From positions 248,001 to 312,000 of the forward strand of contig JAHBVX010000009.1 in assembly GCA_019637295.1 (NCBI GenBank): 64,000 bases of DNA, in the 5' to 3' direction. Under the pieces are notes generated by a model. It was not told the DNA's origin. It saw only the letters and a program-made list of their open reading frames with translations, and made no database searches. Made by a program: the position numbers and the translations under genes. Positions 1 through 64,000 of this stretch are shown piece by piece. Positions within the stretch are counted from its first letter, which is position 1, and each line of letters starts with the position of its first letter. Source of the DNA: Polyangiaceae bacterium. GTDB taxonomy: Bacteria; Myxococcota_A; Polyangia; Polyangiales; Polyangiaceae.

Positions 1-1289
1 CCGCGTTCGCGCTCACCGAGCAAGCGTCGGGCACGGACGCAGGGACCATCCGGACGCATGCCGAGCTCGATCCGGCCACCGGCAACTACCTGCTCGGCGG
101 TGAGAAGCCGTGGGTGACGAACGGCGCCGAGGCCGAGTTGTTCACGGTGTTCGCTCGTACCAGCCGGCCCGACGAGGGCCACAAGCCTCGACTCACCGCG
201 TTCTTGGTCGAGCGTGGAGCTGGCGTGTCCACCGGCGAGCGTCTCGAGACGCTGGGCGTGCGGGGTGTGAGCGTGACGCCGCTGAACCTGGACGGCGTGA
301 CCCTGGGCAAGGAAGCCGTTCTCGGTGATGCGGGTCGCGGCTATCGGGTGGCCGTGGCCGTGCTGAACGACGCGCGTATTGCGCTGGCGGCTTCGAACTT
401 CGGTCAGGCTCGCGCGCTGCTCGATCGCACGGTGCGGCATGTGGCCAAGCGGCGCAGCTTCGGTCGCGCCATCGGAGAGTTTCCCATCATCAAGGACAAG
501 ATCGCCAAGATGATGTCCGACTGCTACGCCGTCGAATCCATGATCTACTCGACCGCCGCGTTGGCCGATCAGGGCGTGGAGGACTACTCCCTCGAGAGCG
601 CCATTTGCCGCGTGGCCAGCGTGGAGTCCCTGTGGCGTGTGGTCAACGAGTCGCTCCACGTCGTCGCTGGGCGCGGGTACGTGGCGGGCGACGGCTTCGA
701 GCGCAGCCTGCGGGATGCGCGGGTGGGGTTCGTGCTCGACGGGACCAACGAGACCCTGCGCTGCTTCATCGCCCTGGCGGGTCTGAGGGGGCCCGGCTCG
801 CGCCTGGAGGAGGTGGAGAGCGCGATGCTCGAGCCGCTCAAGGGCTTCGGGCTGCTTCGTCGCTTCGCACCCCGGCGGGTGCGCGAGGCGCTCCGACGCG
901 AGCGGCTGACCCGAGCCTCTCCGCTCTTGGGGCGGGAAGCGGTGATGTTCGAAGAGTGCGTCGACGCGCTGCAGGAGGCCTCCCTGCGCGTGCTCCGCGA
1001 GCATGGCCGCGAGATCGCGGAGATCCAGTATGCTCAGAAGCGCCTCGCCAACGTGGCCATCGATCTGTACGCGCTCGCCGCCTGCCTGGCGCGCACCACG
1101 CTGGCGCTCGACAACCGCGGGGAGACCGGCGCCCGGCGGGAGCTGGATCTGACCACCATGTTCGCCTCCGCCGCCCACGCGCGGATGAAGTCACACCTCA
1201 AGCGCCTGTTCACCAATGACGACGAGCTGCGCAAGCTGATCGCCGCGCGCGCCTACACCGACGGCGGTTATCCCTTCGAAGTGGTCTGA
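1..1289 (+). CDS. Acyl-CoA dehydrogenase, 5'-truncated
   Basis: The reading frame is open from the window edge, so the N-terminus is missing; at least 429 residues are present. Near the visible start it reads AFALTEQASGTDAG, the FAD/substrate-loop signature of acyl-CoA dehydrogenases, followed by GEKPWVTNGAEAELF. Further motifs include RRSFGRAIGEFPIIKDKIAKM (first residues of the C-terminal helical domain) and DARVGFVLDGTNETLR. About 180 residues follow the usual catalytic core, as in the VLCAD/ACAD9-like branch with an extra C-terminal helical domain. Expected reaction: FAD-dependent alpha,beta-dehydrogenation of an acyl-CoA, passing electrons to ETF. It converges on bufC with a 12-bp gap and no visible terminator. 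Chain-length specificity cannot be told from the sequence. Confidence 0.93.
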   Translation, partial: AFALTEQASGTDAGTIRTHAELDPATGNYLLGGEKPWVTNGAEAELFTVFARTSRPDEGHKPRLTAFLVERGAGVSTGERLETLGVRGVSVTPLNLDGVTLGKEAVLGDAGRGYRVAVAVLNDARIALAASNFGQARALLDRTVRHVAKRRSFGRAIGEFPIIKDKIAKMMSDCYAVESMIYSTAALADQGVEDYSLESAICRVASVESLWRVVNESLHVVAGRGYVAGDGFERSLRDARVGFVLDGTNETLRCFIALAGLRGPGSRLEEVESAMLEPLKGFGLLRRFAPRRVREALRRERLTRASPLLGREAVMFEECVDALQEASLRVLREHGREIAEIQYAQKRLANVAIDLYALAACLARTTLALDNRGETGARRELDLTTMFASAAHARMKSHLKRLFTNDDELRKLIAARAYTDGGYPFEVV

Positions 1290-1301
1290 GGTTCCCACGA
1301 T

Positions 1302-2117
1302 CTAGGCGAGCTCTACGCCCGTGAGCCAACCCCGGGCGGCGAAGTGGCCGAACCAGGAGCCCAGCTCCGACTCCACCCGCGCCTCCGCCTCGGGACCAAG
1401 CGCGATCACGGCCTCGGTGGCCCGAAGCAGCGCCTGGCCGCGCGCGAGCCCCGACAAGAGAACGAACTCGGCCCGGTCGAGGCGCTCGTGCCGGAGGTTC
1501 CGATCGCTGCCGCGGTACACCACCACGAGGTGCGCCTCCCCCCGCGCGGGAAGCTCGGGGTCCTCTCCCAGGCGGATCTGGCGGCGCAGCGCCGGGGCGG
1601 GGAAGTCGAGCTCGAGCAGCCGCACCGACGGCGCCACGAGCAGACGAGCCCGCTCCCAGGCGTGCTCGGGGATCTGCGCCAGCGTGCTGGGATCGAGCGG
1701 GGCGCTGTCCACGGCGTCGAAGACCTCGACGTAGGCCCACTCGGTCGCCGCGAGGTCGGCGCTCAGCGAGTGGTGCGGCAGCCAGCTGGCAGACCGCACG
1801 AACTCGGGCAGCCGCGCGCCGAGGTCGCGCAGCGTGAACGAGCTCGGCGGGTGCGCGGCGAGGTACTCCTCCACCAGCCGCTCCCAGGCTTGCTGCTCAA
1901 TCACGTGGGCCAGGGCCTCGAAGTCCTCGAGCAGCGCGCCGGTGTGTCGGAGCCAGAACTGCTCCCGGTAGGTCTCGAGCTGTGCCTCCGGCGCGACGCG
2001 CTCGTTCCCCGTGAAGCGAGCGCGCGCCGCGGCGACCTGTGCAGGGTCCCGCTCGACGGCGCGGCGCCGCGTCAGCGCGTCGCTCATCCAGCGCTGGAGC
2101 TCGCTCAGGTCGGTCAC
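1302..2117 (-). CDS. bufC: BufC-like RiPP partner protein (DUF2063 N-terminal domain)
   Basis: 271 residues. The first about 110 residues match the HvfC/BufC N-terminal (DUF2063) pattern: an N-terminal helix containing LQRWMSDAL, then YREQFWLRHTGALLEDF at residues 50-66 and LRDLGARLPEFV near 97-107. The C-terminal half is an alpha/beta domain without clear catalytic motifs, as expected of a precursor-recognition domain. In characterised MNIO systems this partner binds the leader of the precursor and presents it to the BufB enzyme. Its ATG overlaps the bufB stop codon by 4 bp (ATGA), so the two are very probably translationally coupled. The family and its place in the operon are well supported; leader recognition in this strain is inferred. 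Confidence 0.88.
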   Translation of the reverse strand: MTDLSELQRWMSDALTRRRAVERDPAQVAAARARFTGNERVAPEAQLETYREQFWLRHTGALLEDFEALAHVIEQQAWERLVEEYLAAHPPSSFTLRDLGARLPEFVRSASWLPHHSLSADLAATEWAYVEVFDAVDSAPLDPSTLAQIPEHAWERARLLVAPSVRLLELDFPAPALRRQIRLGEDPELPARGEAHLVVVYRGSDRNLRHERLDRAEFVLLSGLARGQALLRATEAVIALGPEAEARVESELGSWFGHFAARGWLTGVELA

Positions 2118-3106
2118 GAGCGCTCCTCGTGCGCGACGCCTTCTCGGGGGCCGCCCTGCTTCCAGCCGGGGCTCGCCCGCCTCGTGTCCTGCTCGCGCAC
2201 GATGCGGTAGCGCTCGGGCCTGGCCGGGACGGCGGACGCGTCCAGGCCCAGGGCCGAGCGCCGCGCGCGGGCCGCCAGCGCGCCGTCACGCACCGCCCGC
2301 GCCCGCTCGACCTCCGCCAGCAGCTCCTCGAGCGGCGGGATGTCCTCGTCCCACTCGATCAGCGTGGAGACTGGACCCGCGAGCTCAATCGTCTCGCGGT
2401 ACAGATCCAGCACGATGTCCAGCGCCGGGCCGGAGTGCGTGTCCAGGAGGTACCGTCCGAGGTTGGTGTGGCCCGCCAGGTGGATCTGCACGATGCGCTC
2501 GTGCGGCACGTTGCGCACGAACTCGTAGGGATCGAAGTCGTGGTTGTAGGCCGAGACGTACACGTTGTTCACGTCGAACATCAGCCCGATGTCGGCGCGC
2601 TCGGCGACCTCCGAGATGAACTCCCACTCGGGCATGGAGCTCTCCCGGTAGGTCAGGTAGCTCGAGGTGTTCTCGAGCGCCAGCGGGCGCCCGAGGAAGT
2701 CTTGGATGCGCTTGGCGCGCGTCACGACGCGTTCGATCGCCTCGGGGGTGTAGGGCAGCGGCAACAGATCGTGCAGCTCCGTTCCACCGGCGCGGCACCA
2801 GCAGAAGTGATCGCTCACCCAGGGCGACTTGATGCGGTCGGCCAGGTCGCGCAGGGCGGTCAGGTACTCGCGCGCGGGCTCCTCCGGGCTGCCGATGCCG
2901 AGGCTCACGCCGTGCTGCACCAGCGGATAGCGCTCGGCGATCTGCTCCAGGTGATAGCGAGGCTTCCCGCCGGCCAGCATGAAGTTCTCGCTGATGACCT
3001 CGAAGAAGTCCACGGCGGGCTGGCGCTGCAAGATGTCGCGATAGTGCGGCACCCGCAGGCCCGCGCCCACGCCGAGATCCGGGAGTCCGAGTCGAGAACG
3101 GGTCAT
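2114..3106 (-). CDS. bufB: BufB, multinuclear non-heme iron-dependent oxidase (MNIO, DUF692)
   Basis: 330 residues with a TIM-barrel DUF692 pattern. Candidate iron ligands are all present: H65 in QHGVSLG, D99-H100 in SDHFCW, E145 in ALENTSSY, D178 in FDVNNVYV, H209 and H213 in IHLAGH, and E251/D253 in EWDEDIP. MNIO enzymes use two or three irons and O2 to rearrange cysteine residues of a ribosomal peptide into heterocycles; bufferin family members make thiooxazoles that bind copper. An in-frame extension upstream exists, but the ATG at 3106 gives the usual N-terminus (LGLPDLGVGAGLR), so I chose it. It lies downstream of bufA, after a strong hairpin, and overlaps bufC. Confidence 0.92.
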   Translation of the reverse strand: MTRSRLGLPDLGVGAGLRVPHYRDILQRQPAVDFFEVISENFMLAGGKPRYHLEQIAERYPLVQHGVSLGIGSPEEPAREYLTALRDLADRIKSPWVSDHFCWCRAGGTELHDLLPLPYTPEAIERVVTRAKRIQDFLGRPLALENTSSYLTYRESSMPEWEFISEVAERADIGLMFDVNNVYVSAYNHDFDPYEFVRNVPHERIVQIHLAGHTNLGRYLLDTHSGPALDIVLDLYRETIELAGPVSTLIEWDEDIPPLEELLAEVERARAVRDGALAARARRSALGLDASAVPARPERYRIVREQDTRRASPGWKQGGPREGVAHEERS

Positions 3107-3124
3107 GGTCGAACGTAACGAAAC

Positions 3125-3155
3125 GACCCGCGTGAGAGGGACTCCCACGCGGGTC
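3125..3155 (-). terminator. Hairpin between bufA and bufB, possible attenuator
   Basis: Perfect 10-bp stem (GACCCGCGTG, 3125-3134, with CACGCGGGTC, 3146-3155), extendable by three inner pairs. Read leftward it is followed by GTTTCGTTACG, a weak T-rich tail. Its place between a small precursor gene and its modifying enzymes suggests partial termination or mRNA stabilisation, giving more bufA than bufBC message. This role is inferred. Confidence 0.55.
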
Positions 3156-3182
3156 TCTGGTCTCAGTCGATGGGGCTGGCGG

Positions 3183-3440
3183 TCACTTGGGACAGTGCGC
3201 GTTGCAGCCGCCCTTGCTCTTGCACTCGTTCTTGCCAGCGCAGTCGTTCTTGCCCTCGACGGCGCAGCCGCCCTTTTGTGCGCACTCGTTCTGGCCTTTG
3301 CAGCACGCCTTGGCGCCCGCCGCGGCACCGGCCGGATCCGCGGCGTCCGGGGTCTGGCTGCCGCCGCACGCGCTCAGGGCGCCGAGCATGAGGCCAGTGG
3401 ACGCTGCTGCTGCGATTGTCTTGGAAAGATTGAGTGCCAT
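3183..3440 (-). CDS. bufA: Bufferin-type RiPP precursor peptide, lipoprotein-like
   Basis: 85 residues. Residues 1-24 form an export signal ending in the lipobox LSAC, so the peptide may be lipidated, which differs from a plain cleaved Sec signal. After a short Ala/Pro linker comes a Lys/Gly/Cys-rich core with eight cysteines in repeated contexts: KACCKGQNEC, QKGGC, EGKNDC, AGKNEC, KSKGGC, NAHC. The KN[ED]C motif is typical of BufA precursors whose cysteines are modified by a BufB-type enzyme. Placement immediately upstream of bufB-bufC confirms the context. A strong ribosome-binding site (CAGGAG) lies at 3450-3455. The known role of bufferins is periplasmic copper binding; metal and modified residues in this peptide are unknown. 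Confidence 0.87.
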   Translation of the reverse strand: MALNLSKTIAAAASTGLMLGALSACGGSQTPDAADPAGAAAGAKACCKGQNECAQKGGCAVEGKNDCAGKNECKSKGGCNAHCPK

Positions 3441-3553
3441 GAATCGATTCTCCTGTTGTCTTGGTCAGTCCGGTGAAGGGTGACGACACCCGGTAGCGCC
3501 CCCAGGGAGGGCCACGGGTGTTCCCCATACGGGGCCTCGACGAGTTCAGTTTC

Positions 3554-3581
3554 GACGAAGCCGGGTGAGTCTATCCGTTAC
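3554..3581 (-). promoter_or_regulatory. Possible ECF-type promoter for the buf operon
   Basis: Read leftward, GTAACGG (3575-3581) and CGTC (3554-3557) are separated by about 17-18 bases, resembling ECF sigma -35/-10 elements. It lies about 114 bp upstream of the bufA start. The leader between them contains an inverted repeat (ACACCCG 3486-3492 with CGGGTGT 3515-3521). Bufferin operons in other bacteria are known to be under ECF control. The match is short and could be chance in this GC-rich sequence. Confidence 0.28.
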
Positions 3582-3663
3582 GATACCTGGGCGGCCAGAG
3601 TCGGCTCAACTTTCCTCCGACCAGCGCTGGTACGACTGTGGCAGCATCTCGGATCGACAGCCC

Positions 3664-5037
3664 ATGTGGCCCACATCCTCGCACCCCCGCGCCTTTCACG
3701 AGCGACGCCAACGGCTAGTAGCCCGATTCCCTGGGCCGGTCTTGCTGCCCGCGGGTTCGTCGCGGCCTCGCAACTTCCCGGCGAATCGCTACGCGTTTCG
3801 CGCGGAGAGCCACTTCCTGTATTTCGTGGGCCGCGGCGTCGAAGACGCGGCGCTGCTCGTCACGGACGGGACGGCCACGCTGTTCGCGCCGGAGCCGGAC
3901 CCGGAGGCCGCCGTGTGGACGGGCCCGACGCCCTCCCTCGAGCAGCTGTCGGAGCAGCTCGGGCTCGAGGTGCGTCCGCTGGCGGAGCTCAGTCCACCAC
4001 CGAACACCGCCACGCTCCCGCCGCAGGACTTGCCCTCGGCGTTCTGGCTCGCGGAGCTGCTCGGTCGGGATCTGGAGGCGGGTGACGGGGCCAACCTCGA
4101 GGGCGTTGACGCCGGGCTCGCGGACGCGATCGTCGACGTGCGCTTGCGTCACGACGCGGCGGCCATCGCGCAGCTGGAGCAAGCGGCGGTCGTGACCGTC
4201 GCGGCGCACCGCGCCGGCATGGCCCGGACCCGCCCGGGCCTGCGCGAGGCGGCCGTGCGCGCCGCGATGGAAGCGGAGATCATCGCGCAGGGCATGACGA
4301 CGAGCTACGGCTCGATCGTCACCGTCCATGGCGAGGTGCTCCACAACGAGCGCCACGATGGCCTGCTGGGTCCGGGCGATCTCGTGCTCGCGGACGTGGG
4401 CGCGGAGACACCGGAAGGGTGGGCGGGGGACGTGACGCGTACCTGGCCGGTGAGTGGTCGCTTCCTCTCCGAGCAGCGCGAGCTGTACGAGCTGGTCCTG
4501 GCGGCCCAGCGCGCGGCCATCGACGCCGTGCGTCCGGGGGTCCGCTACCTGGACGTGCACCGCACGGCAGGTCGCGTGCTGGTGAGCGGCTTGACCGAGC
4601 TGGGGATCTTGCGCGGAGAAGTCGAGGAGCTGTTGCAGCGGGGCGCGGGGGCACTCTTCTTTCCACACGGCATCGGCCATCTGTTGGGGCTCGACGTGCA
4701 CGACATGGAAGATCTCGGCGACCGCGCGGGGTACGCGCCGGGGCGCGAGCGCTCCGACCGACCCGGGGATCGCTACCTGCGGCTCGACCGGGACCTCGAG
4801 CCGGGGATGGTCGTCACCATCGAGCCGGGCTTCTATCGGATCGAGCGCATCCTCGAGCGAGCTGAGGAGGTCGGCGAGCTCGAGGACGCGCTGCGCCGGG
4901 ACGTGCTCGGAAAGTACGCCTCCGTGCGCGGTATCCGCATCGAGGACGACGTCCTCGTCACCGATGGCGCTGCGCGGGTGCTGACCGACGCGCTGCCGAA
5001 GACCGCGGACGAGATCGAGGCGCTGGTCGGAGCGTGA
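3664..5037 (+). CDS. pepP: Xaa-Pro aminopeptidase (aminopeptidase P, M24B)
   Basis: 457 residues from the ATG at 3664. Residues 1-130 form the aminopeptidase P N-terminal domain (FHERRQRL, LYFVGRGVEDAALLV). The pita-bread catalytic domain has the expected dimetal ligands: D244 in ADVGAE, D256 in GDVTRTWPV, H339 in PHGIGHLLGLDVHD, E387 in TIEPGFY and E427 in IRIEDDVLV. It removes the N-terminal residue from peptides with proline at position two, in the cytoplasm. An in-frame start about 100 bp upstream adds a low-quality extension and was not used. It is divergent from bufA (223 bp between starts) and converges on the NamZ-like gene with a 4-bp gap. Confidence 0.93.
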   Translation: MWPTSSHPRAFHERRQRLVARFPGPVLLPAGSSRPRNFPANRYAFRAESHFLYFVGRGVEDAALLVTDGTATLFAPEPDPEAAVWTGPTPSLEQLSEQLGLEVRPLAELSPPPNTATLPPQDLPSAFWLAELLGRDLEAGDGANLEGVDAGLADAIVDVRLRHDAAAIAQLEQAAVVTVAAHRAGMARTRPGLREAAVRAAMEAEIIAQGMTTSYGSIVTVHGEVLHNERHDGLLGPGDLVLADVGAETPEGWAGDVTRTWPVSGRFLSEQRELYELVLAAQRAAIDAVRPGVRYLDVHRTAGRVLVSGLTELGILRGEVEELLQRGAGALFFPHGIGHLLGLDVHDMEDLGDRAGYAPGRERSDRPGDRYLRLDRDLEPGMVVTIEPGFYRIERILERAEEVGELEDALRRDVLGKYASVRGIRIEDDVLVTDGAARVLTDALPKTADEIEALVGA

Positions 5038-5041
5038 GCTG

Positions 5042-6256
5042 CTACGCCTGAGCGGCGAGCACCCGGGCTTCGGCGCGAAGCACCTCGTCGCGCCACTCGC
5101 TCGGCACCGGCTGCAGGAGCTCGACCAGCTCTTCGGGGCTGCCGCCTCGCTCGAGCAAGGCGCGAGCGTCGGGGCCGCCGGTGAGCAGGTCGAACGCGGG
5201 CTTCTCGGTCTCGAACTCGTAAGGACGGTCCAGGAACACGAACTGCTCCGGCGCCAAGGAGCGCGCTAGCGCGATCAGCGTCGCGTAGGTGCTCACGGGC
5301 TTGAAGCTGGTCGGGTCGGTCACCTGCAAGAGGACCCCGCTGCAGATCGAGCCGGCGTGCTTCTCGAAGGTGGGGCGGAATCGCGCCGGGCGGACCTGAA
5401 AGCCCGGCAGGCCTCGGGCGCCGAGCTCCCGGCAGAGCAGCTCGCCGTTCAGGAACGGCGCGCCGACGAGCTGGAAGGGCAAGGTCGTCCCGCGGCCCTC
5501 GGACAGGTTCGTGCCCTCGAGCAGGCAACCGCCCGGATACACCAGCGCCGTCTCGACGGTAGGCATGTTGGGCGAGGGTGGTGAGAACGGACGGTGCCAC
5601 GCCGCGGCGGTGCGCTGACGCTCCCAGCCGATGCAAGGCACGATGCTGAGCGCGCCATCGGGACCGAGGGGGCGGCCGTCCCGCTCCAGGAACAACGCCA
5701 GCAGCTCACCGACGGTCAAGGCGTGACGAATGGGGAGGGGTTCGAGTCCGACGAACGAACAGTAGTCCTGCCGCTGGGGCGCGCCCTCGAGCGTGGCCGG
5801 ATCCCCCGCGATGGGGTTGGGTCGATCGAGCACGACGCTGTGGACCCCGGCCGCCGCCGCGGCGCGCAGCGCGAGCAGCGCCGTCCAGACGTAGGTGTAG
5901 TAGCGACTGCCGACGTCGACCAGATCGACGACCAACACGTCGAGCTGCGCCAGGTCCTCCGGCTTGGGGGTGAGCGAGTCACGCGCCCTGCCGTACAAGC
6001 TGACGACGCGCGGACCGGCCTCGTCCTGCTCCGGATCGGCGACCGCCTCCTCGGCCTGGGCCAAGCCGTCGAGCCCGTGCTCCGGTGCGAACACGAGCGA
6101 CGGCGCGGCGCCGAGCTCGTCCAGCACCGCGATCGCCGAGCGGCCGCGGCGATCCACGGCGGCCGCGTGGGTGAGTAATCCGACCCGGGCGTCCCGCAGG
6201 CGACGTCTCAGGGCTCCTCGTGTTCCAGCGGTCAGCTGGTCCAGACCACAGCGCAT
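5042..6256 (-). CDS. namZ: NamZ-like exo-beta-N-acetylmuramidase (DUF1343)
   Basis: 404 residues from the ATG at 6256. Motifs typical of the DUF1343/NamZ family are present: RVGLLTHAAAVD, FAPEHGLDG, VDVGSRYYTYVWT, VLDRPNPIAGD, SPNMPTVETALVYPGGCLLEGTNLSEGRGTT-type segments, and RPARFRPTF. NamZ enzymes release N-acetylmuramic acid from the non-reducing end of peptidoglycan fragments. No clear signal peptide is visible with this start; an upstream in-frame start would add 18 residues without creating one, so localisation is uncertain. It may take part in cell-wall recycling or prey wall digestion. It is transcribed leftward, divergent from the response regulator gene. Confidence 0.88.
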   Translation of the reverse strand: MRCGLDQLTAGTRGALRRRLRDARVGLLTHAAAVDRRGRSAIAVLDELGAAPSLVFAPEHGLDGLAQAEEAVADPEQDEAGPRVVSLYGRARDSLTPKPEDLAQLDVLVVDLVDVGSRYYTYVWTALLALRAAAAAGVHSVVLDRPNPIAGDPATLEGAPQRQDYCSFVGLEPLPIRHALTVGELLALFLERDGRPLGPDGALSIVPCIGWERQRTAAAWHRPFSPPSPNMPTVETALVYPGGCLLEGTNLSEGRGTTLPFQLVGAPFLNGELLCRELGARGLPGFQVRPARFRPTFEKHAGSICSGVLLQVTDPTSFKPVSTYATLIALARSLAPEQFVFLDRPYEFETEKPAFDLLTGGPDARALLERGGSPEELVELLQPVPSEWRDEVLRAEARVLAAQA

Positions 6257-6352
6257 GGGGGCTGAGTAGCAGATTCTCGCCGCAGGCAGTGGCCCAGGCG
6301 AGGTACGCAACTATTGCGGTCAGTTGGAGTATCGAGTAGACTTTTTTTCACA

Positions 6353-7717
6353 GTGCGACGAGTTCTGGTGGTCGACGACGAGGAGAACCTGCGCTTGGTG
6401 CTGCGTACGCTGCTCAAGCGCAACGGCTACGAGGTCGAGACCGCGGGGAGTGGGGAGGAAGCGCTCGGGCTGGTCGACTCCTTCGGGCCCGACGTGGTGC
6501 TCACGGACGTGCGCATGCCGCGCATGGGGGGACTCGACTTGCTGGCCACCCTCAAGGCCAAGGGCAACGACGCGACCGTGATCGTGATGAGCGCCTACGG
6601 CAACACGGACCAAGCCATCGAAGCGCTCAAGGCAGGCGCCTACGACTACGTGCAGAAGCCGTTCAAGCCCGACGAGATCGTCCTGGCGCTACGCAAGGCG
6701 GAGGAACGCGAGCGACTTCGGCGCGAGAACCGCGCGCTTCGCGACGAGATCCGCAAGGAGAACAAGTTCGAGGAGATCCTCGCCAAGAGCGCGAGCATGC
6801 AGGCGATCTTCCGCACCATCACCAAGATCGCCGACTACAAGACCACGGTGCTCATTAGCGGGGAGAGCGGAGTGGGCAAGGAGCTGGTAGCCCGCGCGAT
6901 CCACCAGCGTTCGAGCCGCTGCGGCGGCCCCTTCGTGCCCGTCAACTGCGGTGCCATCCCCGAGAATCTGCTGGAGAGCGAGCTGTTCGGGCACAAGAAG
7001 GGCGCCTTCACGGACGCCGTGTCGGACCGGCGGGGCCTGTTCGAAGAGGCGAGCGGAGGCACGCTGTTCCTGGACGAAATCGGCGAGCTGCCGCTGGGAC
7101 TCCAGGTGAAACTGCTGCGGGTGCTGGAGGACGAGAAGATCCGGCGCGTCGGTGACACGCGTGACGTCCAGGTGGACGTGCGCATCGTCACGGCCACTCA
7201 CCGAGACCTCACCGCCGAGACCAAGGCCGGGCGCTTTCGGGAGGATCTGTTCTATCGTCTGAACGTGCTCGCCATCCACGTCCCGCCGTTGCGGGACCGG
7301 CGCGAAGACATCGCGCTGTTGGTCGAGTACTTCCTGACTCGCAACAACGTGCGGCTCGGCACCAGCATCAGCGGGCTCGACAGCGAATGTCGCCGACTCT
7401 TGTACGAGTACGGCTGGCCGGGTAACGTTCGCGAGCTGGAGAACACCATCGAGCGCGCGATGGTCCTCAGCGAGGGCGATCAGCTCGTCGCGTCCGACTT
7501 GCCCGATCGCATCCGGGAGGCGCGGGATCCGGTCCAGCTCCAGCTGCAGAGCGGAGAGCTGAGCGTCAAGAAGACCATGCGCATCATCGAGGAGATCCTG
7601 ATCCGACGAGCCCTGCAGAAGACTCGGGGCAACCGCACACGAGCCGCAGAAGTGCTGGAGATCAGCCATCGCGCGCTGCTGTACAAGATCAAGGACTACC
7701 TGATCACGGATCTGTGA
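6353..7717 (+). CDS. Sigma-54-dependent response regulator, NtrC family
   Basis: 454 residues from a GTG at 6353. A receiver domain (residues 1-118) has the acidic pocket D8-D9 and phosphoacceptor D52 in LTDVRMP. The AAA+ domain has Walker A GESGVGKE (170-177), the sigma-54 contact loop GAFTDA (217-222), Walker B GGTLFLDE (235-242) and the R-finger region [17 protein letters not shown] Fis-type helix-turn-helix closes the protein ([22 protein letters not shown]). It activates RNA polymerase with sigma-54 once phosphorylated. No histidine kinase is adjacent, so the partner is unknown. A TTG 39 bp upstream would add a non-conserved stretch, hence my start. Confidence 0.95.
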
Positions 7718-7823
7718 GCCCTACCCCGGGAAACCAGCGAGTCCGGCCCGTTCCCGCGTCGCGAAAGCCCAGACTCCCGGCACGGGTTGGCGAGGCTGCC
7801 ATCCTGTGATGTACAATCCACCC

Positions 7824-8321
7824 ATGCGAAGCAAAGTCCTGGGGCTGGCGCTCTTCTACTTGGCGTGTGGGCCTTCTTACGGCGGGCAGGGGGTCAAGAC
7901 CCCCGAGGAGCTCATCGCCGAGCAGGAGGAGCTCGCGGAGGAACAAGACCGGGCCAGCAAAGGCAGCTCGAGCGGATCGGACGTCGAGACGGATCTCGAG
8001 AAGTCCAAGAAGTTCGATCACAAGCAGGCGGATCTGGAGCTCAAGCGCGCCGCGCGCTCCGGCGCCACGTGTCCCGGCGTGGTCACCGAGCAAGGGCCGA
8101 GCGGCAAGGCGTCGGTGCGGCTGGTGTTCGCCAACGATGGCCGCGTGAAGGAGGGGACCATCGCGGCGCCCTTCGACGGCACTCAGGTCGGTGGCTGCGT
8201 GCTCAACGCGATGACCAAGGTGGTGGTGCCCCGCTTCGTCGGCCCGGAGGAGACCATCGAGTGGGAGATCGAGGTCGAGGCCAAGCCCGAGCCTGCGCCG
8301 GATCCCAAGAAGAAGAAGTAG
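7824..8321 (+). CDS. Small lipoprotein with TonB/AgmX-like C-terminal domain
   Basis: 165 residues. The N-terminus MRSKVLGLALFYLACG is a short signal ending in a possible lipobox (YLAC). Residues about 30-75 are charged and probably coiled coil (EELIAEQEELAEEQDR). The C-terminal part, CPGVVTEQG through VRLVFANDGRVKEGTIAAPFDGTQVGGCVLNAMTKVVVPRF, resembles the TonB/AgmX C-terminal fold common in myxobacteria, with two cysteines that could form a disulfide. The tail is Lys-rich. It precedes the Ser/Thr kinase gene by 78 bp in the same direction and may share its regulation. Function is unknown; envelope location is inferred. Confidence 0.75.
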   Translation: MRSKVLGLALFYLACGPSYGGQGVKTPEELIAEQEELAEEQDRASKGSSSGSDVETDLEKSKKFDHKQADLELKRAARSGATCPGVVTEQGPSGKASVRLVFANDGRVKEGTIAAPFDGTQVGGCVLNAMTKVVVPRFVGPEETIEWEIEVEAKPEPAPDPKKKK

Positions 8322-8350
8322 CGGCCTCGGCCCCACGGCCAAGTAGATCC

Positions 8351-8367
8351 CGGCGCGGTGCGCGCCG
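8351..8367 (+). terminator. Short GC-rich hairpin between lipoprotein and kinase genes
   Basis: Perfect 7-bp stem CGGCGCG / CGCGCCG with loop GTG, followed by TCTAACACC rather than a clean T-run. It could be a weak terminator or a processing site between the two genes. Short GC-rich palindromes are common in such DNA, so confidence is low. Confidence 0.3.
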
Positions 8368-8399
8368 TCTAACACCCTAGCCCCGAGCGGCGTTGCCCG

Positions 8400-10121
8400 A
8401 TGGACGTGGAACGGATCTGCCCAGCCTGCCAAGCCGAGAACTCGGAAGCGGCGCGCTTCTGCCAGGGCTGTGGTGCCTTCTTGCCCGAGCCCGGCGCGGA
8501 TCCGGCGGGGCTGATCGGGCAGGTGCTCGGGGGCCGCTACCGAGTCACCCGCGTGATCGCCGAGGGCGGCATGGGCGTCGTGTACGAAGCCGAGCAGAAG
8601 ATGGGCGACAACGTGCGCCGGGTCGCGGTCAAGACCCTGCTGCCGGCGCTCAGCCAAGACACCACCACCATCCGTCGCTTCCATCGCGAGAGCGGGCTCA
8701 TCGCCGGGCTCGAGCATCCGAACACGGTGCGCGTGTACGACTCCGGAGCGACGCCCGATGGACAACTCTACATCGTGATGGAGTGGGTCAGCGGCGCTCC
8801 GCTGACGGCGCTGATCGAGCAAGGGCCGATCGAGGTGGCGCGTGTGGAGAACATCCTGCGTCAGGTGTGCGGTGCGCTCGAGGAGGCGCACGGCAAGGGG
8901 ATCATCCACCGCGACCTCAAGCCCGACAACATCGTGCTCACGGAGCGGGGTGGCGAGTCGGACGTGGTGAAGGTGCTCGACTTCGGTATCGCCAAGCGCA
9001 TCGGGGGCGCGGGGGATCACCGCACCAAGCTCACCCAGCAGGGCGTCGTGCTCGGGACGCCTCCGTACATGAGCCCCGAGCAGCTCGCCGGTGAAGCCGT
9101 CGGGCCTCAGAGCGACGTCTACTCGCTGGGCGTCATCGCCTACGAGATGCTCACCGGTCGCTTGCCCTTCGACGCGGAGACGCCCTGGGAGTGGGCCTCG
9201 AAGCACATGACCGTGCGCCCGCCGCCCCCGCACACCTTCCTCGACTCGCCGCTGCCGGCGCACGTGGAGCGCGCCGTGCTTCACGCGCTCGAGAAGCGCG
9301 CGGCGGATCGACCCGCGAGCGCCATCGCGTTCTATCGCGAGCTGACGGGCCAAGCGCGCAGGGTGACCGCCGTGGAGGGTGCCCGCACCGAGCTGGTGCC
9401 GGCCGTGCAGTACTTTCCGGCGGTGCGCACCGAGTCGGCGGTCGCCGCGCCGATCCCGCCGCCGAGCGCGCGCGGCGGTTCGAAGCTGGGCTGGGTGCTC
9501 GCGGCGACGGGCGTCGTGCTGGGCGGTGCGCTGGCCGCCACCGGGCTGTGGTTCGCGCGTGAACCGCAGCCCACCGTGACGCCCGCCGCGCAGCCCGAGG
9601 CCCCTCCACCCCTGACCATCGCGCCGCTGACCGAGGGGCCGAGCGACGAGCCGGCGCCCATGACCACGGTGCCCGAGCCGGTGTCCAAGGCGCCCGCTCC
9701 CAAGCCGCCCGCCCGCCCCCCCACCACCACGGCGCCGCCGGTCACCACCGCGCCGCCGCCGGTCACCACCGCGCCCCCGCCGGTCACCACCGCGCCGCCG
9801 CCGGTCACCACCGCGCCGCCGAGCTTGCCTCCGCCGCCTTCAGGGCCCACCGGGGACGCGCTGTGCCAGCAGAGCGAAGCGGCGGCTCGGAGCGGCAACA
9901 TCGAGGGAGCGGCCTCGCTCTATCACCGCTGCCAGTCGACGGGAGGAAGCGCCGCGGCGCTCGCGCTCGCGAGGCGACGCATCCGAGACCAGGCGCCGGG
10001 CGAGGTTCGGCGTCGCGCGTTCACCGGCGACTGCGCTGCGGCTCAGCGTGCGGTGAGCGCCGCGGAGAGCGTCGGCGAGGGCGCGGCGGCGCGGCAGGGG
10101 CTCACCGGCTCGAGCTGCTGA
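8400..10121 (+). CDS. Ser/Thr protein kinase with N-terminal zinc ribbon and membrane anchor
   Basis: 573 residues. A double-zinc-ribbon-like start (CPACQAEN...CQGCGAF, residues 6-27) precedes a Hanks-type kinase domain: glycine loop EGGMGVVY, catalytic lysine in VAVKTLLP, HRDLKPDN, DFGIAK and PPYMSPEQL. After about residue 310 come a linker, a single membrane helix (LGWVLAATGVVLGGALAATGLWF, about 362-384) and an extracytoplasmic Pro/Thr-rich stalk containing a four-fold VTTAPPP repeat. The last 90 residues are a small helical domain (LCQQSEAAARSGN...), TPR-like. All catalytic residues are present, so the kinase should be active. The zinc ribbon and the periplasmic domain are probable sensing or docking parts. 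Confidence 0.95.
   Translation: MDVERICPACQAENSEAARFCQGCGAFLPEPGADPAGLIGQVLGGRYRVTRVIAEGGMGVVYEAEQKMGDNVRRVAVKTLLPALSQDTTTIRRFHRESGLIAGLEHPNTVRVYDSGATPDGQLYIVMEWVSGAPLTALIEQGPIEVARVENILRQVCGALEEAHGKGIIHRDLKPDNIVLTERGGESDVVKVLDFGIAKRIGGAGDHRTKLTQQGVVLGTPPYMSPEQLAGEAVGPQSDVYSLGVIAYEMLTGRLPFDAETPWEWASKHMTVRPPPPHTFLDSPLPAHVERAVLHALEKRAADRPASAIAFYRELTGQARRVTAVEGARTELVPAVQYFPAVRTESAVAAPIPPPSARGGSKLGWVLAATGVVLGGALAATGLWFAREPQPTVTPAAQPEAPPPLTIAPLTEGPSDEPAPMTTVPEPVSKAPAPKPPARPPTTTAPPVTTAPPPVTTAPPPVTTAPPPVTTAPPSLPPPPSGPTGDALCQQSEAAARSGNIEGAASLYHRCQSTGGSAAALALARRRIRDQAPGEVRRRAFTGDCAAAQRAVSAAESVGEGAAARQGLTGSSC
9740..9823 (+). repeat. Four 21-bp tandem repeats inside the kinase gene
   Basis: The block GGTCACCACCGCGCC(G/C)CCGCC recurs at 9740, 9761, 9782 and 9803. 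Because the unit is 21 bp, changes in copy number keep the reading frame and only alter the length of the Pro/Thr stalk (VTTAPPP units) between membrane helix and C-terminal domain. Confidence 0.9.
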
Positions 10122-10155
10122 CTCCACCCCACGCAGGGTCCGGCTCGGCCGGCCT

Positions 10156-10431
10156 TCAGTACAGCCAGATCCCGAGCACGACCAGCAACGACGCCACGGC
10201 GATCGAGGTCATCGCCGCCAGCTCCCACGGCCCCGTCCGTGGATCCGAGAAGCGCAGCTCGATAGAGGCGAAGCGGCTCGCCTCCCGGTGTCGACGGCCG
10301 GACAACGCTTGGTTGGCCGCGCGAAGGGCCGAGTCGAGGGACTGTTCCTCCATGGCCGCGATGTTTTCCATGGACGGCGCCGAGCGTCGAGCCCAACCGG
10401 CGGGGGGCGCCCTCCAGAGCGCCATGTCCAT
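10156..10431 (-). CDS. Small C-tail-anchored membrane protein
   Basis: 91 residues from the ATG at 10431, with a second ATG two codons later. The N-terminal 65 residues are polar and partly helical (MEEQSLDSALRAANQALSGRRHREASRFASIELRFSD-type sequence). The C-terminus is one hydrophobic helix (LAAMTSIAVASLLVVLGIWLY), so it is probably a tail-anchored inner-membrane protein. It starts 8 bp after the stop of the HEAT-repeat gene in the same direction and is likely co-expressed. I recognise no family. A much longer in-frame extension overlapping the upstream gene was rejected. Confidence 0.55.
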   Translation of the reverse strand: MDMALWRAPPAGWARRSAPSMENIAAMEEQSLDSALRAANQALSGRRHREASRFASIELRFSDPRTGPWELAAMTSIAVASLLVVLGIWLY

Positions 10432-10439
10432 GATATCAA

Positions 10440-13397
10440 TCAGAAAAAGCGAGCCTTGCCGCGGTGCTCCCACCACTCTCGGTAGCGGGCCTGCGCCCGG
10501 GCGCGCTCGGCCTCCGGCAGGTCTTCGTAGTAGCCGTAATACTCCTTCGTCAGCAGCTTCAGCTCCTCCCCCGCAGCGCGGCGAACGTCCTTGCTGGGGT
10601 GCATCAGCGAGTCCATCAGCCACTCCATGCGGTGTGCCGAGGAGTGCTCGCCCCACCAGCGGGACCAGGCCTTCCCGTCCCGTCCGAACTCCTGTCGCGT
10701 GAGCACCCCGAGCGCCCAGGCCACCGACTTGGCCAGGGCGGCGTCGCTCAGCAGCGGGATCAGGCGCGGGACGGCCCGGCCGTCGCGCATGTCCGCGAGG
10801 GCCTCCACCGCGGCGTGGCGGGTGGCCTCGGGCTGCTCCGGATCCGCGGCCAGAGTCGCCAGCCCGTCACGCAGCGCGGTGCGCGCGTCCACGTCCTCCG
10901 CCATCATTCGTCCGGCGGCGATGGCGGCGCGGCGCACCTCCGCGTTCTCGTCGACGGCGCGCCGGACCACCGCTCGGGCCGTCTCACTGCTGGGCATCTC
11001 GCCGAGCAGCCAGGTGGCGAACTTTCGCGTGTTGGGGTTGCCGTCCGCCGTCCGCACCACGAGGTACGGCGCAGCCCAGTGCGGGACTCGAGCCAGCGTG
11101 CGCAGGATGGGTCCGCACTCCGAGGCTCTGGCCCCAGGCTCGCCCACGCGCTGGGCCAGCTCGCTGCGGACCGGCCCCGGAAAGCGCGCGACGAGGACGA
11201 GCACCGCGGGCTCGCCGATCTCCACGAGCTGGTCCGATGCCCGGTCGTCGCCGCTGACCAAGCGCTGGACCAGCGAGATGCAGTCCGCCTCCAGGTCCAC
11301 GATCACCGACGGCAGGCGCAGGTTGGGGGAGTCGTGGGCAGGACGCGGTCGCCGCGGGCCGAAGGACACCTTGCGGGAGGACGGCGCGAGGGGGACCTCG
11401 TGCAGGCCCAGCTCGGCGGTCACCGCGGTGCCCGTGTCCCGGCGCGCATGGCTTCGCTCGGCGGGTTGGTCGAGGTCCCAGTCCTCGTCCTCCGCGTCTC
11501 CAGGGACGATCTCGAGCTCGGGCGCTTCGTACTCGGGGGGCTTCTTCGAAGCTCCGAGCCCGCGGGCCGTTCGCGGCTCGTTCTCCCAGATGTCCCAGCC
11601 GCTGTCCGGTGGCAGCTGGTCGTCGCTGGGTGCCTGTTGGCTGGGTGTGCGGCGCGTCAGCGGAAACGGTTGCTGCTCTGGATCCAGCGTCGGGCTGCCC
11701 TGGGGCGGCGTGCTGACTCGCTTGCGCGCTCGGACCACCCTTCGGCCTGGGATCTCGCGCGGCGTGACCTTGCCCGCGTCTGCGCGCGCCTGGGGAGACG
11801 CGGACTGGGTGCTGGGTGCGTCCCGTTCACCCGAGCGAGCCGCCGGCGTGGCGGCAACCGTCGCCGGGGGCGCAGCATGAAAGGGCCCAGCCGTGACGGC
11901 AGCGGGCTCGAGCAGCGCGCGGCCGAGCGCCGCGGGGGTGGCGCTCACCGTGCTGGGTGACTGGCTGGCTGCGGTGGGCTCGAGCGCGCGGACGAGGGCC
12001 TCGGCGCGCGCCTCCGGTACCGGCAAAGCGTGGCGCACGCGCTCGCGCACGCGCGGTACGAAGGGCGTCACCGCGTCGGGTCCGCCCCCGCCCTTGCGCC
12101 TCAGGATCACTCGCTCCAGCGCGCCGGCGACCAGCGACGCGAAGGCCAGGACCGGACCGACCTCGTCGAGCGAGACGTCCTGGTTGCCGTGGTCGCCATA
12201 GAGCACGAGCACCGGGCGGTTTCTCACCAGCACCGGCAGGAGGAAGGCGTGCTGCCCGACCTTGCGTCCGAGGTCTCGCGCCAGGCTCTGATCGAGGCCG
12301 TCTTCAGCGAGCCGGGCGAGCTGCCAGGAGCGCGCGTCGCGTGCGCTCGACAGCACGCTCGGGAGATCCAGCGGAACGCCGATGGTTCGGATCCGCTCGC
12401 GGTCCGCCCCGGGCCCGTCCGCGTCTCGTCCCTCCGCGAGGTCCGCGTGCAGGGCGAACAGCGCCGTATACTCGAAGTACTGCGTGGCAAAGTCGAAGAA
12501 GGCGCCGAGCACATCGTCGCGGGTCTCGGCTTCGTTCAGGTCGGCCTCGGCCATCGCCGCTGTGTACGGGCCTCGGTGCCGCCGGCGCCCGCGCGCTCGC
12601 CGACCGCCGCGGGGCGACGCGCCGATCGTCTCGGGCGGCGCTGGGCTCGCGAGCGGCGGCGGCGAGGGGGCCGAGGTCACTGGCGGAGCCTGCTGGAGCG
12701 TCGTTCGCGGCGAGATCAGGGTCTCGACCTGGTTCGCGGCGGGAGACAACCGCCGCGCGACTTGAACCGCGGGCGACGGCCGCTCGCGGGGCGCGTCGCC
12801 GCCGTCCCGGGGGGTGATCAGCGTTTGAGGGTAGGGCAGCGGCGGCAGGCTTGGGGGTCTGGGCAGCGCGGGCACGGCGAGCGACTCGCGGCTCGCCGCG
12901 GGCAGCGAGCTGGGGCTGGGGTCCGGGCGCCCCTCGAGCTTGGCGACCAAGCGCAGGGTCCGCCGGTCCATGGGCAGCGCGTAGTCCCGGGAGACGGCCT
13001 GGAGGATGCGAACGAGGGGCGCGGCCCGCTGCTCGAGCCGGCTGCCGAGCGAGAACGTGAGATCCTGCTCCACCTCGATGGCCAGGGGCTCGCTGACCGC
13101 GATGACGAGGACCCCGTCGGCTTCCCCGAGCGGGTAGAAGCCGTGACGCTTGGCCAGGTCACCCGGCACGAGCCGCAAGATGGCGTCCTCCGCCTTGGGC
13201 AGCTCACCCGCAGGGGCGGGCTGCAGCTCGTGGCTCTCGGCCAGCAGCTCGGTCAGCTCCGGCTCCCGCACCGCGGCGAGCTCGAGCAGGTTGGTCGCGA
13301 GGTCCCCGCCGTACAGCACCTGACGCGCCAGCGCTTCCTCGACGTCGCGCATGGTCGCGAGGTTCCGTCTGACGATACTCGAGCTGAGGGTGGGCAT
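10440..13397 (-). CDS. MshEN/GAF-like/HEAT-repeat protein
   Basis: 985 residues with three regions joined by low-complexity linkers. Residues 1-165 read as a MshEN domain, the N-terminal domain of PilB/GspE ATPases (GGDLATNLLELAAV, HGFYPLGEADGVLVIAVSEPL). Residues about 300-440 look like a GAF-type domain (FFDFATQYFEYTALFALHAD ... VLVLYGDHGNQDVSLDEVGPVLAFASLVAGALER). From about 725 to the end are HEAT-like repeats (LVARFPGPV, RAVVRRAVDENAEVRRAAIAAG, AVEALADMRDGRAVPRLIPLLSD). There is no ATPase domain. MshEN domains in other proteins can bind cyclic di-GMP, so a signalling scaffold for a type IV pilus or gliding machine is possible but unproven. Similar mixtures occur in myxobacteria. Confidence 0.8.
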   Translation of the reverse strand: MPTLSSSIVRRNLATMRDVEEALARQVLYGGDLATNLLELAAVREPELTELLAESHELQPAPAGELPKAEDAILRLVPGDLAKRHGFYPLGEADGVLVIAVSEPLAIEVEQDLTFSLGSRLEQRAAPLVRILQAVSRDYALPMDRRTLRLVAKLEGRPDPSPSSLPAASRESLAVPALPRPPSLPPLPYPQTLITPRDGGDAPRERPSPAVQVARRLSPAANQVETLISPRTTLQQAPPVTSAPSPPPLASPAPPETIGASPRGGRRARGRRRHRGPYTAAMAEADLNEAETRDDVLGAFFDFATQYFEYTALFALHADLAEGRDADGPGADRERIRTIGVPLDLPSVLSSARDARSWQLARLAEDGLDQSLARDLGRKVGQHAFLLPVLVRNRPVLVLYGDHGNQDVSLDEVGPVLAFASLVAGALERVILRRKGGGGPDAVTPFVPRVRERVRHALPVPEARAEALVRALEPTAASQSPSTVSATPAALGRALLEPAAVTAGPFHAAPPATVAATPAARSGERDAPSTQSASPQARADAGKVTPREIPGRRVVRARKRVSTPPQGSPTLDPEQQPFPLTRRTPSQQAPSDDQLPPDSGWDIWENEPRTARGLGASKKPPEYEAPELEIVPGDAEDEDWDLDQPAERSHARRDTGTAVTAELGLHEVPLAPSSRKVSFGPRRPRPAHDSPNLRLPSVIVDLEADCISLVQRLVSGDDRASDQLVEIGEPAVLVLVARFPGPVRSELAQRVGEPGARASECGPILRTLARVPHWAAPYLVVRTADGNPNTRKFATWLLGEMPSSETARAVVRRAVDENAEVRRAAIAAGRMMAEDVDARTALRDGLATLAADPEQPEATRHAAVEALADMRDGRAVPRLIPLLSDAALAKSVAWALGVLTRQEFGRDGKAWSRWWGEHSSAHRMEWLMDSLMHPSKDVRRAAGEELKLLTKEYYGYYEDLPEAERARAQARYREWWEHRGKARFF

Positions 13398-13506
13398 GTC
13401 CGAGCCCGGGTGCCCCCAAGCGCCCCAGGATTGGGGGATTGTCCTTTCGCTAGCCCAGTTGTCAACGCGGTTCCGCGAAAACCCCGAATAAAAGCGTTGG
13501 GGTAGC

Positions 13507-13552
13507 CCCCTGGCCTCAGGTCTGAAGGGCGCGCAACAGGACGTCGGCGAGC
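13507..13552. repeat. 46-bp direct repeat, distal copy (duplicate of mgtE 3' end)
   Basis: Identical over 46 bp to 16681-16726, where the same sequence is the last codons and stop of mgtE. The two copies are 3,174 bp apart in the same orientation and bracket the three secreted-protein genes. This copy is not part of any gene; the adjoining sequences on its outer side are unrelated to mgtE. This arrangement resembles the attL/attR of an element integrated at a gene's 3' end, or a remnant of a duplication. Confidence 0.95.
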
Positions 13553-13568
13553 CCCGAGCGAGGCTTGG

Positions 13569-14411
13569 CTACTTCGTCACCAGCTTGCCGACCTCGTCGT
13601 AGCAGTCGAAGCCACCGGGTAGGTGCTTCGAGAGCGCGAGGCAGCTGGCCTCGTCGGCGCAGCGCCCGTGCAGGCGCGCCACCGCGTAGTCCGCGCCCGG
13701 GTGGCGAAACACGCCGCAGTAGCGATCCGGCTTGCACCCTAGCAGGTAGCCCGCGTCGTCGAGTGAGCACGGATCCCAGATGTAATAGGCGCAGAACCCC
13801 TGCGGGTGATCCGGCGAGCGACCGGTGCAGGGCGTCGGCACGTCGCCAAAGCACGGCTTGCAAGGACCGCCGCACAGCGCAGTTTCGGTGGTGGGGCACG
13901 ACGCGAGCACGGGCAGGGGCCGGGCGTCGTAGGCGGCCAGGTCGGTGTAGCGACACACGCCACGCGCGCCTAGCAGCCACAGGCGAGCACACACGCTCTC
14001 GGGCACGCAGTAGAGCTGGCCGGGCTTGCGCTCGATGCACACCTCGCCGTCCTGGCACGCGAAGCACGGACGACTGGCGTTGTCGGGGAGGTCGGAGAAA
14101 CAGAGCCCGGCCACGGCGTCACCCTTCAGCTCGCGGTCGTAGGGACGCTCGCAGCCGCCGCCCGGGCAGTCGCTCGGCTCGATGAAGCCGCACTCGTCGT
14201 GCTCGCCGCGGCACAGCCGCACGCCCTCGGCGGTGCTGCACGTCGAGCCCCCGAGGGCGCCCATGCCACCCTGTGCCGACGAGTTGCCCGCTCCGCCGCC
14301 GCCGCTCTGCCCGCCGGAGCTCGGTCCGTCCTGCCCGGTGCGACCCGCACACGCGAGGGCAACTACCGCGGCCGCCGCGGCCACCACCGCCAACTGACGA
14401 CTCAGCGACAT
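13569..14411 (-). CDS. Cys-rich lipoprotein A (cassette)
   Basis: 280 residues. Signal peptide MSLSRQLAVVAAAAAVVALAC with lipobox ALAC, then a Gly/Ser-rich linker to about residue 55. The rest has about 30 cysteines in loose pairs, with segments such as CGGPCKPCFGDVPTPCTGRSPDHPQGFC and RYCGVFRHPG. The CTGRSPxHPxGxC segment is shared with the upstream neighbour, so the two are probably paralogues. It overlaps that gene by 10 bp and is likely translated with it. No enzyme motif was seen. It is presumably an outer-membrane or surface lipoprotein stabilised by disulfides. It is the gene closest to the distal 46-bp repeat. Confidence 0.8.
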   Translation of the reverse strand: MSLSRQLAVVAAAAAVVALACAGRTGQDGPSSGGQSGGGGAGNSSAQGGMGALGGSTCSTAEGVRLCRGEHDECGFIEPSDCPGGGCERPYDRELKGDAVAGLCFSDLPDNASRPCFACQDGEVCIERKPGQLYCVPESVCARLWLLGARGVCRYTDLAAYDARPLPVLASCPTTETALCGGPCKPCFGDVPTPCTGRSPDHPQGFCAYYIWDPCSLDDAGYLLGCKPDRYCGVFRHPGADYAVARLHGRCADEASCLALSKHLPGGFDCYDEVGKLVTK

Positions 14412-15193
14412 TCGGCTCCGCCGGGCAGGGTGCGATACGACTCGCACAGCTCTTTGGGCATGCAGAAGCCCATCCGGTCGGCCAGGGGTTGTCGCTCGGC
14501 CTCGACCGTAAAGATGAAGCACGCCTCGGTGGACTTGCACGTGTGGCCCTTCTCGGCCGGATAGCGACACGTTCTGGGGTCGTTGTCCGGTACGCAGATG
14601 CCGTATGGGTGCAGCGGCGATCGCCCAGTGCAAACCAGCCCGATCGGACACCCGCCGCAGTACCCGCCGCACACCTGCCCCACCCCCAGGGACGGACACG
14701 AGGCCGGCGCCGGGATGGGCTCGGAGGTGAAGACTCCCCGATCGGCATAGGCGACCCGCCCCGCTTGCCCCTGCTGCGCGAGGAACACGCCGAAGGCGAA
14801 GGGTAAGCCGCGAAGCATACCCGATTGCTCGAGCACGATCGTCTTGGCGGTGGTGACCAGCACCTCGCCGTCGTGCGGTGTGGTGAACATGAACGGCAAA
14901 GTGATGCTCTCCCCGCAGATACCGAAGTCCGCCTCGTCCTCGGCACTCAAGCAGATGCTGCAGCCCGGACGCTTGTCGGGGCAGCCCGGACCGCACACCG
15001 CGATCTCTGGCGTCGAGCACTCTTCCCACCCGCCATCGATGCCGGCGGCACCCCCTTGCCCGCCCGTTGCCGTTCCGCCACCACCCGCGCTCCCACCAGC
15101 CCCCGCGCCGCCGCCGGTCCCGTCGCTGTCGACGTCGCCGCCGCAGCCCGCTAGGAGTGCCACCAGCCAGATCGCTGCGCCGCGCACGGTCAT
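14402..15193 (-). CDS. Cys-rich lipoprotein B (cassette)
   Basis: 263 residues. Signal peptide MTVRGAAIWLVALLAGC with lipobox LAGC, then a Gly-rich linker (about residues 20-55). The mature part has many cysteines and the motifs CGGYCGGCPIGLVCTGRSPLHPYGIC and CRYPAEKGHTCKSTEAC, parallel to those of lipoprotein A. The middle, around residues 95-150 (FMFTTPHDGEVLVTTAK... FGVFLAQQGQAGRVAYAD), may be a beta-domain. It lies 4 bp after the end of the next upstream coding segment and overlaps lipoprotein A. The unit therefore looks like one operon of three exported proteins. Function unknown. Confidence 0.8.
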   Translation of the reverse strand: MTVRGAAIWLVALLAGCGGDVDSDGTGGGAGAGGSAGGGGTATGGQGGAAGIDGGWEECSTPEIAVCGPGCPDKRPGCSICLSAEDEADFGICGESITLPFMFTTPHDGEVLVTTAKTIVLEQSGMLRGLPFAFGVFLAQQGQAGRVAYADRGVFTSEPIPAPASCPSLGVGQVCGGYCGGCPIGLVCTGRSPLHPYGICVPDNDPRTCRYPAEKGHTCKSTEACFIFTVEAERQPLADRMGFCMPKELCESYRTLPGGAECR

Positions 15194-15197
15194 GCTC

Positions 15198-16256
15198 CTA
15201 CTTCGCGCGGCGCACGAACGATCTCAGCGTCGTGGCGGGCAGAGGCGTACACAGGCGCTCGAGCTGGGCGGCCTGCTGCTGGTTCTGGAGCGCCAGGTAC
15301 AGCGCGGCTGCCGCGGTGACCTGGCTGCGGCTCGAATCCCCCGCGTACCAGACCAGCGAGAAAGCGTCGGGCATGGGCACCAGATCCGTCGCGCGCAGGT
15401 TCAACTGGCACACCGGATCCTGTGTCGCCTCCGCGCCGGTCAGCGCCGCGCAGTTCGCGGCCACCGGCGCGCACGTCCAGTTCGACGGAGACGTCAGGGC
15501 GTCGCGGAACCGCTCCGCGCGATTCTCGGGAAGTCCGCGCACGGTGAACGCTTCGTTGAACGCCGCGCTTGCCAACGCTACGGCCGGAAAACTCATGGCG
15601 CACGCCTCGGCCGTGTCGCACGGCAAGTTAATGGGCACCGCGGCGCACTCGCGCATCGCGGTGTTGAGCTGGCCGGTCGCTTCATTGAGCTTCGTCTTGA
15701 CGCTGTTCTGCACGTCGGTGTGAGGGCACTTCGCAGGCCCACTCGAAGAGTTCCACGTATCGGACCATGGACCACCGCTGACCGAGAAGTAGGGTAACCC
15801 CTCCTGCAGCGTGACGTCGTACAGGGCGCGGCCGTAGAAGGTCAGATCGTCGATGACCGGCGAGTCGAACTCGACGTTCCCGCGAATGTGTAGTCCGAAG
15901 CCACCTCGCCCGGGCCCGCCGATCTGGCTCGGGTTGGATTGCCGCAGGTAACTGCGCGCCACCCGGTCGGTGAACTTGGTGTCGTAGTCGGGGCAGAAGA
16001 ACTCGTTACAGTCGGCTTCCCCGCTCGAGTTCTTGATGCCCGCCAGTACCACGTCCAAGAGCTCGCTCCAGCCAACCCACAGCGCACACTCGCCATGAAC
16101 CCGCTCGAACATCCCGCGAACACTGGTGGGCGGGCCATTGACGTTCAGCAGCGCCAGCCCGGCGTAGTACGTCTGCTGTCCGCCATCGTGCACGAAGCCT
16201 GCTGCAGTCCCCGGCAAGTTCCCCATTGGGTTACGGTTCGTTGCCTGCAAGGTCAC
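15198..16256 (-). CDS. Exported protein body, probably 5'-frameshifted (cassette)
   Basis: 352 residues from a GTG at 16256. It has no signal peptide, yet the sequence looks extracytoplasmic (about eleven cysteines, TNRNPMGNLPGTAAGFVHDGGQQTYYAGLALLN). The frame stays open upstream to about 16413 with no usable start. A different frame just upstream encodes a lipoprotein signal and about 65 further residues ending PMDPETS, and its TGA overlaps this GTG (GTGA). Either two proteins are translationally coupled, or one protein has been split by a 1-bp shift near 16253; a single extra G would give PETS-VTLQATNRNP. The second reading explains the missing export signal better. No known family recognised. 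Confidence 0.6.
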   Translation of the reverse strand: MTLQATNRNPMGNLPGTAAGFVHDGGQQTYYAGLALLNVNGPPTSVRGMFERVHGECALWVGWSELLDVVLAGIKNSSGEADCNEFFCPDYDTKFTDRVARSYLRQSNPSQIGGPGRGGFGLHIRGNVEFDSPVIDDLTFYGRALYDVTLQEGLPYFSVSGGPWSDTWNSSSGPAKCPHTDVQNSVKTKLNEATGQLNTAMRECAAVPINLPCDTAEACAMSFPAVALASAAFNEAFTVRGLPENRAERFRDALTSPSNWTCAPVAANCAALTGAEATQDPVCQLNLRATDLVPMPDAFSLVWYAGDSSRSQVTAAAALYLALQNQQQAAQLERLCTPLPATTLRSFVRRAK

Positions 16257-16547
16257 GACGTCTCTGGATCCATAGGGAAGAAGAGTAGCTCGGTTCGACG
16301 CCGGGGCGAGTCGACCCGCGCTCGCACGGAACTCTGGTATTGACTGACGCCCAGCTGCGCGTCCCGCTGGAGCCGGTCGGCGCCGAGCGGTGCCCAGTAG
16401 ACCACATTGCTACCGACCAACAGCTCCACCTCCCCGTTGGCGCAACCAGCGATCGCGATTCCCAGTGCCGCTGCCTGGACTACCGCCGACGCTCTACGCC
16501 TTCGCGTGCTGCGTTGCTGCGTTGCTGCGTTGCTGCGTGCCCCTCAT
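16253..16547 (-). pseudogene. Lipoprotein leader, out of frame with its start codon
   Basis: A very good ribosome-binding site (AGGAGGG, 16553-16559) precedes the ATG at 16547. From this ATG the frame reads MRGTQQRSNAATQHAKA and then stops at 16494. In another frame the same DNA encodes RRRRASAVVQAAALGIAIAGC, a textbook lipoprotein signal with lipobox IAGC, followed by ANGEVELLVGSNVVYWAPLGADR and more, ending at the TGA at 16253. That frame has a stop upstream and no start codon of its own. The switch point is a tract of 8-bp repeats at 16507-16538. One additional repeat unit (+8 bp) would join the ATG to the lipoprotein frame. It is either a phase-variable OFF state, a true mutation or an assembly error. 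Confidence 0.6.
16507..16538. repeat. 8-bp tandem repeat tract at start of lipoprotein gene
   Basis: The period-8 sequence GCGTTGCT (GCAGCAAC on the coding strand) runs for 32 bp, four unit lengths, ten bases after the ATG at 16547. Since 8 is not a multiple of 3, copy-number changes switch reading frame. Adding one unit or losing two would connect the start codon to the lipoprotein signal frame. Confidence 0.9.
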
Positions 16548-16680
16548 GGTCACCCTCCTAGTTAACGTCAGCATCCGCCGAATCGGATGTGGCTTGCAAG
16601 CGCTTCGGTTCAGTCGCGATCACTTCGGTGGGACACGCTCCCACCTTGTCGCCAACGCTGTGCGGCATGCGACGCGCGGG

Positions 16681-16726
16681 CCCCTGGCCTCAGGTCTGAA
16701 GGGCGCGCAACAGGACGTCGGCGAGC
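16681..16726. repeat. 46-bp direct repeat, mgtE copy
   Basis: Covers the last codons of mgtE (encoding ADVLLRALQT), its stop codon and 9 bp downstream. It is identical to 13507-13552. The gene side of this copy is intact mgtE, so this is the original copy and 13507-13552 the duplicate. Confidence 0.95.
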
Positions 16727-18069
16727 AGCCAGCGCGCCAGGCTCAGGTAGATGATGATGCCGAGCACGTCCACTAGCGTAGCGATGAACGGGGTCGAGCT
16801 CGTGGCGGGATCCACGCCCAGCCGATGCAGCAGCAGCGGCATCATGCCGCCGACGACGCAGCCCATGACGACGATGCAGATCACCGTCACCGCGATGAGC
16901 AAGGCAAAGGTCGGCGAGCCGCCCGGGAGCAGGACTCGCATGGCCCCGAGCACCGCCAGGAGCGCCCCGAGCAGCAGGCCTTGCCCGAGCTCCCGCCCCA
17001 GCACCCGCCACCACTGGCTGGTGCCGATGTCCCCCACCGCGAGCCCCCGGATGACCAGCGTGGAGGACTGCGAACCCGAGTTGCCGCCAGCCGCGATCAG
17101 CAGCGGCACGTAGAAGGACAGCTCCTCGATGGATGCCAGCACGTCCGCATAGGCCGCCATCGCGGTGGTCGTGAAGTAGCCCCCCACGAACAGGATCACG
17201 AGCCACGGCGCTCGCTTGCGAATGTACTCCAGCATGGAGGCGTCGAAGTACCCCTCGCGGATGGGCTCGATCGCGCCCATCTTGTGGACGTCCTCGGCTT
17301 GCTCCTCGTTCATCACGTCGAGGATGTCGTCCGCGGTGATCACGCCGAGCAGCTCCCCGTTCGTCGAGACGACCGGGAGCGTGTTGAAGTCGTACTTCGC
17401 GAGCTTCTGAGCGACCTCTTCCTGATCCATCTCCGGAGGAACGGAGATGACGTTCGACACCATCACGTCCACCACGCGCTCGTCCGGGGCCGCGACCAAC
17501 AAGCTGCGCAGCGTGAGCAGTCCGAGCATGCGCTCGCTCTCGCCGAGCACGAACACGACGTCGAGGGTCTCGGCCTCCTGCGCTGCACGCCGCACCTCGT
17601 CGACCGCGTCCTGGATGCTGAGCTCGGGGCTGACGCTGATGAAGTCGGTCGTCATCAGGCCGCCGGCGGAGGTCTCGGGCCAGCGAGCGAGCTCGCCGAC
17701 CTCCTCGGCAGCTTCCGGGTCGACGCGCTCGAGGCTCTCGAGCAGTGGCGCGGCGACGTCCGGCGGCAGCATGCCGACGAAATCGGCGGCCTCGTCCGCC
17801 CCCATCTCCGACATCAGCAGGGCGGTGGAGTCCACGCCCATGCGCCCCGAGAGCGCTTCTTGCCGCTCCTCTCCGAGCCGCTCGAAGACCTGCGCGGCGT
17901 AGTCCGTCGGCAGCAGGACCAAGAGCTCGGTGGCGCGGTCGTCGCTCAGCGAGTCGATGATGTCCGCGAAATCTTCGGGGTGAACCTCGTCGAGCAGGTC
18001 GCTGACCTCGGCGGGGTTCTCGCGAACCAGCGTCTCGAGCTCGGGACCGATCAGCTGGGCGAGGCGCAT
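16690..18069 (-). CDS. mgtE: Magnesium transporter MgtE
   Basis: 459 residues, the usual MgtE length. The N-terminal superhelical domain is residues 1-130 (LLDEVHPEDFADIIDSLSDDRATELLVLLP). Two CBS domains follow, about 130-260 (AGGLMTTDFISVSPELSIQDAVDEVR and VVDVMVSNVISVPPEMDQEEVAQ). Five membrane helices occupy about 285-455, with conserved GGNSGSQSSTLVIRGLA and a C-terminal GVDPATSSTPFIATLVDVLGI. It is a homodimeric Mg2+ channel gated by Mg2+ binding to the cytoplasmic domains. It is transcribed leftward and divergent from the enoyl-CoA hydratase gene. Its 3' end is duplicated at 13507. I saw no convincing Mg2+ riboswitch upstream. Confidence 0.96.
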   Translation of the reverse strand: MRLAQLIGPELETLVRENPAEVSDLLDEVHPEDFADIIDSLSDDRATELLVLLPTDYAAQVFERLGEERQEALSGRMGVDSTALLMSEMGADEAADFVGMLPPDVAAPLLESLERVDPEAAEEVGELARWPETSAGGLMTTDFISVSPELSIQDAVDEVRRAAQEAETLDVVFVLGESERMLGLLTLRSLLVAAPDERVVDVMVSNVISVPPEMDQEEVAQKLAKYDFNTLPVVSTNGELLGVITADDILDVMNEEQAEDVHKMGAIEPIREGYFDASMLEYIRKRAPWLVILFVGGYFTTTAMAAYADVLASIEELSFYVPLLIAAGGNSGSQSSTLVIRGLAVGDIGTSQWWRVLGRELGQGLLLGALLAVLGAMRVLLPGGSPTFALLIAVTVICIVVMGCVVGGMMPLLLHRLGVDPATSSTPFIATLVDVLGIIIYLSLARWLLADVLLRALQT

Positions 18070-18242
18070 CTGGGCCGCTTAGCAGAGGTCGACCGACGCG
18101 CACAGCCCGGGCGCGAGTGACCGCGCCGTAGTCTCGACTTGGGCAGTCTTGGCGCGACCAGATCACGATCAGTGAAGGAGGCGAGTACCCCTGCACGACA
18201 GGAGGCTGGCGGGCTCCGCGTGGGTCGCGCTATGACGATTGT

Positions 18243-19010
18243 ATGGCAGTGCGCTCGGACCTGACCGGACCCGTCGGCGTGATCACCCTCGACCGGCCGC
18301 GGGCCAACGCCTTCGACCGCGCGCAGCTCGACGCGCTCGCCGCCGCCGTCGCCGCCGCCGAGAGCACGGCTTCGCTTCGCGCCCTCGTGCTCCGCGCCGA
18401 GGGTGACGTGGCGTTCTCGGCTGGCGCCGATCTCAGCGCCACCGGCCCCCTGGCGGAGCCTGACGGCTTGCGGCGCTGGACCGGTCAGGCGCGAGCGATG
18501 CTCGATGCCATCGAGCGGCTCCCGATCCCGGTGATCGCCGCCCTCGCGCGCCCCGCGGCGGGTGGTGGGTTCGAGCTCGCCCTGGCCTGCCACATCCGCG
18601 TGCTGTCGGCCGCGGCGCACGTCTCACTCCCGGAGATCCTGCGCGGCTACCTGCCGAGCTGGGGCGCCGTCGAGCGGCTGCTGCCGCTGGTCGGCCCAGC
18701 GGTCACGCGGGACCTGCTCCTGTCCGGCCGGCGGGTTCCGGCGGCGGAGGCGCATCGTCTGGGGCTCGTCGACGAGCTCGCCGAGGACGCCGAGGGGCGC
18801 GCGCTGGAGTTGGCGCGCGAGCTCGCTGAGCGACCCCCCTTGGCCGTGAGCGCGCTCCTCGCGCAGCTCCGCGCGGGCGCGACGCTCTCCAAGGCCGAGC
18901 TGCGCGACGTCGAGCTCGGGGATCTCGAGCGCCTGGTTCGGACCGAGGACACCGTCGAGGGAGTGCTGGCGTTCTTCGAGAAGCGGGTGCCTCAGTTTCG
19001 CGGTCGCTGA
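18243..19010 (+). CDS. Enoyl-CoA hydratase/isomerase family protein
   Basis: 255 residues, single crotonase domain. The oxyanion-hole motifs are visible (FSAGADLSA and AARPAAGGGFELALAC-like segment), and both catalytic glutamates of true hydratases are conserved: E111 in GGGFEL and E131 in LPEILRGYLPSWG, 20 residues apart as in rat crotonase. The C-terminal helical part ends ...VEGVLAFFEKRVPQFRGR, where EGVLAFFEKR is the usual closing motif. It should hydrate 2-enoyl-CoA or act as a related isomerase; the substrate is unknown. A few bases further upstream another ATG exists in a different frame. It converges on a lipoprotein gene with a 7-bp gap. Confidence 0.92.
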   Translation: MAVRSDLTGPVGVITLDRPRANAFDRAQLDALAAAVAAAESTASLRALVLRAEGDVAFSAGADLSATGPLAEPDGLRRWTGQARAMLDAIERLPIPVIAALARPAAGGGFELALACHIRVLSAAAHVSLPEILRGYLPSWGAVERLLPLVGPAVTRDLLLSGRRVPAAEAHRLGLVDELAEDAEGRALELARELAERPPLAVSALLAQLRAGATLSKAELRDVELGDLERLVRTEDTVEGVLAFFEKRVPQFRGR

Positions 19011-19017
19011 GCTGGGC

Positions 19018-20019
19018 TCAGGGGCAGTCCCCGTTGACCTTGAAGGCCGACGCGGCGAACTCTGCCTCCAAGCGCCACGCATCCTTGCAGTCGGCGGTCG
19101 CGGCGGCGTTCGTGGTCGAGCACCAGTCCCCCGCCGGTCGCTCGCCGCCCAGCCAGGCCGCGCTCGAGGCGCAGCTCTTCTGCGCGCCATCCCCCCACTT
19201 CGTGATGCCCGCGAGGTACACGCAGAGCGTGACGTCGAGGACGTCGATGAACACCTGGTCCGCCTCGTCGATGCGAATGTAGCCTTTGAGGGTGGCGCCC
19301 GCTTGGAACCGCCGCCGCACGGTCGGATCCGCGTCGCCAAAATCACCCTGACAGGACAGCTCTGGATACAGCGTGGGGCCGTTGTAGGTCCCGATGCAGT
19401 TGTGGGTGTCGTCGGTGAAGCTGCCCTTCAGATCCACGGCGTGCAGCGGCAGCAGGATTGGCGTGTCGAGCTGGTCCGCCTTCTGGAAGATGGGCACGAC
19501 CACGTCGATGTTCGACGCGCTGAAGTCCCGGTCGCCGTTGGTCATCTCTACGTCGACCTCGATGGGCGCGATCGGCAACGCCAGATCGTTGCGGGTGAGA
19601 AAGCAGCCGCCGGACTTCGGATCCGTGACAGGCAAGCTGCCGCCCGTCTTGAGCTTCTTGGCCGTCCTGTCGAAGTGGAAGAGCCACGAGAACGTCCCGT
19701 CCCCCTGCTCGAAGCACGCCGGCTGCGCGAAATTGATGCCCAGGTCCAGGATCGTGTCGTGGATGAACTTCGTGGCGAGCACCGAGGGGGTGCTCACGGT
19801 GATCTGCGAGATCCGCCCCTGCCACACGTCTTGGCCCGTGTTGTCGTGTTTGGCCAGGCACTCCGCGCCCGGACCGGAGGGGCCCGCGACGTAGCAGTCG
19901 GGGCTGGCGGGCATGCACTGCCCGGTCGCCTTGCCGCCAGCCGGGGGGTCTTCACTGCCACACGCACCAAACAACAGAGCCGTGGGCAGGAGCCCGAGCG
20001 AAATCCAAACGCGCGTCAT
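19018..20019 (-). CDS. Lipoprotein of unknown function
   Basis: 333 residues. Signal MTRVWISLGLLPTALLFGAC with lipobox FGAC. The mature chain is mostly beta-type with ten or so cysteines (CMPASPDCYVAGPSGPGAEC, CFLTRNDLALPIAPIEVDVEM, WCSTTNAAATADC). The central part, TFSWLFHFDRTAKKLKTGG through VDVVVPIFQ, and DQVFIDVLDVTLCVYL suggest a ligand-binding or adhesion-type domain, but I recognise no family. It is probably surface or periplasm facing. It is a single gene between two converging or unrelated neighbours: 32 bp separate it from the thioesterase upstream, in the same direction. Confidence 0.78.
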   Translation of the reverse strand: MTRVWISLGLLPTALLFGACGSEDPPAGGKATGQCMPASPDCYVAGPSGPGAECLAKHDNTGQDVWQGRISQITVSTPSVLATKFIHDTILDLGINFAQPACFEQGDGTFSWLFHFDRTAKKLKTGGSLPVTDPKSGGCFLTRNDLALPIAPIEVDVEMTNGDRDFSASNIDVVVPIFQKADQLDTPILLPLHAVDLKGSFTDDTHNCIGTYNGPTLYPELSCQGDFGDADPTVRRRFQAGATLKGYIRIDEADQVFIDVLDVTLCVYLAGITKWGDGAQKSCASSAAWLGGERPAGDWCSTTNAAATADCKDAWRLEAEFAASAFKVNGDCP

Positions 20020-20051
20020 CGAACCTCCAAGAAGTACGGCAGCCTAGCACA

Positions 20052-20486
20052 TCAGCCGCGCTTGCCGGCGAAGTCGATGACGACCCCGTCGGCGCCCCGC
20101 AGGAGCGCCGCGCGCGCGGCGTCCGAGACCGGCTCGGAGGCGCCGGTGCGGGCGTCGACGACGACGTACACCGTCTCGCTGGTTGCCAGCAGGCTCTCGC
20201 CGGGGAGCCGTGAGATCTCCGTGCCCAGGGTGAAGGATCTGGTGCCGACGCGGAGGGTGCGCACCCCGAGCGCGAGCACGTCGTCGTAGCGAGCCGGGCT
20301 CTTCCACTCGGTCAGCTGGCGGACCAGGCGCCAGTCGAGGCTCGACCCCAGGTCACCGAACACCGCGCGGGAGAACTCTCCCGCGGCGATGTCGATGTAC
20401 TCACCGTAGCGCGCGTTGAACACGATCTGCTGCGCGTCGCACTCGTGGTAGCGCACGCGCAGCAGCAGGCGGAAGGGATTGGGCAT
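20052..20486 (-). CDS. Acyl-CoA thioesterase, 4HBT hotdog family
   Basis: 144 residues, single hotdog domain. The N-terminus RVRYHECDAQQIVFNARYGEYIDIAAGEF matches the 4-hydroxybenzoyl-CoA thioesterase family, with the catalytic-type Asp at position D17 in HECDAQ. Typical closing strands are seen in LGTEISRLPGESLLATSETVYVVVD. It should hydrolyse an acyl-CoA thioester in the cytoplasm; YbgC-type members act in envelope function, while others act in aromatic degradation. Context (near an enoyl-CoA hydratase, oxidoreductase and acyltransferase) fits lipid or acyl-CoA metabolism but does not fix the substrate. Confidence 0.88.
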   Translation of the reverse strand: MPNPFRLLLRVRYHECDAQQIVFNARYGEYIDIAAGEFSRAVFGDLGSSLDWRLVRQLTEWKSPARYDDVLALGVRTLRVGTRSFTLGTEISRLPGESLLATSETVYVVVDARTGASEPVSDAARAALLRGADGVVIDFAGKRG

Positions 20487-20583
20487 GAGGTCGGCCCATA
20501 GTTGGCCCGCGAGCGCCGCTGGTCTACCCCCTTGGACCGCGGCCGCCCGCCTACGGCGGACGGAGCCTCAGGCGCGCGTGGGC

Positions 20584-22743
20584 TCAGGGCTCTCTGGCCT
20601 GTGCCTCCGCGTCATCCCGGGGCCGCACGAGCTGAATGTGCACCGGGATGCCCACCAGCTGGGTCATCCCGCTGAGCGGATCGACCGCCGCCGAGCCGGA
20701 CGCAGCGAGCCGATTGACGTTCGCGCCGCCCCGCGCGCGCGCCACCGTCCAGCTCGAGCCGGGATCGTGGCCATAGCCATGCGGCACCGCGACCGCGCCC
20801 GGGCGCAGCTCGGGATCGATGGCGACGGGTAGCTCGATCTGCCGTCCGTTCGCCGACAAGCGCACTCGGTCGCCGCGCGTGACACCCAGGCGTCGCGCGT
20901 CCTCCGTGGACAGGTGCGCCGCGTGAACCGGGAGCGCGAGACGCGCGCTGTCGTGCATCCAGGAGTTGTGGCCGAGCCGCTCGCGCTTCGAGATCAGGCG
21001 CAGCCCGCTGCAGGCGCCTCGCTCCACGTCGGCGGAGAGCTCATCGAGGCGTGCCCAGACTTCCGCGTCGAACAGCTCGACCCGCCGGCTCGCGGTGCGG
21101 ATGCGACGGCGCAAGAAGTCACCCGGCCGCTCTCGGTGGGCGAGGGAGACGCCGTGGGGACGCGCGCGGAGCTTGGCCAGCGGCCGCAGACCGAGCGCCG
21201 GAACGAGCAGCGGCGCGAGCATTGCTCGCGGACCGCCGAGGGCGAGGGCCGCGCGCAGCGCGCGATCGGCGACGTGACTGCCGAAGAAGGGCAGCTTCGC
21301 CGCGCGGCAGAGCTCGAGGAAGATCCGATAGTCTTGGCGCCGCTCGCCGCGAGGGGCAACCACCGCGTCGGTCCACTGCAGGTACGGGGTCGGCTGGAGC
21401 TGCAGCTGGCTCAGCGGCAGGTCCTCGCGCTCGAGGAAGTCCGTCGATGGCAGCACGTGGGTGGCGTGCGCGCCCGTGTCGTTCACGAACAAGTCGATGC
21501 TGACCAGCAGCTCGAGCTTGCCGAACGCCTCTCGCAAGCGGTCTTCGTCGGGGGCGGAGAGCAGCGGGTTGCCAGCGATCACGATCAGCGCCCGCACCTT
21601 CTCGCGGCCTGGCGTCAGGATCTCGTCCGCCAGGATTGACGCCGGCAGCGTCCCGAGCACCGGCGCGTGGGAGCCCACCCGGCTACGCCATGGCGGTTCC
21701 GAGTCCAGCCCGACCAGCCGCGCGATGGCGGCCGTGTCGACGGCGCCTCGCACCATCAGCGCGCCGCCCTCGCGATCCAGGTTGCCCGTGCACAGCTCGA
21801 GCGCGAGCTTGGCCGCGTAGGCGATGTTGCCGAAGCGCCCCTGGTTGACTCCGGTCGAGACGTGACAGAACGCGCCCTTGGCGCGCGCGAACCGCCGCGC
21901 GATGTCGCGGGTGGTGGCCGCAGCCACGCCCGTGAGCGGTGCCACTCGCTCCGGCGAGAACCCGCGCACTGCTTCACGCAGCTTCGACACGTCCTTCGCG
22001 TGCCGCGCGAGGGTCTCTGCGTGCTCCAGCCGTTCCTCGAAGATGGTCGCCAACAGCGCGAGCAGCAGCGCTGCGTCCGTGTCCGGCACGATCGGCACAT
22101 GCTGGCCGACGGCGCGAGCCGTCTCGCTGCGACGGGGATCGACGACCACCACCTGTCCGCCGCGCCGCTCGATGGCTTGCAGCCGCTCGACCATGCGCGG
22201 AGCGTTCACGAACGAGCTCTGACTCACCGACGGATTGGTGCCGACCAGCAAGGCGAAGTCGGCGCGCTCCAGATCCGGCACCGGGTGTGTGGCCGCCGAC
22301 CCGAGCATGCGCCGGGCGACCACGAACTTGTTGTTGCAGTCCTGCGAGCCCGCGGAGAAGTAGTTGCGGGTCCCGAGCGCGCGGATGAGGCCCATCGCGT
22401 ACAGCGGCAGCGTGTAGGAGAAGGCGGCGGGGTTGCCGACGTACACCGCGGTCGCGTGCGGCCCGTGCTCGTCGCGAAGCCGCCTGAGGGTGCGTCCGAT
22501 GTCCCGGTTGGCCTGCTCCCAGCTCGTGCGCGCGAGCTTGCCACCGTCGCGCACCATGGGGTGGTCCACGCGCGAGGGGCTCGTGTGCAGCTCCGCGAAG
22601 CGCGTGCCTTTGGCGCAGGCGAAGCCGCGGGACACCACGTGATCCCGGTCCGGGCGCAGCGCGACCACTCGATCGCCGTCGACGTCCGCGAGCAGCCCGC
22701 AGGCCGCCTCGCAGATCCGACAGTAGGTGACGCGGGCGTGCAT
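20584..22743 (-). CDS. Molybdopterin-dependent oxidoreductase, formate dehydrogenase-like
   Basis: 719 residues. It opens with a [4Fe-4S] site, C8-x2-C11-x3-C15-x27-C43, followed by KGTRFAELHTSPSRVDHPMVRDGG. Molybdopterin-binding segments include YVGNPAAFSYTLPLYAMGLIRALGTRNYFSAGSQDCNNK, VGTNPSVSQSSFVNAPR, VDPRRSETARAVG and, at the C-terminus, a molydopterin dinucleotide-binding domain (RLGVTRGDRVRLSANGRQIELPVAIDPELRPGAVAVPHGYGHD). The Cys in SQDCNNK is a candidate molybdenum ligand. There is no Tat signal, so it is cytoplasmic. No partner electron-transfer subunit is adjacent. The substrate is unknown; annotation as formate dehydrogenase would be a guess. Confidence 0.9.
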   Translation of the reverse strand: MHARVTYCRICEAACGLLADVDGDRVVALRPDRDHVVSRGFACAKGTRFAELHTSPSRVDHPMVRDGGKLARTSWEQANRDIGRTLRRLRDEHGPHATAVYVGNPAAFSYTLPLYAMGLIRALGTRNYFSAGSQDCNNKFVVARRMLGSAATHPVPDLERADFALLVGTNPSVSQSSFVNAPRMVERLQAIERRGGQVVVVDPRRSETARAVGQHVPIVPDTDAALLLALLATIFEERLEHAETLARHAKDVSKLREAVRGFSPERVAPLTGVAAATTRDIARRFARAKGAFCHVSTGVNQGRFGNIAYAAKLALELCTGNLDREGGALMVRGAVDTAAIARLVGLDSEPPWRSRVGSHAPVLGTLPASILADEILTPGREKVRALIVIAGNPLLSAPDEDRLREAFGKLELLVSIDLFVNDTGAHATHVLPSTDFLEREDLPLSQLQLQPTPYLQWTDAVVAPRGERRQDYRIFLELCRAAKLPFFGSHVADRALRAALALGGPRAMLAPLLVPALGLRPLAKLRARPHGVSLAHRERPGDFLRRRIRTASRRVELFDAEVWARLDELSADVERGACSGLRLISKRERLGHNSWMHDSARLALPVHAAHLSTEDARRLGVTRGDRVRLSANGRQIELPVAIDPELRPGAVAVPHGYGHDPGSSWTVARARGGANVNRLAASGSAAVDPLSGMTQLVGIPVHIQLVRPRDDAEAQAREP

Positions 22744-22785
22744 GGCCCCCGCATACTACTGCGCGCCCATGCTCGCGCGTCGCCC

Positions 22786-23046
22786 TCAGGCGGCGAGTCG
22801 TCGCGCGCCCCTGAGCTGACGAGCTCGCGGGGCGATCGCGGCCGCAAGACACAGCCCGGGCAGGGTGAGGCGGAGCTGTCGCGGGTCGAGCCAACCGCCC
22901 CGGGCGAGGGAGGCGCTCGCGGCGGCGACCTCCTCCCGCCACAGCCCGGTGTGCTCCGCGAGCCGCTGCCGGGTGGCCTCCCGGTCGGACTGAGCCAGCT
23001 CGAACAGACCAGATAACGTGAGTACTTCTGCAGGGGTGAGGCGCAT
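22786..23046 (-). CDS. Small hypothetical protein
   Basis: 86 residues from the ATG at 23046. The sequence MRLTPAEVLTLSGLFELAQSD followed by REEVAAASASLARGGWLDPRQLRLTLPGLCLAAAIAPR reads like a short winged-helix domain (LTPAEVLTLSGLFELA as first helices, LARGGWLD as wing). The C-terminus is basic. It lies between the molybdoenzyme (downstream) and the acyltransferase (upstream) on the same strand, with 68 bp to the latter. It may be a small regulator, but no family is recognised with confidence. Confidence 0.55.
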   Translation of the reverse strand: MRLTPAEVLTLSGLFELAQSDREATRQRLAEHTGLWREEVAAASASLARGGWLDPRQLRLTLPGLCLAAAIAPRARQLRGARRLAA

Positions 23047-23114
23047 GTACTGTTCATAGAACCAGTGCTGCGTGTGCGTCCAGTTTCTGGCGTCGTTTCT
23101 TCTGGCGCGGCGCG

Positions 23115-24086
23115 TCAGCTCCTGCCCTTGCGCCGCACTCGACCCAAGAAGGGCACGCGGCCCCGGGCGAGCTCGTCGAGCTCGACCTGCAGGGCGGCGC
23201 GCACTCGCTCGTAGCAGCGCGCGAGCTCGGCCGGGTCGTCGGCCGCGTCCGGGGCCAGGTCGTCGAACTGGATTGCCGGGCCGAAGCGCAACGCCGTCTG
23301 GGCTGGCAGCGGCCAGTAGGGCAAGAACCCCAGCGTGATGCCCCAGGGCACGCAGAGCACGATGGGCAGCGCGTTGGCGCGCACCACGCGCTTGATGCCG
23401 AGGCGCTCGGCCAGCGCCTCGCCGCGCGTGAGCACGATGAATTGCTCGTGGGTGCCCGCGCTCACCACCGGGATGATGGGGACTCGCGCGCGCAGCGCGA
23501 GCTTCAGAAAACCGGTGCGGCCGCCCAGCTCGATGCGGTGCCTGTCGCGCCAGGCGCGCGTGGAGTCGAGATCCGAGCCGGGATAGACCAGCACGAGGTG
23601 CCCGCGCTCGAGGGCATGCCTGGCGCCGTCGTGACCCGCCCGCAGCGCGCCGAACTTCACGGCGACCTCCCGCAGCCGAGCCTGCTGGAACAGGAGGTCG
23701 TGGGCGAGCGGGTGTACGGCGCGCTCGAGCCCGAAGCGATCGCGGATCGCCACCAGGGTCAGCAGGCTGTCGAAAGTCTGCAGCCCGCCGTTGTGGTTGC
23801 CCACGATCAGCGCAGGGCCGACGGCGGGCACGTTGTCGAGCCCCTCGACCGTCCAGCGGAAGTACCGCTCGCCGATGAAGCGCGCCAGATCGAGCACGAC
23901 GTCCACGAACTCGGGGTCGCGACCGTCGATGCCGTCGCTCACTCCGCTGCTCGTGTCCCGATCGAAGGCGAGCCGCAGCCCGGCCAAGGACATGTCTCGA
24001 ACGCCCACGCTCCACAGGTCCGCGAGCTCGAGGTGTCGTCCGGCGCGAGCTCGCCACTCGTCGAACGAGAACGGGGTCTTGCGCAT
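23115..24086 (-). CDS. Lysophospholipid acyltransferase family protein (PlsC-like)
   Basis: 323 residues. The core has VGNHNGGLQTFDSLL (residues 95-109), the NHSGG-x4-D variant of the acyltransferase H-x4-D motif, then LVYPGSDLDSTRAWRDRHRIELGGRTGFLKLALRARVPIIPVVSAGTHEQ, matching the usual block II-III (EG/PGG and VPIIPV). The N-terminal 80 residues contain no obvious membrane helix. It probably transfers an acyl chain from acyl-CoA or acyl-ACP to a lysolipid or similar acceptor, at the membrane surface. It is transcribed leftward, divergent from the DUF2378 gene. Confidence 0.85.
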   Translation of the reverse strand: MRKTPFSFDEWRARAGRHLELADLWSVGVRDMSLAGLRLAFDRDTSSGVSDGIDGRDPEFVDVVLDLARFIGERYFRWTVEGLDNVPAVGPALIVGNHNGGLQTFDSLLTLVAIRDRFGLERAVHPLAHDLLFQQARLREVAVKFGALRAGHDGARHALERGHLVLVYPGSDLDSTRAWRDRHRIELGGRTGFLKLALRARVPIIPVVSAGTHEQFIVLTRGEALAERLGIKRVVRANALPIVLCVPWGITLGFLPYWPLPAQTALRFGPAIQFDDLAPDAADDPAELARCYERVRAALQVELDELARGRVPFLGRVRRKGRS

Positions 24087-24172
24087 CGCGCTTCCGCGTC
24101 TCTTCTAGCACTGGACGCCGCGCGACGTGCGAGCTTCCGCCCCGTGCTCACCGCCGCTACACTCCGTCGCGG

Positions 24173-24760
24173 ATGGAGGCGCTGCCGTCGGATTGGTCCG
24201 AACCGAGCTGGACGCTGCCGCTGGATGCCGACGCGGCGATCGCGGCGGTGCCCGAGGACGCGACCATGACGGGCATGTTCCTGGCCGCGCTCGTCGCGGT
24301 CGCGAGCGAGCGCGGGGTAGAGCTGCCGAGCGCGCGGCCTCGCTACGTCGCGTTCCAGCCCTATCCCCTGCGCGAGCATTGCCGCTTGCTGGTGGAGCTG
24401 TCTCGGCTGGGCTTCCCGAACCGGCCGCTGCGCGAGGCGCTCAGGCGCGTCGGGCGCGGCGCTCCGGAGGTGTTGCTCGGCTCCACGGTGGGTCGCGTCG
24501 TGCTGGGCTCCGTGGAAGGCACCGTGCCCATCCTGCAGGCGATGGCCAAGTCGTACGCGCTGCACATGCGCCCAGCCACCCTCGACGTGATTCAAACGGG
24601 CGAACGTCAAGCCGTCGTGCGCCTGAACGAAGTCTACAACTTCGCGGACTGCCACAACGTGGGTGTGTTCGAGGGTGTGCTGCGCTACGCCGGCGTAAAC
24701 GGGCGAGTGCGCATCCACTCGCGCTCACCCACGCGCGCCGATCTGTGCTGCGATTGGTGA
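24173..24760 (+). CDS. DUF2378 (TIGR02265) family protein
   Basis: 195 residues. Family marks visible: TMTGMFLAALVAVASERGVEL near residue 31-51, RPRYVAFQPYPLREHCRLLVELSRLGFPNRPLREALRRVGRGAPEVLLGSTVGRVVLG in the middle, and a C-terminal GVFEGVLRYAGVNGRVRIHSRSPTRADLCCDW. This family is abundant in Myxococcota and of unknown function; its fold has been compared to heme-NO-binding/V4R-like domains. A second clear member is at 56972-57541 in this window. It is monocistronic, between the acyltransferase and the XRE regulator. Confidence 0.85.
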   Translation: MEALPSDWSEPSWTLPLDADAAIAAVPEDATMTGMFLAALVAVASERGVELPSARPRYVAFQPYPLREHCRLLVELSRLGFPNRPLREALRRVGRGAPEVLLGSTVGRVVLGSVEGTVPILQAMAKSYALHMRPATLDVIQTGERQAVVRLNEVYNFADCHNVGVFEGVLRYAGVNGRVRIHSRSPTRADLCCDW

Positions 24761-24853
24761 ACTCCTGAGCGGCAAAGGTGACCGCGCTCCGGCACTGGGT
24801 ACTCAGCGCCCTTGAGTGCTGGTGCCGGATCGGCGCACACTCCTTCAGTCTCC

Positions 24854-25531
24854 ATGGCCAAGAGCAAAGCTACAGCCGAACTTGCCCCCGGCGCGGGTCG
24901 CGCCCGAACCTCGGCGCGGGTCGAGCGCGCCAAGTCGGGGGATGGCGCCGACCAGCCAGGCCTGCAGGCCGTCACCGATCTGACCCCCGCGGTCGCCGGC
25001 AACCTCAAGCGGCTGCGCAGCGAGCGCGGCCTCTCGCTCGAGAAGCTGGCCAGGGCCAGCGGCGTCAGCCGCGCCATGCTCAATCAGATCGAGAACGAGC
25101 GGAGCACGCCGACCATCAACGTGCTGTGGAAGATCGCCCAGGCGCTCGGGGTGCCGTTCTCCGCGCTGCTCAGCCAGGCCGCTTCTGCCGGGCTCACGGT
25201 CCTTCCGGCGGCCCAGGCTCGCCTATTGCGCTCGCAGGACGGCGGCTTCACCTCCCGCGCGCTGTTCCCCGCGGACCGGCCGCGGCACGTCGAGTTCTAC
25301 GAGCTTCGCCTGCGCCCCAGCGCCGTGGAGCACGCCGACGCGCACGCCCCGGGCACGAGCGAGAACTTGGTCGTGGCCAGTGGGCACCTAGAGCTCACCG
25401 TCGGCTCGGAGCGGACGGAGCTTCGCGAAGGCGACGCCGTGCTGTTTCCGGCGGACGTGCCTCACGTCTACCGAAACCCGGGCCGCAAGGAGGCGCAGCT
25501 GTTCTTGGTCATGACGTACGCGCAGCGCTGA
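24854..25531 (+). CDS. XRE-family regulator with C-terminal cupin
   Basis: 225 residues from the ATG at 24854. Residues 1-55 are an Ala/Lys-rich extension. The helix-turn-helix is residues about 58-115 (NLKRLRSERGLSLEKLARASGVSRAMLNQIENERSTPTINVLWKIAQALGV). A cupin domain follows (LRPSAVEHADAHAPGTSENLVVASGHLELTVGSERTELREGDAVLFPADVPHVYRNPG), with the H, E and H residues that line the usual metal or ligand pocket. Regulators of this layout control amino-acid, polyamine or alkane-sulfonate genes in other bacteria; its target is unknown. No partner gene is adjacent. Confidence 0.92.
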   Translation: MAKSKATAELAPGAGRARTSARVERAKSGDGADQPGLQAVTDLTPAVAGNLKRLRSERGLSLEKLARASGVSRAMLNQIENERSTPTINVLWKIAQALGVPFSALLSQAASAGLTVLPAAQARLLRSQDGGFTSRALFPADRPRHVEFYELRLRPSAVEHADAHAPGTSENLVVASGHLELTVGSERTELREGDAVLFPADVPHVYRNPGRKEAQLFLVMTYAQR

Positions 25532-25656
25532 CCTCCGCGGTCCGGAGTCCGGACGGGAGCTGACCCGGCATCCGGACCGTCGCCCCCGCAGCGGAGGATC
25601 TCCCGCGATCTAGCCGCGAGCGACGCGTGGCACGGGTCGTGCTCTCCCCCCGGACC

Positions 25657-26751
25657 ATGAAGCGCAGCTCGTCCTTCGCGGTGGTGGTGGGGCTCTTGGG
25701 ATCCGTCGGATGCTCACCCGCCACACCCGACTACGGTGAGCGGGCCCCGGACACGGCTCGCGTCATCGAGCGGGTCGCCAAGCTCTCCACGGCGTACTGC
25801 TCGGTGCAGGTCAAGGGGAAGGGCAAACGCGACATGGAGCTCGACTACTTGCCCCACGTGATCGCGTGCGAGAACAACGGCGCTGGACTCGAGGCGCTCA
25901 AGGCGCAGGCCATCGCCGCCCGCTCGGTGGCCTACTACGAGATGGCGACCAACGGTTCGATCTGCGACAGCCAAGGCTGCCAGGTGTACAGCTGCAGCAA
26001 CAAGCCGGGCCCGCTCCACTACCAGGCCGTCGGCGAGACGGCGCAGCAGTATCTGGCCTACGCGAGCATGCTGACGTACGCGTTCTACGTCGCGGGGGAC
26101 TCGAGCGTGTCCGGACCGAGCTGCATCGACTCGGGCGGAACGACCACCAAGTACATCACCTACAACGACGGCAAATCGGGCAAGAGCGTGACCCAGACGA
26201 AGCTCGGGTACGTCGGGCCCCCGGGGTTCGGTCAGAATCGCGGCTGCATGGGTCAGTGGGGTGCGCGTTGCCTCGAGAGCTCGGGCCGCGATGCGCACGG
26301 GATCTTGCGCTTCTACTACGGCGCGGACATCGAGGTCGTCACCGCGCCCGGCAGCTGTCCCGCGCCGCCCGGCGGCAAGCCTCCGGCGCCGAGCCCCGAG
26401 CCCGAGCCCGAGCCCACCCCCGCTCCCGACCCCGACCCGAGCCCCGCTCCGGCAGCGGGCGCTTCCTGTGCGGGTCTGTGCGGCGCGCAAGCGCCCCAGG
26501 GCTGCTACTGCGACGCGGACTGCGCGGGCTACGGGGACTGCTGCGCGGACTACGCCTCGGTGTGCGGAGGCGGCGGGAGCCCTCCGAGCGAGCCGACTCC
26601 GCCGCCGCAGACGCCACCGCCCGGCTCCGGAGCGAGCTGCGTCGGCTTCTGCGGCAGCTCGAGTCCAGTGCCCGGCGGCAGCTGCTACTGCGACGACTCG
26701 TGCGAGACCTTCGGTGACTGCTGCGCCGACTTCGTCAACGCCTGCTACTGA
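25657..26751 (+). CDS. SpoIID-domain lipoprotein with two somatomedin-B-like domains
   Basis: 364 residues from the ATG at 25657. Signal MKRSSSFAVVVGLLGSVGC ends in lipobox SVGC. Residues about 45-240 match SpoIID/LytB: LDYLPHVIACENNGAGLEALKAQAIAARSVAYYEM, GQNRGCMGQWGARCLES. In SpoIID the EALKAQA region supplies the catalytic Glu of a glycan-cleaving activity; the Glu here is E in GLEALKAQA. After a Pro/Glu/Asp-rich linker come two Cys-rich repeats, CAGLCGAQ...CYCDADCAGYGDCCADYASVC and CVGFCGSS...CYCDDSCETFGDCCADFVNAC, matching the eight-cysteine somatomedin-B spacing. Such domains are mainly known from animals. It is probably an envelope peptidoglycan-processing lipoprotein. Confidence 0.85.
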   Translation: MKRSSSFAVVVGLLGSVGCSPATPDYGERAPDTARVIERVAKLSTAYCSVQVKGKGKRDMELDYLPHVIACENNGAGLEALKAQAIAARSVAYYEMATNGSICDSQGCQVYSCSNKPGPLHYQAVGETAQQYLAYASMLTYAFYVAGDSSVSGPSCIDSGGTTTKYITYNDGKSGKSVTQTKLGYVGPPGFGQNRGCMGQWGARCLESSGRDAHGILRFYYGADIEVVTAPGSCPAPPGGKPPAPSPEPEPEPTPAPDPDPSPAPAAGASCAGLCGAQAPQGCYCDADCAGYGDCCADYASVCGGGGSPPSEPTPPPQTPPPGSGASCVGFCGSSSPVPGGSCYCDDSCETFGDCCADFVNACY

Positions 26752-26777
26752 AGCGTCGCGACCCCCCCCGTGGCCCG

Positions 26778-27842
26778 TCAGGCGGCCGCGGTGTTCGCGG
26801 CGGCCGCGGGGCTCGCCTCGGGTCCGGTGCTCGCGGCGCGAGTGGGCCGGAGCCTGGGCGACAGTTGCTCGAGGGTGCGTAGCTCGAGCGCGCCACGCAG
26901 CTCCGCGCTCTCGAGCAGCGCTTGGCGAACTCGCTCGCGCCCCTGGCCCATGCTCTTGCCGTCCAGGGCCAGGTGCGAGCCGTTCTTCTCGACTACCCCG
27001 CAGCGCAGCGCCGTGTCGAGCAGATCCGTGGCCGCGTCGATACCGACACCCCAGCGCACGTCGAACTCTGCCTCGGCGAAGGGCGGCGCTACCTTGTTCT
27101 TGACGACCCGCACGCGGGTGCGGTTGCCCACCACGGCGTCGCCCGCCTCCACCTTGCCGATGCGCCGAACGTCGAGGCGAACACTCGAGTAGTACTTCAG
27201 CGCCGTGCCGCCCGGAGTGGTCTCGGGGCTCCCGAATACGACGCCGATCTTCTGACGGAGTTGGTTGATGAAGATGAGCGTCGTGTCCATGCGGTTGGTC
27301 AGCGACGCGAGCTTGCGCAGTCCCTTGCTCATGAGGCGCGCCTGCAGGCCCATGTGGACGTCGCCCATGTCGCCGTCGATCTCCGCCTTGGGCACCAGCG
27401 CCGCGACCGAGTCGATCACGATCAGATCCAGCGCGCCGGAGCGGGTGAGCAGCTCCGCGATGTCGAGGGCCTGCTCGCCGCAGTCGGGCTGGGAGACCAG
27501 CAGTCGGGACAGGTCGATGCCCACGGCGCGGGCGTAGCGCAGATCGAAGGCGTGCTCGGCGTCGATGAACGCCGCCAGGCCCCCGGCCTTCTGCACCTCG
27601 GCGATGGCGTGCAAGCTCAGCGTCGTCTTGCCGCTGGACTCGGGTCCGTACACCTCGATGATGCGCCCGCGCGGGTATCCCCCCACGCCCAGGGCTTCGT
27701 CGAGGGCCAGGCATCCGCTCGAGATCACGGGGATCTGCTCGGTACCCGCGTCGTCGCCCAGGCGCATGATGGCGCCTTTGCCGTGCGCCTTCTCGACGCT
27801 GGCGACGAGATCCCGGAGGTCGTGTGTGTTGGAAGTGGCCAT
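26778..27842 (-). CDS. recA: RecA recombinase
   Basis: 354 residues, standard length. Walker [10 protein letters not shown] is at about residue 66-74, Walker [17 protein letters not shown] at about 140, loop 1 [23 protein letters not shown], loop 2 region [22 protein letters not shown], and the signature ALKYYSSVR. The C-terminus is Ala/Pro-rich, unlike the acidic tail of E. coli RecA. It forms ATP-dependent filaments on single-stranded DNA for strand exchange and SOS induction. Ribosome-binding site CAGGAGA is 8 bp before the ATG. It lies 70 bp downstream of comM on the same strand; no LexA-type box is visible in that gap. Confidence 0.97.
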
Positions 27843-27912
27843 GGTGTTCTCCTGTTGGTTGCGTTGTGCGTTGAGGCAGAGCCCTGGGGGGCTCGCGGGT
27901 TGGCAGCCGGCG

Positions 27913-29496
27913 CTAGCTCGTCACCTCTCGGTCCAGCAGCCTGCCGCTGATGGCTTCGGCGATGTGGGGACCGCGGACCCGCGCAGAGTCGGCGAGATCC
28001 GCGATGGTTCGCGCCACCCGCAGCACGCGCACGTACGCGCGCGCCGACAATCCGAGTCGACTGATGGCGGCGTCGAGCAGGCGGCGACCTTCCGAGTCCG
28101 GCGCGGCGACGCTGTCGAGCTCGGCGCGGCTCAGCGTCGCGTTCACGCCCGCGGACACCTCGCCTGCGGCGCGGCGCGACACAGCACAGGCTCGAGCCGC
28201 CTCGACGCGCGCACGCACGCTGGCAGACGGCTCACCGTTGGCGGTCGAGCACAGCGCGAGGGTGTCCACCGGGGGCACGCCCACGTGCAGATCGATGCGG
28301 TCCAGGAGCGGCCCCGAGAGGCGGGACAGGTAGCGACGGCGAGCCTCGTCCGAGCAGCGGCAGGGGCGGCGCGGGTGGCCGAAGTAGCCGCACGGGCAGG
28401 GATTGACCGCCGCGACCACGAGCGGGCGCGCGGGGAACCACGCGCGCGCCCGAGCGCGGGCGATGCACACCTGGCCGTCCTCCAGGGGCTGGCGCAGGGC
28501 TTCGAGCGCGCCGCGACGGAACTCCGCCAGCTCGTCCAGGAACAGCACGCCGTGGTGAGCCAGGCTCACCTCGCCCGGGCGGGGCACCTCCCCGCCGCCC
28601 ACCAGTCCGGCTTCGCTCACCGAGTGATGCGGCGCGCGGAAGGGACGCACGCTGACGCCGCCCTCGTCCGGATCCACGAGCCCCGCGACGCTGTGGACCT
28701 TGGTCGTCTCGAGCGCCTCGTCGAAGCTCAGCGGCGGCAGGATCGTGGGCAAGAGACGGGCGAGGAGCGTCTTGCCGCCGCCGGGGGGCCCGATCAGCAG
28801 CAGGTTGTGCCCGCCGGCCGCGGCGATCTCGAGCGCGCGGCGAGCGGCGGACTGTCCGCGCACGTCGCTCAGATCGCCGAAGCGCTGCTCCGCGCAGCCA
28901 GCGTGGAGGCGCGTGGCCGCGACGGGCGGGAGCCCGCGCTGTCCGCGCAGGTGAGCGACCACGTCCTCGAGGTGAGCCGCTCCGAACGCGGTGATGCCGG
29001 ACACCAGCCCGGCCTCTCGCGCGTTGCGCGCCGGCACGATGGCGTGGCGTAGCCCTCGCGCTCGCGCACCCTCGAGCTGGGGGAGCACACCGCGCACCGG
29101 ACGGAGGCTGCCGTCGAGGGCGAGCTCGCCGAGCACCAGGATGCCCTCGAGCGCCGCACAGGGGAGCTGATCGAGGGCCGCGAGGGCGGAGAGGGCGATG
29201 GCGAGATCGAGCGCCGCTCCCGTCTTCTTCAGATCTGCGGGCGCCAGGTTGATGGTCACCGCGTGCTCGTCGAGCAGCACCCCGAGCCGCGCCAGCGCGC
29301 TGCTGACGCGCACGCGGGCCTCGCGCACCGACGCCTGCGCGAGCCCGACGATCTGATAGAACGATGGGCCCCGGGTGCAGCACACCTCCACGGTGATGGC
29401 GTGCGCGTCGAGCCCCATCACGGCGCTGGCCTGGGCGATGCCGAGCCCGAGCGGCTTGCCCGCGATGACTGCCTGGGTGCTGGCGGTGGCGACCAT
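27913..29496 (-). CDS. comM: ComM/YifB-type Mg-chelatase-like AAA+ ATPase
   Basis: 527 residues. The N-terminal Lon-like domain reads [41 protein letters not shown], followed by [18 protein letters not shown] and RPVRGVLPQ. The AAA+ part has Walker [54 protein letters not shown], Walker [12 protein letters not shown] and the Cys-rich insertion [17 protein letters not shown]. ComM is a hexameric helicase that speeds branch migration during natural transformation. It heads an apparent comM-recA pair. The 3' repeat element of the DUF2236 gene lies upstream. Confidence 0.95.
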
Positions 29497-29612
29497 GCCT
29501 GCCGCATGAGCACCCGGCGTGCCAGCTCTGCTGCAGGCAATTTCCCGACAAATCCGAGCGCTCGGGGGGTGGCGGCGGGTGGCGGCCGGCGGCGGTGCGC
29601 CAGGGGCGCGCG

Positions 29613-29764
29613 CTCAAGAGCTGTCGAATAATCGACAGCTCTTTCATTCTTTCACCGGGGAGGCACGCGCCTCCCCGCCCCGCCGAAGTGAATTCGTCGG
29701 GGCCCCACCCCACGCGGGGCCGGCTCCGCCGGCGCGAACTGGGTCAATTCTTGACAGCCCTTCA
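29613..29764 (-). repeat. Hairpin-chain 3' repeat, copy 1
   Basis: About 152 bp, read leftward. It starts with the TGA stop of the DUF2236 gene (TGAAGGGCTGTCAAGAATTGACCC) and ends in the perfect 12-bp stem AAGAGCTGTCGA-TTAT-TCGACAGCTCTT. Between them are a GCCGGC-GGA-GCCGGC hairpin, a CCCCGACGA/TCGGCGGGG stem and GGGGAGGC-GCGT-GCCTCCCC. Clearly homologous to 48888-49019 and 55256-55404. It fills most of the 265 bp between this gene and comM. Confidence 0.93.
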
Positions 29765-30727
29765 GCGCTCGGCGCGGCGAGTGAACCCGGCTACGGACGC
29801 GAGCACTGGCAGCCGAGCCTCCACGAAGCGGGCGATCGGATCCGTGTCGCCCCTGCCCGACACGCGGCGCAGGGCGTGGCTGTACGCCGGGACGACGCGC
29901 AGCCGCTCGGGGATGCGCGGGTACACGCGCCGCAAGGACGCCATGGACGCGCGAAACACCCGCCGCTCGGCCGACTCGAAGCGCAGGCCGAAGGGCGCGC
30001 GCAGGCGCTCGGGCATGAGCCCCGCCGTCATCGACTTCAGCCAGCGGAGGGGCGGCTGGGCCGCTCGCGACGGCGCCTGGAACAGGAACTCGCCCAGCTC
30101 TCGCGCCGGGCGGCCCACGGCGATGGTGTCGCTCGCGAGCATGTCACGCATGTAGTCGTCGAAGGCGCGCGAGTCTCTGGGAACGTGGCGGTCGCGCAGA
30201 CCGAAGAGCAACGCGAAGCGTTTGGTCTCTTGGTAGTACGCCTCTCGCTCGACCGGACGAAGCGGCCCGAAGACGGACTCGTACACCAGCAGGGCCGAGT
30301 CGATGAGTGTAGCGTGGACCCAGAGCAGGCCGCCTTCGTCGTTCGCGTCGTAGCGGTCACCGCGCCGGAACGCGCCGACGTCCTCGTCGATGGTGCCGTG
30401 AATGCGGGTGTGAATGGCGTGCACGCGTCTGGCCGAGCGCAACGCCTGGCCGAGCTCGCCGAACACCATGGCGTACACGTTGTCGAAGGTGCGCTGGAAG
30501 CGGCCGAGGGGATCGCTGCGGGTGGCGGAGTGTTGATCCACCGCGTGCGCGACGAAGGGGTGGGCCAGCTGCAGCAGCGCGGCTCGCCCTCCGCCGAGGA
30601 ACAGCACGCTCTCGCGGTCGATGCGCCAGGACCAGCTCCCCGGACCCGTGAGCCCGTGCTCGGGCCTGACCACGGAGGCCGCCAGTTCGTCGAGCGCGGC
30701 GGCCAGATCCTCTCGGCTGACGGTCAT
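29762..30727 (-). CDS. DUF2236 (MpaB-like oxygenase) family protein
   Basis: 321 residues. DUF2236 marks: SWSWRIDRESVLFLGGGRAALLQLAHPFVAHAVDQHSATRSDPLGRFQRTF, then RVHAIHTRIHG, VHATLIDSALLVYESVFGPL and YYQETKRFALLFGL, followed by RAFDDYMRDML. The family contains conserved histidines (here in AHPFVAH, RVHAIHTRIHG and WVHATL) that bind heme in characterised latex-clearing-protein relatives, and some members are oxygenases. The actual reaction here is unknown. It is cytoplasmic by lack of a signal. Its stop codon is the first base triplet of a hairpin-chain repeat. Confidence 0.88.
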   Translation of the reverse strand: MTVSREDLAAALDELAASVVRPEHGLTGPGSWSWRIDRESVLFLGGGRAALLQLAHPFVAHAVDQHSATRSDPLGRFQRTFDNVYAMVFGELGQALRSARRVHAIHTRIHGTIDEDVGAFRRGDRYDANDEGGLLWVHATLIDSALLVYESVFGPLRPVEREAYYQETKRFALLFGLRDRHVPRDSRAFDDYMRDMLASDTIAVGRPARELGEFLFQAPSRAAQPPLRWLKSMTAGLMPERLRAPFGLRFESAERRVFRASMASLRRVYPRIPERLRVVPAYSHALRRVSGRGDTDPIARFVEARLPVLASVAGFTRRAER

Positions 30728-30754
30728 GCCTCGCTCTCGACCGCGCGCGGCGCG

Positions 30755-32869
30755 CTACTGAGGAACCTGCACCGAGCAGAACCCGTTGATGCACACGTTG
30801 GACTTGTCGCAGCAGTCCGCGCCCGTCGTGCACTTCTCCTGCGGCAGCGAGCACTCGTTGTCCGGGGTGTCGTTGGAGCACACGAGCTGGCCGGTGGTCT
30901 TGTCCGGTTGGCAGTAGCCGTTGCAGCACTGGTCGCCGGACTCGCAGCTCTCGCCGTCCGGGCGGCAGGGATCGAGCACCCAGAACGCACGCGAGTTGCC
31001 GGCCAAGAGCTCCTGCCCGGGCAGGTAGAAGGCGGGGTGGCTCGCGTCGGTGCCCGGCGCGGCGTTGAGGTTGACCGCGGCGACCCACAGCTTCTTGGGG
31101 GTGATGTGCTGGACCAGGTTGACTCCGCGGGGATCGCTGCAGAACGGCGGGATGGTCGCCACGTTGCCGTACATGCGGCGGCTGACGAACACCACCCAGA
31201 CGTAGCCGCCGGAGCTGACGGGGTTGACCGTGGGTTCGTAGTTGAGGTTCACGTCGTCGCCGTGATCGGCGTCGATGTTACCGACCTGCACGCCGTCCGC
31301 GGTGCAGCTCATGCTCGTGGGCGCGGCTAGCTTGGGCAGGGTGCTGGTGCCGGTGCCGTCGAGACCGTTGAGGCGGTTCAGCAGGGTGACGCTCGAGCTC
31401 CCCGCCATGTTCGTGAAGTAGATCTGCGCCTTGGCGCCCTTGCGCGTCCACAGCGCGCCCGAGTTGTTGCCGTCGCTACCAGCCTGGGACTGGCGGTGAA
31501 ACACGACCTTGTTGCTGTCGGGGAAGAACGCCGGCCAGCCGGGGCGTGTCTGGGCTGGCTGCCCGGTGAAGTCCGCGACCTCCACGGGATTGGTGAAGCT
31601 CAGCGTGGTCACGTCGAAGTCCATCGCGATCAGCTTCTGCGCAGGGTTGGTGACGCCGGGGCCGGTCATGGGGTTGAAGACGACGCGCTTGCCGTCGGGT
31701 GAGAACATGGGCGTGCCCACGTTGGTCGTGACCCCGTTCAGGCCGCTGCTGGCGAGCGGCGCGGCGGCGCCGGGCATGGGCAACAGCTGCCCGCTGGGCG
31801 ACAGCGCCATCGAGCCATCCGGGTACAATCCGGGGTACTCGGCGCCCACCGCCATCGCCGTCTCCGTCACGGAGGTGGGCGTCAGCTCGTAGGACGCGCT
31901 GGCGGCCGTGTTGTCGCCGCGCTGCGCGATCAAGCGTGAGCCATCCGCCGCGACCGAGTGGCACACCCGGCACTGCGCCGAGCCGCCGTTGCTACCGGCC
32001 ACCAGCGCCGGGCCCGAGTCGCCCACGCGGATGGACAGCACTGCGCCACCGATGGCCGGTCGACCGAAGGTGCCCTTGTAGCTGAAGGAACCGGACTGGG
32101 TGGACAGCTCGATCTGGATCGCGTCGGCGTCGCCCGTGGACCAGCGCCAGGCGAGCAGCGGCGCCAAGATGCCACGCGGGAACACGGTCTCGTCGTACGG
32201 GTAGAGCAACTCGAGACCTTGCGCGGAGCCGTCGCCCACTGGGCTGCCCAGCGCCGCCAAGAGTGAGGTGTCCGTCACCGCGCCGCCCAGACCTTCACCG
32301 CCAACCCCCGCGATGCCGCCGCCCGCGGTCAGGGACGGGACGTCGCTCGCGATCTGCCCCGCTTGCTCCGGGTTCGTGGCATCGGCGCCGTTCTGTTCGC
32401 TGACGAGCTTGACGAGCACCTGACGATCGACGAGCTGTCCGCTCAGGCCCGCGGTGACCTTGACCAGGCCCCCGATCTTGCCCGTGGGTGTGAACACGCC
32501 CGTGTCCGAGGTGCCGAGGGTGATGCTGCCGATCTCGCCGCGGTCCACCGCCCAGGCCACCGCTGCCGGCTGCCCGTTCAACGTGGCGTTGTAGGTAACG
32601 GTCGGCGCGGTGCTGCCCAAGGGCACAGTGATGGTTTGCTGCGCGCTCGGCTGCACGTCGAAGCCCTGCGCCGAGTCACCGGTGTTGGAGTCGAGCACGA
32701 CCTGGGCGTCGTTGCCGCCGCCGCCGGTGCTGGAGTCACCGCCACCGTCGGCGGGCGGCAAGGTGTCTTTCGTCGCGACGTCGCTGCTGCCTCCGCACGC
32801 GGCGAACGCGCCCGCGATCGTCGCCGCAGCCCAGAGCGCCAGCCAACCCGTCGACTTCTTCGCGAACAT
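30755..32869 (-). CDS. Propeller-type lipoprotein with CxxCH motif and Cys-rich tail
   Basis: 704 residues. Signal MFAKKSTGWLALWAAATIAGAFAAC with lipobox FAAC and a Gly/Asp/Ser-rich linker. Residues about 75-170 look like an Ig-type domain (VPLGSTAPTVTYNATLNGQPAAVAWAVDRGEIG). From about 230 on, TolB/PD40-like blades are visible (MFSPDGKRVVFNPM, WPAFFPDSNKVVFHRQ). A single CRVCH motif, the c-type heme attachment signature, sits between blades near residue 300. The last 60 residues are Cys-rich (GESCESGDQCCNGYCQP, EKCTTGADCCDKSNVCINGFC), a knottin-like pattern common in myxobacterial lipoproteins. It could bind heme at the cell surface, but a lone CxxCH may also be structural. Downstream genes are on the same strand. 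Confidence 0.8.
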   Translation of the reverse strand: MFAKKSTGWLALWAAATIAGAFAACGGSSDVATKDTLPPADGGGDSSTGGGGNDAQVVLDSNTGDSAQGFDVQPSAQQTITVPLGSTAPTVTYNATLNGQPAAVAWAVDRGEIGSITLGTSDTGVFTPTGKIGGLVKVTAGLSGQLVDRQVLVKLVSEQNGADATNPEQAGQIASDVPSLTAGGGIAGVGGEGLGGAVTDTSLLAALGSPVGDGSAQGLELLYPYDETVFPRGILAPLLAWRWSTGDADAIQIELSTQSGSFSYKGTFGRPAIGGAVLSIRVGDSGPALVAGSNGGSAQCRVCHSVAADGSRLIAQRGDNTAASASYELTPTSVTETAMAVGAEYPGLYPDGSMALSPSGQLLPMPGAAAPLASSGLNGVTTNVGTPMFSPDGKRVVFNPMTGPGVTNPAQKLIAMDFDVTTLSFTNPVEVADFTGQPAQTRPGWPAFFPDSNKVVFHRQSQAGSDGNNSGALWTRKGAKAQIYFTNMAGSSSVTLLNRLNGLDGTGTSTLPKLAAPTSMSCTADGVQVGNIDADHGDDVNLNYEPTVNPVSSGGYVWVVFVSRRMYGNVATIPPFCSDPRGVNLVQHITPKKLWVAAVNLNAAPGTDASHPAFYLPGQELLAGNSRAFWVLDPCRPDGESCESGDQCCNGYCQPDKTTGQLVCSNDTPDNECSLPQEKCTTGADCCDKSNVCINGFCSVQVPQ

Positions 32870-32913
32870 GCCTGCAGGATAGCGCAGCTCGCGGTGCGAA
32901 TCCACGAGCGGGG

Positions 32914-33426
32914 CTAGTCGAGCTCGATCGTCTTGGAGTAGAACAGCGCCGGCGCGGGCGGGCTGCCGTAGCGGATGGGGCCGAAGCCGGCCCGATCGTA
33001 GATGCTCTTGGCGCGCGCGTTGCCCTCGTGCACTTCCAGGGTGATGCGGCAGCAACCGAGCGCGCGTGCCTTGGCCTCGACGGCGGCGAGCAGCTGCCGG
33101 CCCACGCCGGTCCCGCGGGCGTCCGGCAACACGGCCAGGTCGTGGATGTTGATGAGGGGGCGCGCGTTGAAGGTGGAGAAGCCGAGGAAGCACGTCGCGA
33201 TGCCCACGGGGCGCTGGCCCGCGTAGGCGAGCAGCACGATGGTCGTGGGGTGGCGCTGCAGACCCTCGACTAGGCGCGCCAGGACGTCATCGGCGAGTGG
33301 ACCGGCGTTGCCCATGGGATCTTCCGCGTAGGCGGCGGTGAGCGCGACGATGGCGCGCTGATGCTCGGCGACCGACAGCTCGGCCTCGACGATCCGTGCT
33401 TGCGCGTGCAGTTCGTGACCCGTCAT
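32914..33426 (-). CDS. GNAT family N-acetyltransferase
   Basis: 170 residues from the ATG at 33426. The acetyl-CoA binding core is clear: INIHDLAVLPDARGTGVGRQLLAAVEAKARALGCCRITLEVHEGNARAKSIYDRAGFG, with the pyrophosphate loop RGTGVG in the usual R/Q-x-x-G-x-G/A form. It transfers an acetyl group to an amine; the acceptor is unknown. Its ATG precedes the neighbouring hypothetical gene's stop by 2 bp spacing (33426 and 33429), suggesting one transcription unit. Confidence 0.92.
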   Translation of the reverse strand: MTGHELHAQARIVEAELSVAEHQRAIVALTAAYAEDPMGNAGPLADDVLARLVEGLQRHPTTIVLLAYAGQRPVGIATCFLGFSTFNARPLINIHDLAVLPDARGTGVGRQLLAAVEAKARALGCCRITLEVHEGNARAKSIYDRAGFGPIRYGSPPAPALFYSKTIELD

Positions 33427-33428
33427 CG

Positions 33429-34049
33429 TCAGCTCCAGGTACACTCGTACTCGGCGCCGTCCTTGCGCGAGCTGAGCAGCGTGACGACGACGTTGGCGCC
33501 GCGCGATGACTCCATCACCGCCTGGAAGCCGGTCGCGGTGCAGCGATGCACGAGCGGAGCCCAGAGGCCGGTGGGGTGCTTCACTCCGAGGGTCGCGCGA
33601 CCGTCGCCCACCTGGGTCTCGAGCTTCACGCCCTGGTGCAGGACCTTCCACGCGATGGGCGCCGCCCGCAGCAGCACGCTCGGGGAGGAGGCGCGGCTGA
33701 TCGCGCGGTAGAGCTTGGAGTGCGACAGTCGTCGATTCGTCTCCGCTTGCCACTCGATCACCTGCTCGTCAGTCATCCCGTGAGCGTCCGCGATGGCGTA
33801 GTGTGCGGCGACGCTGAGCGCCTCGGGTAGCCAGGCGTTCACCGCCGGTGGCTCGCGCAGCACGTCGCGCAGCTCGGCGGGTAGGTCCGGCTCGAAGCGA
33901 TCCCAGGGCGCCACCTCCAGCGAGCCGCGCAGTATGCTGCCCTTGGCCCGACACGAGGGGTAGGAGAGCACCCCACCGGGCAGGCCCGCCAGGTAGCCGG
34001 ACAAGCGCGAGAAGCGGCTCGGGAGGGCCAAGCGCCCGCAGCCTAGCAC
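33429..34049 (-). CDS. Hypothetical protein, possibly V4R/DUF2378-like fold
   Basis: 206 residues from a GTG at 34049; a TTG at 34031 is an alternative. It begins LGCGRLALPSRFSRLSGYLAGLPGG, then AKGSILRGSLEVAPWDRFEPDLPAELRDVLREPPAVNAWLPEALSVAAHYAIAD, and ends with a probable small-molecule domain (VLHQGVKLETQVGDGRATLGVKHPTGLWAPLVHRCTATGFQAVMESSRGANVVVTLLSS). The length and the late Gly/His/Cys pattern recall the heme-NO-binding-associated domain set found in myxobacteria, but the match is weak. It is 2 bp from the GNAT gene downstream, so the two are probably cotranscribed. Confidence 0.6.
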   Translation of the reverse strand: MLGCGRLALPSRFSRLSGYLAGLPGGVLSYPSCRAKGSILRGSLEVAPWDRFEPDLPAELRDVLREPPAVNAWLPEALSVAAHYAIADAHGMTDEQVIEWQAETNRRLSHSKLYRAISRASSPSVLLRAAPIAWKVLHQGVKLETQVGDGRATLGVKHPTGLWAPLVHRCTATGFQAVMESSRGANVVVTLLSSRKDGAEYECTWS

Positions 34050-34096
34050 CCGCCCCGCGACGCATGGAAGCGGCGCGTGGGCAGGGCGGTGTTGGC

Positions 34097-35338
34097 TCAG
34101 CGCGGAACCGGCTTGGTGACCGAGCCGCCCGTCGCTTCTTCCACGGAGAACTTGAAGTTGTCGATCAGCACCGTGGAGTCGAGCCAGTCGTCGCCCACGT
34201 CGTAGACGGTGAAGCGCAGCGTGACCTCGGAGCCTGGCTCCACCGGGGACTGGGTCTCGAGCCAACCCGTGGCGGCGCTGCCCTCGAAGCCCGTGCCCTG
34301 CAGCTGTCCGACGCCCAGTGGGCAGGCGAAGGTCTTGCCGCCGTGGTTGCCGGGGGTACACACCTCGAGCAAGCCGTTGTTCACGCTGACGGGGTTGTTC
34401 TGTGCGTCGAAGGAGATGTTGCCCTGTACCGCGTTGGTCGGCGCCGGATTCTGCAGCACCACGAAGAAGTCGTTCCACTGGGTGCAGATGTAGACCGGGT
34501 ACTCGGAGGTGTAGAAGTTGAAGTTGAAGGTGAAGCTCTTGGCGTTGGTGGGGACGCGGAGCTTCAACTCGAGCCCGGCGGGATCGTTGGCGGTCCCGCC
34601 CGTGACGACGCCCGGGCACGCGGGCGTGTCGATGGGGAAGCCCGGAGGCTGCTGGCTCACCGTGCCCATGCTGCCCTCGGAGGGAGACAGGTAGCCGACG
34701 TCACCCGGGCGCCGCGCCGCGCCGCTGGAGAGCGCGAGCAAGCGCACGCCCTCCTGCACCTGTACGTTGGGGCCGAAGTTCGGGAGCAAGCCGTGGGAGA
34801 GCGGGTTCATGCCCGCGCTGCCGTCGGCCTTGACGTACTTTGCTTCGAGCACGCCCCAGCCGGGCTGCCCCGGCGTGGCCACCTTGCACAGGCCGAGGGC
34901 CTGCGCGGCGCTCATGGGATCGGCGTAGCCGATGTCCGGGATCCCGGTGTCGCAGGTGGTGACCTCGTCGTCCACTTGGCCGTTGCAGTCCTCGTCCACG
35001 CTGTTGCCGGGCACGTCGAACGCGCCCGGGTTCGCGTTGGCGTCGCAGTCGTTGCAGTCCCCTTGGTTGGGCGTGAAGCCATCGCCGTCTTGATCGTCGT
35101 TGGGGCCGCTGTTGCAGTTCACGCCGCCGCCGTTGCCGCCGCCGCCCGCGTCGAACTGGATGCCTCCGCCCTGGTTGCCTGCGCCAGCGCCGCCGCCGAG
35201 CGCGCCGAACGCGCCCGTACCCGAGCCGCCGCTGCCGGGACCCAAGTCAGGACCGCCGGAGCTCGTGCTGGAGCACGCCCAGGAGCACCCGAGACCGACG
35301 ACCCCCGCCACCACGAGACCGAGACCTGTTCGCTTCAT
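34097..35338 (-). CDS. Lipoprotein with MopE-type metal-binding motif
   Basis: 413 residues from the ATG at 35338. Signal MKRTGLGLVVAGVVGLGC, with a second Cys soon after (SWAC) that could also serve as lipidation site. A Gly-rich linker precedes DDQDGDGFTPNQGDCNDCDANANPGAFDVPGNSVDEDCNGQVDDE, the putative metal-binding motif found in MopE-type proteins (calcium or copper binding in the family). The C-terminal 250 residues form a choice-of-anchor-like beta domain (FTFNFNFYTSEYPVYICTQWNDFFVVLQ, GWLETQSPVEPGSEVTLRFTVYDVGDDWLDSTVLIDNFKF). Probably surface-exposed. Such proteins are frequent in Polyangia; function unknown. Confidence 0.82.
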   Translation of the reverse strand: MKRTGLGLVVAGVVGLGCSWACSSTSSGGPDLGPGSGGSGTGAFGALGGGAGAGNQGGGIQFDAGGGGNGGGVNCNSGPNDDQDGDGFTPNQGDCNDCDANANPGAFDVPGNSVDEDCNGQVDDEVTTCDTGIPDIGYADPMSAAQALGLCKVATPGQPGWGVLEAKYVKADGSAGMNPLSHGLLPNFGPNVQVQEGVRLLALSSGAARRPGDVGYLSPSEGSMGTVSQQPPGFPIDTPACPGVVTGGTANDPAGLELKLRVPTNAKSFTFNFNFYTSEYPVYICTQWNDFFVVLQNPAPTNAVQGNISFDAQNNPVSVNNGLLEVCTPGNHGGKTFACPLGVGQLQGTGFEGSAATGWLETQSPVEPGSEVTLRFTVYDVGDDWLDSTVLIDNFKFSVEEATGGSVTKPVPR

Positions 35339-35481
35339 GACGATGGCTAGCCTGGCATGTGACGGTTCTGGGATCCACCTCGGTGGCCAGCCGCGGGCAC
35401 GATTGTGTCCGCAGTTGCCTTTGCAATCCGCCACCGCGGGAGGCACTCTGAGCTGCGCCTCGAGAGCGCTTGCGTGCCGTC

Positions 35482-36411
35482 ATGTCCCTGTCCCTGCAGC
35501 CCGGAGAGCACCTCGCAGACGGCGTGAGAAGAATTTTCCAGTCCGAGCTGGCTGCCGCCCTCGCGGAGCTGCAGCCGGAGGAGCGCAAGATCGACGCGCG
35601 CGTCCACTCCATGCGCAAGCGCATGAAGCGGCTGCGCGCGCTGCTCCGCATGGTGCGCGCGTCCATCGGGGAGCAGACCTACCGCAGCTGCAACGCGGCC
35701 TTTCGCGACGCGGCACGGCAGCTCGCCGGCGCTCGCGAGGCTGCGGTTCGGGTCAAGGGGCTCGCGGCGTTGTGCGATGACGGGCAGGTCGCGCTGCCTC
35801 CTGGCTTCGAGCAGGCGCTGCGCGAGCGCCTCTCGCACTCGCGTCGCTCGCAGGTCAGCGCAGCGCTCGCCGACCGGGTCGTGCTCGCGCACGCTTTGCT
35901 CGAGGCTGCGTCCGAGCGGGTGAGCTCGCTTCACCTCCCTCACCGCGGGTTTGGGCTCGTGCGCCGCGACTTCGAGCGCAGCTACGCGCGCGCGCGGCGA
36001 GGTCGCGCTCACTCCCTGCGCTCGCTCTCGACCGAGGCGTTCCACGAGTGGCGCAAGTGGGTGAAGTACCACCTGCACCAGGTGGAGCTCTTGGCTGTGA
36101 CCTGGACCGACGAGCTCGAGCTTCGGACCAGCGCGCTCAAGGAGCTGGCGGATCTCCTCGGCGACGAGCACGATTTGGCCGACCTGCGCGCAGCGCTCTT
36201 GAGCGAGCCCCTGGGCGAGCTGCCGCCGGGCCCCACAGCGGAGCTGCTCGGGCTACTCGATCGGCGCCGACAGACCCTGCGGGAGGAGGCGCTGCGCCTC
36301 GGCGCGCGGCTGTTCGCCGAGAAGCCCCGCGCTTTCAGCGGACGCGTCGAGCGCTACTACGACTCCTGGCGCGAGGAGCAGTCGGAACACCCGACGGGCG
36401 GCGACGAGTAG
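35482..36411 (+). CDS. CHAD domain protein
   Basis: 309 residues from the ATG at 35482 (a TTG 12 bp upstream is also possible). The conserved helical histidine domain is recognisable: HSMRKRMKRLRALLRMVR near residue 42-59, and FHEWRKWVKYHLHQVELLAVTW with its conserved basic and His residues, then LADLLGDEHDLADLRAAL. CHAD proteins bind inorganic polyphosphate and often associate with polyphosphate granules, sometimes with a CYTH domain, which is absent here. No phosphate gene is nearby. It converges on the lipoprotein gene ending at 36422 with a 10-bp gap. Confidence 0.92.
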   Translation: MSLSLQPGEHLADGVRRIFQSELAAALAELQPEERKIDARVHSMRKRMKRLRALLRMVRASIGEQTYRSCNAAFRDAARQLAGAREAAVRVKGLAALCDDGQVALPPGFEQALRERLSHSRRSQVSAALADRVVLAHALLEAASERVSSLHLPHRGFGLVRRDFERSYARARRGRAHSLRSLSTEAFHEWRKWVKYHLHQVELLAVTWTDELELRTSALKELADLLGDEHDLADLRAALLSEPLGELPPGPTAELLGLLDRRRQTLREEALRLGARLFAEKPRAFSGRVERYYDSWREEQSEHPTGGDE

Positions 36412-36421
36412 AGCTGGCTCA

Positions 36422-37231
36422 CTAGTAGGGGTTTGCTGCGCCGACCTCGTCGGACAGCACGCTGCCCTCCAAGCTGACGCTGCCGCTCCAGCCGTAAGCG
36501 GTCTCGGAAGCGTCCTTGTAGATGTGACCGTCGAGTATCAGCAGAGCGTCGACCAATCGGACGTTCTGAGGGAAGGGCGTGCCCGCGCGCCCGTCGCCGC
36601 GCAGCCGGGTGTCCCACAGGGTGTTTCCCGCGGGGTCCAGCCGTACCAGGCGCGCCACGGATCCGCGAGCCGGGTGCACGTACGACAAGATGTAGATGAT
36701 GTAGCCGCCGGCGACCTCCACCGCGCTGGCGCCCTCGAAGTCGAGGAAGCCGCTGCGTCGATAGCTGCGATCCCACTGCTTGGCGCCGGTAGCGTCGAGC
36801 TTGGCGACCACCGGTTGAGACACGCCGACTCGGTAGGGGCCCGGCGGCCTGCGCGTGCCTACCACGAGGAAACCGCCGTCACTCGTGTGCAGGATGGGCG
36901 CCAAATACCCTTCCACGTTGCCGATCCGCTTCGTGTGGTATGAGTAGAGCGACAGGTTCGTGGTCTTGATGTAGAGCCGCGCAGGCTCGAACACGTGCTC
37001 GGGCGTCGGCTGCACTGCGACGGCGGAAGGCGCTGGCGGCGGGTTCGACTCGGCGTTCGACGCAGCCCGGGCCGCCGGGTCGGGCGTCGGCGTCTGCAGC
37101 ACGGGCTGGGAGGGCGGATAGCGGATAGGGCGCTGCGCGCAGGCGCCGACCACCCCCAGGGCGACGCCCCAGACCGCCCAGGCTGGCGCTCTCGTCCTGG
37201 CCCCTCCTGGCGCTGCGCCTCGTCGCCTCAT
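36422..37231 (-). CDS. Lipoprotein with WD/PQQ-like repeats
   Basis: 269 residues from an ATG at 37231. Signal APAWAVWGVALGVVGAC with lipobox VGAC and a Pro/Ala/Ser-rich linker to about residue 75. The rest looks like a short beta-propeller or related repeat domain: PILHTSDGGFLVVGTRRPPG, PVVAKLDATGAKQWDRSYRR, RLVRLDPAGNTLWDTRLRGDG. The repeated KLDATG/RLDPAGN-W pattern resembles PQQ-like or 'delta-60' repeats. Its ATG overlaps the stop of the CPXCG gene upstream (ATGA), so translation is coupled. Function unknown. Confidence 0.75.
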   Translation of the reverse strand: MRRRGAAPGGARTRAPAWAVWGVALGVVGACAQRPIRYPPSQPVLQTPTPDPAARAASNAESNPPPAPSAVAVQPTPEHVFEPARLYIKTTNLSLYSYHTKRIGNVEGYLAPILHTSDGGFLVVGTRRPPGPYRVGVSQPVVAKLDATGAKQWDRSYRRSGFLDFEGASAVEVAGGYIIYILSYVHPARGSVARLVRLDPAGNTLWDTRLRGDGRAGTPFPQNVRLVDALLILDGHIYKDASETAYGWSGSVSLEGSVLSDEVGAANPY

Positions 37232-37404
37232 TCGTCTCGCTCCGCGTCGATCAGAAACTCCACCGGATCGTCCGGATCCCGTCGTGCGTGCAAGCGGATG
37301 GGCCGGCAGCACACGCTGCAGTCCTCCACGAAGCTCTGAGCCTCTCCGCCGCCCGGATCCACGAAGATGCTCACGGGCTCACCGCACCACGGGCAGGCGG
37401 TCAC
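37228..37404 (-). CDS. CPXCG-motif small Cys-rich protein
   Basis: 58 residues from a GTG at 37404. It reads VTACPWCGEPVSIFVDPGGGEAQSF... with CPWCG near the start and CSVCCRPI about 25 residues later, giving a two-knuckle zinc ribbon, then an acidic tail. This is the widespread CPXCG/Cys_rich_CPXG mini-protein family of unknown function. Its GTG overlaps the isocitrate dehydrogenase stop (GTGA) and its own TGA overlaps the next ATG, so three genes are translated in a coupled chain. It is too short for many automatic ORF cut-offs. Confidence 0.85.
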   Translation of the reverse strand: MTACPWCGEPVSIFVDPGGGEAQSFVEDCSVCCRPIRLHARRDPDDPVEFLIDAERDE

Positions 37405-38432
37405 GGAGAGAGCCGCTCGATCACCGCGTCGGCGAAGGCGGTGGTGCTGAGCTGACCGCCGAGATCACGCGTCTTCTGGCCGTCGTTCAAGGCCCGGTCG
37501 TAGGCGGCCTTGATCCGTGCCGCGGCGGTGGAAGCGCGGGGATCGTGGCGGGTCTCGGCCAGGTGGTTGAGCATCATGGTCGCGCTCATGAGCAGCGCCA
37601 AGGGGTTGGCCACGCCCTGGCCGGCGATGTCCGGCGCGGAGCCGTGCACGGCCTCGAACACCGCGTCCTGGTCGCCGATGTTGGCGCCCGGCGAGACCCC
37701 GAGGCCGCCCACCAGGCCGGCGCACAGGTCCGAGACCAAGTCCCCGTACAGGTTCTCGCACAGGATGATGTCGAACTGCGTCGGGTCTTGCACCAGGCGC
37801 ATGTGCCCCGCGTCCACGATCACCTCGCCGTAGGCGATGTTCGGGTAGTCCACCTCGTGCACCTGCCGCGCTTCGTCCAGCAACATGCCGTCGCTCAGTT
37901 TCATGATGTTGGCCTTGTGGAAGACCGAGATCTTCTCGCGCTTCTTGTGGGTCGCGTAGCGGAATGCCCAGTGGGCGATGCGCCGGCAGGCCGCGCGGGT
38001 GGCCACCTTCATGCTGACGACCACGCCGTCGGTGATCAGGTTCTCGATGCCGCTGTACAGGCCCTCGGTGTTCTCTCGCACCACGATCAGATCCACGTTC
38101 TCGTAGCGCGTGGGCACGCCGGCCAGCGAGCGAAAGGGACGAACGGCGGCGTACAGGTTCAGCTTGCGCCGCAGCGCGACATTCACCGACGAGAAGCCGC
38201 GACCCACCGGCGTGCTGCACGGCCCCTTGAGGGCGACGTGGTGCTCCCGGATCGCGTCTACCGTCTCTTGAGGGAGTACGTCTTCGCTACCGCGCTCGAG
38301 CGCCGCCTCGCCCGCGTAGCGCAGCACGAAGCTCACGGGCGCGTCGGCGGCGGTGAGCACCTTGCGAACGGCCTCGGCGACCTCGGGTCCGATGCCGTCA
38401 CCTGGGATGAGAACGACGGAGTGAACGCTCAT
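37401..38432 (-). CDS. NAD-dependent isocitrate dehydrogenase family
   Basis: 343 residues from the ATG at 38432. Beta-decarboxylating dehydrogenase signs: VVLIPGDGIGPEVAEAVRKVL, KGPCSTPVGRGFSSVNVALRRKLNLYAAVRP, VRENTEGLYSGIEN, KANIMKLSDGMLLD and the metal site LYGDLVSDLCAGLVGGLGVSPGANIGD. The ENTEGLYSG loop favours isocitrate or homoisocitrate over isopropylmalate (which has E-L-T-G-G). The nucleotide-binding part ends with EAVHGSAPDIAGQGVANPLALL. It probably makes 2-oxoglutarate with NAD+. It heads the overlapping trio with the CPXCG protein and lipoprotein. Confidence 0.88.
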   Translation of the reverse strand: MSVHSVVLIPGDGIGPEVAEAVRKVLTAADAPVSFVLRYAGEAALERGSEDVLPQETVDAIREHHVALKGPCSTPVGRGFSSVNVALRRKLNLYAAVRPFRSLAGVPTRYENVDLIVVRENTEGLYSGIENLITDGVVVSMKVATRAACRRIAHWAFRYATHKKREKISVFHKANIMKLSDGMLLDEARQVHEVDYPNIAYGEVIVDAGHMRLVQDPTQFDIILCENLYGDLVSDLCAGLVGGLGVSPGANIGDQDAVFEAVHGSAPDIAGQGVANPLALLMSATMMLNHLAETRHDPRASTAAARIKAAYDRALNDGQKTRDLGGQLSTTAFADAVIERLSP

Positions 38433-38487
38433 GGTCGCCTCATACCGCGACCTGCCAGCGAGCACCACGGCGTCGCGCCAGCGGAGG

Positions 38488-39495
38488 TCAGCGGGCGACG
38501 CAGCGGCTCGCTTCGCACGCGGCGCGGCTGGGCCACTTCGCGCGCTCTTCTTCCGGAGGCGACGGCGGACAGGGCGCGCAGTTCGGCGGTACGGCGTTCG
38601 GCGGCGGGGGGCGGCACGCCCCGTACGCCGCGCTCAGCCAGGCCTGGCTCACCGCCCAGCGGGGAACGTCGCAGCTGCCGCACGGCGAGCAGGACCACAG
38701 CGTGAGGATGCAGTCACTGTCTTGCCCGCAGTGATAGGGATCGCTGGGTACCGTCGAGAGCGGCGGCTGCTCGACGGGCGGCGCAGTGGGGGTGCCCACC
38801 GGCGTGGCCGGCGACAGCGCCGCCCACAGGGTGCGCGCACCCGGTGAGGCGAAGCGCCGCTCGAGCAGGATGGCGGCCGCAGACGCTCCCGGGCCGTAGT
38901 AGGCCTCGTTCATCGAGCTGCGCGCGCCTACGACCGTCCCGTTCAGCGACGCGCCGGCGAATAGCCCGCCCACCTCCACGAACTGATAGATGTCGCTCGC
39001 CGCTCGGGTCGCGACGGCCTCGCCGCTGTCCCCCACGGAGCCAGCGGCGATGCTCGCGTCAGCGCCGAGCGTCAGCCCGCGGCTGATGGCGCTGCGCAGC
39101 GCCGCCTCGTTCATGAAGAACAAGACGATCGTCGCCTCCTGATAGCCGATCTGAAAACCCGCGCTGCCGGCGCCCATCGAGTAGAAGGCGGGCGCGCTCC
39201 AGCCGGTGGGATCCCGCGCGAGCAGCACACCCGTGCCGCCCTCACCGCCGAAGATCAGGCTGGCCTTGAACACTCGGGGGAAGATCATCACGCCCACCGC
39301 GTGTTCCAGGTAGTAGTCCAGCGCGCCCGCGCGCATCGCGCGCATGCTCAGCAGGGCGTCCGCCGCGCGATCGATGAGCTGCTGCTCGCGACCCTCGGCC
39401 GCGCTGCCCTGCGCGCGGTCTCGATAGCACGCGCTGGGCGTCAGCGAGGCGAGCGAGAGGAGCAGCAGCAAGGCGACCGAGCGCAGGCGCATCAT
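38488..39495 (-). CDS. SYLF/Ysc84-domain lipoprotein
   Basis: 335 residues from the ATG at 39495. Signal MRLRSVALLLLLSLASLTPSAC with lipobox PSAC. Residues about 45-210 match the SYLF (DUF500/Ysc84) lipid-binding domain: AVGVMIFPRVFKASLIFGGEGGTGVLLARD, GAGSAGFQIGYQEATIVLFFMNEAAL, LGADASIAAGSVG, DIYQFVEVGGLFAGASLNGTVVGARSSMNEAYYG. The C-terminal 90 residues have a Cys-rich tail (HCGQDSDCILTLWSCSPCGSCDVP, CRPPPPNAVPPNCAPCPPSP) that looks like the small serine-protease-inhibitor-like modules of the genus. SYLF domains bind phosphoinositides or membranes in eukaryotes; the bacterial role is unknown. Located in the periplasm or outer membrane. Confidence 0.85.
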   Translation of the reverse strand: MMRLRSVALLLLLSLASLTPSACYRDRAQGSAAEGREQQLIDRAADALLSMRAMRAGALDYYLEHAVGVMIFPRVFKASLIFGGEGGTGVLLARDPTGWSAPAFYSMGAGSAGFQIGYQEATIVLFFMNEAALRSAISRGLTLGADASIAAGSVGDSGEAVATRAASDIYQFVEVGGLFAGASLNGTVVGARSSMNEAYYGPGASAAAILLERRFASPGARTLWAALSPATPVGTPTAPPVEQPPLSTVPSDPYHCGQDSDCILTLWSCSPCGSCDVPRWAVSQAWLSAAYGACRPPPPNAVPPNCAPCPPSPPEEERAKWPSRAACEASRCVAR

Positions 39496-39560
39496 GGCGC
39501 AGACCATAGCGCGCAAAGCGGGCTTGGACACCCGCAGCCGGGCTGCTATAAGTTGGTGTC

Positions 39561-40391
39561 ATGCCGGCGAAATCGGGCTCGCGCGTCCAGGGTCCAGCGT
39601 TGGTGATGCTGGCAGCTGCGTGCGCAGCGGCCTGCGCGAGCGACGACGGAGTGCTCTTCGGCAGCGGGGGCAGCGGCGCCGGCGCGTTCGCGGGCCTCGA
39701 CGCGGGAGCCGACGGCAGCCCGTCGGGCGGCTGGGGTGGCTTCGGCGCCGTCGGCACTGGCGCGGGGGCTGGAGCAGGCGGTAGCGCCGCCGCTGGCGTC
39801 GGCGCGACGGGCGGCGTCGGCGCGACGGGCGGCGTCGGCGCCAGCGGTGGGACCGGGGGCGCCGCGGCGTCCGGCGGCACCTCGAGCGGTGGAGCCGGGG
39901 GCGTTTCCTGCCAGGGCTACTGCGGCAGCGGCAGCGCCGTGCCCGGCAGCAACCCAGAGTGCTTCTGCGACAACGCTTGCACGGGCTACGGCGACTGCTG
40001 CGCAGACTACGGCGCCTTGTGTGGGGGAGGCGGGACCGGCGGGGGAGGCGGTGGTCCGAGCGCTGGTTCGTGTCAGGGCAACTGCGGCAGCTCCTCGCCC
40101 GCACCGGGCAGCAACCCCGCGTGCTACTGCGACAGCCAGTGCACGGGCTACGGCGACTGCTGTACCGACCACAGCGTGCTCTGCGGCGGCAGCGGCGGCT
40201 CGGGAGCGGGCGGCAGCGGCGGTGGCGGCGGGACGAGCCCGGGAACATGCCAGGGCAACTGCGGCAGCTCCTCGCCCGCACCGGGCAGCAACCCCGCGTG
40301 CTACTGCGACACCGAGTGCACGGGCTACGGCGACTGCTGCGCGGACTTCGCTGCTCACTGCGGTGGCAGCGGCGGCGGCGGCGGTAGCTGA
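39561..40391 (+). CDS. Lipoprotein with three somatomedin-B-like domains
   Basis: 276 residues. Signal up to the lipobox-like ACAAAC, then a Gly/Ala/Ser linker of about 90 residues. Three Cys-rich repeats of about 38 residues follow, each C-x3-C-G...C-x-C-D-x2-C-x2-Y-G-D-C-C-x-D-x4-C: CQGYCGSGSAVPGSNPECFCDNACTGYGDCC, CQGNCGSSSPAPGSNPACYCDSQCTGYGDCC and CQGNCGSSSPAPGSNPACYCDTECTGYGDCC, separated by Gly-rich spacers. The second and third are near-identical at DNA level. Eight cysteines per repeat match the somatomedin-B spacing. No other domain is present, so binding or adhesion at the cell surface is likely. It is divergent from the SYLF gene. Confidence 0.85.
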   Translation: MPAKSGSRVQGPALVMLAAACAAACASDDGVLFGSGGSGAGAFAGLDAGADGSPSGGWGGFGAVGTGAGAGAGGSAAAGVGATGGVGATGGVGASGGTGGAAASGGTSSGGAGGVSCQGYCGSGSAVPGSNPECFCDNACTGYGDCCADYGALCGGGGTGGGGGGPSAGSCQGNCGSSSPAPGSNPACYCDSQCTGYGDCCTDHSVLCGGSGGSGAGGSGGGGGTSPGTCQGNCGSSSPAPGSNPACYCDTECTGYGDCCADFAAHCGGSGGGGGS

Positions 40392-40414
40392 GGGGCGCCG
40401 CCGTTTCGCGTGAG

Positions 40415-41380
40415 TCAGCGCGCCGAGCGCCGGCGGAGCACGAGCCAGAGCGCGACCGCGAGCAGCAGGGAGCCTCCAGCCGCCGCCGTCGCCAGCGTGG
40501 GCACCCCGAGCTTCATGGGGAAGGTCTCGCTGACCCACCAGCGGCGGGTCGTCCCGAGCGAGACGAAGTTGTACAGCACGTGCAGCAGGATCGGCGCGGC
40601 CAGGCCTCCGGTGGCGTGGCGCGCGACGCCGGTCGCCAGCCCCAGCCCGAAGGCCGCGACGACTCGCACGATGCCGAGTCCGCCGGGCATCCCCGCGTGC
40701 ATCGCCGCGAAGACGAGCGCGCTCGCCAGGGTGGCCAGCCCGCCCTCGGCGAACCACCGTCGGGCCGAAGCTGCCACCTTCAAGACGAGGCTCGGCTCGA
40801 GCACCCCGCTCGGTAGCGCCTCGGACGACGGCGCGGCGTCGCGACGCGCGAGCGCGCGACCCGCCCGTGCGAACAGGGACCACCACGCGCCGCGAAACAG
40901 CAGCTCTTCGGCGACGGGCGTGACCACCACGGCCCACAGCAGCAGCGTGGGAAGCGGCGCCTGCACCAGGGTTCGACCGAACTCCCCCGTCTGCTGCTGC
41001 ACCACTTGTCGGCCTGAGCGCGTGAGCTCCTCGAGCAACGTCGGCAGCGCGACGTAGATCGCGAGGTAGCTCGCGGCCACGTACGCCGGCAGGGCCAAGA
41101 GCGCCGTCCAGGCGAGCGCGCCGGGGCGCGGCCGGCGCAGACCGAGCTCGGCGGGCGGATCGCGCAGCAAGAGCCAGCTCGCGCCGAGGCCGACGGCGGT
41201 CGTGACCAACATCACGAGCGTCAGGTACGCCTGCATGCTCAGCTTGCCCGCGAGCGAGAGCGGGATCAGCCGCCAGCCGTGGTCCGCCAGCAGCTTGAAC
41301 GTGGCGAGCCACAGCGCTGCGCTCACGGCGTGCCGCAGGCCCGCGGCCAGCCCGCCGTTCCCCGCGGGCGCTCCCGTCAC
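40415..41380 (-). CDS. CPBP family intramembrane protease
   Basis: 321 residues from a GTG at 41380 overlapping the malQ stop (GTGA). About eight membrane helices are visible. The CAAX/Abi motifs are present: VVTPVAEELLFRGAWWSLF (EExxxR, motif 1), LASALVFAAMHAG (motif 2, FxxxH) and GGLAAPILLHVLYNF (motif 3, HxxxN). These build a glutamate/histidine site for intramembrane proteolysis or an immunity role. The substrate is unknown. It is the last gene of the leftward pilT-kinase-terC-malQ run. Confidence 0.9.
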   Translation of the reverse strand: MTGAPAGNGGLAAGLRHAVSAALWLATFKLLADHGWRLIPLSLAGKLSMQAYLTLVMLVTTAVGLGASWLLLRDPPAELGLRRPRPGALAWTALLALPAYVAASYLAIYVALPTLLEELTRSGRQVVQQQTGEFGRTLVQAPLPTLLLWAVVVTPVAEELLFRGAWWSLFARAGRALARRDAAPSSEALPSGVLEPSLVLKVAASARRWFAEGGLATLASALVFAAMHAGMPGGLGIVRVVAAFGLGLATGVARHATGGLAAPILLHVLYNFVSLGTTRRWWVSETFPMKLGVPTLATAAAGGSLLLAVALWLVLRRRSAR

Positions 41381-42867
41381 GGAGTCCGCTCGTAGGTGCG
41401 GGCCAGCTGCTGCAGCTCGGCCGCGAGGGGCGGGGTGAGCTGGCCGGGTTTGGCGCGCCAGCTCCAGTTGCCCTGGCTCGTGCCGGGGGTGTTCATGCGC
41501 GCGCGGCTGTCGAGACCGAGCACGTCCTGCAGCGGGATGATCGCCAGCTTCGCCACCGAGGCGTAGGCCAGCCGGATCAGATCGAAGTGAATGGTCTTGG
41601 GGCTGCCCGCCGTGTACCGAAGCACCCGCGCGCGCTCGCCGTCGCGGCCGCCCGGCAGGCCGCGAAACCACCCCACGGTCGTGTCGTTGTCGTGGGTGCC
41701 GGTGTACACCACGGCGTGCTCGTCGTAGCGGTGGGGCAGGTAGTCGCTTCCGTTCGGATCCGAGAACGCGAAGTGCAGCACCTTCATCCCGGGCAGGCCG
41801 AAGGAGCGCCGCAGCGCCACCACGTCGTCGGTGACCACGCCCAGATCTTCGGCCAGGAACGGCAGCCCCCCGAAGCGCGCGCGCGTCGCCTCGAGCAGCT
41901 CCCGACCGGGCACCAGGACGAAGCGCCCGTGCATGGCGGTCTTGGCGTCCGCCGGGACCTCCCAGTAGCGATGAAAGCCGATGAAGTGATCGAGTCGCAC
42001 GGCATCGAACAGCTCGAGTGAGCGCGCCAGACGCGCGAGCCACCAGCCAAACCCATTCTGCTTCATCTTCTCCCAGCGAAACAGCGGGTTGCCCCAGAGC
42101 TGGCCCGTCTCGCTGAAGTCGTCCGGCGGAACACCCGCGACCACCGAAGGCCGCCCGTCCTTGCGCAGGAAGAACTGCTCGGGGTTGGCCCAGGCGTCCA
42201 CGCCGTCGTGCGCGACGAACATGGGCATGTCCCCCAGCAGTCGAACCCCAGCGGCGTGGGCGTGCGCGCGCAGCGCCGACCATTGCCGCTGGAAGAAGAA
42301 CTGCACCATCGCGTGCTCGTCGATCTCGCGCGTGAGCTCGCGGCTCGCGCGCTCGAGCGCAGGCGCTCGGCGGCGGGCGATGGGCTCGTCCCAGTCGACC
42401 CAGCTCAGGCCGCCGTGCGCTCGCTTGAGGGCGGCATACAGGCAGTAGTCTCGAAGCCAGCTGGCTTGTTCGGCGCGGAACCGCTCGAGCTCGCGGGTCA
42501 AGTGCGGCGCGTGGCCTGCCCGCAAGCGCTCGCAGGCCAGCGCGAGTCGCGTCTGTCGCAACTCGATGCCCGCCCTCTGCCGGCCGGACAGCGGGGGCAC
42601 CAGCTCGGACCGTCGCAGCAGGCCGTCGCTGCGCAAGAGCTCCAAGCTGACCAGCGCCGGGCTGCCGGCGAAGGTCGAGGGGCTACCGTAGGGTGAGCCG
42701 CCATAGCCCGGCGGCACCACCGGGAGCATCTGCCACCACGTCTGCCCAGCGCGCTTCAGCCAGTCCACGAACTTCAGCGCTGGCGGGCCGAGATCGCCGT
42801 GGTCGACCGGGCCCGGGAGCGACGTGAGGTGGGCGAGCACCCCGGCGCGGCGCGCCTCGTGCAGCAT
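41377..42867 (-). CDS. malQ: 4-alpha-glucanotransferase
   Basis: 496 residues. GH77 motifs: HLTSLPGPVDHGDLGPPALKFVDWLKRAGQTWWQMLPVVPPGYGGSPYGSPSTFAGSPALV, LLGDMPMFVAHDGVDAWANPEQF, FDAVRLDHFIGFHRYWEVPA with the catalytic nucleophile Asp in RLDHF, the acid/base Glu in LPFLAEDLGVV and the transition-state Asp in TGTHDNDTTVGWF. It transfers maltooligosaccharide chains in glycogen and maltodextrin metabolism in the cytoplasm. It is 3 bp after terC and overlaps the CPBP gene. No glycogen genes are adjacent. Confidence 0.95.
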   Translation of the reverse strand: MLHEARRAGVLAHLTSLPGPVDHGDLGPPALKFVDWLKRAGQTWWQMLPVVPPGYGGSPYGSPSTFAGSPALVSLELLRSDGLLRRSELVPPLSGRQRAGIELRQTRLALACERLRAGHAPHLTRELERFRAEQASWLRDYCLYAALKRAHGGLSWVDWDEPIARRRAPALERASRELTREIDEHAMVQFFFQRQWSALRAHAHAAGVRLLGDMPMFVAHDGVDAWANPEQFFLRKDGRPSVVAGVPPDDFSETGQLWGNPLFRWEKMKQNGFGWWLARLARSLELFDAVRLDHFIGFHRYWEVPADAKTAMHGRFVLVPGRELLEATRARFGGLPFLAEDLGVVTDDVVALRRSFGLPGMKVLHFAFSDPNGSDYLPHRYDEHAVVYTGTHDNDTTVGWFRGLPGGRDGERARVLRYTAGSPKTIHFDLIRLAYASVAKLAIIPLQDVLGLDSRARMNTPGTSQGNWSWRAKPGQLTPPLAAELQQLARTYERTP

Positions 42868-42870
42868 GGG

Positions 42871-43821
42871 TCAGCTCGGCTCCTCGGCCTTCTGTGGGCG
42901 GAGCCAAGACGCGATCATCGCGATGGTGAGCACTCCGCCGATCACGCTCAAGCTGACGAAGTTGGGGATCTTGTACCAGTCCGCGACCAACATCTTCGTG
43001 CCGATGAAGACCAGAATGACGCTCAGCCCCACGTCTAGATAGTGGAACCGGCTCATCATGCCGCTGAGCATGAAGTAGAGCGAGCGCAGCCCCAAGATGG
43101 CGAAGATGTTGGACGTGTACACGATGAACAGGTCGTTGGAAATGGCCAACACCGCGGGCACCGAGTCGACCGCGAAGACGACGTCGGTGAACTCCACCAC
43201 GATCAGCACCAGGAAGAGAGGCGTGGCATAGCGTACGCCTTGCTTGATGACGAAGAAGTGCTCCCCGTGCATCTCGTCCGTGGTCCGCAGGTAGCGTTTG
43301 GCGAGCTTCAGGGCGAGGTTGTCTTCGGGCGCGACCGAGTCGTCCTTCTTGAACGCCAGCTTGATGCCGGTGAACACCAAGAAGCCACCGAACACGTACA
43401 TCATCCAGTGAAAGCGCTGCAGCAGCGCCGTACCGGCCAGGATGAAGATGGCCCGCATGACCACCGCGCCGAACACACCCCAAAACAGCACCCGGTGCTG
43501 GTGCTCTTCCTTGACGCGGAAGTAGGTGAAGATGACCAGGAACACGAACAGGTTGTCGATCGACAGGGATTTCTCGACCAGGTAGGCCACCAGGTAGGTG
43601 ACGGCCTTGTCCGTGCCCAGGCGCTGCTGGACCCAGACCGTGAAGCCCAAGCCGACGGCGATCCAGAGCACGCTGCGGATGGTCGCCTCGCGGAAGGAGA
43701 CCCGATGGGCGCCCCGACCGAAGATGGCCAGGTCCAGGGCCATGGTGCCGACGACCAACCCGGCGAACGCCGCCCAATCCAAAGAGCTTGCGCTGCCCAG
43801 CATCTGGCCGGCTCCTATCAT
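42871..43821 (-). CDS. TerC/Alx family integral membrane protein
   Basis: 316 residues with about eight to nine membrane helices. TerC family marks: SIDNLFVFLVIFTYFRV, HRVLFWGVFGAVVMRAIFILAG, FGGFLVFTGIKLAFKKDD, VEFTDVVFAVDSVPAVLAISNDLFIVYTSNIFAILGLRSLYFML, with the acidic SIDN and VDSVPA motifs thought to hold a metal such as Mn2+. The Alx/TerC family takes part in manganese export or metal loading of exported proteins, and older names link it to tellurite resistance. It is 44 bp after the kinase and 3 bp before malQ. I saw no yybP-ykoY-type riboswitch in the short gap. Confidence 0.93.
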   Translation of the reverse strand: MIGAGQMLGSASSLDWAAFAGLVVGTMALDLAIFGRGAHRVSFREATIRSVLWIAVGLGFTVWVQQRLGTDKAVTYLVAYLVEKSLSIDNLFVFLVIFTYFRVKEEHQHRVLFWGVFGAVVMRAIFILAGTALLQRFHWMMYVFGGFLVFTGIKLAFKKDDSVAPEDNLALKLAKRYLRTTDEMHGEHFFVIKQGVRYATPLFLVLIVVEFTDVVFAVDSVPAVLAISNDLFIVYTSNIFAILGLRSLYFMLSGMMSRFHYLDVGLSVILVFIGTKMLVADWYKIPNFVSLSVIGGVLTIAMIASWLRPQKAEEPS

Positions 43822-43864
43822 GCGCCCGGGGGCGAAGCCAGCAGGTCGCGGGCGCGATGGCGGC

Positions 43865-45727
43865 TCACTGCGCGACGGCCCCGAGCTTCGGCGCGGGTGT
43901 CGTTCGGGCGCGCTGCAGCGCGGCCTCCAGCGGGGAGTCCGAGCGCAGGCAGCGGTAGCAGTCGTGTCGGCCGCGGCGCCCGCAGCCCGTCTTCTTGGTC
44001 AGCTTCTCCAGGGGCGCGAGAGAGCGCTCGTCCGCCTCGACCACGGCGCTGGTCAGCAGCTCCTTGAACTGGGGACACTTCTTGGCGGCCGCAAGCGAGA
44101 GCGCGAGGCGCAACGGCGGCGACGCTGCGTTCTGCACGGCCTCGGACTGGAGCAGCATCGTGGCGCGCCGCCGCGCGGGGCTGTCCTCGGGCGCTTGCAG
44201 CTTGACGTCGTACAGTAGATCTGCCCCTGCCGCGCCCATGAGCTGAGCGGCCAGATCGAGGGCGTCGGACCACACGACCGGATCCGACGCGATGCGTCGC
44301 ACGTTCTGCAGCACCTCGGGCCGGCTGGCCATGGCCGCGTCCGCGGCGATGGCCCGGCGATAGGTGGCGATGGCCAGGCCGAGCTCGCCGCGCACGACTC
44401 GTCCGCTCGCGAGCGCGACGAGCTGCTCGGCCGACGGGTCCTTCACCCGCTCGAGCGCGGCGATCGCGTCCTCGTCGCCCGCGGCCGCTCCCTCCTTCGC
44501 CTGAGCCGTCGCGGAGGCGCGGGCCATCCGCATGCCGGAGATGGCGGAGGTGAACAACACGACCCCTCCGATCGCGATCAGCCCGAACACGACGACCACG
44601 AGCACCCACGCCGGGACGTCCGTACCGGCGATGCGCACGGTCTTGCGGAGCTCTTGCGCGCCGCGCGCGAGCGCCGTCGGGGTCGAGCCTGCCTGGGCCG
44701 GGACCGTCGCCACCGCTCCGCTGCGCTGGGTCGCGGGCCCAACGGCGGATGGGGGAGGCGGCTCCGTGCGCGCATTGCCGAGGCTCGGTCCGTCCACGCG
44801 CGTCGGGTTCGAGGTCAGCGCGGCGTCGCTCGGGGCGGGGGCGGCGTGCTGCACGCCCGAGGGCGGCCCGAAGCGCCGCTGCAAGGCGTCGAGCGCCGCG
44901 CCGAGCTCGGCCGCGCTCTGGCTGCGGTCCTGGGGCAGCTTGGCGAGCTGCTTGTGGACGAGGGCGGCGAGCTCTCGATCCACGTGAGCCGGCAGCGGCG
45001 CCGGCTCCGCGACCAGCTGCTGGGTGAGCACCGCGATCATGTCGTCCGCTTCGAAGGGCGCCCGCCCCGCGAGCATCTCGTACAGCATCACGCCGAGCGC
45101 GTAGAGATCCACGCGATGATCGACCACCTGCCCGGAGGCCTGCTCGGGCGCCATGTACTCGGGCGTACCGAACACGGCGCCGACTTTGGTCAAGGCTTGC
45201 CCCTCGAGCTCACCGGACGAGATCTTGGCGATCCCGAAGTCCAGCACCTTCACCAGGTCCCCACCCTCGGCCTGGGGTACCAACATGACGTTCTCGGGCT
45301 TCAGATCCCGATGCACGATGCCGGCATCGTGTGCGGCGCCTAGCGCGTCGGCGATCTGCTTGGCGATGGCGACGGCGCGCGCGGGAGGTAGAGGCCCGCC
45401 GCGCAGCGCGACGCGCAACAGCGCGCCCTGCACGTACTCGAGCACCAGGTAGAACGACCCGTCCTCGAGCTTGCCGAAGTCCTTGGCCGTGGCAACGTTC
45501 GGGTGCTCGATGCGCCCCGCCGCCACCGCTTCCCGCTCGAAGCGCGAGACGACCTGCGGGTCATGGGTCATCTCCCGATGCAGCACCTTGAGCGCCACGA
45601 GCTTCTTCATGTGGACGTGCTCGGCGCGATACACGGCGCCCATGGCGCCCGTGCCGAGCAGCGCTTCGACGCGGTAGCGGTCGGCCAGGAGCTGCCCGAT
45701 CAAGTCGTCGTCCGGGGTCGACTCCAT
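43865..45727 (-). CDS. Ser/Thr protein kinase with membrane anchor
   Basis: 620 residues from the ATG at 45727. Kinase domain residues about 15-280 with LLGTGAMGAVYRA, VALKVLH, HRDLKPENVML, DFGIAKISS and GTPEYMAPEQ, all catalytic residues present. A Pro/Ala-rich linker is followed by a membrane helix (VPAWVLVVVVFGLIAIGGVVLFTSAI, about 395-420) and a C-terminal domain of about 200 residues with TPR-like helices (DPSAEQLVALASGRVVRGELGLAIATYRRAIAADAAMAS) and two late cysteine pairs (KKTGCGRRGRHDCYRCLR). It lies between pilT and terC in the same direction. Its signal and targets are unknown. Confidence 0.94.
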   Translation of the reverse strand: MESTPDDDLIGQLLADRYRVEALLGTGAMGAVYRAEHVHMKKLVALKVLHREMTHDPQVVSRFEREAVAAGRIEHPNVATAKDFGKLEDGSFYLVLEYVQGALLRVALRGGPLPPARAVAIAKQIADALGAAHDAGIVHRDLKPENVMLVPQAEGGDLVKVLDFGIAKISSGELEGQALTKVGAVFGTPEYMAPEQASGQVVDHRVDLYALGVMLYEMLAGRAPFEADDMIAVLTQQLVAEPAPLPAHVDRELAALVHKQLAKLPQDRSQSAAELGAALDALQRRFGPPSGVQHAAPAPSDAALTSNPTRVDGPSLGNARTEPPPPSAVGPATQRSGAVATVPAQAGSTPTALARGAQELRKTVRIAGTDVPAWVLVVVVFGLIAIGGVVLFTSAISGMRMARASATAQAKEGAAAGDEDAIAALERVKDPSAEQLVALASGRVVRGELGLAIATYRRAIAADAAMASRPEVLQNVRRIASDPVVWSDALDLAAQLMGAAGADLLYDVKLQAPEDSPARRRATMLLQSEAVQNAASPPLRLALSLAAAKKCPQFKELLTSAVVEADERSLAPLEKLTKKTGCGRRGRHDCYRCLRSDSPLEAALQRARTTPAPKLGAVAQ

Positions 45728-45790
45728 CACCGCTCACTCTCGCAGGAACCCCGGGTTCGGGCCAGCCCCATTCCGCCAACGCGACGGGGC

Positions 45791-47281
45791 TCAGTCGAGC
45801 CGCACCCCCGCCTTCGCGAGGTGATCCTTGAACACCTGCTTGTCGTTCGACTTCATGAAGGCTTCCCGCGGCTCGACCAAGCCGGCCTTCACGTGGGCCA
45901 TCAGGTGGTCGTTCATTGTCTGCATGCCGAGCGCGCGGCCGGTCTGCATCAAGCTGGGGATCTGATACGTCTTGCCTTCCCGGATCAGGTTGGAGACCGC
46001 CGGGGTGGTGATCAGGATCTCGTAGGCCGCGATGCGCCCGCCGCCGTTCTTCTTGCACAAAACCTGCGCTACCACCCCACGCAGCGACTCGCTGAGCATG
46101 GTGCGGATCTGGGACTGCTGCTCCGGTGGGAACTGGTCGATGATGCGATCGATGGTGCTCGTCGCGCTCGTGGTGTGCAGCGTGCCGAACACCAAGTGGC
46201 CGGTCTCGGCGGTCTCCACGGCGATCGCGATGGTCTCCAGGTCTCGCATCTCCCCGACCAGCACGATGTCCGGATCTTCGCGCAGCGCCGCCCGCAGCGC
46301 GGCCTTGAAGGAGCGAGTGTGGGTGCCCACCTCCCGCTGGTTGACCAGGCAGCGCTTGTTGGGGTGCACGAACTCGACCGGATCTTCGATGGTGATGATG
46401 TGGTCGGCGCGGTTCTGGTTGATGTAGTCGACCAAGGTCGCCAGGGTCGTGCTCTTGCCGCTGCCGGTGGGGCCGGTCACGAGCACCAGCCCCTTGGTCA
46501 GCCAGCACAGATCCAGCACCTTCGGCGGCAGGCCCAGCTTCTCGACGGGCACGATCTCGTACGGGATTTGGCGGAAGACCGCGCCCGGCCCGTTCTGATC
46601 ACAGAAGTAGTTGGCTCGAAAGCGCGACAGCCCCGGGATGGCATGGGCGAAGTCCGTGTCCCAGTCGCGCTCGAACTCCGGCCGGTTGCGCTCGGGCAGG
46701 ATCTCGTAGAGCAGCGCGCGCAGCGCCTCGGCGCTCTGCTTGCCGTAGCCCTCGAGGGTGGTCATCGAGCCGCTCAGCCGCAGCATCGGCTCCACGCCGG
46801 TGGAGAGATGCAGGTCGCTCGCGCCCAACCGGACCATGTCCCTGAGCAGCGAGTCGATGCGCGGCTCGCCGGCCACCGTCGGAGCAGGCATCGCCGCGAT
46901 GGACGGGCGCACCTGGGGCACCTTCGGCATGGGCGGCTCGAGCTGGGGTGGCCGCGGCAGAGCGGAGAGGGCGGCGTCATCCCCGCGCTCGGGCGTGAGC
47001 CGAACGCGCACTTTGTCCGCGCGCTCCATGTGCACCTCGACCTTGACCATGATGTCTTCGGAGGCGTGGACCAACGCGACCTTGCGCTCGCGCTTGAGCG
47101 TCTGGATCTCCTCGACCGAAGCGCACTCCTGGATGAGCTGCATCAGCTGCCGGTGATCCACCCGGTTGGTCGTGAGCCGCTCGCCGGTCTCGAACGCGAA
47201 GCGTGCGGGCTCGCCGCTCTCGAGCTCCATGGCCAGCGCGCCGTGGCGCAGGAGGTGACGAACGAACACGTCGATCTGCAT
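45791..47281 (-). CDS. pilT: PilT-type retraction ATPase with N-terminal extension
   Basis: 496 residues. An N-terminal segment of about 140 residues (MELESGEPARFAFETGERLTTNRVDHRQL and a Pro-rich linker) is unusual for PilT. The ATPase then has SDLHLSTGVEPMLRLSG, Walker A GPTGSGKS at 270-277, Asp box TIEDPVEFVH, Walker B VLVGEMRDLETI and His box HLVFGTLHT, plus the AIRNLIRE-like C-terminal motif as SNLIREGKTYQIPSLMQTG. It powers pilus retraction or a related motor. A number of PilT/PilU paralogues exist in myxobacteria, so the exact subfamily is open. It starts 73 bp after the lipoprotein gene upstream. Confidence 0.92.
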   Translation of the reverse strand: MQIDVFVRHLLRHGALAMELESGEPARFAFETGERLTTNRVDHRQLMQLIQECASVEEIQTLKRERKVALVHASEDIMVKVEVHMERADKVRVRLTPERGDDAALSALPRPPQLEPPMPKVPQVRPSIAAMPAPTVAGEPRIDSLLRDMVRLGASDLHLSTGVEPMLRLSGSMTTLEGYGKQSAEALRALLYEILPERNRPEFERDWDTDFAHAIPGLSRFRANYFCDQNGPGAVFRQIPYEIVPVEKLGLPPKVLDLCWLTKGLVLVTGPTGSGKSTTLATLVDYINQNRADHIITIEDPVEFVHPNKRCLVNQREVGTHTRSFKAALRAALREDPDIVLVGEMRDLETIAIAVETAETGHLVFGTLHTTSATSTIDRIIDQFPPEQQSQIRTMLSESLRGVVAQVLCKKNGGGRIAAYEILITTPAVSNLIREGKTYQIPSLMQTGRALGMQTMNDHLMAHVKAGLVEPREAFMKSNDKQVFKDHLAKAGVRLD

Positions 47282-47354
47282 GGAGCCCAGGAGCCTTTCA
47301 TACCCGGCGCGGCGCCGGCAAGCCGACGTCGCCCGGTCGCGCCTTGGTCCCGCT

Positions 47355-48203
47355 TCAGTTGCTGCTGCAGTAGCTGTATTGCGGCAGGATGCTGCTCGAG
47401 GTGCAGCTCCACCCGTTCGGGCAGCTCCCGGGGTTTTTCCCGCAGAAGATGCGACGATTCTGGCTGTAGCTGCAGTCGTTCGCCGCGCGACAGGTGACCA
47501 CGGTGTAGTAGTCGTTGTTGCTCGAGAGCTGGCCGCAGCACACCTGGCCCGCCCCACAGTCCGCCTGCTCGTCGCAGTAGAGCTGCGTACCCGGAGAGCA
47601 GGTCTGACCCGCCGAGCGACACTGTGGCGAGTAGCTGCCGCCGGTCCAGGCCTGACAGCAGTAGCTGCCCGGCAACGAGCAGCTCGAGCTGCCACACTGC
47701 ACCGCGCCTTGCGCGATGGTGCCGCAGATCTGCCCGAAGTCCTTGCAGCAGTCCCCCTGACTCGTACACTGCGCGTCACAGTAGCAAGGAGGGCTGCTGC
47801 CGGGCACGGGGTTGCCGCTGCCACAGTACCCCTGACAGCTCGGACCCGTGCCACCCGTCGCGCCGGTACCACCCGTCGCGCCGGTACCACCCGTCGCGCC
47901 GGTACCACCCGTCGCGCCGGAGCCTCCCGTCGCGCCGGTGCCTCCCCCGGCTCCGCCGCTCGGGGCGCCGGCCGCTCCTCCGCTGGGACCACCGCTCGAG
48001 CCGCCCGACCCGCCCGCGGCCTCCCCGCCGGTGCCACCGCTCGAGGTGCCACCGCTCGAGGTGCCGCCGCTCGAGGTGCCACCGCTCGAGGTGCCGCCGA
48101 CGCCGGCGTCCTTCGAGCCACCCGCGTAGAGCCCTCCGTCGTCCGAGCCACCGCACGCGATCGTCATGGCCAGGGTGAGAGTGCTGAGTAGTCTGTGACT
48201 CAT
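47355..48203 (-). CDS. Lipoprotein with one somatomedin-B-like domain and repeats
   Basis: 282 residues. Signal MSHRLLSTLTLAMTIAC with lipobox TIAC. A low-complexity stalk follows, made of TSSGG units and then ATGGTG units, both encoded by tandem DNA repeats. One somatomedin-B-like domain (CQGYCGSGNPVPGSSPPCYCDAQCTSQGDCC) comes next. The C-terminal 130 residues have more cysteines in a different pattern (SSSCSLPGSYCCQAWTGG, GQVCCGQLSSNN, NGWSCTSSSILPQ). It is transcribed leftward, upstream of pilT, and divergent from the lipoprotein at 48294. Probably surface-exposed; function unknown. Confidence 0.83.
   Translation of the reverse strand: MSHRLLSTLTLAMTIACGGSDDGGLYAGGSKDAGVGGTSSGGTSSGGTSSGGTSSGGTGGEAAGGSGGSSGGPSGGAAGAPSGGAGGGTGATGGSGATGGTGATGGTGATGGTGATGGTGPSCQGYCGSGNPVPGSSPPCYCDAQCTSQGDCCKDFGQICGTIAQGAVQCGSSSCSLPGSYCCQAWTGGSYSPQCRSAGQTCSPGTQLYCDEQADCGAGQVCCGQLSSNNDYYTVVTCRAANDCSYSQNRRIFCGKNPGSCPNGWSCTSSSILPQYSYCSSN
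47851..47940 (-). repeat. Five 18-bp tandem repeats in lipoprotein stalk
   Basis: The 18-bp unit beginning CC(A/T)CCCGTCGCGCCGG recurs at 47851, 47869, 47887, 47905 and 47923, encoding ATGGTG-type Gly/Thr repeats. Units are multiples of three, so copy changes keep frame. Confidence 0.9.
48031..48090 (-). repeat. Four 15-bp tandem repeats in lipoprotein stalk
   Basis: GTGCC(A/G)CCGCTCGAG recurs at 48031, 48046, 48061 and 48076, encoding TSSGG units near the lipidated N-terminus. In-frame length variation would change how far the Cys-rich domain stands from the membrane. Confidence 0.9.
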
Positions 48204-48293
48204 TGGAAGCTCCCGAAGCAGTACGGCGCGCAGGTTAGCACGAGGCCGGCCGCCTCGCATTCCGGCTCGAGCTGAGTCAGACTGCCGCGCCTG

Positions 48294-48890
48294 ATGAGCA
48301 AAGTGTGCTTGGGCATGTTGGTCGTGGCCACCGCCAGCGCCTGCCAGCAGGGCTCGGCCTCGGAGCGCGGCGCCGCGCCCTCGGCCGCCGGCAGCGCTTC
48401 CCCCGCGTCGCCCCAAACCGCCGGCGTGGCCAGGAACCTGGGAGTGACGTGGACCGCGCCGGATTCGTTCTCGACGGTGACCACCCCGAGCGCGATGCGC
48501 GCCGCGAGCTATCGTGTGCCGCCTGCGCCGGGCGACCCGGAGGCCGGCGACCTGGGCGTGTTCTACTTTGGCGCCGACGAGGGTGGCGGCGTGGAGCGCA
48601 ACGTGTCGCGCTGGGTCGCGCAGTTCCCGGATGTGCCCGCCGGTAGCGTCAAGCGCCGGCAACGCACGGAGAACGGCCTGCTGCAGCACATCGTGGAGAT
48701 CGAAGAGGGCACGTTCCAGAGCGGGATGCCCGGCGGACCCACCACACCCAAGCCGGGCCATGCGCTGTACGGTGCGATCGTCGAGGCACCGAGCGGGCTG
48801 TACTTCTTCAAGCTGACCGGCCCGAAGGCCACCGTCGCGGCGGCGCGAGCGCCGCTCGAGACGATGCTCGCGACGGTCGCCCCCAAGTGA
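48294..48890 (+). CDS. Lipoprotein of unknown function
   Basis: 198 residues. Signal MSKVCLGMLVVATASAC with lipobox ASAC and an Ala/Ser-rich linker. The folded part reads LGVTWTAPDSFSTVTTPSAMRAASYRVPPAPGDPEAGDLGVFYFGADEGGGVERNVSRWVAQFPD, then a beta-rich half ending KLTGPKATVAAARAPLETMLATVAPK. This matches a common myxobacterial and planctomycete pattern in which a small lipoprotein carries a PsbP/LpqN-like fold (GPxxTVAAAR...FxxMLxTV). Role unknown. Its TGA is the first triplet of a hairpin-chain repeat, and it converges on pgsW. Confidence 0.8.
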   Translation: MSKVCLGMLVVATASACQQGSASERGAAPSAAGSASPASPQTAGVARNLGVTWTAPDSFSTVTTPSAMRAASYRVPPAPGDPEAGDLGVFYFGADEGGGVERNVSRWVAQFPDVPAGSVKRRQRTENGLLQHIVEIEEGTFQSGMPGGPTTPKPGHALYGAIVEAPSGLYFFKLTGPKATVAAARAPLETMLATVAPK

Positions 48891-49019
48891 AGGTCTGTCA
48901 GAAATTGACCCCGTTCATGCCGGCGAAGCCGGCCCGCGTGGGGTGGGCCCAACGAATACAGGCGCGTGCCTCCCCGGCGACAGAATGAAAGAGCTGTCGA
49001 ATCTTCGACAGCGCTTGAG
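48888..49019 (+). repeat. Hairpin-chain 3' repeat, copy 2 (internally deleted)
   Basis: About 132 bp starting at the TGA stop of the lipoprotein gene (TGAAGGTCTGTCAGAAATTGACCC), with GCCGGC-GAA-GCCGGC and the terminal stem AAGAGCTGTCGA-ATCT-TCGACAGCGCTT (one mismatch). Compared with copy 3 it lacks about 17 bp covering the right arm of the third and the left arm of the fourth hairpin. It separates converging genes (lipoprotein and pgsW). Confidence 0.92.
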
Positions 49020-49026
49020 CGGGGCG

Positions 49027-50169
49027 TCAGACCATCTGTTGCGGTTGCTTGCCCGCCTCGCGCCGGCGGATACGCAGGATGCGCATGCCCAGGTCCATGC
49101 GAATGAACGCCAGCATCACGCCGAAGATGACGAGCACCCCCGCGCCGGCCAGCCAACGGTTGGGCTCCGCCTTGACGTACACGGAGCCTTCGCCCAGGCG
49201 TGGCTCCGGCTCGCTGTCGGCCTTCAGGCCATAGGTCTTGGCGATGGCCTCGATGCTGCTGACATGGATGACTGCGACGCCCCGCTCGGCGAAGCGCAGC
49301 ATGACCGAGTCCGCCAGTCCCTCGCCGCGAGGCACGCCGGTATTCAGGCCGGGCTCGAACTGCTTCTTGCCCACGTGAGTGCCGACGGAAGCCGAGCCGC
49401 CACCGACGTTGATGTAGGCCTTGTAGTCGCGGCCATTGCTGCGGGCGTCGAAGATCTGCATGCGCCGGTCGATGGACTCGGCCAGGCTGACGGTATCGAT
49501 GCGCTCCACGGCCGCGCGAGCGATGGCGGCGTCGAGCAGCGCGCGGCCTTCCTTGGACATGCCGAAGCCGCGGTCGTCGATCCCGCCACGCGACGCGGCG
49601 ATGGACCGAAAGGAGAACACCTTCTGGTCGAAGAGGGTGCGCTCCATGTCGAGCCAGGTGTAGGCCGGGTCGTTGGCGCCCCACTCGGAGCCGGACACGC
49701 TGGCAATGATGATGGGCTGGGCCTCGACGGTCTCGAGCGCGGCGAACGCGGAGATGGCCAGGGCGGGGAACGAGCCGGACACGCCCACCGCCACCAGATC
49801 TCCCCGTTGGACGCCGCTCTGCTTCAGCATGTGCACCATCGCCGCGGCGAAGTTCGGGTTGGTGCTCGCGCGCTTCGCGCCGATGTAGCCGGTGTTGGAG
49901 GTGATGGGCGTGAGGGCTTGGCCGATCAGCCCGGTCTCGTGCGGGTCCGCCTCGCGATCGAAGGTCACGCCTCGCTTGGCGCGCTCGGCCTTGATGGCGC
50001 GCATGGCGTCGAGCGAGAGGCGGGCCGCCGCGAGCTTGTCCGAGTGCCAACGCTGGGTGCGCACCACCGGGAAGCGCTCCACGATCAACAGCGCGGCCAC
50101 GCTGACCATGGCGATCATGGCCAGCGCGCGGCGGGAGATGCCCGGTGGTCGCCAGTAGATGCGCTTCAT
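49027..50169 (-). CDS. pgsW: Poly-gamma-glutamate system protein PgsW
   Basis: 380 residues with an N-terminal membrane helix (RRALAMIAMVSVAALLIVERFPVV) and a C-terminal one (WLAGAGVLVIFGVMLAFIRMDLGMRI). The middle reads RGVTFDREADPHETGLIGQALTPITSNTGYIGAKRASTNPNFAAAMVHMLKQSGVQRGDLVAVGVSGSFPALAISAFAALETVEAQPIIIASVSGSEWGAND, characteristic of the poly-gamma-glutamate system protein family that accompanies PgsB and PgsC in Gram-negative bacteria. Its ATG overlaps the pgsC stop (ATGA). It probably stabilises or exports the polymer synthase at the inner membrane. There is no PgsA/CapA gene here. Confidence 0.9.
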   Translation of the reverse strand: MKRIYWRPPGISRRALAMIAMVSVAALLIVERFPVVRTQRWHSDKLAAARLSLDAMRAIKAERAKRGVTFDREADPHETGLIGQALTPITSNTGYIGAKRASTNPNFAAAMVHMLKQSGVQRGDLVAVGVSGSFPALAISAFAALETVEAQPIIIASVSGSEWGANDPAYTWLDMERTLFDQKVFSFRSIAASRGGIDDRGFGMSKEGRALLDAAIARAAVERIDTVSLAESIDRRMQIFDARSNGRDYKAYINVGGGSASVGTHVGKKQFEPGLNTGVPRGEGLADSVMLRFAERGVAVIHVSSIEAIAKTYGLKADSEPEPRLGEGSVYVKAEPNRWLAGAGVLVIFGVMLAFIRMDLGMRILRIRRREAGKQPQQMV

Positions 50170-50624
50170 CCGCGCAGCTCCACGCCGACCACGACGACGA
50201 GGATCAGTCGGACCACGACCGACGCCGTGATCATCGCGGCCAGGGTCTCCAGGATGCCCTGCCGATCGAGCCAGATCGCGATCAGCCCCGGGATGATGAA
50301 GCCAATCACCGCAAGGTCGGCGCCCAGCGGTTCGACGAAGCTCGCGGCAGACCAGCGCACGGCCATGCCCACGAGGTAGCCGACCAAGATCATCAGCACC
50401 GTACGCCGGCGTCCGTACACGATCACGAACGAGCTGAGAGTGTGAACGATGGCGAAGGTGACGAAACCGGCGCCGATGGTGAGCGCCACGTCCACGGGAC
50501 GAGCCAGGTTGAGCGCCAGGTAGCCGGGCACGATCATGCCGCCGGCGGCGATGCCGAACATCTCCGTGAACAGCAGGCTGACGGCCAGGCCAACGCCAAC
50601 GGACAGGGGTAGAAGCTCGATCAT
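50166..50624 (-). CDS. pgsC: Poly-gamma-glutamate synthase subunit PgsC (CapC)
   Basis: 152 residues with about four to five membrane helices: IELLPLSVGVGLAVSLLFTEMFGIAAGGMIVPGYLAL, VALTIGAGFVTFAIVHTLSSFVIVYGRRRTVLMILVGYLVG, DLAVIGFIIPGLIAIWLDRQGILETLAAMITASVVVRLILVVV. TEMFGIAAGGMIVPGY is the PgsC/CapC signature. It forms the membrane part of the synthase together with PgsB. It overlaps pgsB upstream and pgsW downstream by 4 bp each (ATGA), so stoichiometric translation is likely. Confidence 0.93.
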   Translation of the reverse strand: MIELLPLSVGVGLAVSLLFTEMFGIAAGGMIVPGYLALNLARPVDVALTIGAGFVTFAIVHTLSSFVIVYGRRRTVLMILVGYLVGMAVRWSAASFVEPLGADLAVIGFIIPGLIAIWLDRQGILETLAAMITASVVVRLILVVVVGVELRG

Positions 50625-51814
50625 GCAGTGCTCGGGTGCGCACGATTGCGGAAATACCGCGACAGGGGAAGCCCCTCGCCGCCGATGTTGCCCATCCCCA
50701 TCACCAGCGCCGAGTCGTGCACCAGCGCCACGATCTGCTCGAAGAGCTCCTCGACCGGGACCTCCTCCGCGAACACCAGCTTGCCCGCGTCCACCCCGCT
50801 CTTCATGGCGGCTTGCGCGAACAGATAGGTGCCGCTGCCCATGAGTACGATGTGATCCGCCGGGCTCCAGGCCGCGATTTCGGCGCCGAGCTGCAGACTG
50901 CGGTCCGGGCGATCCGCGCGGCAGTTGAACACCGCGATCTTGCGACCGAGCCCCGCGTGGCGCTCGGACGCCGCGTCCCAGAGCTGGCGTGTGGAGACCG
51001 GGTCGTTGGCGGCGAAGGCGTTGACGAACACCACCTGACGACCGAAGAAGTCCAGCCTGAACTCCGTCAGCGCGCCCGGATCCGGCGGAGTCTTCCACAT
51101 GCCCGCCAAGGCCACCTCCCGCTCGATGCCCAGCTCCTCGCACACCGCGAGAGCGAGGGCGACGTTGTCTGCGTGCTCGGTGTAGGCGAATCGGCTGAGC
51201 TCCTCCGTCGTCACCCGGGCGACCGCGTCCGAGCCGACCTCGATCAGCGTCGTCTGGCGGTCGGCGGCGGCTTCGCGCAACACGGGCAGGTGGGTTCGCT
51301 CCGTCGTGAACAACTTCCCGTTGACCGGTGTGATGCCGGCGAGAGCGCGCGCGACGTCCTGATCCGTCGGTCCCATCACGTCCAAGTGGTCCGGTCGAGC
51401 GTTGGTGATGACGGCGTGGGTCGCACGCAACAGCTCGAGCTCGCACAGTGACTGCAGCTCGGGCTGCAGCGCCATGCACTCGACGATGAGCGCCTCGGCG
51501 CCATGAGCCACCGCCGTGCGGACGATGCGCTTCTGCTCGATGATGTTCGGCCCCGAAGGACGGAAGATGGGCAGCTCCCGTCCGTCCGGGAGGATGAAGC
51601 GCGCGAGCGTCCCGGTGGTCTTGGCGCAGGTCCGGACGCCCGCCTCCCGGAGGGCGGCGGCGATCAGCCGCGTGACGCTGGACTTGCCTCGCGTGCCGTT
51701 GACATGCACGCGAATGGGAATGCGAGCGAGGCTGCGCTTGTGCAGCGCGTACTCGGCCACGCCCGCGATCGCGAGCAGCACCGTAATGAGCAAGAGCAGG
51801 GCCGGGCCCGACAC
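50621..51814 (-). CDS. pgsB: Poly-gamma-glutamate synthase PgsB (CapB)
   Basis: 397 residues from a GTG at 51814. One N-terminal membrane helix (PALLLLITVLLAIAGVAEYAL) precedes a Mur-ligase-type ATPase: P-loop VNGTRGKSSVTRLIAAALREAG, IFRPSGPNIIEQKRIVRTAVAHGAEALIVECMALQPELQ, ITNARPDHLDVMGPT, FTTERTHLPVLREAA. PgsB ligates glutamate units through their gamma-carboxyl using ATP. The polymer may form a capsule, bind metals or water, or protect the cell. It overlaps pgsC by 4 bp and follows the lipoprotein gene by 43 bp. Confidence 0.95.
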   Translation of the reverse strand: MSGPALLLLITVLLAIAGVAEYALHKRSLARIPIRVHVNGTRGKSSVTRLIAAALREAGVRTCAKTTGTLARFILPDGRELPIFRPSGPNIIEQKRIVRTAVAHGAEALIVECMALQPELQSLCELELLRATHAVITNARPDHLDVMGPTDQDVARALAGITPVNGKLFTTERTHLPVLREAAADRQTTLIEVGSDAVARVTTEELSRFAYTEHADNVALALAVCEELGIEREVALAGMWKTPPDPGALTEFRLDFFGRQVVFVNAFAANDPVSTRQLWDAASERHAGLGRKIAVFNCRADRPDRSLQLGAEIAAWSPADHIVLMGSGTYLFAQAAMKSGVDAGKLVFAEEVPVEELFEQIVALVHDSALVMGMGNIGGEGLPLSRYFRNRAHPSTA

Positions 51815-51857
51815 GACCGGCGGGTATAGGCCGTTGGCAGGCGGAGCGCTAGTGGCA

Positions 51858-52943
51858 CTACTTTCCGGGGCCGGGCATGATCGTGAGCCGCTCGAGCACG
51901 AAGTCCTTCGCGGCGCTGGTCTCGCTGGCGCTCACGCCTTCGCGCGGCTCGAACGCGAGCTCGATGTGGACGTCCCGCCACACCTGCCTTGCGTCTGAGC
52001 CGGAGGTGAGCACGTAGTCGTCGCTGTCGTGGGCCTTCTCCGGCTCGACCGTGCCTTCGATGCCGAGCGCCGCGAGCGTCGCCTGGCCGTCGAGCTGGGT
52101 TCGAGCGGTCCAGATGTCGACGCCCAGGAAGGCCCCGCCGCCCTTGTTGAGCGAGCGGCGTGACACGCGGAAGCGTGGATCGTCGAGGCCGACGGCCTTG
52201 GCGACGTCCGCGGGCTCTCGGCTCAGTAGCTTGGGATCCTTGGCCAGCGCCTCGGCGGCGCGCTGGAGCATCGTCACCGCGAGCGCGTCGTCCTTCACCA
52301 CGACCACGTCGGCGGGCATCGTGATTGAGATCCAGCCCGTGAGCACCTCGCTGCCGAGCGGCTTGACGGTGCCCGTGGTGTCCTCCGGCTCCCGCTCGTG
52401 CTTCACTCCGACCAGCGCACGGCCAGGGCCCCAGAGGTCGAGCTCCCCCGACGTTGGGTTGGCGCCGAGGTACCACGAGCGCACCGCCCAAGCGCCGCGC
52501 TTCGCCGTGGTGATGACGGGCCTCTCGAGGCCAGCGACCCGGGCGAGCTCCCGCGCGGGTGGGGGCGCGTCGAGCCTGAGCTCCAGCGAGCGGGGGCCGT
52601 TGAAGCGCAGCTCCGCGCCGCCGGGCAGGTCGAGCTGGCGGCGCACCTCGGCGACGGGGAGATAGTACAGCTCGGGCTCGCACGCGAGCTTGCGGATGGC
52701 TGCCGCGAGCTCGCGCGTCGCGTCGTCACCGCCAGGGGCCAGCGGCTTGCACGTGCTCGGGGCGCGCGCGGGCGGGGGCGCGAGGTGGGTGAGCTCCGCG
52801 GTGCCCTCGAGCGGCGGCGTACTCGAAGCAGCCGGCGCGTGCGCTTGCGGAGCCGAGGTGGTGGGCCGAGGCGAGTCGGTGGTGGTCGACGGGCAGCCCG
52901 CGAGGCACAGGCCCACCACGCTGACGGTCAGACGACCCCGCAT
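51858..52943 (-). CDS. Lipoprotein at the head of the pgs operon
   Basis: 361 residues from the ATG at 52943. Signal MRGRLTVSVVGLCLAGC with lipobox LAGC, then a Thr/Pro/Ala-rich linker. The mature part has two similar halves (ELYYLPVAEVRRQLDLPGGAELRFNGPRSLELRLD and TMLQRAAEALAKDPKLLSREPADVAKAVGLDD) with mixed alpha/beta character and repeated charged loops; a lone Cys lies at PSTCKPL and another at LACEPE. I recognise no family. Position upstream of pgsBCW in the same direction suggests a partner in polymer export or anchoring, an inference from context only. Confidence 0.75.
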   Translation of the reverse strand: MRGRLTVSVVGLCLAGCPSTTTDSPRPTTSAPQAHAPAASSTPPLEGTAELTHLAPPPARAPSTCKPLAPGGDDATRELAAAIRKLACEPELYYLPVAEVRRQLDLPGGAELRFNGPRSLELRLDAPPPARELARVAGLERPVITTAKRGAWAVRSWYLGANPTSGELDLWGPGRALVGVKHEREPEDTTGTVKPLGSEVLTGWISITMPADVVVVKDDALAVTMLQRAAEALAKDPKLLSREPADVAKAVGLDDPRFRVSRRSLNKGGGAFLGVDIWTARTQLDGQATLAALGIEGTVEPEKAHDSDDYVLTSGSDARQVWRDVHIELAFEPREGVSASETSAAKDFVLERLTIMPGPGK

Positions 52944-53076
52944 GAGCCCCAGGATAGCGCCGAAGGTGGCGTGTTGCACGAGCGACGGTCCGAGCAGTGG
53001 GTGCATGGGCGTGGTACGTTCCACGCGCCACCACGATCCATACCCACCACGCCATCGACAGACTCGAGTCTCACCG

Positions 53077-53490
53077 TCACGGACCTCGACTCAGGCGATT
53101 GACCTGCAGTCCCAGGCGATGGCCGAGCCAGACCGCTAGCAGCCACGACGTGGCCGAGGCAACGACGGTGATCGCCGCCAGCGCGACGGCTCCCCGCTCG
53201 ACCAGGAGCAGCGTCTCCAGGCTGAAGATCGAGAACGTGGTGAAGCCGCCGCAGAATCCCGGGAGCACGAACTGACGCGTCGCGGGGCTCGCCACCAGGC
53301 GACCGTCGGGCTCCGTCAGGGTGGCGTACAGGCCGATGAACAGCGAGCCCAGCACGTTCACCGTCAGCGAGCCCCAGCCCAGCGTCGACCCGAGCAGGTG
53401 CAGCATGCCGAGGGAGGTGAGGTAACGCGCGACGGAGCCCACGGCTGCTCCCAGGCCCACCGTGAGCAAGGCGCGCGACCGTGGCTGCAT
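53077..53490 (-). CDS. crcB: Fluoride channel FluC/CrcB, second copy
   Basis: 137 residues, four membrane helices. Family motifs: AAVGSVARYLTSL (G-x-x-R of helix 1), GWGSLTVNVLGSLFIGLYA (N in the pore region), and FVLPGFCGGFTTFSIFSLETLLL with the TFS-F triad of the fluoride path. It is a passive F- exporter. It is 4 bp from another family member upstream, an arrangement known to give heterodimers in several bacteria, whereas single genes give homodimers. Confidence 0.93.
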   Translation of the reverse strand: MQPRSRALLTVGLGAAVGSVARYLTSLGMLHLLGSTLGWGSLTVNVLGSLFIGLYATLTEPDGRLVASPATRQFVLPGFCGGFTTFSIFSLETLLLVERGAVALAAITVVASATSWLLAVWLGHRLGLQVNRLSRGP

Positions 53491-53494
53491 CGCG

Positions 53495-53902
53495 CTACGT
53501 CCCAGCCGCCGTCGCGCGTGCGACCGCGTAGCCGCCGCCGGCCGCCGACAGACAGAGGGAGAGCGAGGCGACGACGTTCAGCGCGGCCCGCACGGGCTCA
53601 CCCGCGCGCACCAAGGCGAGCGTCTGCAGCGAGAACGACGAGACGGTGGTGTAGCTCCCGAGCATCCCGAGGACCAGACCTGCCCACAGCGGCGTCTGCT
53701 TGGCGGTCAGCGCGCCGCCGTCCAGCAGCAGCCCTGCCAGGACGCCGATGCACGTGGACCCGCTCACGTTCACGACGAGCGTGCCCCAGGGGAACGCCTC
53801 GCCGTAGCGCCGCGCCACCAGCTCGGAGATCCAGGCCCGACCCATGCCGCCCACCCCGCCGCCCAGCGCGACCAGGAGTGTGCTCACCAGGATCGGGGTC
53901 AT
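53495..53902 (-). CDS. crcB: Fluoride channel FluC/CrcB, first copy
   Basis: 135 residues, four membrane helices. GGGVGGMGRAWISELVARRYGEAFPWGTLVVNVSGSTCIGVLAGLLLDGG and LVLGMLGSYTTVSSFSLQTLAL carry the N and the T-x-S-F motif of the family, although TTVSSFSLQ is a variant of the usual TTFSTF. The two tandem copies differ at most positions, in keeping with a heterodimer. The 136-bp region upstream contains an inverted repeat (GGCTGCCG ... CGGCAGGC) but no clear fluoride riboswitch. Confidence 0.92.
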   Translation of the reverse strand: MTPILVSTLLVALGGGVGGMGRAWISELVARRYGEAFPWGTLVVNVSGSTCIGVLAGLLLDGGALTAKQTPLWAGLVLGMLGSYTTVSSFSLQTLALVRAGEPVRAALNVVASLSLCLSAAGGGYAVARATAAGT

Positions 53903-54038
53903 GGGCTGCCGGCGACGGTAGCCGCGTACCCGGCAGGCTGCAATTACCGCGCGCTGTCCTCAGCCGCCGAGTCGCGTCGCCGCTCGCGGCGAACCGTCCA
54001 CACCCCCAGCGCCAGCGCGGCGGTCACGCCTCGCCGCT

Positions 54039-54452
54039 TCATAGCGCGGAGACGCGCGTCATCAGTCGGCCGCACAGCGTGGAGCCGGCGTCTCTGGCAC
54101 GCTCGCGGGTGAGCGCGTCGCGGAACAGCTCCGCCGCGGCGACCGCGTCACCGGTGACGAGTTGGCAGAGCCCGAGCAGCTCGAGGTCCGCTGGTTCGTG
54201 GTGAGCGGACACCAGCTGCGTGAGCGGCTCGATGGCGGAGCGGTGGGCCTCGATCAACTTGTCGCTCGCCGGCCCCGTCCGTTTGGCGAGGATCAAGAGC
54301 TCGAGGGCTCGTCGTTGATCCTCCGGCCGGTTGTCCAAGAACTCGGGCGCCGAGAAGAGCGCCGCGTAGCCGTCGTAGGACCCCTCCGTGTCGCCGCTGC
54401 GTGCCCGGGTGACGATGTCCTTCACCGCTGCGACCAGGAACTCCTTGCTCAT
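54039..54452 (-). CDS. Hypothetical helical protein
   Basis: 137 residues, soluble and helical: MSKEFLVAAVKDIVTRARSGDTEGSYDGYAALFSAPEFL, RRALELLILAKRTGPASDKLIEAHRSAIEPLTQLV, PADLELLGLCQLVTGDAVAAAELFRDALTRERARDAGSTLCGRL. The last third fits one tetratricopeptide-like repeat. No family recognised. It lies alone on its strand, divergent from the lipoprotein at 54563 (110 bp apart). Confidence 0.65.
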   Translation of the reverse strand: MSKEFLVAAVKDIVTRARSGDTEGSYDGYAALFSAPEFLDNRPEDQRRALELLILAKRTGPASDKLIEAHRSAIEPLTQLVSAHHEPADLELLGLCQLVTGDAVAAAELFRDALTRERARDAGSTLCGRLMTRVSAL

Positions 54453-54562
54453 GTCGGCCAGGTTACTTCCTCCCGAGCGCCACGGCGAGCGGCCTTCGCG
54501 CCGGCGGGCGCCTGGCTAGCCCTCGCTTGTCGCCTGCCGGCAAGCGGGCTATTGCTGTCGCG

Positions 54563-55258
54563 GTGGGTGGCCCCCGCTGCTTCATCCTGCTGGGCTTGGC
54601 GCTGTCCTCCGGCGGCTGCGTGCTGGGTCAACGACCCGTGCAGGAGCCGAGCGCCGGGGACGCGACCGTGTTGGTGGGGAGCGCCGCCCTGCCCGAGCCC
54701 ATCGACGGTCTGGCGCGCCACCCATGGATCGCGCTGCGCGACGAGCGAGCGCAAGGGTGGGAGCGATGGGAGGTCATGTGCTGCGCTCGGGACACGCCCC
54801 TGGGCACCGTTCGTCGCACGTCCACGAGTCCGCTGAGCGACTACGGCGCCGGTGGTGGCGACGTGCGCATCCACGGGGTGTTCCGAGGCCAGCGCGCCGA
54901 AGCGATGATCGAGTGCATGCGGCGTGAGGCGCCGCGCTACCCGTATCGTGACGTGTACCGCGCGTGGCCCGGACCCAACAGCAACACGTTCGTCGACTTC
55001 ATGTCTCGCAAGTGCTCCATCCCCGTGGATCTGCCGGCAGGCTCGATCGGCAAGGACTACCGAGGGCTCGTGATCGGGGCTTCGGCCACCGCAGGCGGCA
55101 CCGGCGTGCAGCTCGAGACGCCGGTGCTAGGCGCCAAGCTCGGCCTGACCGAGGGCGTCGAGGTGCACCTGTTCGGCATGACTTGGGGCGTCGATCTGTG
55201 GCCGCCGGCGCTGGTGCTGCCCATCGGTCCCGGGCGCTTCGGCTTCGATGACCGCTGA
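54563..55258 (+). CDS. DUF3750 family lipoprotein
   Basis: 231 residues from a GTG at 54563; a TTG at 54527 would add 12 residues. Signal GGPRCFILLGLALSSGGC with lipobox SGGC. DUF3750 marks: RHPWIALRDERAQGWERWEVMCC near residue 45-67, then YPYRDVYRAWPGPNSNTFVDFMSRKCSIPVDLPAGSIGKDYRG and a Gly-rich end (ASATAGGTGVQLETPVLGAKLGLTEGVEVHLFGMTWGVDLWPPALVLPIGPGRFGF). The family is an uncharacterised envelope-linked group. Its TGA begins hairpin-chain repeat copy 3, and it converges on an outer-membrane protein gene. Confidence 0.82.
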   Translation: MGGPRCFILLGLALSSGGCVLGQRPVQEPSAGDATVLVGSAALPEPIDGLARHPWIALRDERAQGWERWEVMCCARDTPLGTVRRTSTSPLSDYGAGGGDVRIHGVFRGQRAEAMIECMRREAPRYPYRDVYRAWPGPNSNTFVDFMSRKCSIPVDLPAGSIGKDYRGLVIGASATAGGTGVQLETPVLGAKLGLTEGVEVHLFGMTWGVDLWPPALVLPIGPGRFGFDDR

Positions 55259-55404
55259 AGGTCTGTCAAGAATTGACCCAGTTCATGCCGGCGAAGCCGG
55301 CCCGCGTGGGGTGGGGCCCCAACGAATTCACTTCGTTGGGGCGGGGAGGCGCGTGCCTCCCCGGCGACAGAATGAAAGAGCTGTCGATGCTTCGACAGCT
55401 CTTG
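55256..55404 (+). repeat. Hairpin-chain 3' repeat, copy 3 (most complete)
   Basis: Starts at the TGA stop of the DUF3750 gene and continues through five hairpins: GTCAA/TTGAC (55265-55277), GCCGGC-GAA-GCCGGC (55287-55301), CCCCAACGA/TCGTTGGGG (55317-55341), GGGGAGGC-GCGT-GCCTCCCC (55343-55362) and the 12-bp stem AAGAGCTGTCGA-TGCT-TCGACAGCTCTT (55376-55403). It ends 4 bp before the converging gene's stop codon. Probably a bidirectional transcription end or mRNA 3'-end element. Confidence 0.94.
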
Positions 55405-55407
55405 AGG

Positions 55408-56109
55408 TCAGCGGCGTTCGAGCTGAGCGTCCACCGCGTAGCCGACCACCACGGCGTAGCCGACGGCGCCAAGCCACTCGCGATACGCCCCGCCGATGAA
55501 CAGCCCGCGGCTGATGTCCGCGCGATGACGTCGGCGCTCCGCGCCGATGCGCAGCCCGACGCCGAACTCCACCTCGTGCGCAAAATCGAAATGGCGTGCG
55601 CCGCCCTGGCGCGCGTCCACCGCGAGCCAGGCGGGTCGGCCGTAGCCCGCGAGACGAAAGGGACCGGGCACGTCGAGCTCGAGCCGTGCCTCGACGACGG
55701 CGCGGGGCGCGAAGGGTACGCGCGACGTGACGCCGTCCACATCTCCCCCGCCGAGCAGCGCCAGCCAGCCCACACCGTCGATGAATCCAGCCACGCCGGC
55801 GGGCAGCAGGTGGAGCTGATAGGCGAAGCCACCCGGCAGGCTCGCACCCAGCTGATAGCCGGCCCCGGCTGCGAGGCCGAGCGGTACCTCTCCTGGACCG
55901 AACGCGGCCCGCAGCTCGAGCCCTAGCGTGCCGAGCTGACGCAGCGAGTCGGCGGGAGCGTCCCGCACCGTCATGGCGCGCGCGCCGATCACCGCCGAGC
56001 CGGCGGCGTGTTCGGGCATGGCCTGGGCCCGCGCCGCCAGCGCGAGCAGGCACGCTGCGACGAGGTGACCCGCCGTGCGCGCTCCGTCGTCTCCGCGTCG
56101 CATCGACAT
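55408..56109 (-). CDS. Probable outer-membrane beta-barrel protein
   Basis: 233 residues from the ATG at 56109 (another ATG two codons later). A signal peptide is seen at GHLVAACLLALAARAQA. The mature protein has alternating beta-strand segments (VIGARAMTVRDAPAD, LGLELRAAFGPGEVPLGLAAGAGYQLGASLPGGFAYQLHLLPAGVAG, AVVEARLELDVPGPFRLAGYGRPAWLAVDAR, FDFAHEVEFGVGLRIGAERRRHRADISRGLFIGGAYREWLGAVGYAVVVGYAVDAQLE), ending in an aromatic-free strand. The overall pattern fits a small outer-membrane barrel of unknown role. A 20-residue lipoprotein-like ORF lies just upstream. Confidence 0.7.
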   Translation of the reverse strand: MSMRRGDDGARTAGHLVAACLLALAARAQAMPEHAAGSAVIGARAMTVRDAPADSLRQLGTLGLELRAAFGPGEVPLGLAAGAGYQLGASLPGGFAYQLHLLPAGVAGFIDGVGWLALLGGGDVDGVTSRVPFAPRAVVEARLELDVPGPFRLAGYGRPAWLAVDARQGGARHFDFAHEVEFGVGLRIGAERRRHRADISRGLFIGGAYREWLGAVGYAVVVGYAVDAQLERR

Positions 56110-56130
56110 CAATCGTCTCACGAGTCTACT

Positions 56131-56193
56131 TCACGGGCAGACGCACGCGGTGAGCGAGAGGGCGGCCAGCAGGACGCGGAGGCAACCGGGCAC
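56131..56193 (-). CDS. Putative 20-residue mini-lipoprotein
   Basis: From a GTG at 56193 the frame encodes VPGCLRVLLAALSLTACVCP and stops. It has the layout of a complete lipoprotein signal (basic start, hydrophobic stretch, lipobox LTAC) followed by only three residues, as in entericidin-like or lysis-type mini-lipoproteins. It ends 22 bp before the start of the barrel-protein gene on the same strand. No clear ribosome-binding site is visible, so it may be chance. Confidence 0.3.
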   Translation of the reverse strand: MPGCLRVLLAALSLTACVCP

Positions 56194-56269
56194 GCCGGCA
56201 GGATAGCAGCGCCGGGGGCGACCGTCGCCCGGCTCATCGCCTCACGCTCACGCATGACCCGCGAGCGCT

Positions 56270-56821
56270 TCAGGTCTTGGCGGCGAGCTTGCGCTCGGTC
56301 TCGTCGAGGAGCTCGAGCACCTCGGGGAGCTGCGCAGCCGCGCGATCGAGGTCCTTCAGTCGCGCGCGCACCTTCAGCAGCCAGTAGGCGCTCAGCAGCG
56401 CGAGCACCACGGCGCCGATGAACGCGGGCCCGTGGTGGTCCGCTACGACGAGCAGCACTACGGGCGCTGTCAGGCCCGGGAGCAGCAGCGGCGCCGTACG
56501 CAGCATGCGCCCCCGCTGCCGGTCCAGCGCGGGAGCGATGGCCTCCGCGAGGCGCTCCTGATACGGCCGTCCCTCGGCGCCCGCGCGGTAGCCGCTCGGC
56601 GGAAGCGCGTCCGACGGCAGGTGGCGCAGCTCGTAGGCCTCGCGGCACAAGGCCACGAGCGGCGATCGCGTCTCGGCGCGCAGGAGCTTGGGGAACTTGT
56701 CCGGGGCGTGCTGTGCCAGCCGAACGAGCGCGGTGAAGAACGCCTGCCGGTTGATGGAATGGGTGAAGAGCCGCACCGCGCCGGGGAGCGTCGCGACCAG
56801 CAGCAGCGCCACGAGCAGCAA
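56270..56821 (-). CDS. Small membrane protein of unknown function
   Basis: 183 residues. N-terminal hydrophobic helix (MLLVALLLVATLPGAVRLF), a middle soluble stretch (RQAFFTALVRLAQHAPDKFPKLLRAETRSPLVALCREAYELRHLPSDALPPSGYRAGAEGRPYQERLAEAIAPALDRQRGRML), and two further helices (TAPLLLPGLTAPVVLLVVADHHGPAFIGAVVLALLSAYWLLK), then a basic coiled-coil end (RARLKDLDRAAAQLPEVLELLDETERKLAAKT). It resembles MotA/TolQ/ExbB-like proton-channel proteins only loosely. No exbD-like partner is adjacent. I do not assign a function. Confidence 0.65.
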   Translation of the reverse strand: MLLVALLLVATLPGAVRLFTHSINRQAFFTALVRLAQHAPDKFPKLLRAETRSPLVALCREAYELRHLPSDALPPSGYRAGAEGRPYQERLAEAIAPALDRQRGRMLRTAPLLLPGLTAPVVLLVVADHHGPAFIGAVVLALLSAYWLLKVRARLKDLDRAAAQLPEVLELLDETERKLAAKT

Positions 56822-56971
56822 CCCATTGAAATCAGTCGTGACCAGACGCGCATCATAGCCAATTGCAGGCCGGGGTGGCGGGTGTCAGTCGAAGGCTTGG
56901 ACGCCTGGCTGCCCTCGACCCAGGCTCGCGCCGCGAGGGGGTAACTCGGGGCCCGAGGCGGTGGTGTTGCG

Positions 56972-57541
56972 TCAGTCCACGTGCACGTCCAGCCAGTCGT
57001 CGCCGTGAGCGGCGAGGTGGACGCGGGGGCGCTGCCGGGTGCTGAGGTGCATCAGGCCTTCGAGGCTGCCCTGGGTGAGCAGGCGGTAGTTGGCGTCCGC
57101 GAAGTAGGGGAACTGCCGGTAGTGCAGGGTGGTGCCGGCCGCGGAGGCCTCCACGCTGACGTGACCGGGGCCTCGGCGGATGTGCGACCACATGCTCGGC
57201 ACCTTGGCCAGCACGAAGCGGGGCGTGCTCAAGCGCAGCAGCACGCGGAAGAACTTGCTCACGCCGAGCTCGGTGCACTCGCGCATCAGCCTCAGGAATT
57301 GCGCGTCCGAGCCCCCGGCCAGCTCCGCGCGCATGCCCGCCAGGGCCTGCTGCAGCACCGCCTCCGGGTACCACTCGGATGGTAGTGGTTCGAGGATGGC
57401 GTGCCGGCTCTCGGACGGCAGGTGCTCCGCGATGGCCTGGAGCGCGCCGGGTCCGCGCCGTGAGAGCACCCAGCTCCTCGCGGTCACGAGCCAGACGCCC
57501 TTGATCTCGTGCTCGCTGCCCGCCACCGTACCGCCGGGCAT
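56972..57541 (-). CDS. DUF2378 (TIGR02265) family protein
   Basis: 189 residues from the ATG at 57541. The family start EIKGVWLVTARSWVLSRRGPGALQAIAEHLPSE is clear, followed by WYPEAVLQQALAGMRAEL, FLRLMRECTELGVSKFFRVLLRLSTPRFVLAKVPSMWSHIRRGPGHVSVE and a C-terminal ANYRLLTQGSLEGLMHLSTRQRPRVHLAAHGDDWLDVHVD. A longer in-frame version starting at 57610 adds a Pro-rich region without conservation. It is a second clear DUF2378 member in this window besides 24173. The function of the family is not known. Confidence 0.85.
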   Translation of the reverse strand: MPGGTVAGSEHEIKGVWLVTARSWVLSRRGPGALQAIAEHLPSESRHAILEPLPSEWYPEAVLQQALAGMRAELAGGSDAQFLRLMRECTELGVSKFFRVLLRLSTPRFVLAKVPSMWSHIRRGPGHVSVEASAAGTTLHYRQFPYFADANYRLLTQGSLEGLMHLSTRQRPRVHLAAHGDDWLDVHVD

Positions 57542-57664
57542 GAGAGCAGTGGGCTCGGGCCAGGTCAAGCTGGGGTCAACGTGCCGCGAGTTCGGCGCCC
57601 GCGGGGTCACTGCCGAACGCTGGCCGCTTCCGCGTCGGACCGACCTCGGAGCGCTGCGCCGGGC

Positions 57665-59038
57665 TCACCAGGGGAACCATTGACGCGGCATGCGCTGCCA
57701 CTCGGTCGGCCGACGGGGGTCGCCCTCGGGGATCACGAGGGAGCCGACGAAGTCGGCGTGCTCGTACACGCTGCCGATGCTCTTGGCGATGCCGTCGAGA
57801 TCCGCGTCGCTGACCACGCCGTTGCTGGTCGCCTTGTAGAACTGCACGGTGATACGGATGGGGAAGCGATCGTCGCGCACCAGCTCGAGGCCACCGCCCT
57901 CCTCGAAGGGTCCGCGGTTGCGTCCGTGTCCGAGCACGGCCTGCTCCACGTCGCTCTTCTCGGCGCTCTTCTTGGGGGCGGCGCCGGCCCCTGCGGGTGC
58001 GCTCGGGGCGGCCATCTCCGCCGCTGCCATGTCGTCCATGGGGCCGCCGAGCATCCCGCGGTTGCGATGCTTGAGCGGGACCTGGATCAAGAACAGGGCG
58101 TCGGAGCCGCGAGCGAGCGCGCTCTTGTCGTCCGCGGTCTTGGGGCCGCCCTGGGCGCTGATACGCTGCTGAACGTCGCTCTTTCGCTCCGCCGTGAACG
58201 CAGCGCGCATGCCCTCGTTGTTGAAGTAGAGCTCTTGGCCCATGCCGGACACGGTGCTGTCCTCGGGCCGGTTCTCGATCACCGTCATGCTGGTGCCCTG
58301 GCGCGTGACCAAGATCGAGAGCACCGCCGGGGAGCCCGGCGCGGACTGGTAGTTGAAGAGGACGGGGTTGAACTCGGCCTTGCCCTTCTTGGGGATGGGC
58401 AGGAACACGGCTTGGGCGCTGACCAGGAAGTGCGTGTCGCGCTTGGCGAGGAGGTTGCCGCTGCCCTTGATCGTCCAGGGCTTGGCCGCGTACTTGCGGA
58501 TGTTCTTGAGCACGTCCGTGAGCGGCACCGTCTCGAGGGACTTCTTGTTGCGGTGGTTGCCGGCGCGGATCAGGAACTTGCTCGCGGGCACGTCGCCGGT
58601 GCGGTCGCTGAAGTTCGGGAAGCGAATGACGGGCATGAGGGCCGTCGTCTCCCGCTCTTCGCCGCTGGGTCGGTAGCGGACCTGCAGCGTCAGGTCCGAG
58701 ATGTTCGGACCGAGGGAGGAGCCCTGCGAGCGTCCGGTGTCCTCCCACATCACGTTGACGACATCGAGGCCCCGACGTTGCGCGCCATCGCGCACGGCGG
58801 AGTCACTCACCATGCCCACGACCTTGTCGACCACCTGTGGATAGCTCGCGTCGCCGACGATGCCCCACTCGGGGTCGTCTTCGTCTCCATCCGTGGCGAT
58901 GGTGTTGCCCTCCCCGTCCTGGGCGATGGCGCCGCTACCGCCCGCGCTGACTGCGCTGTGCGCGTGGGGCTTCTCGCCGGATGCGCACGCGACCAGCAAG
59001 GCGAGGGAGAAGGAGGTCAGCAGCGAGGTTCGTTTCAT
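57665..59038 (-). CDS. Lipoprotein of unknown function
   Basis: 457 residues from the ATG at 59038. Signal MKRTSLLTSFSLALLVAC with lipobox LVAC; acidic/Gly linker to about residue 50. The mature protein includes DDPEWGIVGDASYPQVVDKVVGMVSDSAVRDGAQRRGLDVVNVMWEDTGRSQGSSLGPNISDLTLQVRYRPSG and FPNFSDRTGDVPASKFLIRAGNHRNKKSLETVPLTDVLKNIRKYAAKPWTIKGSGNLLAKRDTHFLVSAQAVFLPIPKKGKAEFNPVLFNYQSAPGSPAVLSILVTRQGTSMTVIENRP, with the second half rich in beta strands. A Met/Ala/Pro linker (MLGGPMDDMAAAEMAAPSAPAG) divides it from the last 100 residues. No known family. It is likely envelope or surface located. The gene at 59137 lies upstream on the same strand. Confidence 0.75.
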   Translation of the reverse strand: MKRTSLLTSFSLALLVACASGEKPHAHSAVSAGGSGAIAQDGEGNTIATDGDEDDPEWGIVGDASYPQVVDKVVGMVSDSAVRDGAQRRGLDVVNVMWEDTGRSQGSSLGPNISDLTLQVRYRPSGEERETTALMPVIRFPNFSDRTGDVPASKFLIRAGNHRNKKSLETVPLTDVLKNIRKYAAKPWTIKGSGNLLAKRDTHFLVSAQAVFLPIPKKGKAEFNPVLFNYQSAPGSPAVLSILVTRQGTSMTVIENRPEDSTVSGMGQELYFNNEGMRAAFTAERKSDVQQRISAQGGPKTADDKSALARGSDALFLIQVPLKHRNRGMLGGPMDDMAAAEMAAPSAPAGAGAAPKKSAEKSDVEQAVLGHGRNRGPFEEGGGLELVRDDRFPIRITVQFYKATSNGVVSDADLDGIAKSIGSVYEHADFVGSLVIPEGDPRRPTEWQRMPRQWFPW

Positions 59039-59136
59039 GTTGGGCGTCTCCGTTGGCGAATGGCTCGTCATACGCGGCTCGAAACCAAACGGTCTGAGCC
59101 CGACGGACTTACACCGCCGTGCGGTAGACGCTCGGC

Positions 59137-59517
59137 TCAGGCCACGCTCTGCAGCGGCTGAGGGGGCTCGCTCGCCCGCACGCGCCTGCCGTAGCGAGCG
59201 ACCAGATGGGTCACGCTCTCGCTCGCGGCTGGGGCGAAGACCCGCAGCTCGAGCCCTCGCTCCACGAAGGCTGCCAGCAGATCCCCGCGGCTGGCGCTGC
59301 GGGCCCGGCCCTCGGCGTCGCCGCAGACGAGCGCCGCGAACAGCACGTCTCGGGGGCACGCGTCGAGCGTCGCCCGGATCCGATCGCTGAAGCCCAGAGC
59401 TCCCTCCACTGGACGCTCGCACAGGATCAGTAGGCTGCTGTCGGGTCCAAGCTCGGCGTCGAGGCCGCGGGGGAGGTGGGCACCGAGCTCGAGGACGACG
59501 ATGGCTTGCCGGGTCAT
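59137..59517 (-). CDS. Hypothetical protein
   Basis: 126 residues from the ATG at 59517. The sequence reads MTRQAIVVLELGAHLPRGLDAEL, LLILCERPVEGALGFSDRIRATLDACPRDVLFAALVCGDAEGRARSASRGDLLAAFVERGLELRVFAPAASESVTHLVARYGRRV, an alpha/beta pattern similar to Rossmann-like or universal-stress-like folds. No family recognised. It is divergent from the ECF sigma factor gene, with 193 bp between starts, and could respond to the same promoter region. Confidence 0.6.
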   Translation of the reverse strand: MTRQAIVVLELGAHLPRGLDAELGPDSSLLILCERPVEGALGFSDRIRATLDACPRDVLFAALVCGDAEGRARSASRGDLLAAFVERGLELRVFAPAASESVTHLVARYGRRVRASEPPQPLQSVA

Positions 59518-59710
59518 GCTCGCGAAATGGTCGCACCCGTCCGGGCACGAGGGCCAAGATCGGGGCCAACGGGCGGCTCTGGCCGGGTCTCGGGCGGCTT
59601 GCGTCCCGCCCCCAGGAGCCGGACCCTGCAAGGTCTCGGGGTCGAGTCACGTTGATTTGTTTGGTCACGAATCGACGTGGCCCGACCACAGGCAACACGG
59701 AGGATCACGC

Positions 59711-60304
59711 ATGGGCGGCCACTCAGCAGAAGCGGGACAGCACGACGGGGCGGCGGCCCCGCCACTTTCCCCCGAGGACGCCGAGGTCCTCGCGGCCGTG
59801 CAGGCCGGCGATAGGACCCTGGCCGTGACCTTGTGCGCTCGCCGCCACGGCGCCGCCATCGGGCGGCTGTGCATGGCGTTGCTCGGCTCGCGCTCCGAGG
59901 CCGACGACTTGACCCAAGAGACGCTGCTCGACGCCCATGCCGGCTTCGACGGCTTTCGCGCCGAAGGCTCGGTGCGGGCATGGCTCTTGTCGATCGCGCG
60001 TCGTAAGTGCGCTCGCTACCTCGAGCGCAACGCCCGGCAGCGCTCGCGGCTTCGGCTGGTGCACGACGCGACCCGCGGCGACACCAGCGAAGAGCTGCTC
60101 GCCCTCCGCCAGCGGGCCGAGAGCGCGCGCGCCGCCCTGGCGCAGATCCGACCGAGCGAGCGCGAGGCCCTCGTGCTGCGCTACGCGAGCGAGTTGTCCT
60201 TTCGAGAGGTGGGGGTCGCGTGTGGCATCGAAGAGGCCACCGCCCGCAAGCGAGTTTCACGCGCGCTGTCCAAGCTGCGCGATGCCGTTTCCATCAAGGA
60301 GTGA
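59711..60304 (+). CDS. ECF-type RNA polymerase sigma factor
   Basis: 197 residues from the ATG at 59711, preceded by GGAGG. Sigma region 2 is seen in RLCMALLGSRSEADDLTQETLLDAHAGFDGFRAEGSVRAWLLSIARRKCARYLERNARQ, and region 4 in AALAQIRPSEREALVLRYASELSFREVGVACGIEEATARKRVSRALSKLRDAV. It directs RNA polymerase to a specific promoter set. It is 4 bp upstream of a large membrane protein with an N-terminal zinc-finger anti-sigma domain, so that protein is very probably its inhibitor. Confidence 0.94.
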   Translation: MGGHSAEAGQHDGAAAPPLSPEDAEVLAAVQAGDRTLAVTLCARRHGAAIGRLCMALLGSRSEADDLTQETLLDAHAGFDGFRAEGSVRAWLLSIARRKCARYLERNARQRSRLRLVHDATRGDTSEELLALRQRAESARAALAQIRPSEREALVLRYASELSFREVGVACGIEEATARKRVSRALSKLRDAVSIKE

Positions 60305-60308
60305 GACC

Positions 60309-63300
60309 ATGACCGACCAAAGCCGTGACCCGGGAACTTGCAGCGAGGTGGAGGACCATCTCGTCGAGATCCTCGAGGGGTCCGCACCCGAGGCGCTGTA
60401 CGATCACATCGCCGAGTGCGATGCCTGTCGTGACCTGCGCTACGAGGCCGAGCGGCTCAGCGCGCTGATCGCGGACGCCGGCGCGGACTACGCTCCAGCG
60501 GATGATCTCGAGGAGAAGCTCATCGCCGAGCTCCGACGTCGCGGTGAGGATGGCGCCGAGGCCCGCTCCGAGTCCGAGTCGGGTCCGGCGCCTGCGGACA
60601 CGGCCCCGGCGGAGACCCGGACCTTGCCCCTCGCGGAGGCGCTCGCTGCGGAGTCGGCCTCGGAGGCCAGCGCCAAGTCGGAGGCGCCCATCACCGAGGT
60701 GCCGGTGGACGAGCGACCCGAGCGCGAGGCGGTCACACAGGAGAGGCTCGATACGCTCGAGAGCGTCAAGGCCGCCGAGCGACCCAAGACCGTGCCGATG
60801 GCCGCCGAAGCCCCGGCGGGCTCGCTGATGGATCGCCCCCGCGCGGTGGCGCCCAAGGTGGCGCTGCTCGCGACTCGTCGCGCGCGGCTGGTGCTCGGCG
60901 GCGGTCTCGTCGCCGCCCTGGCAGCGGCAGCCGTGGGGGGCGTGTACTTGCGCGGCGGCGTGAGCGAGGCGCTGCGCGGCAGCGCGGACGGCGCCTGGAC
61001 GGCGACGGTGTCCAACGTCGTGAGCGCGACGGGCACCGCTGGGCTGAGCGTGTGCGCGAGCGACGGAGCCTGCGAACCCCTGGCCAAGGCCGGCGCCGCC
61101 AAGGCGGGCTCGGCGCTGGTGACGGACGGCGTGACTCGCGCGGAGCTCACGCTGGAAGACGGCAGCAAGGTCACGCTCGACCGCAACACTCGCATCGAGC
61201 TGTCGAGCGCCGAGAGCCGGCGCGCGAAGCTGGTGCAGGGAGCCATCGTGGCGGACGTGGCCAAGGTCGAGGGCAAGACGGCGCGCTTCGATTTCCCGAA
61301 GGGCCACGTGCGTGTTCTCGGCACCAAGCTCGCGCTCAAGCTCACCGGGGACTCGGCGACGGTGGACGTCAGTCGTGGCGTGGTGGAGCTGGCCGACGAG
61401 GCGGACCGGAAGGTGACCGTGCGTGCCGGCGAGGAGGGGCGCTTGGTCCCCGGCGCGCCGCCCTTCGTCAGCGCGGCTCCCGCCCTCGGCGAGGCGATCG
61501 CCTGGAGCGAAGCGGCGAGCGGCGAGAACGACGTGGAGGACGTGGCTGCGCGCGGGCTCGGTGAGCTCAAGGCGCAGAAGCCGGGCGAGAAGGACGAGCG
61601 CTCCGGAGCGGTGAGCTTGACCGCGCACTCGGTCAAGGTGCGCGTCGCGGGTGTGATGGCGCGGACCGAAATCGACGAGGTGTTCACCAACAACACGGAC
61701 GACGTGCTCGAGGGCATCTATCGCTTCCCGATCCCGCCGGACGCCAAGATCGAGCGCTTGGCGCTGGAGGTGAACGGCAAGCTGGAAGAGGGCGCGTTCG
61801 TGGATCGCGACCGCGCGGCGAGCATCTGGCGTGGCGCCATCGTCAACTCGGCACCCCAGCTTCGCCGGCAGATCCGCGACGAGATCGTGTGGGTGCCCGG
61901 TCCCTGGGAGGATCCGGCGCTGCTCGAATGGCAGCGCGGCGGTCGCTTCGAGCTGCGCATCTTCCCGATCCCGAAGCGCGGCTCGCGGCGGGTCATCCTG
62001 GCCTACACCCAGATGCTCAAGCCCACTGGCGGCGTGCGCCGCTACAGCTACCCGCTGCCGCATGATCCGAGCGGCTCGGTCAAGGTCGCCAAGTTCGACG
62101 TGGACGTCGAGGTGCGCGGTCACGATCCGGCCTTCGGCGTGAAGAGCTACGGCTACGAGCTCGCGAGCAGCAAGGCCGCGGACGCCGACAAGCTCACGAT
62201 GGGCGCGTCGGACTTCGTGCCCAGCGGCGATCTGACGGTGGAGCTCGCGCTGCCCAACCGCGACGCCGAGCTCACTGCCTGGGCCTACAAGGCTGCCGAC
62301 AGCGGCGCGAGCAAGCCCGCGGCGGACGCGAAGGACACCGCTCCGAGCAACGACGCGTACGTCGCGCTCGCCCTTCGACCCAAGCTGCCACGGGTCACCG
62401 AGGGCGCGCGGCGCACCTTCGCGCTGGTCGTCGACTCGAGCCGCTCCATGTTCGGAGAGAACTATCGGCGCGCGATCGCCGTGGCCGTCAAGACGGTGCG
62501 CGAGCTCGACCGGGGGGATCGCTTCACGCTGCTGACCTGCGACACGAGCTGCCGCACGATGTCGGGTGGGCTCCTCGAGCCGAGCATGCAGGCGGCCGTC
62601 GAGGTTCGGCGCTTCCTCGAAGGTCAGGCGCCCGAGGGTGCGTCGGATCCGACCGCGGCCATCGCGTCGGCGCGCGAGGCCGCGCGTGGCAGCGAGGGCG
62701 AGCTGCGGGTCGTGTACATCGGCGACGGTGCGCCCACCGTCGGGCCGATCCGGCCGGCGTACGTGACCCGCGCCGTGCAAGATGCCATGCCGCCGGGCTC
62801 GGGCACGGTGACCACGGTCGCCATCGGCGCCGACTCGGATCTCGACACGCTCGCGGCGATGGCTCGCGGCGGTGGCGGCGTGGTGCTGCCCTTCGTGCCG
62901 GGACAGTCGACGGCGGAGGCGGCCTTCGCGGTGCTGGGCACTACCTACGGCACGACGCTGCGCGACGTCACCGTCGAGCTGCCGCCGGGTCTGACGGAGG
63001 TTGCTCCGAAGCAGCTCGACACCATCGTCGCCGGCAGCGAAGAGATCGTCGTCGCACGCATGCGCGACAAGGAGCTCGCGGGGACCGTGATCGTGCGTGG
63101 CAAGCTGGGCAAGGAGACCTTCGAGCAGCGCTACCCGGTGCGGCTCGCCGCGAGCGAAGCCAAGGGCAACGCCTTCGTTCCCCGCTTGTTCGCCGCGACG
63201 CGGATCTCGGATCTGGAGCGAGAGCCCGCCTCCGAGTCGAAGCAGGAGGCCATCCGGCTGTCGAGCGAGTTCGACGTGGCCAGCCGTTACACGTCGCTGC

Positions 63301-64000
63301 TGGTGCTCGAGAGCGCCGCGATGTTCCGAGCCTTCGGGCTCGACAACACCCGCACCTCCCACCAGTGGACGGGAGAAGAGACGGCGGAGGCGACGCTCAG
63401 CGCCGGGCTCAACGCGGTGGAGGACGAGGCTCAGGACGTGCTCGGCAAACCCAAGCAGTCGGCGGGCTTCGGTGGTCTCGGCTCCGGCGCCAGCGGCGCC
63501 GCGTCCCCGGCCAAGAAGTCGGCGCCGGGGTCTTTCGGGGGTGACTTCGACGACTTCGGTCCGCGCGAGGAGGCCAAGGCCCAAGCGCCGGCGGCCGATC
63601 GCGCGTTCGAGCCCGCGCCTAGCCCGACGACCGCCGGGCCGGGGTGGAGCCCGCCGCCTCCCATGTCGCGCCCCCGCGGCCGGCGCATGGTGCCCATGCG
63701 TCGCATCTGGGAGCGCAAGGGCACCATCGCCATCGGAGGCGTCCCCAAGAACGCGCTGCCGTCGGCCATCGCCATGGCCGAGCGCGAGCTGGAGCAGAAC
63801 CCGAACCGCCGCGCCGCCGTACAGAAGGTGTACTCGCTGTACATGCTCGCTGGCGACGTGGAGCGGGCGTTCACGACCGCCGAGCGGTGGAGCCAGAAGG
63901 AGCCCCTCGACTCGGATGCGCTCACGGCGCGCGCCGATCTGGCGGCCCGCGGCGGCGATCGGGAGCTGGCGATTCGCATCCTCGGCAGCGTGGTGGACGT
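60309..64000 (+). CDS. Anti-sigma / FecR / VIT / VWA fusion protein, 3'-truncated
   Basis: At least 1230 residues; the frame is still open at the window edge. Residues 1-45 hold a zinc-finger anti-sigma domain (H-x3-C-x2-C in DHIAECDACRD). A Glu/Ala-rich linker follows, then a membrane helix (LVLGGGLVAALAAAAVGGVYL, about 195-215). Next comes a FecR-like domain (TLEDGSKVTLDRNTRIELSS ... VRVLGTKLALKLTGDSATVDVSRGVVEL, about 275-370). A VIT domain (VRVAGVMARTEIDEVFTNNTDDVLEGIYRFPIPPDAKIERLALEVNGKLEEG, about 440-490) precedes a VWA domain with MIDAS DSSRSM (about 707-712). The C-terminal part is Pro/Ala-rich, then helical (PSAIAMAERELEQNPNRRAAVQKVYSLYM), TPR-like. It probably senses an envelope signal and releases the ECF factor. 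Confidence 0.9.
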   Translation, partial: MTDQSRDPGTCSEVEDHLVEILEGSAPEALYDHIAECDACRDLRYEAERLSALIADAGADYAPADDLEEKLIAELRRRGEDGAEARSESESGPAPADTAPAETRTLPLAEALAAESASEASAKSEAPITEVPVDERPEREAVTQERLDTLESVKAAERPKTVPMAAEAPAGSLMDRPRAVAPKVALLATRRARLVLGGGLVAALAAAAVGGVYLRGGVSEALRGSADGAWTATVSNVVSATGTAGLSVCASDGACEPLAKAGAAKAGSALVTDGVTRAELTLEDGSKVTLDRNTRIELSSAESRRAKLVQGAIVADVAKVEGKTARFDFPKGHVRVLGTKLALKLTGDSATVDVSRGVVELADEADRKVTVRAGEEGRLVPGAPPFVSAAPALGEAIAWSEAASGENDVEDVAARGLGELKAQKPGEKDERSGAVSLTAHSVKVRVAGVMARTEIDEVFTNNTDDVLEGIYRFPIPPDAKIERLALEVNGKLEEGAFVDRDRAASIWRGAIVNSAPQLRRQIRDEIVWVPGPWEDPALLEWQRGGRFELRIFPIPKRGSRRVILAYTQMLKPTGGVRRYSYPLPHDPSGSVKVAKFDVDVEVRGHDPAFGVKSYGYELASSKAADADKLTMGASDFVPSGDLTVELALPNRDAELTAWAYKAADSGASKPAADAKDTAPSNDAYVALALRPKLPRVTEGARRTFALVVDSSRSMFGENYRRAIAVAVKTVRELDRGDRFTLLTCDTSCRTMSGGLLEPSMQAAVEVRRFLEGQAPEGASDPTAAIASAREAARGSEGELRVVYIGDGAPTVGPIRPAYVTRAVQDAMPPGSGTVTTVAIGADSDLDTLAAMARGGGGVVLPFVPGQSTAEAAFAVLGTTYGTTLRDVTVELPPGLTEVAPKQLDTIVAGSEEIVVARMRDKELAGTVIVRGKLGKETFEQRYPVRLAASEAKGNAFVPRLFAATRISDLEREPASESKQEAIRLSSEFDVASRYTSLLVLESAAMFRAFGLDNTRTSHQWTGEETAEATLSAGLNAVEDEAQDVLGKPKQSAGFGGLGSGASGAASPAKKSAPGSFGGDFDDFGPREEAKAQAPAADRAFEPAPSPTTAGPGWSPPPPMSRPRGRRMVPMRRIWERKGTIAIGGVPKNALPSAIAMAERELEQNPNRRAAVQKVYSLYMLAGDVERAFTTAERWSQKEPLDSDALTARADLAARGGDRELAIRILGSVVD

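Follow-up and report, generated by a model that had tools for sequence, protein, structure and literature searches.

A family of chained-hairpin repeats in this Polyangiaceae genome begins, at most of its sites, exactly on the stop codon of a gene. It is probably a non-autonomous transposable palindromic element of the MITE/REP-like kind, recently active, whose short stop-codon-like target spares the gene that it hits. Three copies lie in the window, by which we mean the whole 64,000-nucleotide stretch that was analysed (Table 1). The preliminary description had reported three hairpin copies, each starting on the TGA stop of a called gene, and had placed two of them in gaps between converging genes; we confirmed both points in the sequence (the two are those at 48888 and 55256) and found the third between two co-directional genes. 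The right end of the copy at 55256 falls at 55405/55406 (CTCTTGAG), one to two bases past position 55404, where it had been drawn earlier.

Table 1. Element copies in the window, parts of copy 1, and the genes that flank the copies.
Feature	Coordinates	Strand	Remark
Element copy 1, subfamily A, TGA...CTCTTGA	55256..55405	+	sits between converging genes
Left-end TGA of the element, also the stop of the upstream gene	55256..55258	+	
Left end, imperfect terminal inverted repeat (CTGAAGGTCTGTC...) and small GTCAA/TTGAC hairpin	55256..55279	+	
Hairpin GCCGGC-GAA-GCCGGC	55287..55301	+	read from sequence
Core hairpin 1 (GCCCCAACGAA...TTCGTTGGGGC)	55316..55342	+	covariation across subfamilies and genera
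Core hairpin 2 (GGGGAGGC-GCGT-GCCTCCCC)	55343..55362	+	covariation across genera
Right terminal hairpin (AAGAGCTGTCGA...TCGACAGCTCTT)	55376..55403	+	
Right TGA, which may be the other copy of a 3-bp target duplication	55403..55405	+	by analogy with G040
Gene upstream of copy 1, DUF3750 domain	54563..55258	+	ends in the element TGA
Converging gene past copy 1	55408..56103	-	stop 2 bp beyond the element's last G
Element copy 2, internally deleted, locus L092	48888..49018	+	between converging genes
Gene upstream of copy 2, stop TGA 48888-48890	48294..48890	+	G001 ortholog ends at same residue
Converging gene past copy 2	49027..50169	-	same neighbour in G001
Element copy 3, subfamily B, locus L031	29613..29764	-	between co-directional genes
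Gene upstream of copy 3, MPAB_Lcp_cat domain	29762..30727	-	stop is the element TGA 29764-29762

About 60 copies are spread over the host genome, whose 25 contigs add up to 7.65 Mb: BLAST gave 40 long matches, a covariance model about 60 distinct places, and a search with the end pattern a few additional remnants. For one host protein the closest named relative, at 68% identity, is a Polyangiaceae bacterium. The element is about 151 bp long and very uniform in sequence, and its chained hairpins follow the order TGAAGG[T/G]CTGTCAAGAATTGACCC, GCCGGC hairpin, GTGGGGTGGGG, two GC-rich hairpins, a 12-bp hairpin and [T/C]GAG. Its ends form imperfect terminal inverted repeats of about 13 bp (CTGAAGGGCTGTC / CTCAAGAGCTGTC); they read AGGGCTGTC...GACAGCTCT in the host and GCAGGGTGTTG...CGGCCTGC in the related genome G040. 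Compensating changes separate the two subfamilies; one base pair, for instance, is A-U in 22 and G-C in 18 of 41 sequences. Compared with dinucleotide shuffles, the predicted fold of the copy at 55256, the window copy that was folded on both strands, is strong on each of them (z -8.7 on the plus strand, -9.0 on the complement); the copy at 29613 reaches z -6.4, and the internally deleted copy at 48888 folds only weakly better than its shuffles (z -2.7). The Rfam covariance models gave no match across the window at the gathering score, and none in five element loci up to an E value of 1. Short, without coding capacity and scattered in many near-identical copies, the element has the general features of a MITE. 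One place in the host genome, L105, is close to a lone hairpin unit.

The tabulation against stop codons covers 70 host loci (40 from BLAST, 24 further ones from the covariance model, and six from end-pattern or weak-model matches), two weak places being excluded (L170, and L169, which reads as no element). Every copy was oriented first, and genes were called with a home-made codon-usage caller rather than a standard program. At 57 of the 70 loci the left end is the in-frame stop of a gene in the sense orientation (56 TGA, one TAG). These comprise 52 of the first 64 loci and five of the six further ones, the latter including the TAG. This genome-wide search, which the preliminary description had called for, thus supports its proposal of a dispersed mobile element that inserts at stop codons. 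Among the copies most like that at 55256 (L009-L026, 96-99% identical), 17 of 18 start exactly at a stop, so the coupling seems to be fixed at insertion.

Thirteen loci are not exact (L014, L030, L032, L086, L089, L090, L091, L094, L097, L099, L102, L105 and L167). Many of them are degenerate, but L014, L030, L032 and L086 are complete or almost complete and so count against a strict coupling. At L090 an in-frame TGA follows an open frame of 188 codons, and at L014 and L032 open frames of 75 and 101 codons end at the TGA; the gene caller accepted none of the three. Others lie near a stop, L030 at 2 bp past a TAG and L097, L099 and L167 slightly further downstream, as expected of a short target. 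The left-hand gene points the opposite way in 6 of 64 loci (L014, L032, L091, L097, L102 and L105). The orientation relative to the gene, described earlier as always the same, is thus nearly fixed genome-wide but not constant. Copies at random distances and in both orientations, which had been named as grounds for giving up the idea, were not seen overall, the exceptions being the 13 of 70 loci that are not exact and the 6 of 64 that are reversed.

At the 52 exact loci the gene on the other side is converging in 33 cases and co-directional in 19. Copies between converging genes are therefore many, and convergent ends are enriched relative to background 3' ends (33/52 versus 44/181, p = 5e-7). 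The element thus combines an extragenic location with the 3'-end and convergent bias by which REPs and REPINs are recognised. In convergent loci a median of 8 bp separates the element end from the stop of the opposing gene. Converging gaps without the element are similarly short in the window (median 12 bp, 22 gaps), and such gaps leave ordinary terminators without room. Examples of tight converging pairs in the window are 5037/5042, 19010/19018 and 1289/1302. At 47 of the 52 exact loci the stop is preceded by C, compared with 119 of the 221 TGA stops that served as background (p = 1e-8), and this C before the TGA is a target preference.

A genome of the same genus, G001, has no match to the element and so offers a view of element-free gene ends. 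We compared 30 C-termini of the 40 eligible upstream proteins with it; 21 matched in the examined loci, of which 18 were kept at 49% identity or more and three (L045, L093 and L029, at 33-41%) were set aside as likely paralogs. The upstream protein ends within three codons of its G001 counterpart in 16 of the 18 pairs; in the remaining two the protein of G001 extends further, by 13 codons in one and 43 in the other. The downstream gene was matched in the same G001 locus in 13 of the 18 (11 of the 16), where "same" means a tblastn match within the same locus of about 3.2 kb (that of L042 lies about 1.1 kb away). At the site of the copy at 48888, G001 keeps both flanking genes and the same last residue of the upstream protein, with TAG in place of TGA. 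Since protein ends match and neighbours are retained where the element is absent, the insertions went into existing stops: the element entered natural gene ends that were already in place. At about 75% DNA identity the G001 spacers cannot be aligned, so a target duplication is unreadable there. We also considered a gene cassette with an attC-like site, an idea disfavoured by the 13 of 18 element-free counterparts that keep the downstream gene in the same locus.

The same comparison bears on a history in which the element inserted at random downstream of a gene and a later deletion reached up to it, its own TGA becoming the stop. The truncated copies L101, L103 and L163-L166, which are likewise fused to stops, would fit such deletions, but of the 18 most similar copies 17 already start exactly at a stop and protein ends match those of G001 in 16 of 18, and we regard this history as very improbable.

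The supply of target motifs does not explain the placement on its own. The window holds 292 CTGA sites in genes, 44 in intergenic DNA and 26 at stops. If stop and intergenic sites were equally usable, 37% of copies (26/70) would be expected at stops, as against the observed 81% (57/70; binomial p = 4e-14); for the 18 most similar copies, 17 of them at stops, the same expectation gives p = 6e-7. Broken down by gap type, the CTGA counts (19 at stops and 8 intergenic for converging gaps, 69 and 89 for co-directional ones) point the same way. Motif availability combined with the loss of genic insertions is therefore insufficient, and placement is either further targeted or further selected. Some further factor of this kind is needed to explain the excess at stops; we infer a cause above the motif-alone level from the distribution of copies, and it may lie in either process.

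The coupling recurs beyond the host genus. A model of the two-hairpin core, in which 7 of 18 pairs are changed on both sides across genera, finds this core in 19 of 98 genomes of the family, from 13 of 48 genera. The terminal hairpins vary by genus, yet the stop coupling reappears. Exact left borders in the relatives were judged by eye on the aligned sequence. Copies are coupled to a TGA stop in G004 (8 of 11 loci) and G069 (5 of the 7 listed), and lie at TAG with one or both ends in G074 (6 of the 8 sampled from 16). In G109 all five copies sampled from seven are at stops (left TAA, TAA and TGA; right TGA and TAG). For G040 we took 20 of at least 52 places together with eight copies on small contigs; 10 of these 28 are at a stop (left TAG in six, right TAG or TAA in four), a lower bound because several copies run into the end of a contig on one side. 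Judging by the YTAR sites on 20 G040 contigs, 11% would have been expected, which is less than observed (p = 6e-4), and no called gene spans any tabulated G040 copy. Single coupled cases occur in G014 (L051 and L067) and G005 (L060). In G022, where gene calls are unsettled, many of the 21 loci lie off any clear stop. Many G040 contigs end inside or beside an element, and the 52 places scored there probably fall well short of the true number of copies.

The sister family in G040 makes a 3-bp target duplication. Of 15 copies, 12 have the same trinucleotide to the left and to the right (TTA/TTA or CTA/CTA), among them every one of the 11 that carry the younger left hairpin; from these 15 pairs L267 is omitted, its right end being cut, and for L252, which has two right hairpins, the last was used. 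Three of 20 G040 copies have T as the first base, none of them at a left-hand stop. In L252, L254 and L266 the right terminal hairpin stands in tandem with a shared flanking trinucleotide, as if the hairpin were independently mobile. In the host, the right trinucleotide at 56 recognised right ends is TGA in 33, CGA in 18 and TGC in 5, so a TGA duplication would not be clean there; of the 18 most similar copies, 16 have TGA at the left and at the right alike, whereas the right trinucleotide of many older copies is CGA. The base after the right trinucleotide is G in 52 of 56 and may belong to the target or to the element. By analogy with G040, the host family may likewise duplicate its target. 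G109 shows no duplication, its left and right trinucleotides being different. Its right terminal hairpins in L284, L285, L287 and L288, copies that are similar in other respects, carry the outermost trinucleotides TCA, TTG, TTA and CTA, matched by the inner partners TGA, CAA, TAA and TAG, as if the target or the other arm had served as template for one arm. The outer trinucleotide of L284 and L288 is the stop of the neighbouring gene.

These data bear in two directions on a true targeting of stop codons or 3' ends, in which insertion is tied to translation termination or another feature of gene ends and not to the DNA trinucleotide alone. The excess at stops (81% against the 37% expected from CTGA sites) and the G109 copies, which abut TAA, TGA and TAG stops at either end, speak for it. 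The preference for C before TGA and the duplication in G040 suggest instead that the target is recognised at the DNA level, and selection for a harmless or useful place could yield the excess. On balance we consider such targeting unlikely. We give no better chance to its extension to the whole superfamily in this bacterial family, which would recognise stops as such (TGA, TAG and TAA) via translation termination or gene 3' ends and so gain safe harbours and an RNA tail.

The likeliest reading is transposition into a stop-codon-like trinucleotide. The target of the transposase would be (C)TGA in the host and probably also in G004 and G069, YTA/TAR in G040 and probably CTAG in G074. Insertion would duplicate the trinucleotide, as seen in G040 and supposed for the host, and a gene hit at its stop would keep an intact stop and its full protein, while insertions within genes would be lost by selection. 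In G040 the stop is remade in one of two ways: at the right end the duplicate by itself suffices, as TAR on the opposite strand, and at the left end TA is completed to TAG by the G with which the element begins. From then on the chained hairpins would form a new 3' tail of the gene, most often in a gap between converging genes. IS5-family MITEs use short targets such as YTAR or TNA, and the YTA of G040 and the TGA of the host resemble these in length, duplication and sequence.

The transposase would presumably be supplied in trans. The end-pattern searches and the inspection of Y1_Tnp and reverse-transcriptase loci revealed no transposase or autonomous parent with the element's ends. Of 20 small G040 contigs collected with such a parent in view, eight match the element; L418, the one whose frames were read, has no transposase, and its frames resemble what we take to be dnaK and a poly(A) polymerase. 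A REP/REPIN-type origin would provide a mover in a RAYT tyrosine (HUH) transposase, with single-strand insertion 3' of CTGA, hairpins recognised as in IS200/IS605 and no duplication. Transposition of the IS200/IS605 type is not expected to create a target duplication, and that in the G040 sister family speaks against it. The element is palindromic, extragenic and 3'-biased, and its right end, TYGAG, seems to belong to the element itself more than to a clean duplication. The host has one RAYT-like Y1_Tnp gene above the family cut-off (L171:1174-2085). GTAG-REP termini, as described in PMC3733652, often supply a TAG stop. However, the 3.3 kb around the L171 gene contain no element ends or core beyond short matches at chance level and no convincing long terminal repeats, and neither element end carries a GTAG or CGTC tag in the alignment of 41 sequences. 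The REP-type transposase, for which the preliminary description had suggested a search, is not supported as the mover, and we consider this origin improbable, if somewhat less so than recognition of stops as such.

A remnant of a group II-like retroelement moved by its reverse transcriptase has, in our judgement, very little chance of being correct. In G014 the left half of an element runs into a decayed reverse-transcriptase fragment (L051:1556-1810, the same place as L189, on contig C5), which would suit such an origin, but it is a single case: of 30 reverse-transcriptase loci taken from a search of 60 genomes of the family only L189 matched the core or ends. The host loci L106-L108 gave only short chance-level matches to the element ends, none of them convincing, and no Rfam family matched in the window or in the five element loci. 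The G014 fragment is possibly a reverse-transcriptase element that inserted into a hairpin. The host frames lie at L107:3455-4957 and L106:3506-5755, one apparently truncated and group II-like, the other unusually long.

For the genes concerned, a role of the element as terminator or mRNA 3' stabiliser is plausible, judging from its predicted fold, its position, its nearly fixed orientation and hairpins on both sides. The tail would probably act as a two-way transcription terminator, as an mRNA 3' stabiliser or as both; the last hairpin is not followed by a U-run. Genes that receive the element acquire a hairpin tail and stay intact. It offers a natural case of mobile DNA spreading in a gene-dense genome via the one codon that can be duplicated without harm, rewiring gene 3' ends as it goes, and its repeats allow a direct test of how transcription and mRNA decay in high-GC bacteria respond to a large ready-made 3' hairpin tail. 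If the targeting holds, the transposase could serve to tag the ends of genes.

Bacterial MITEs, as reviewed in PMC10969869, share with the element small size, lack of autonomy, imperfect terminal inverted repeats, hairpin RNA and, for the sister family, a duplicated target; they differ in that the element is placed at stop codons, a term absent from the main text of that review. REPINs mobilised by RAYTs (compare PMC3116915, PMC8266576 and PMC2817692) are likewise non-autonomous hairpin composites, and the host has a RAYT-like gene. In contrast to them, no REP lies beside that gene, the composite is long with a GC-rich core, and the sister family duplicates its target. A literature search, not exhaustive, found no paper on this element family or on a near-complete coupling to stop codons, the nearest precedent being the GTAG/CGTC REPs and BIMEs of PMC3733652. 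By that account REPs are palindromic, dispersed and mostly extragenic and lie between converging ORFs, no more than about 20 bp from the 3' ends of genes; the termini of GTAG-REPs often serve the adjoining ORF as its TAG stop. This much is already known. REPs there measure 20-40 bp, whereas the element has about 151 bp and at least four hairpins, is untagged, supplies mostly TGA, is coupled to stops almost completely and has no adjacent transposase gene. New here are a longer, untagged family with far stronger coupling, mostly to TGA, protein ends that are unchanged relative to an element-free genome, the use of all three stops over several genera, and a 3-bp duplication in one of them.
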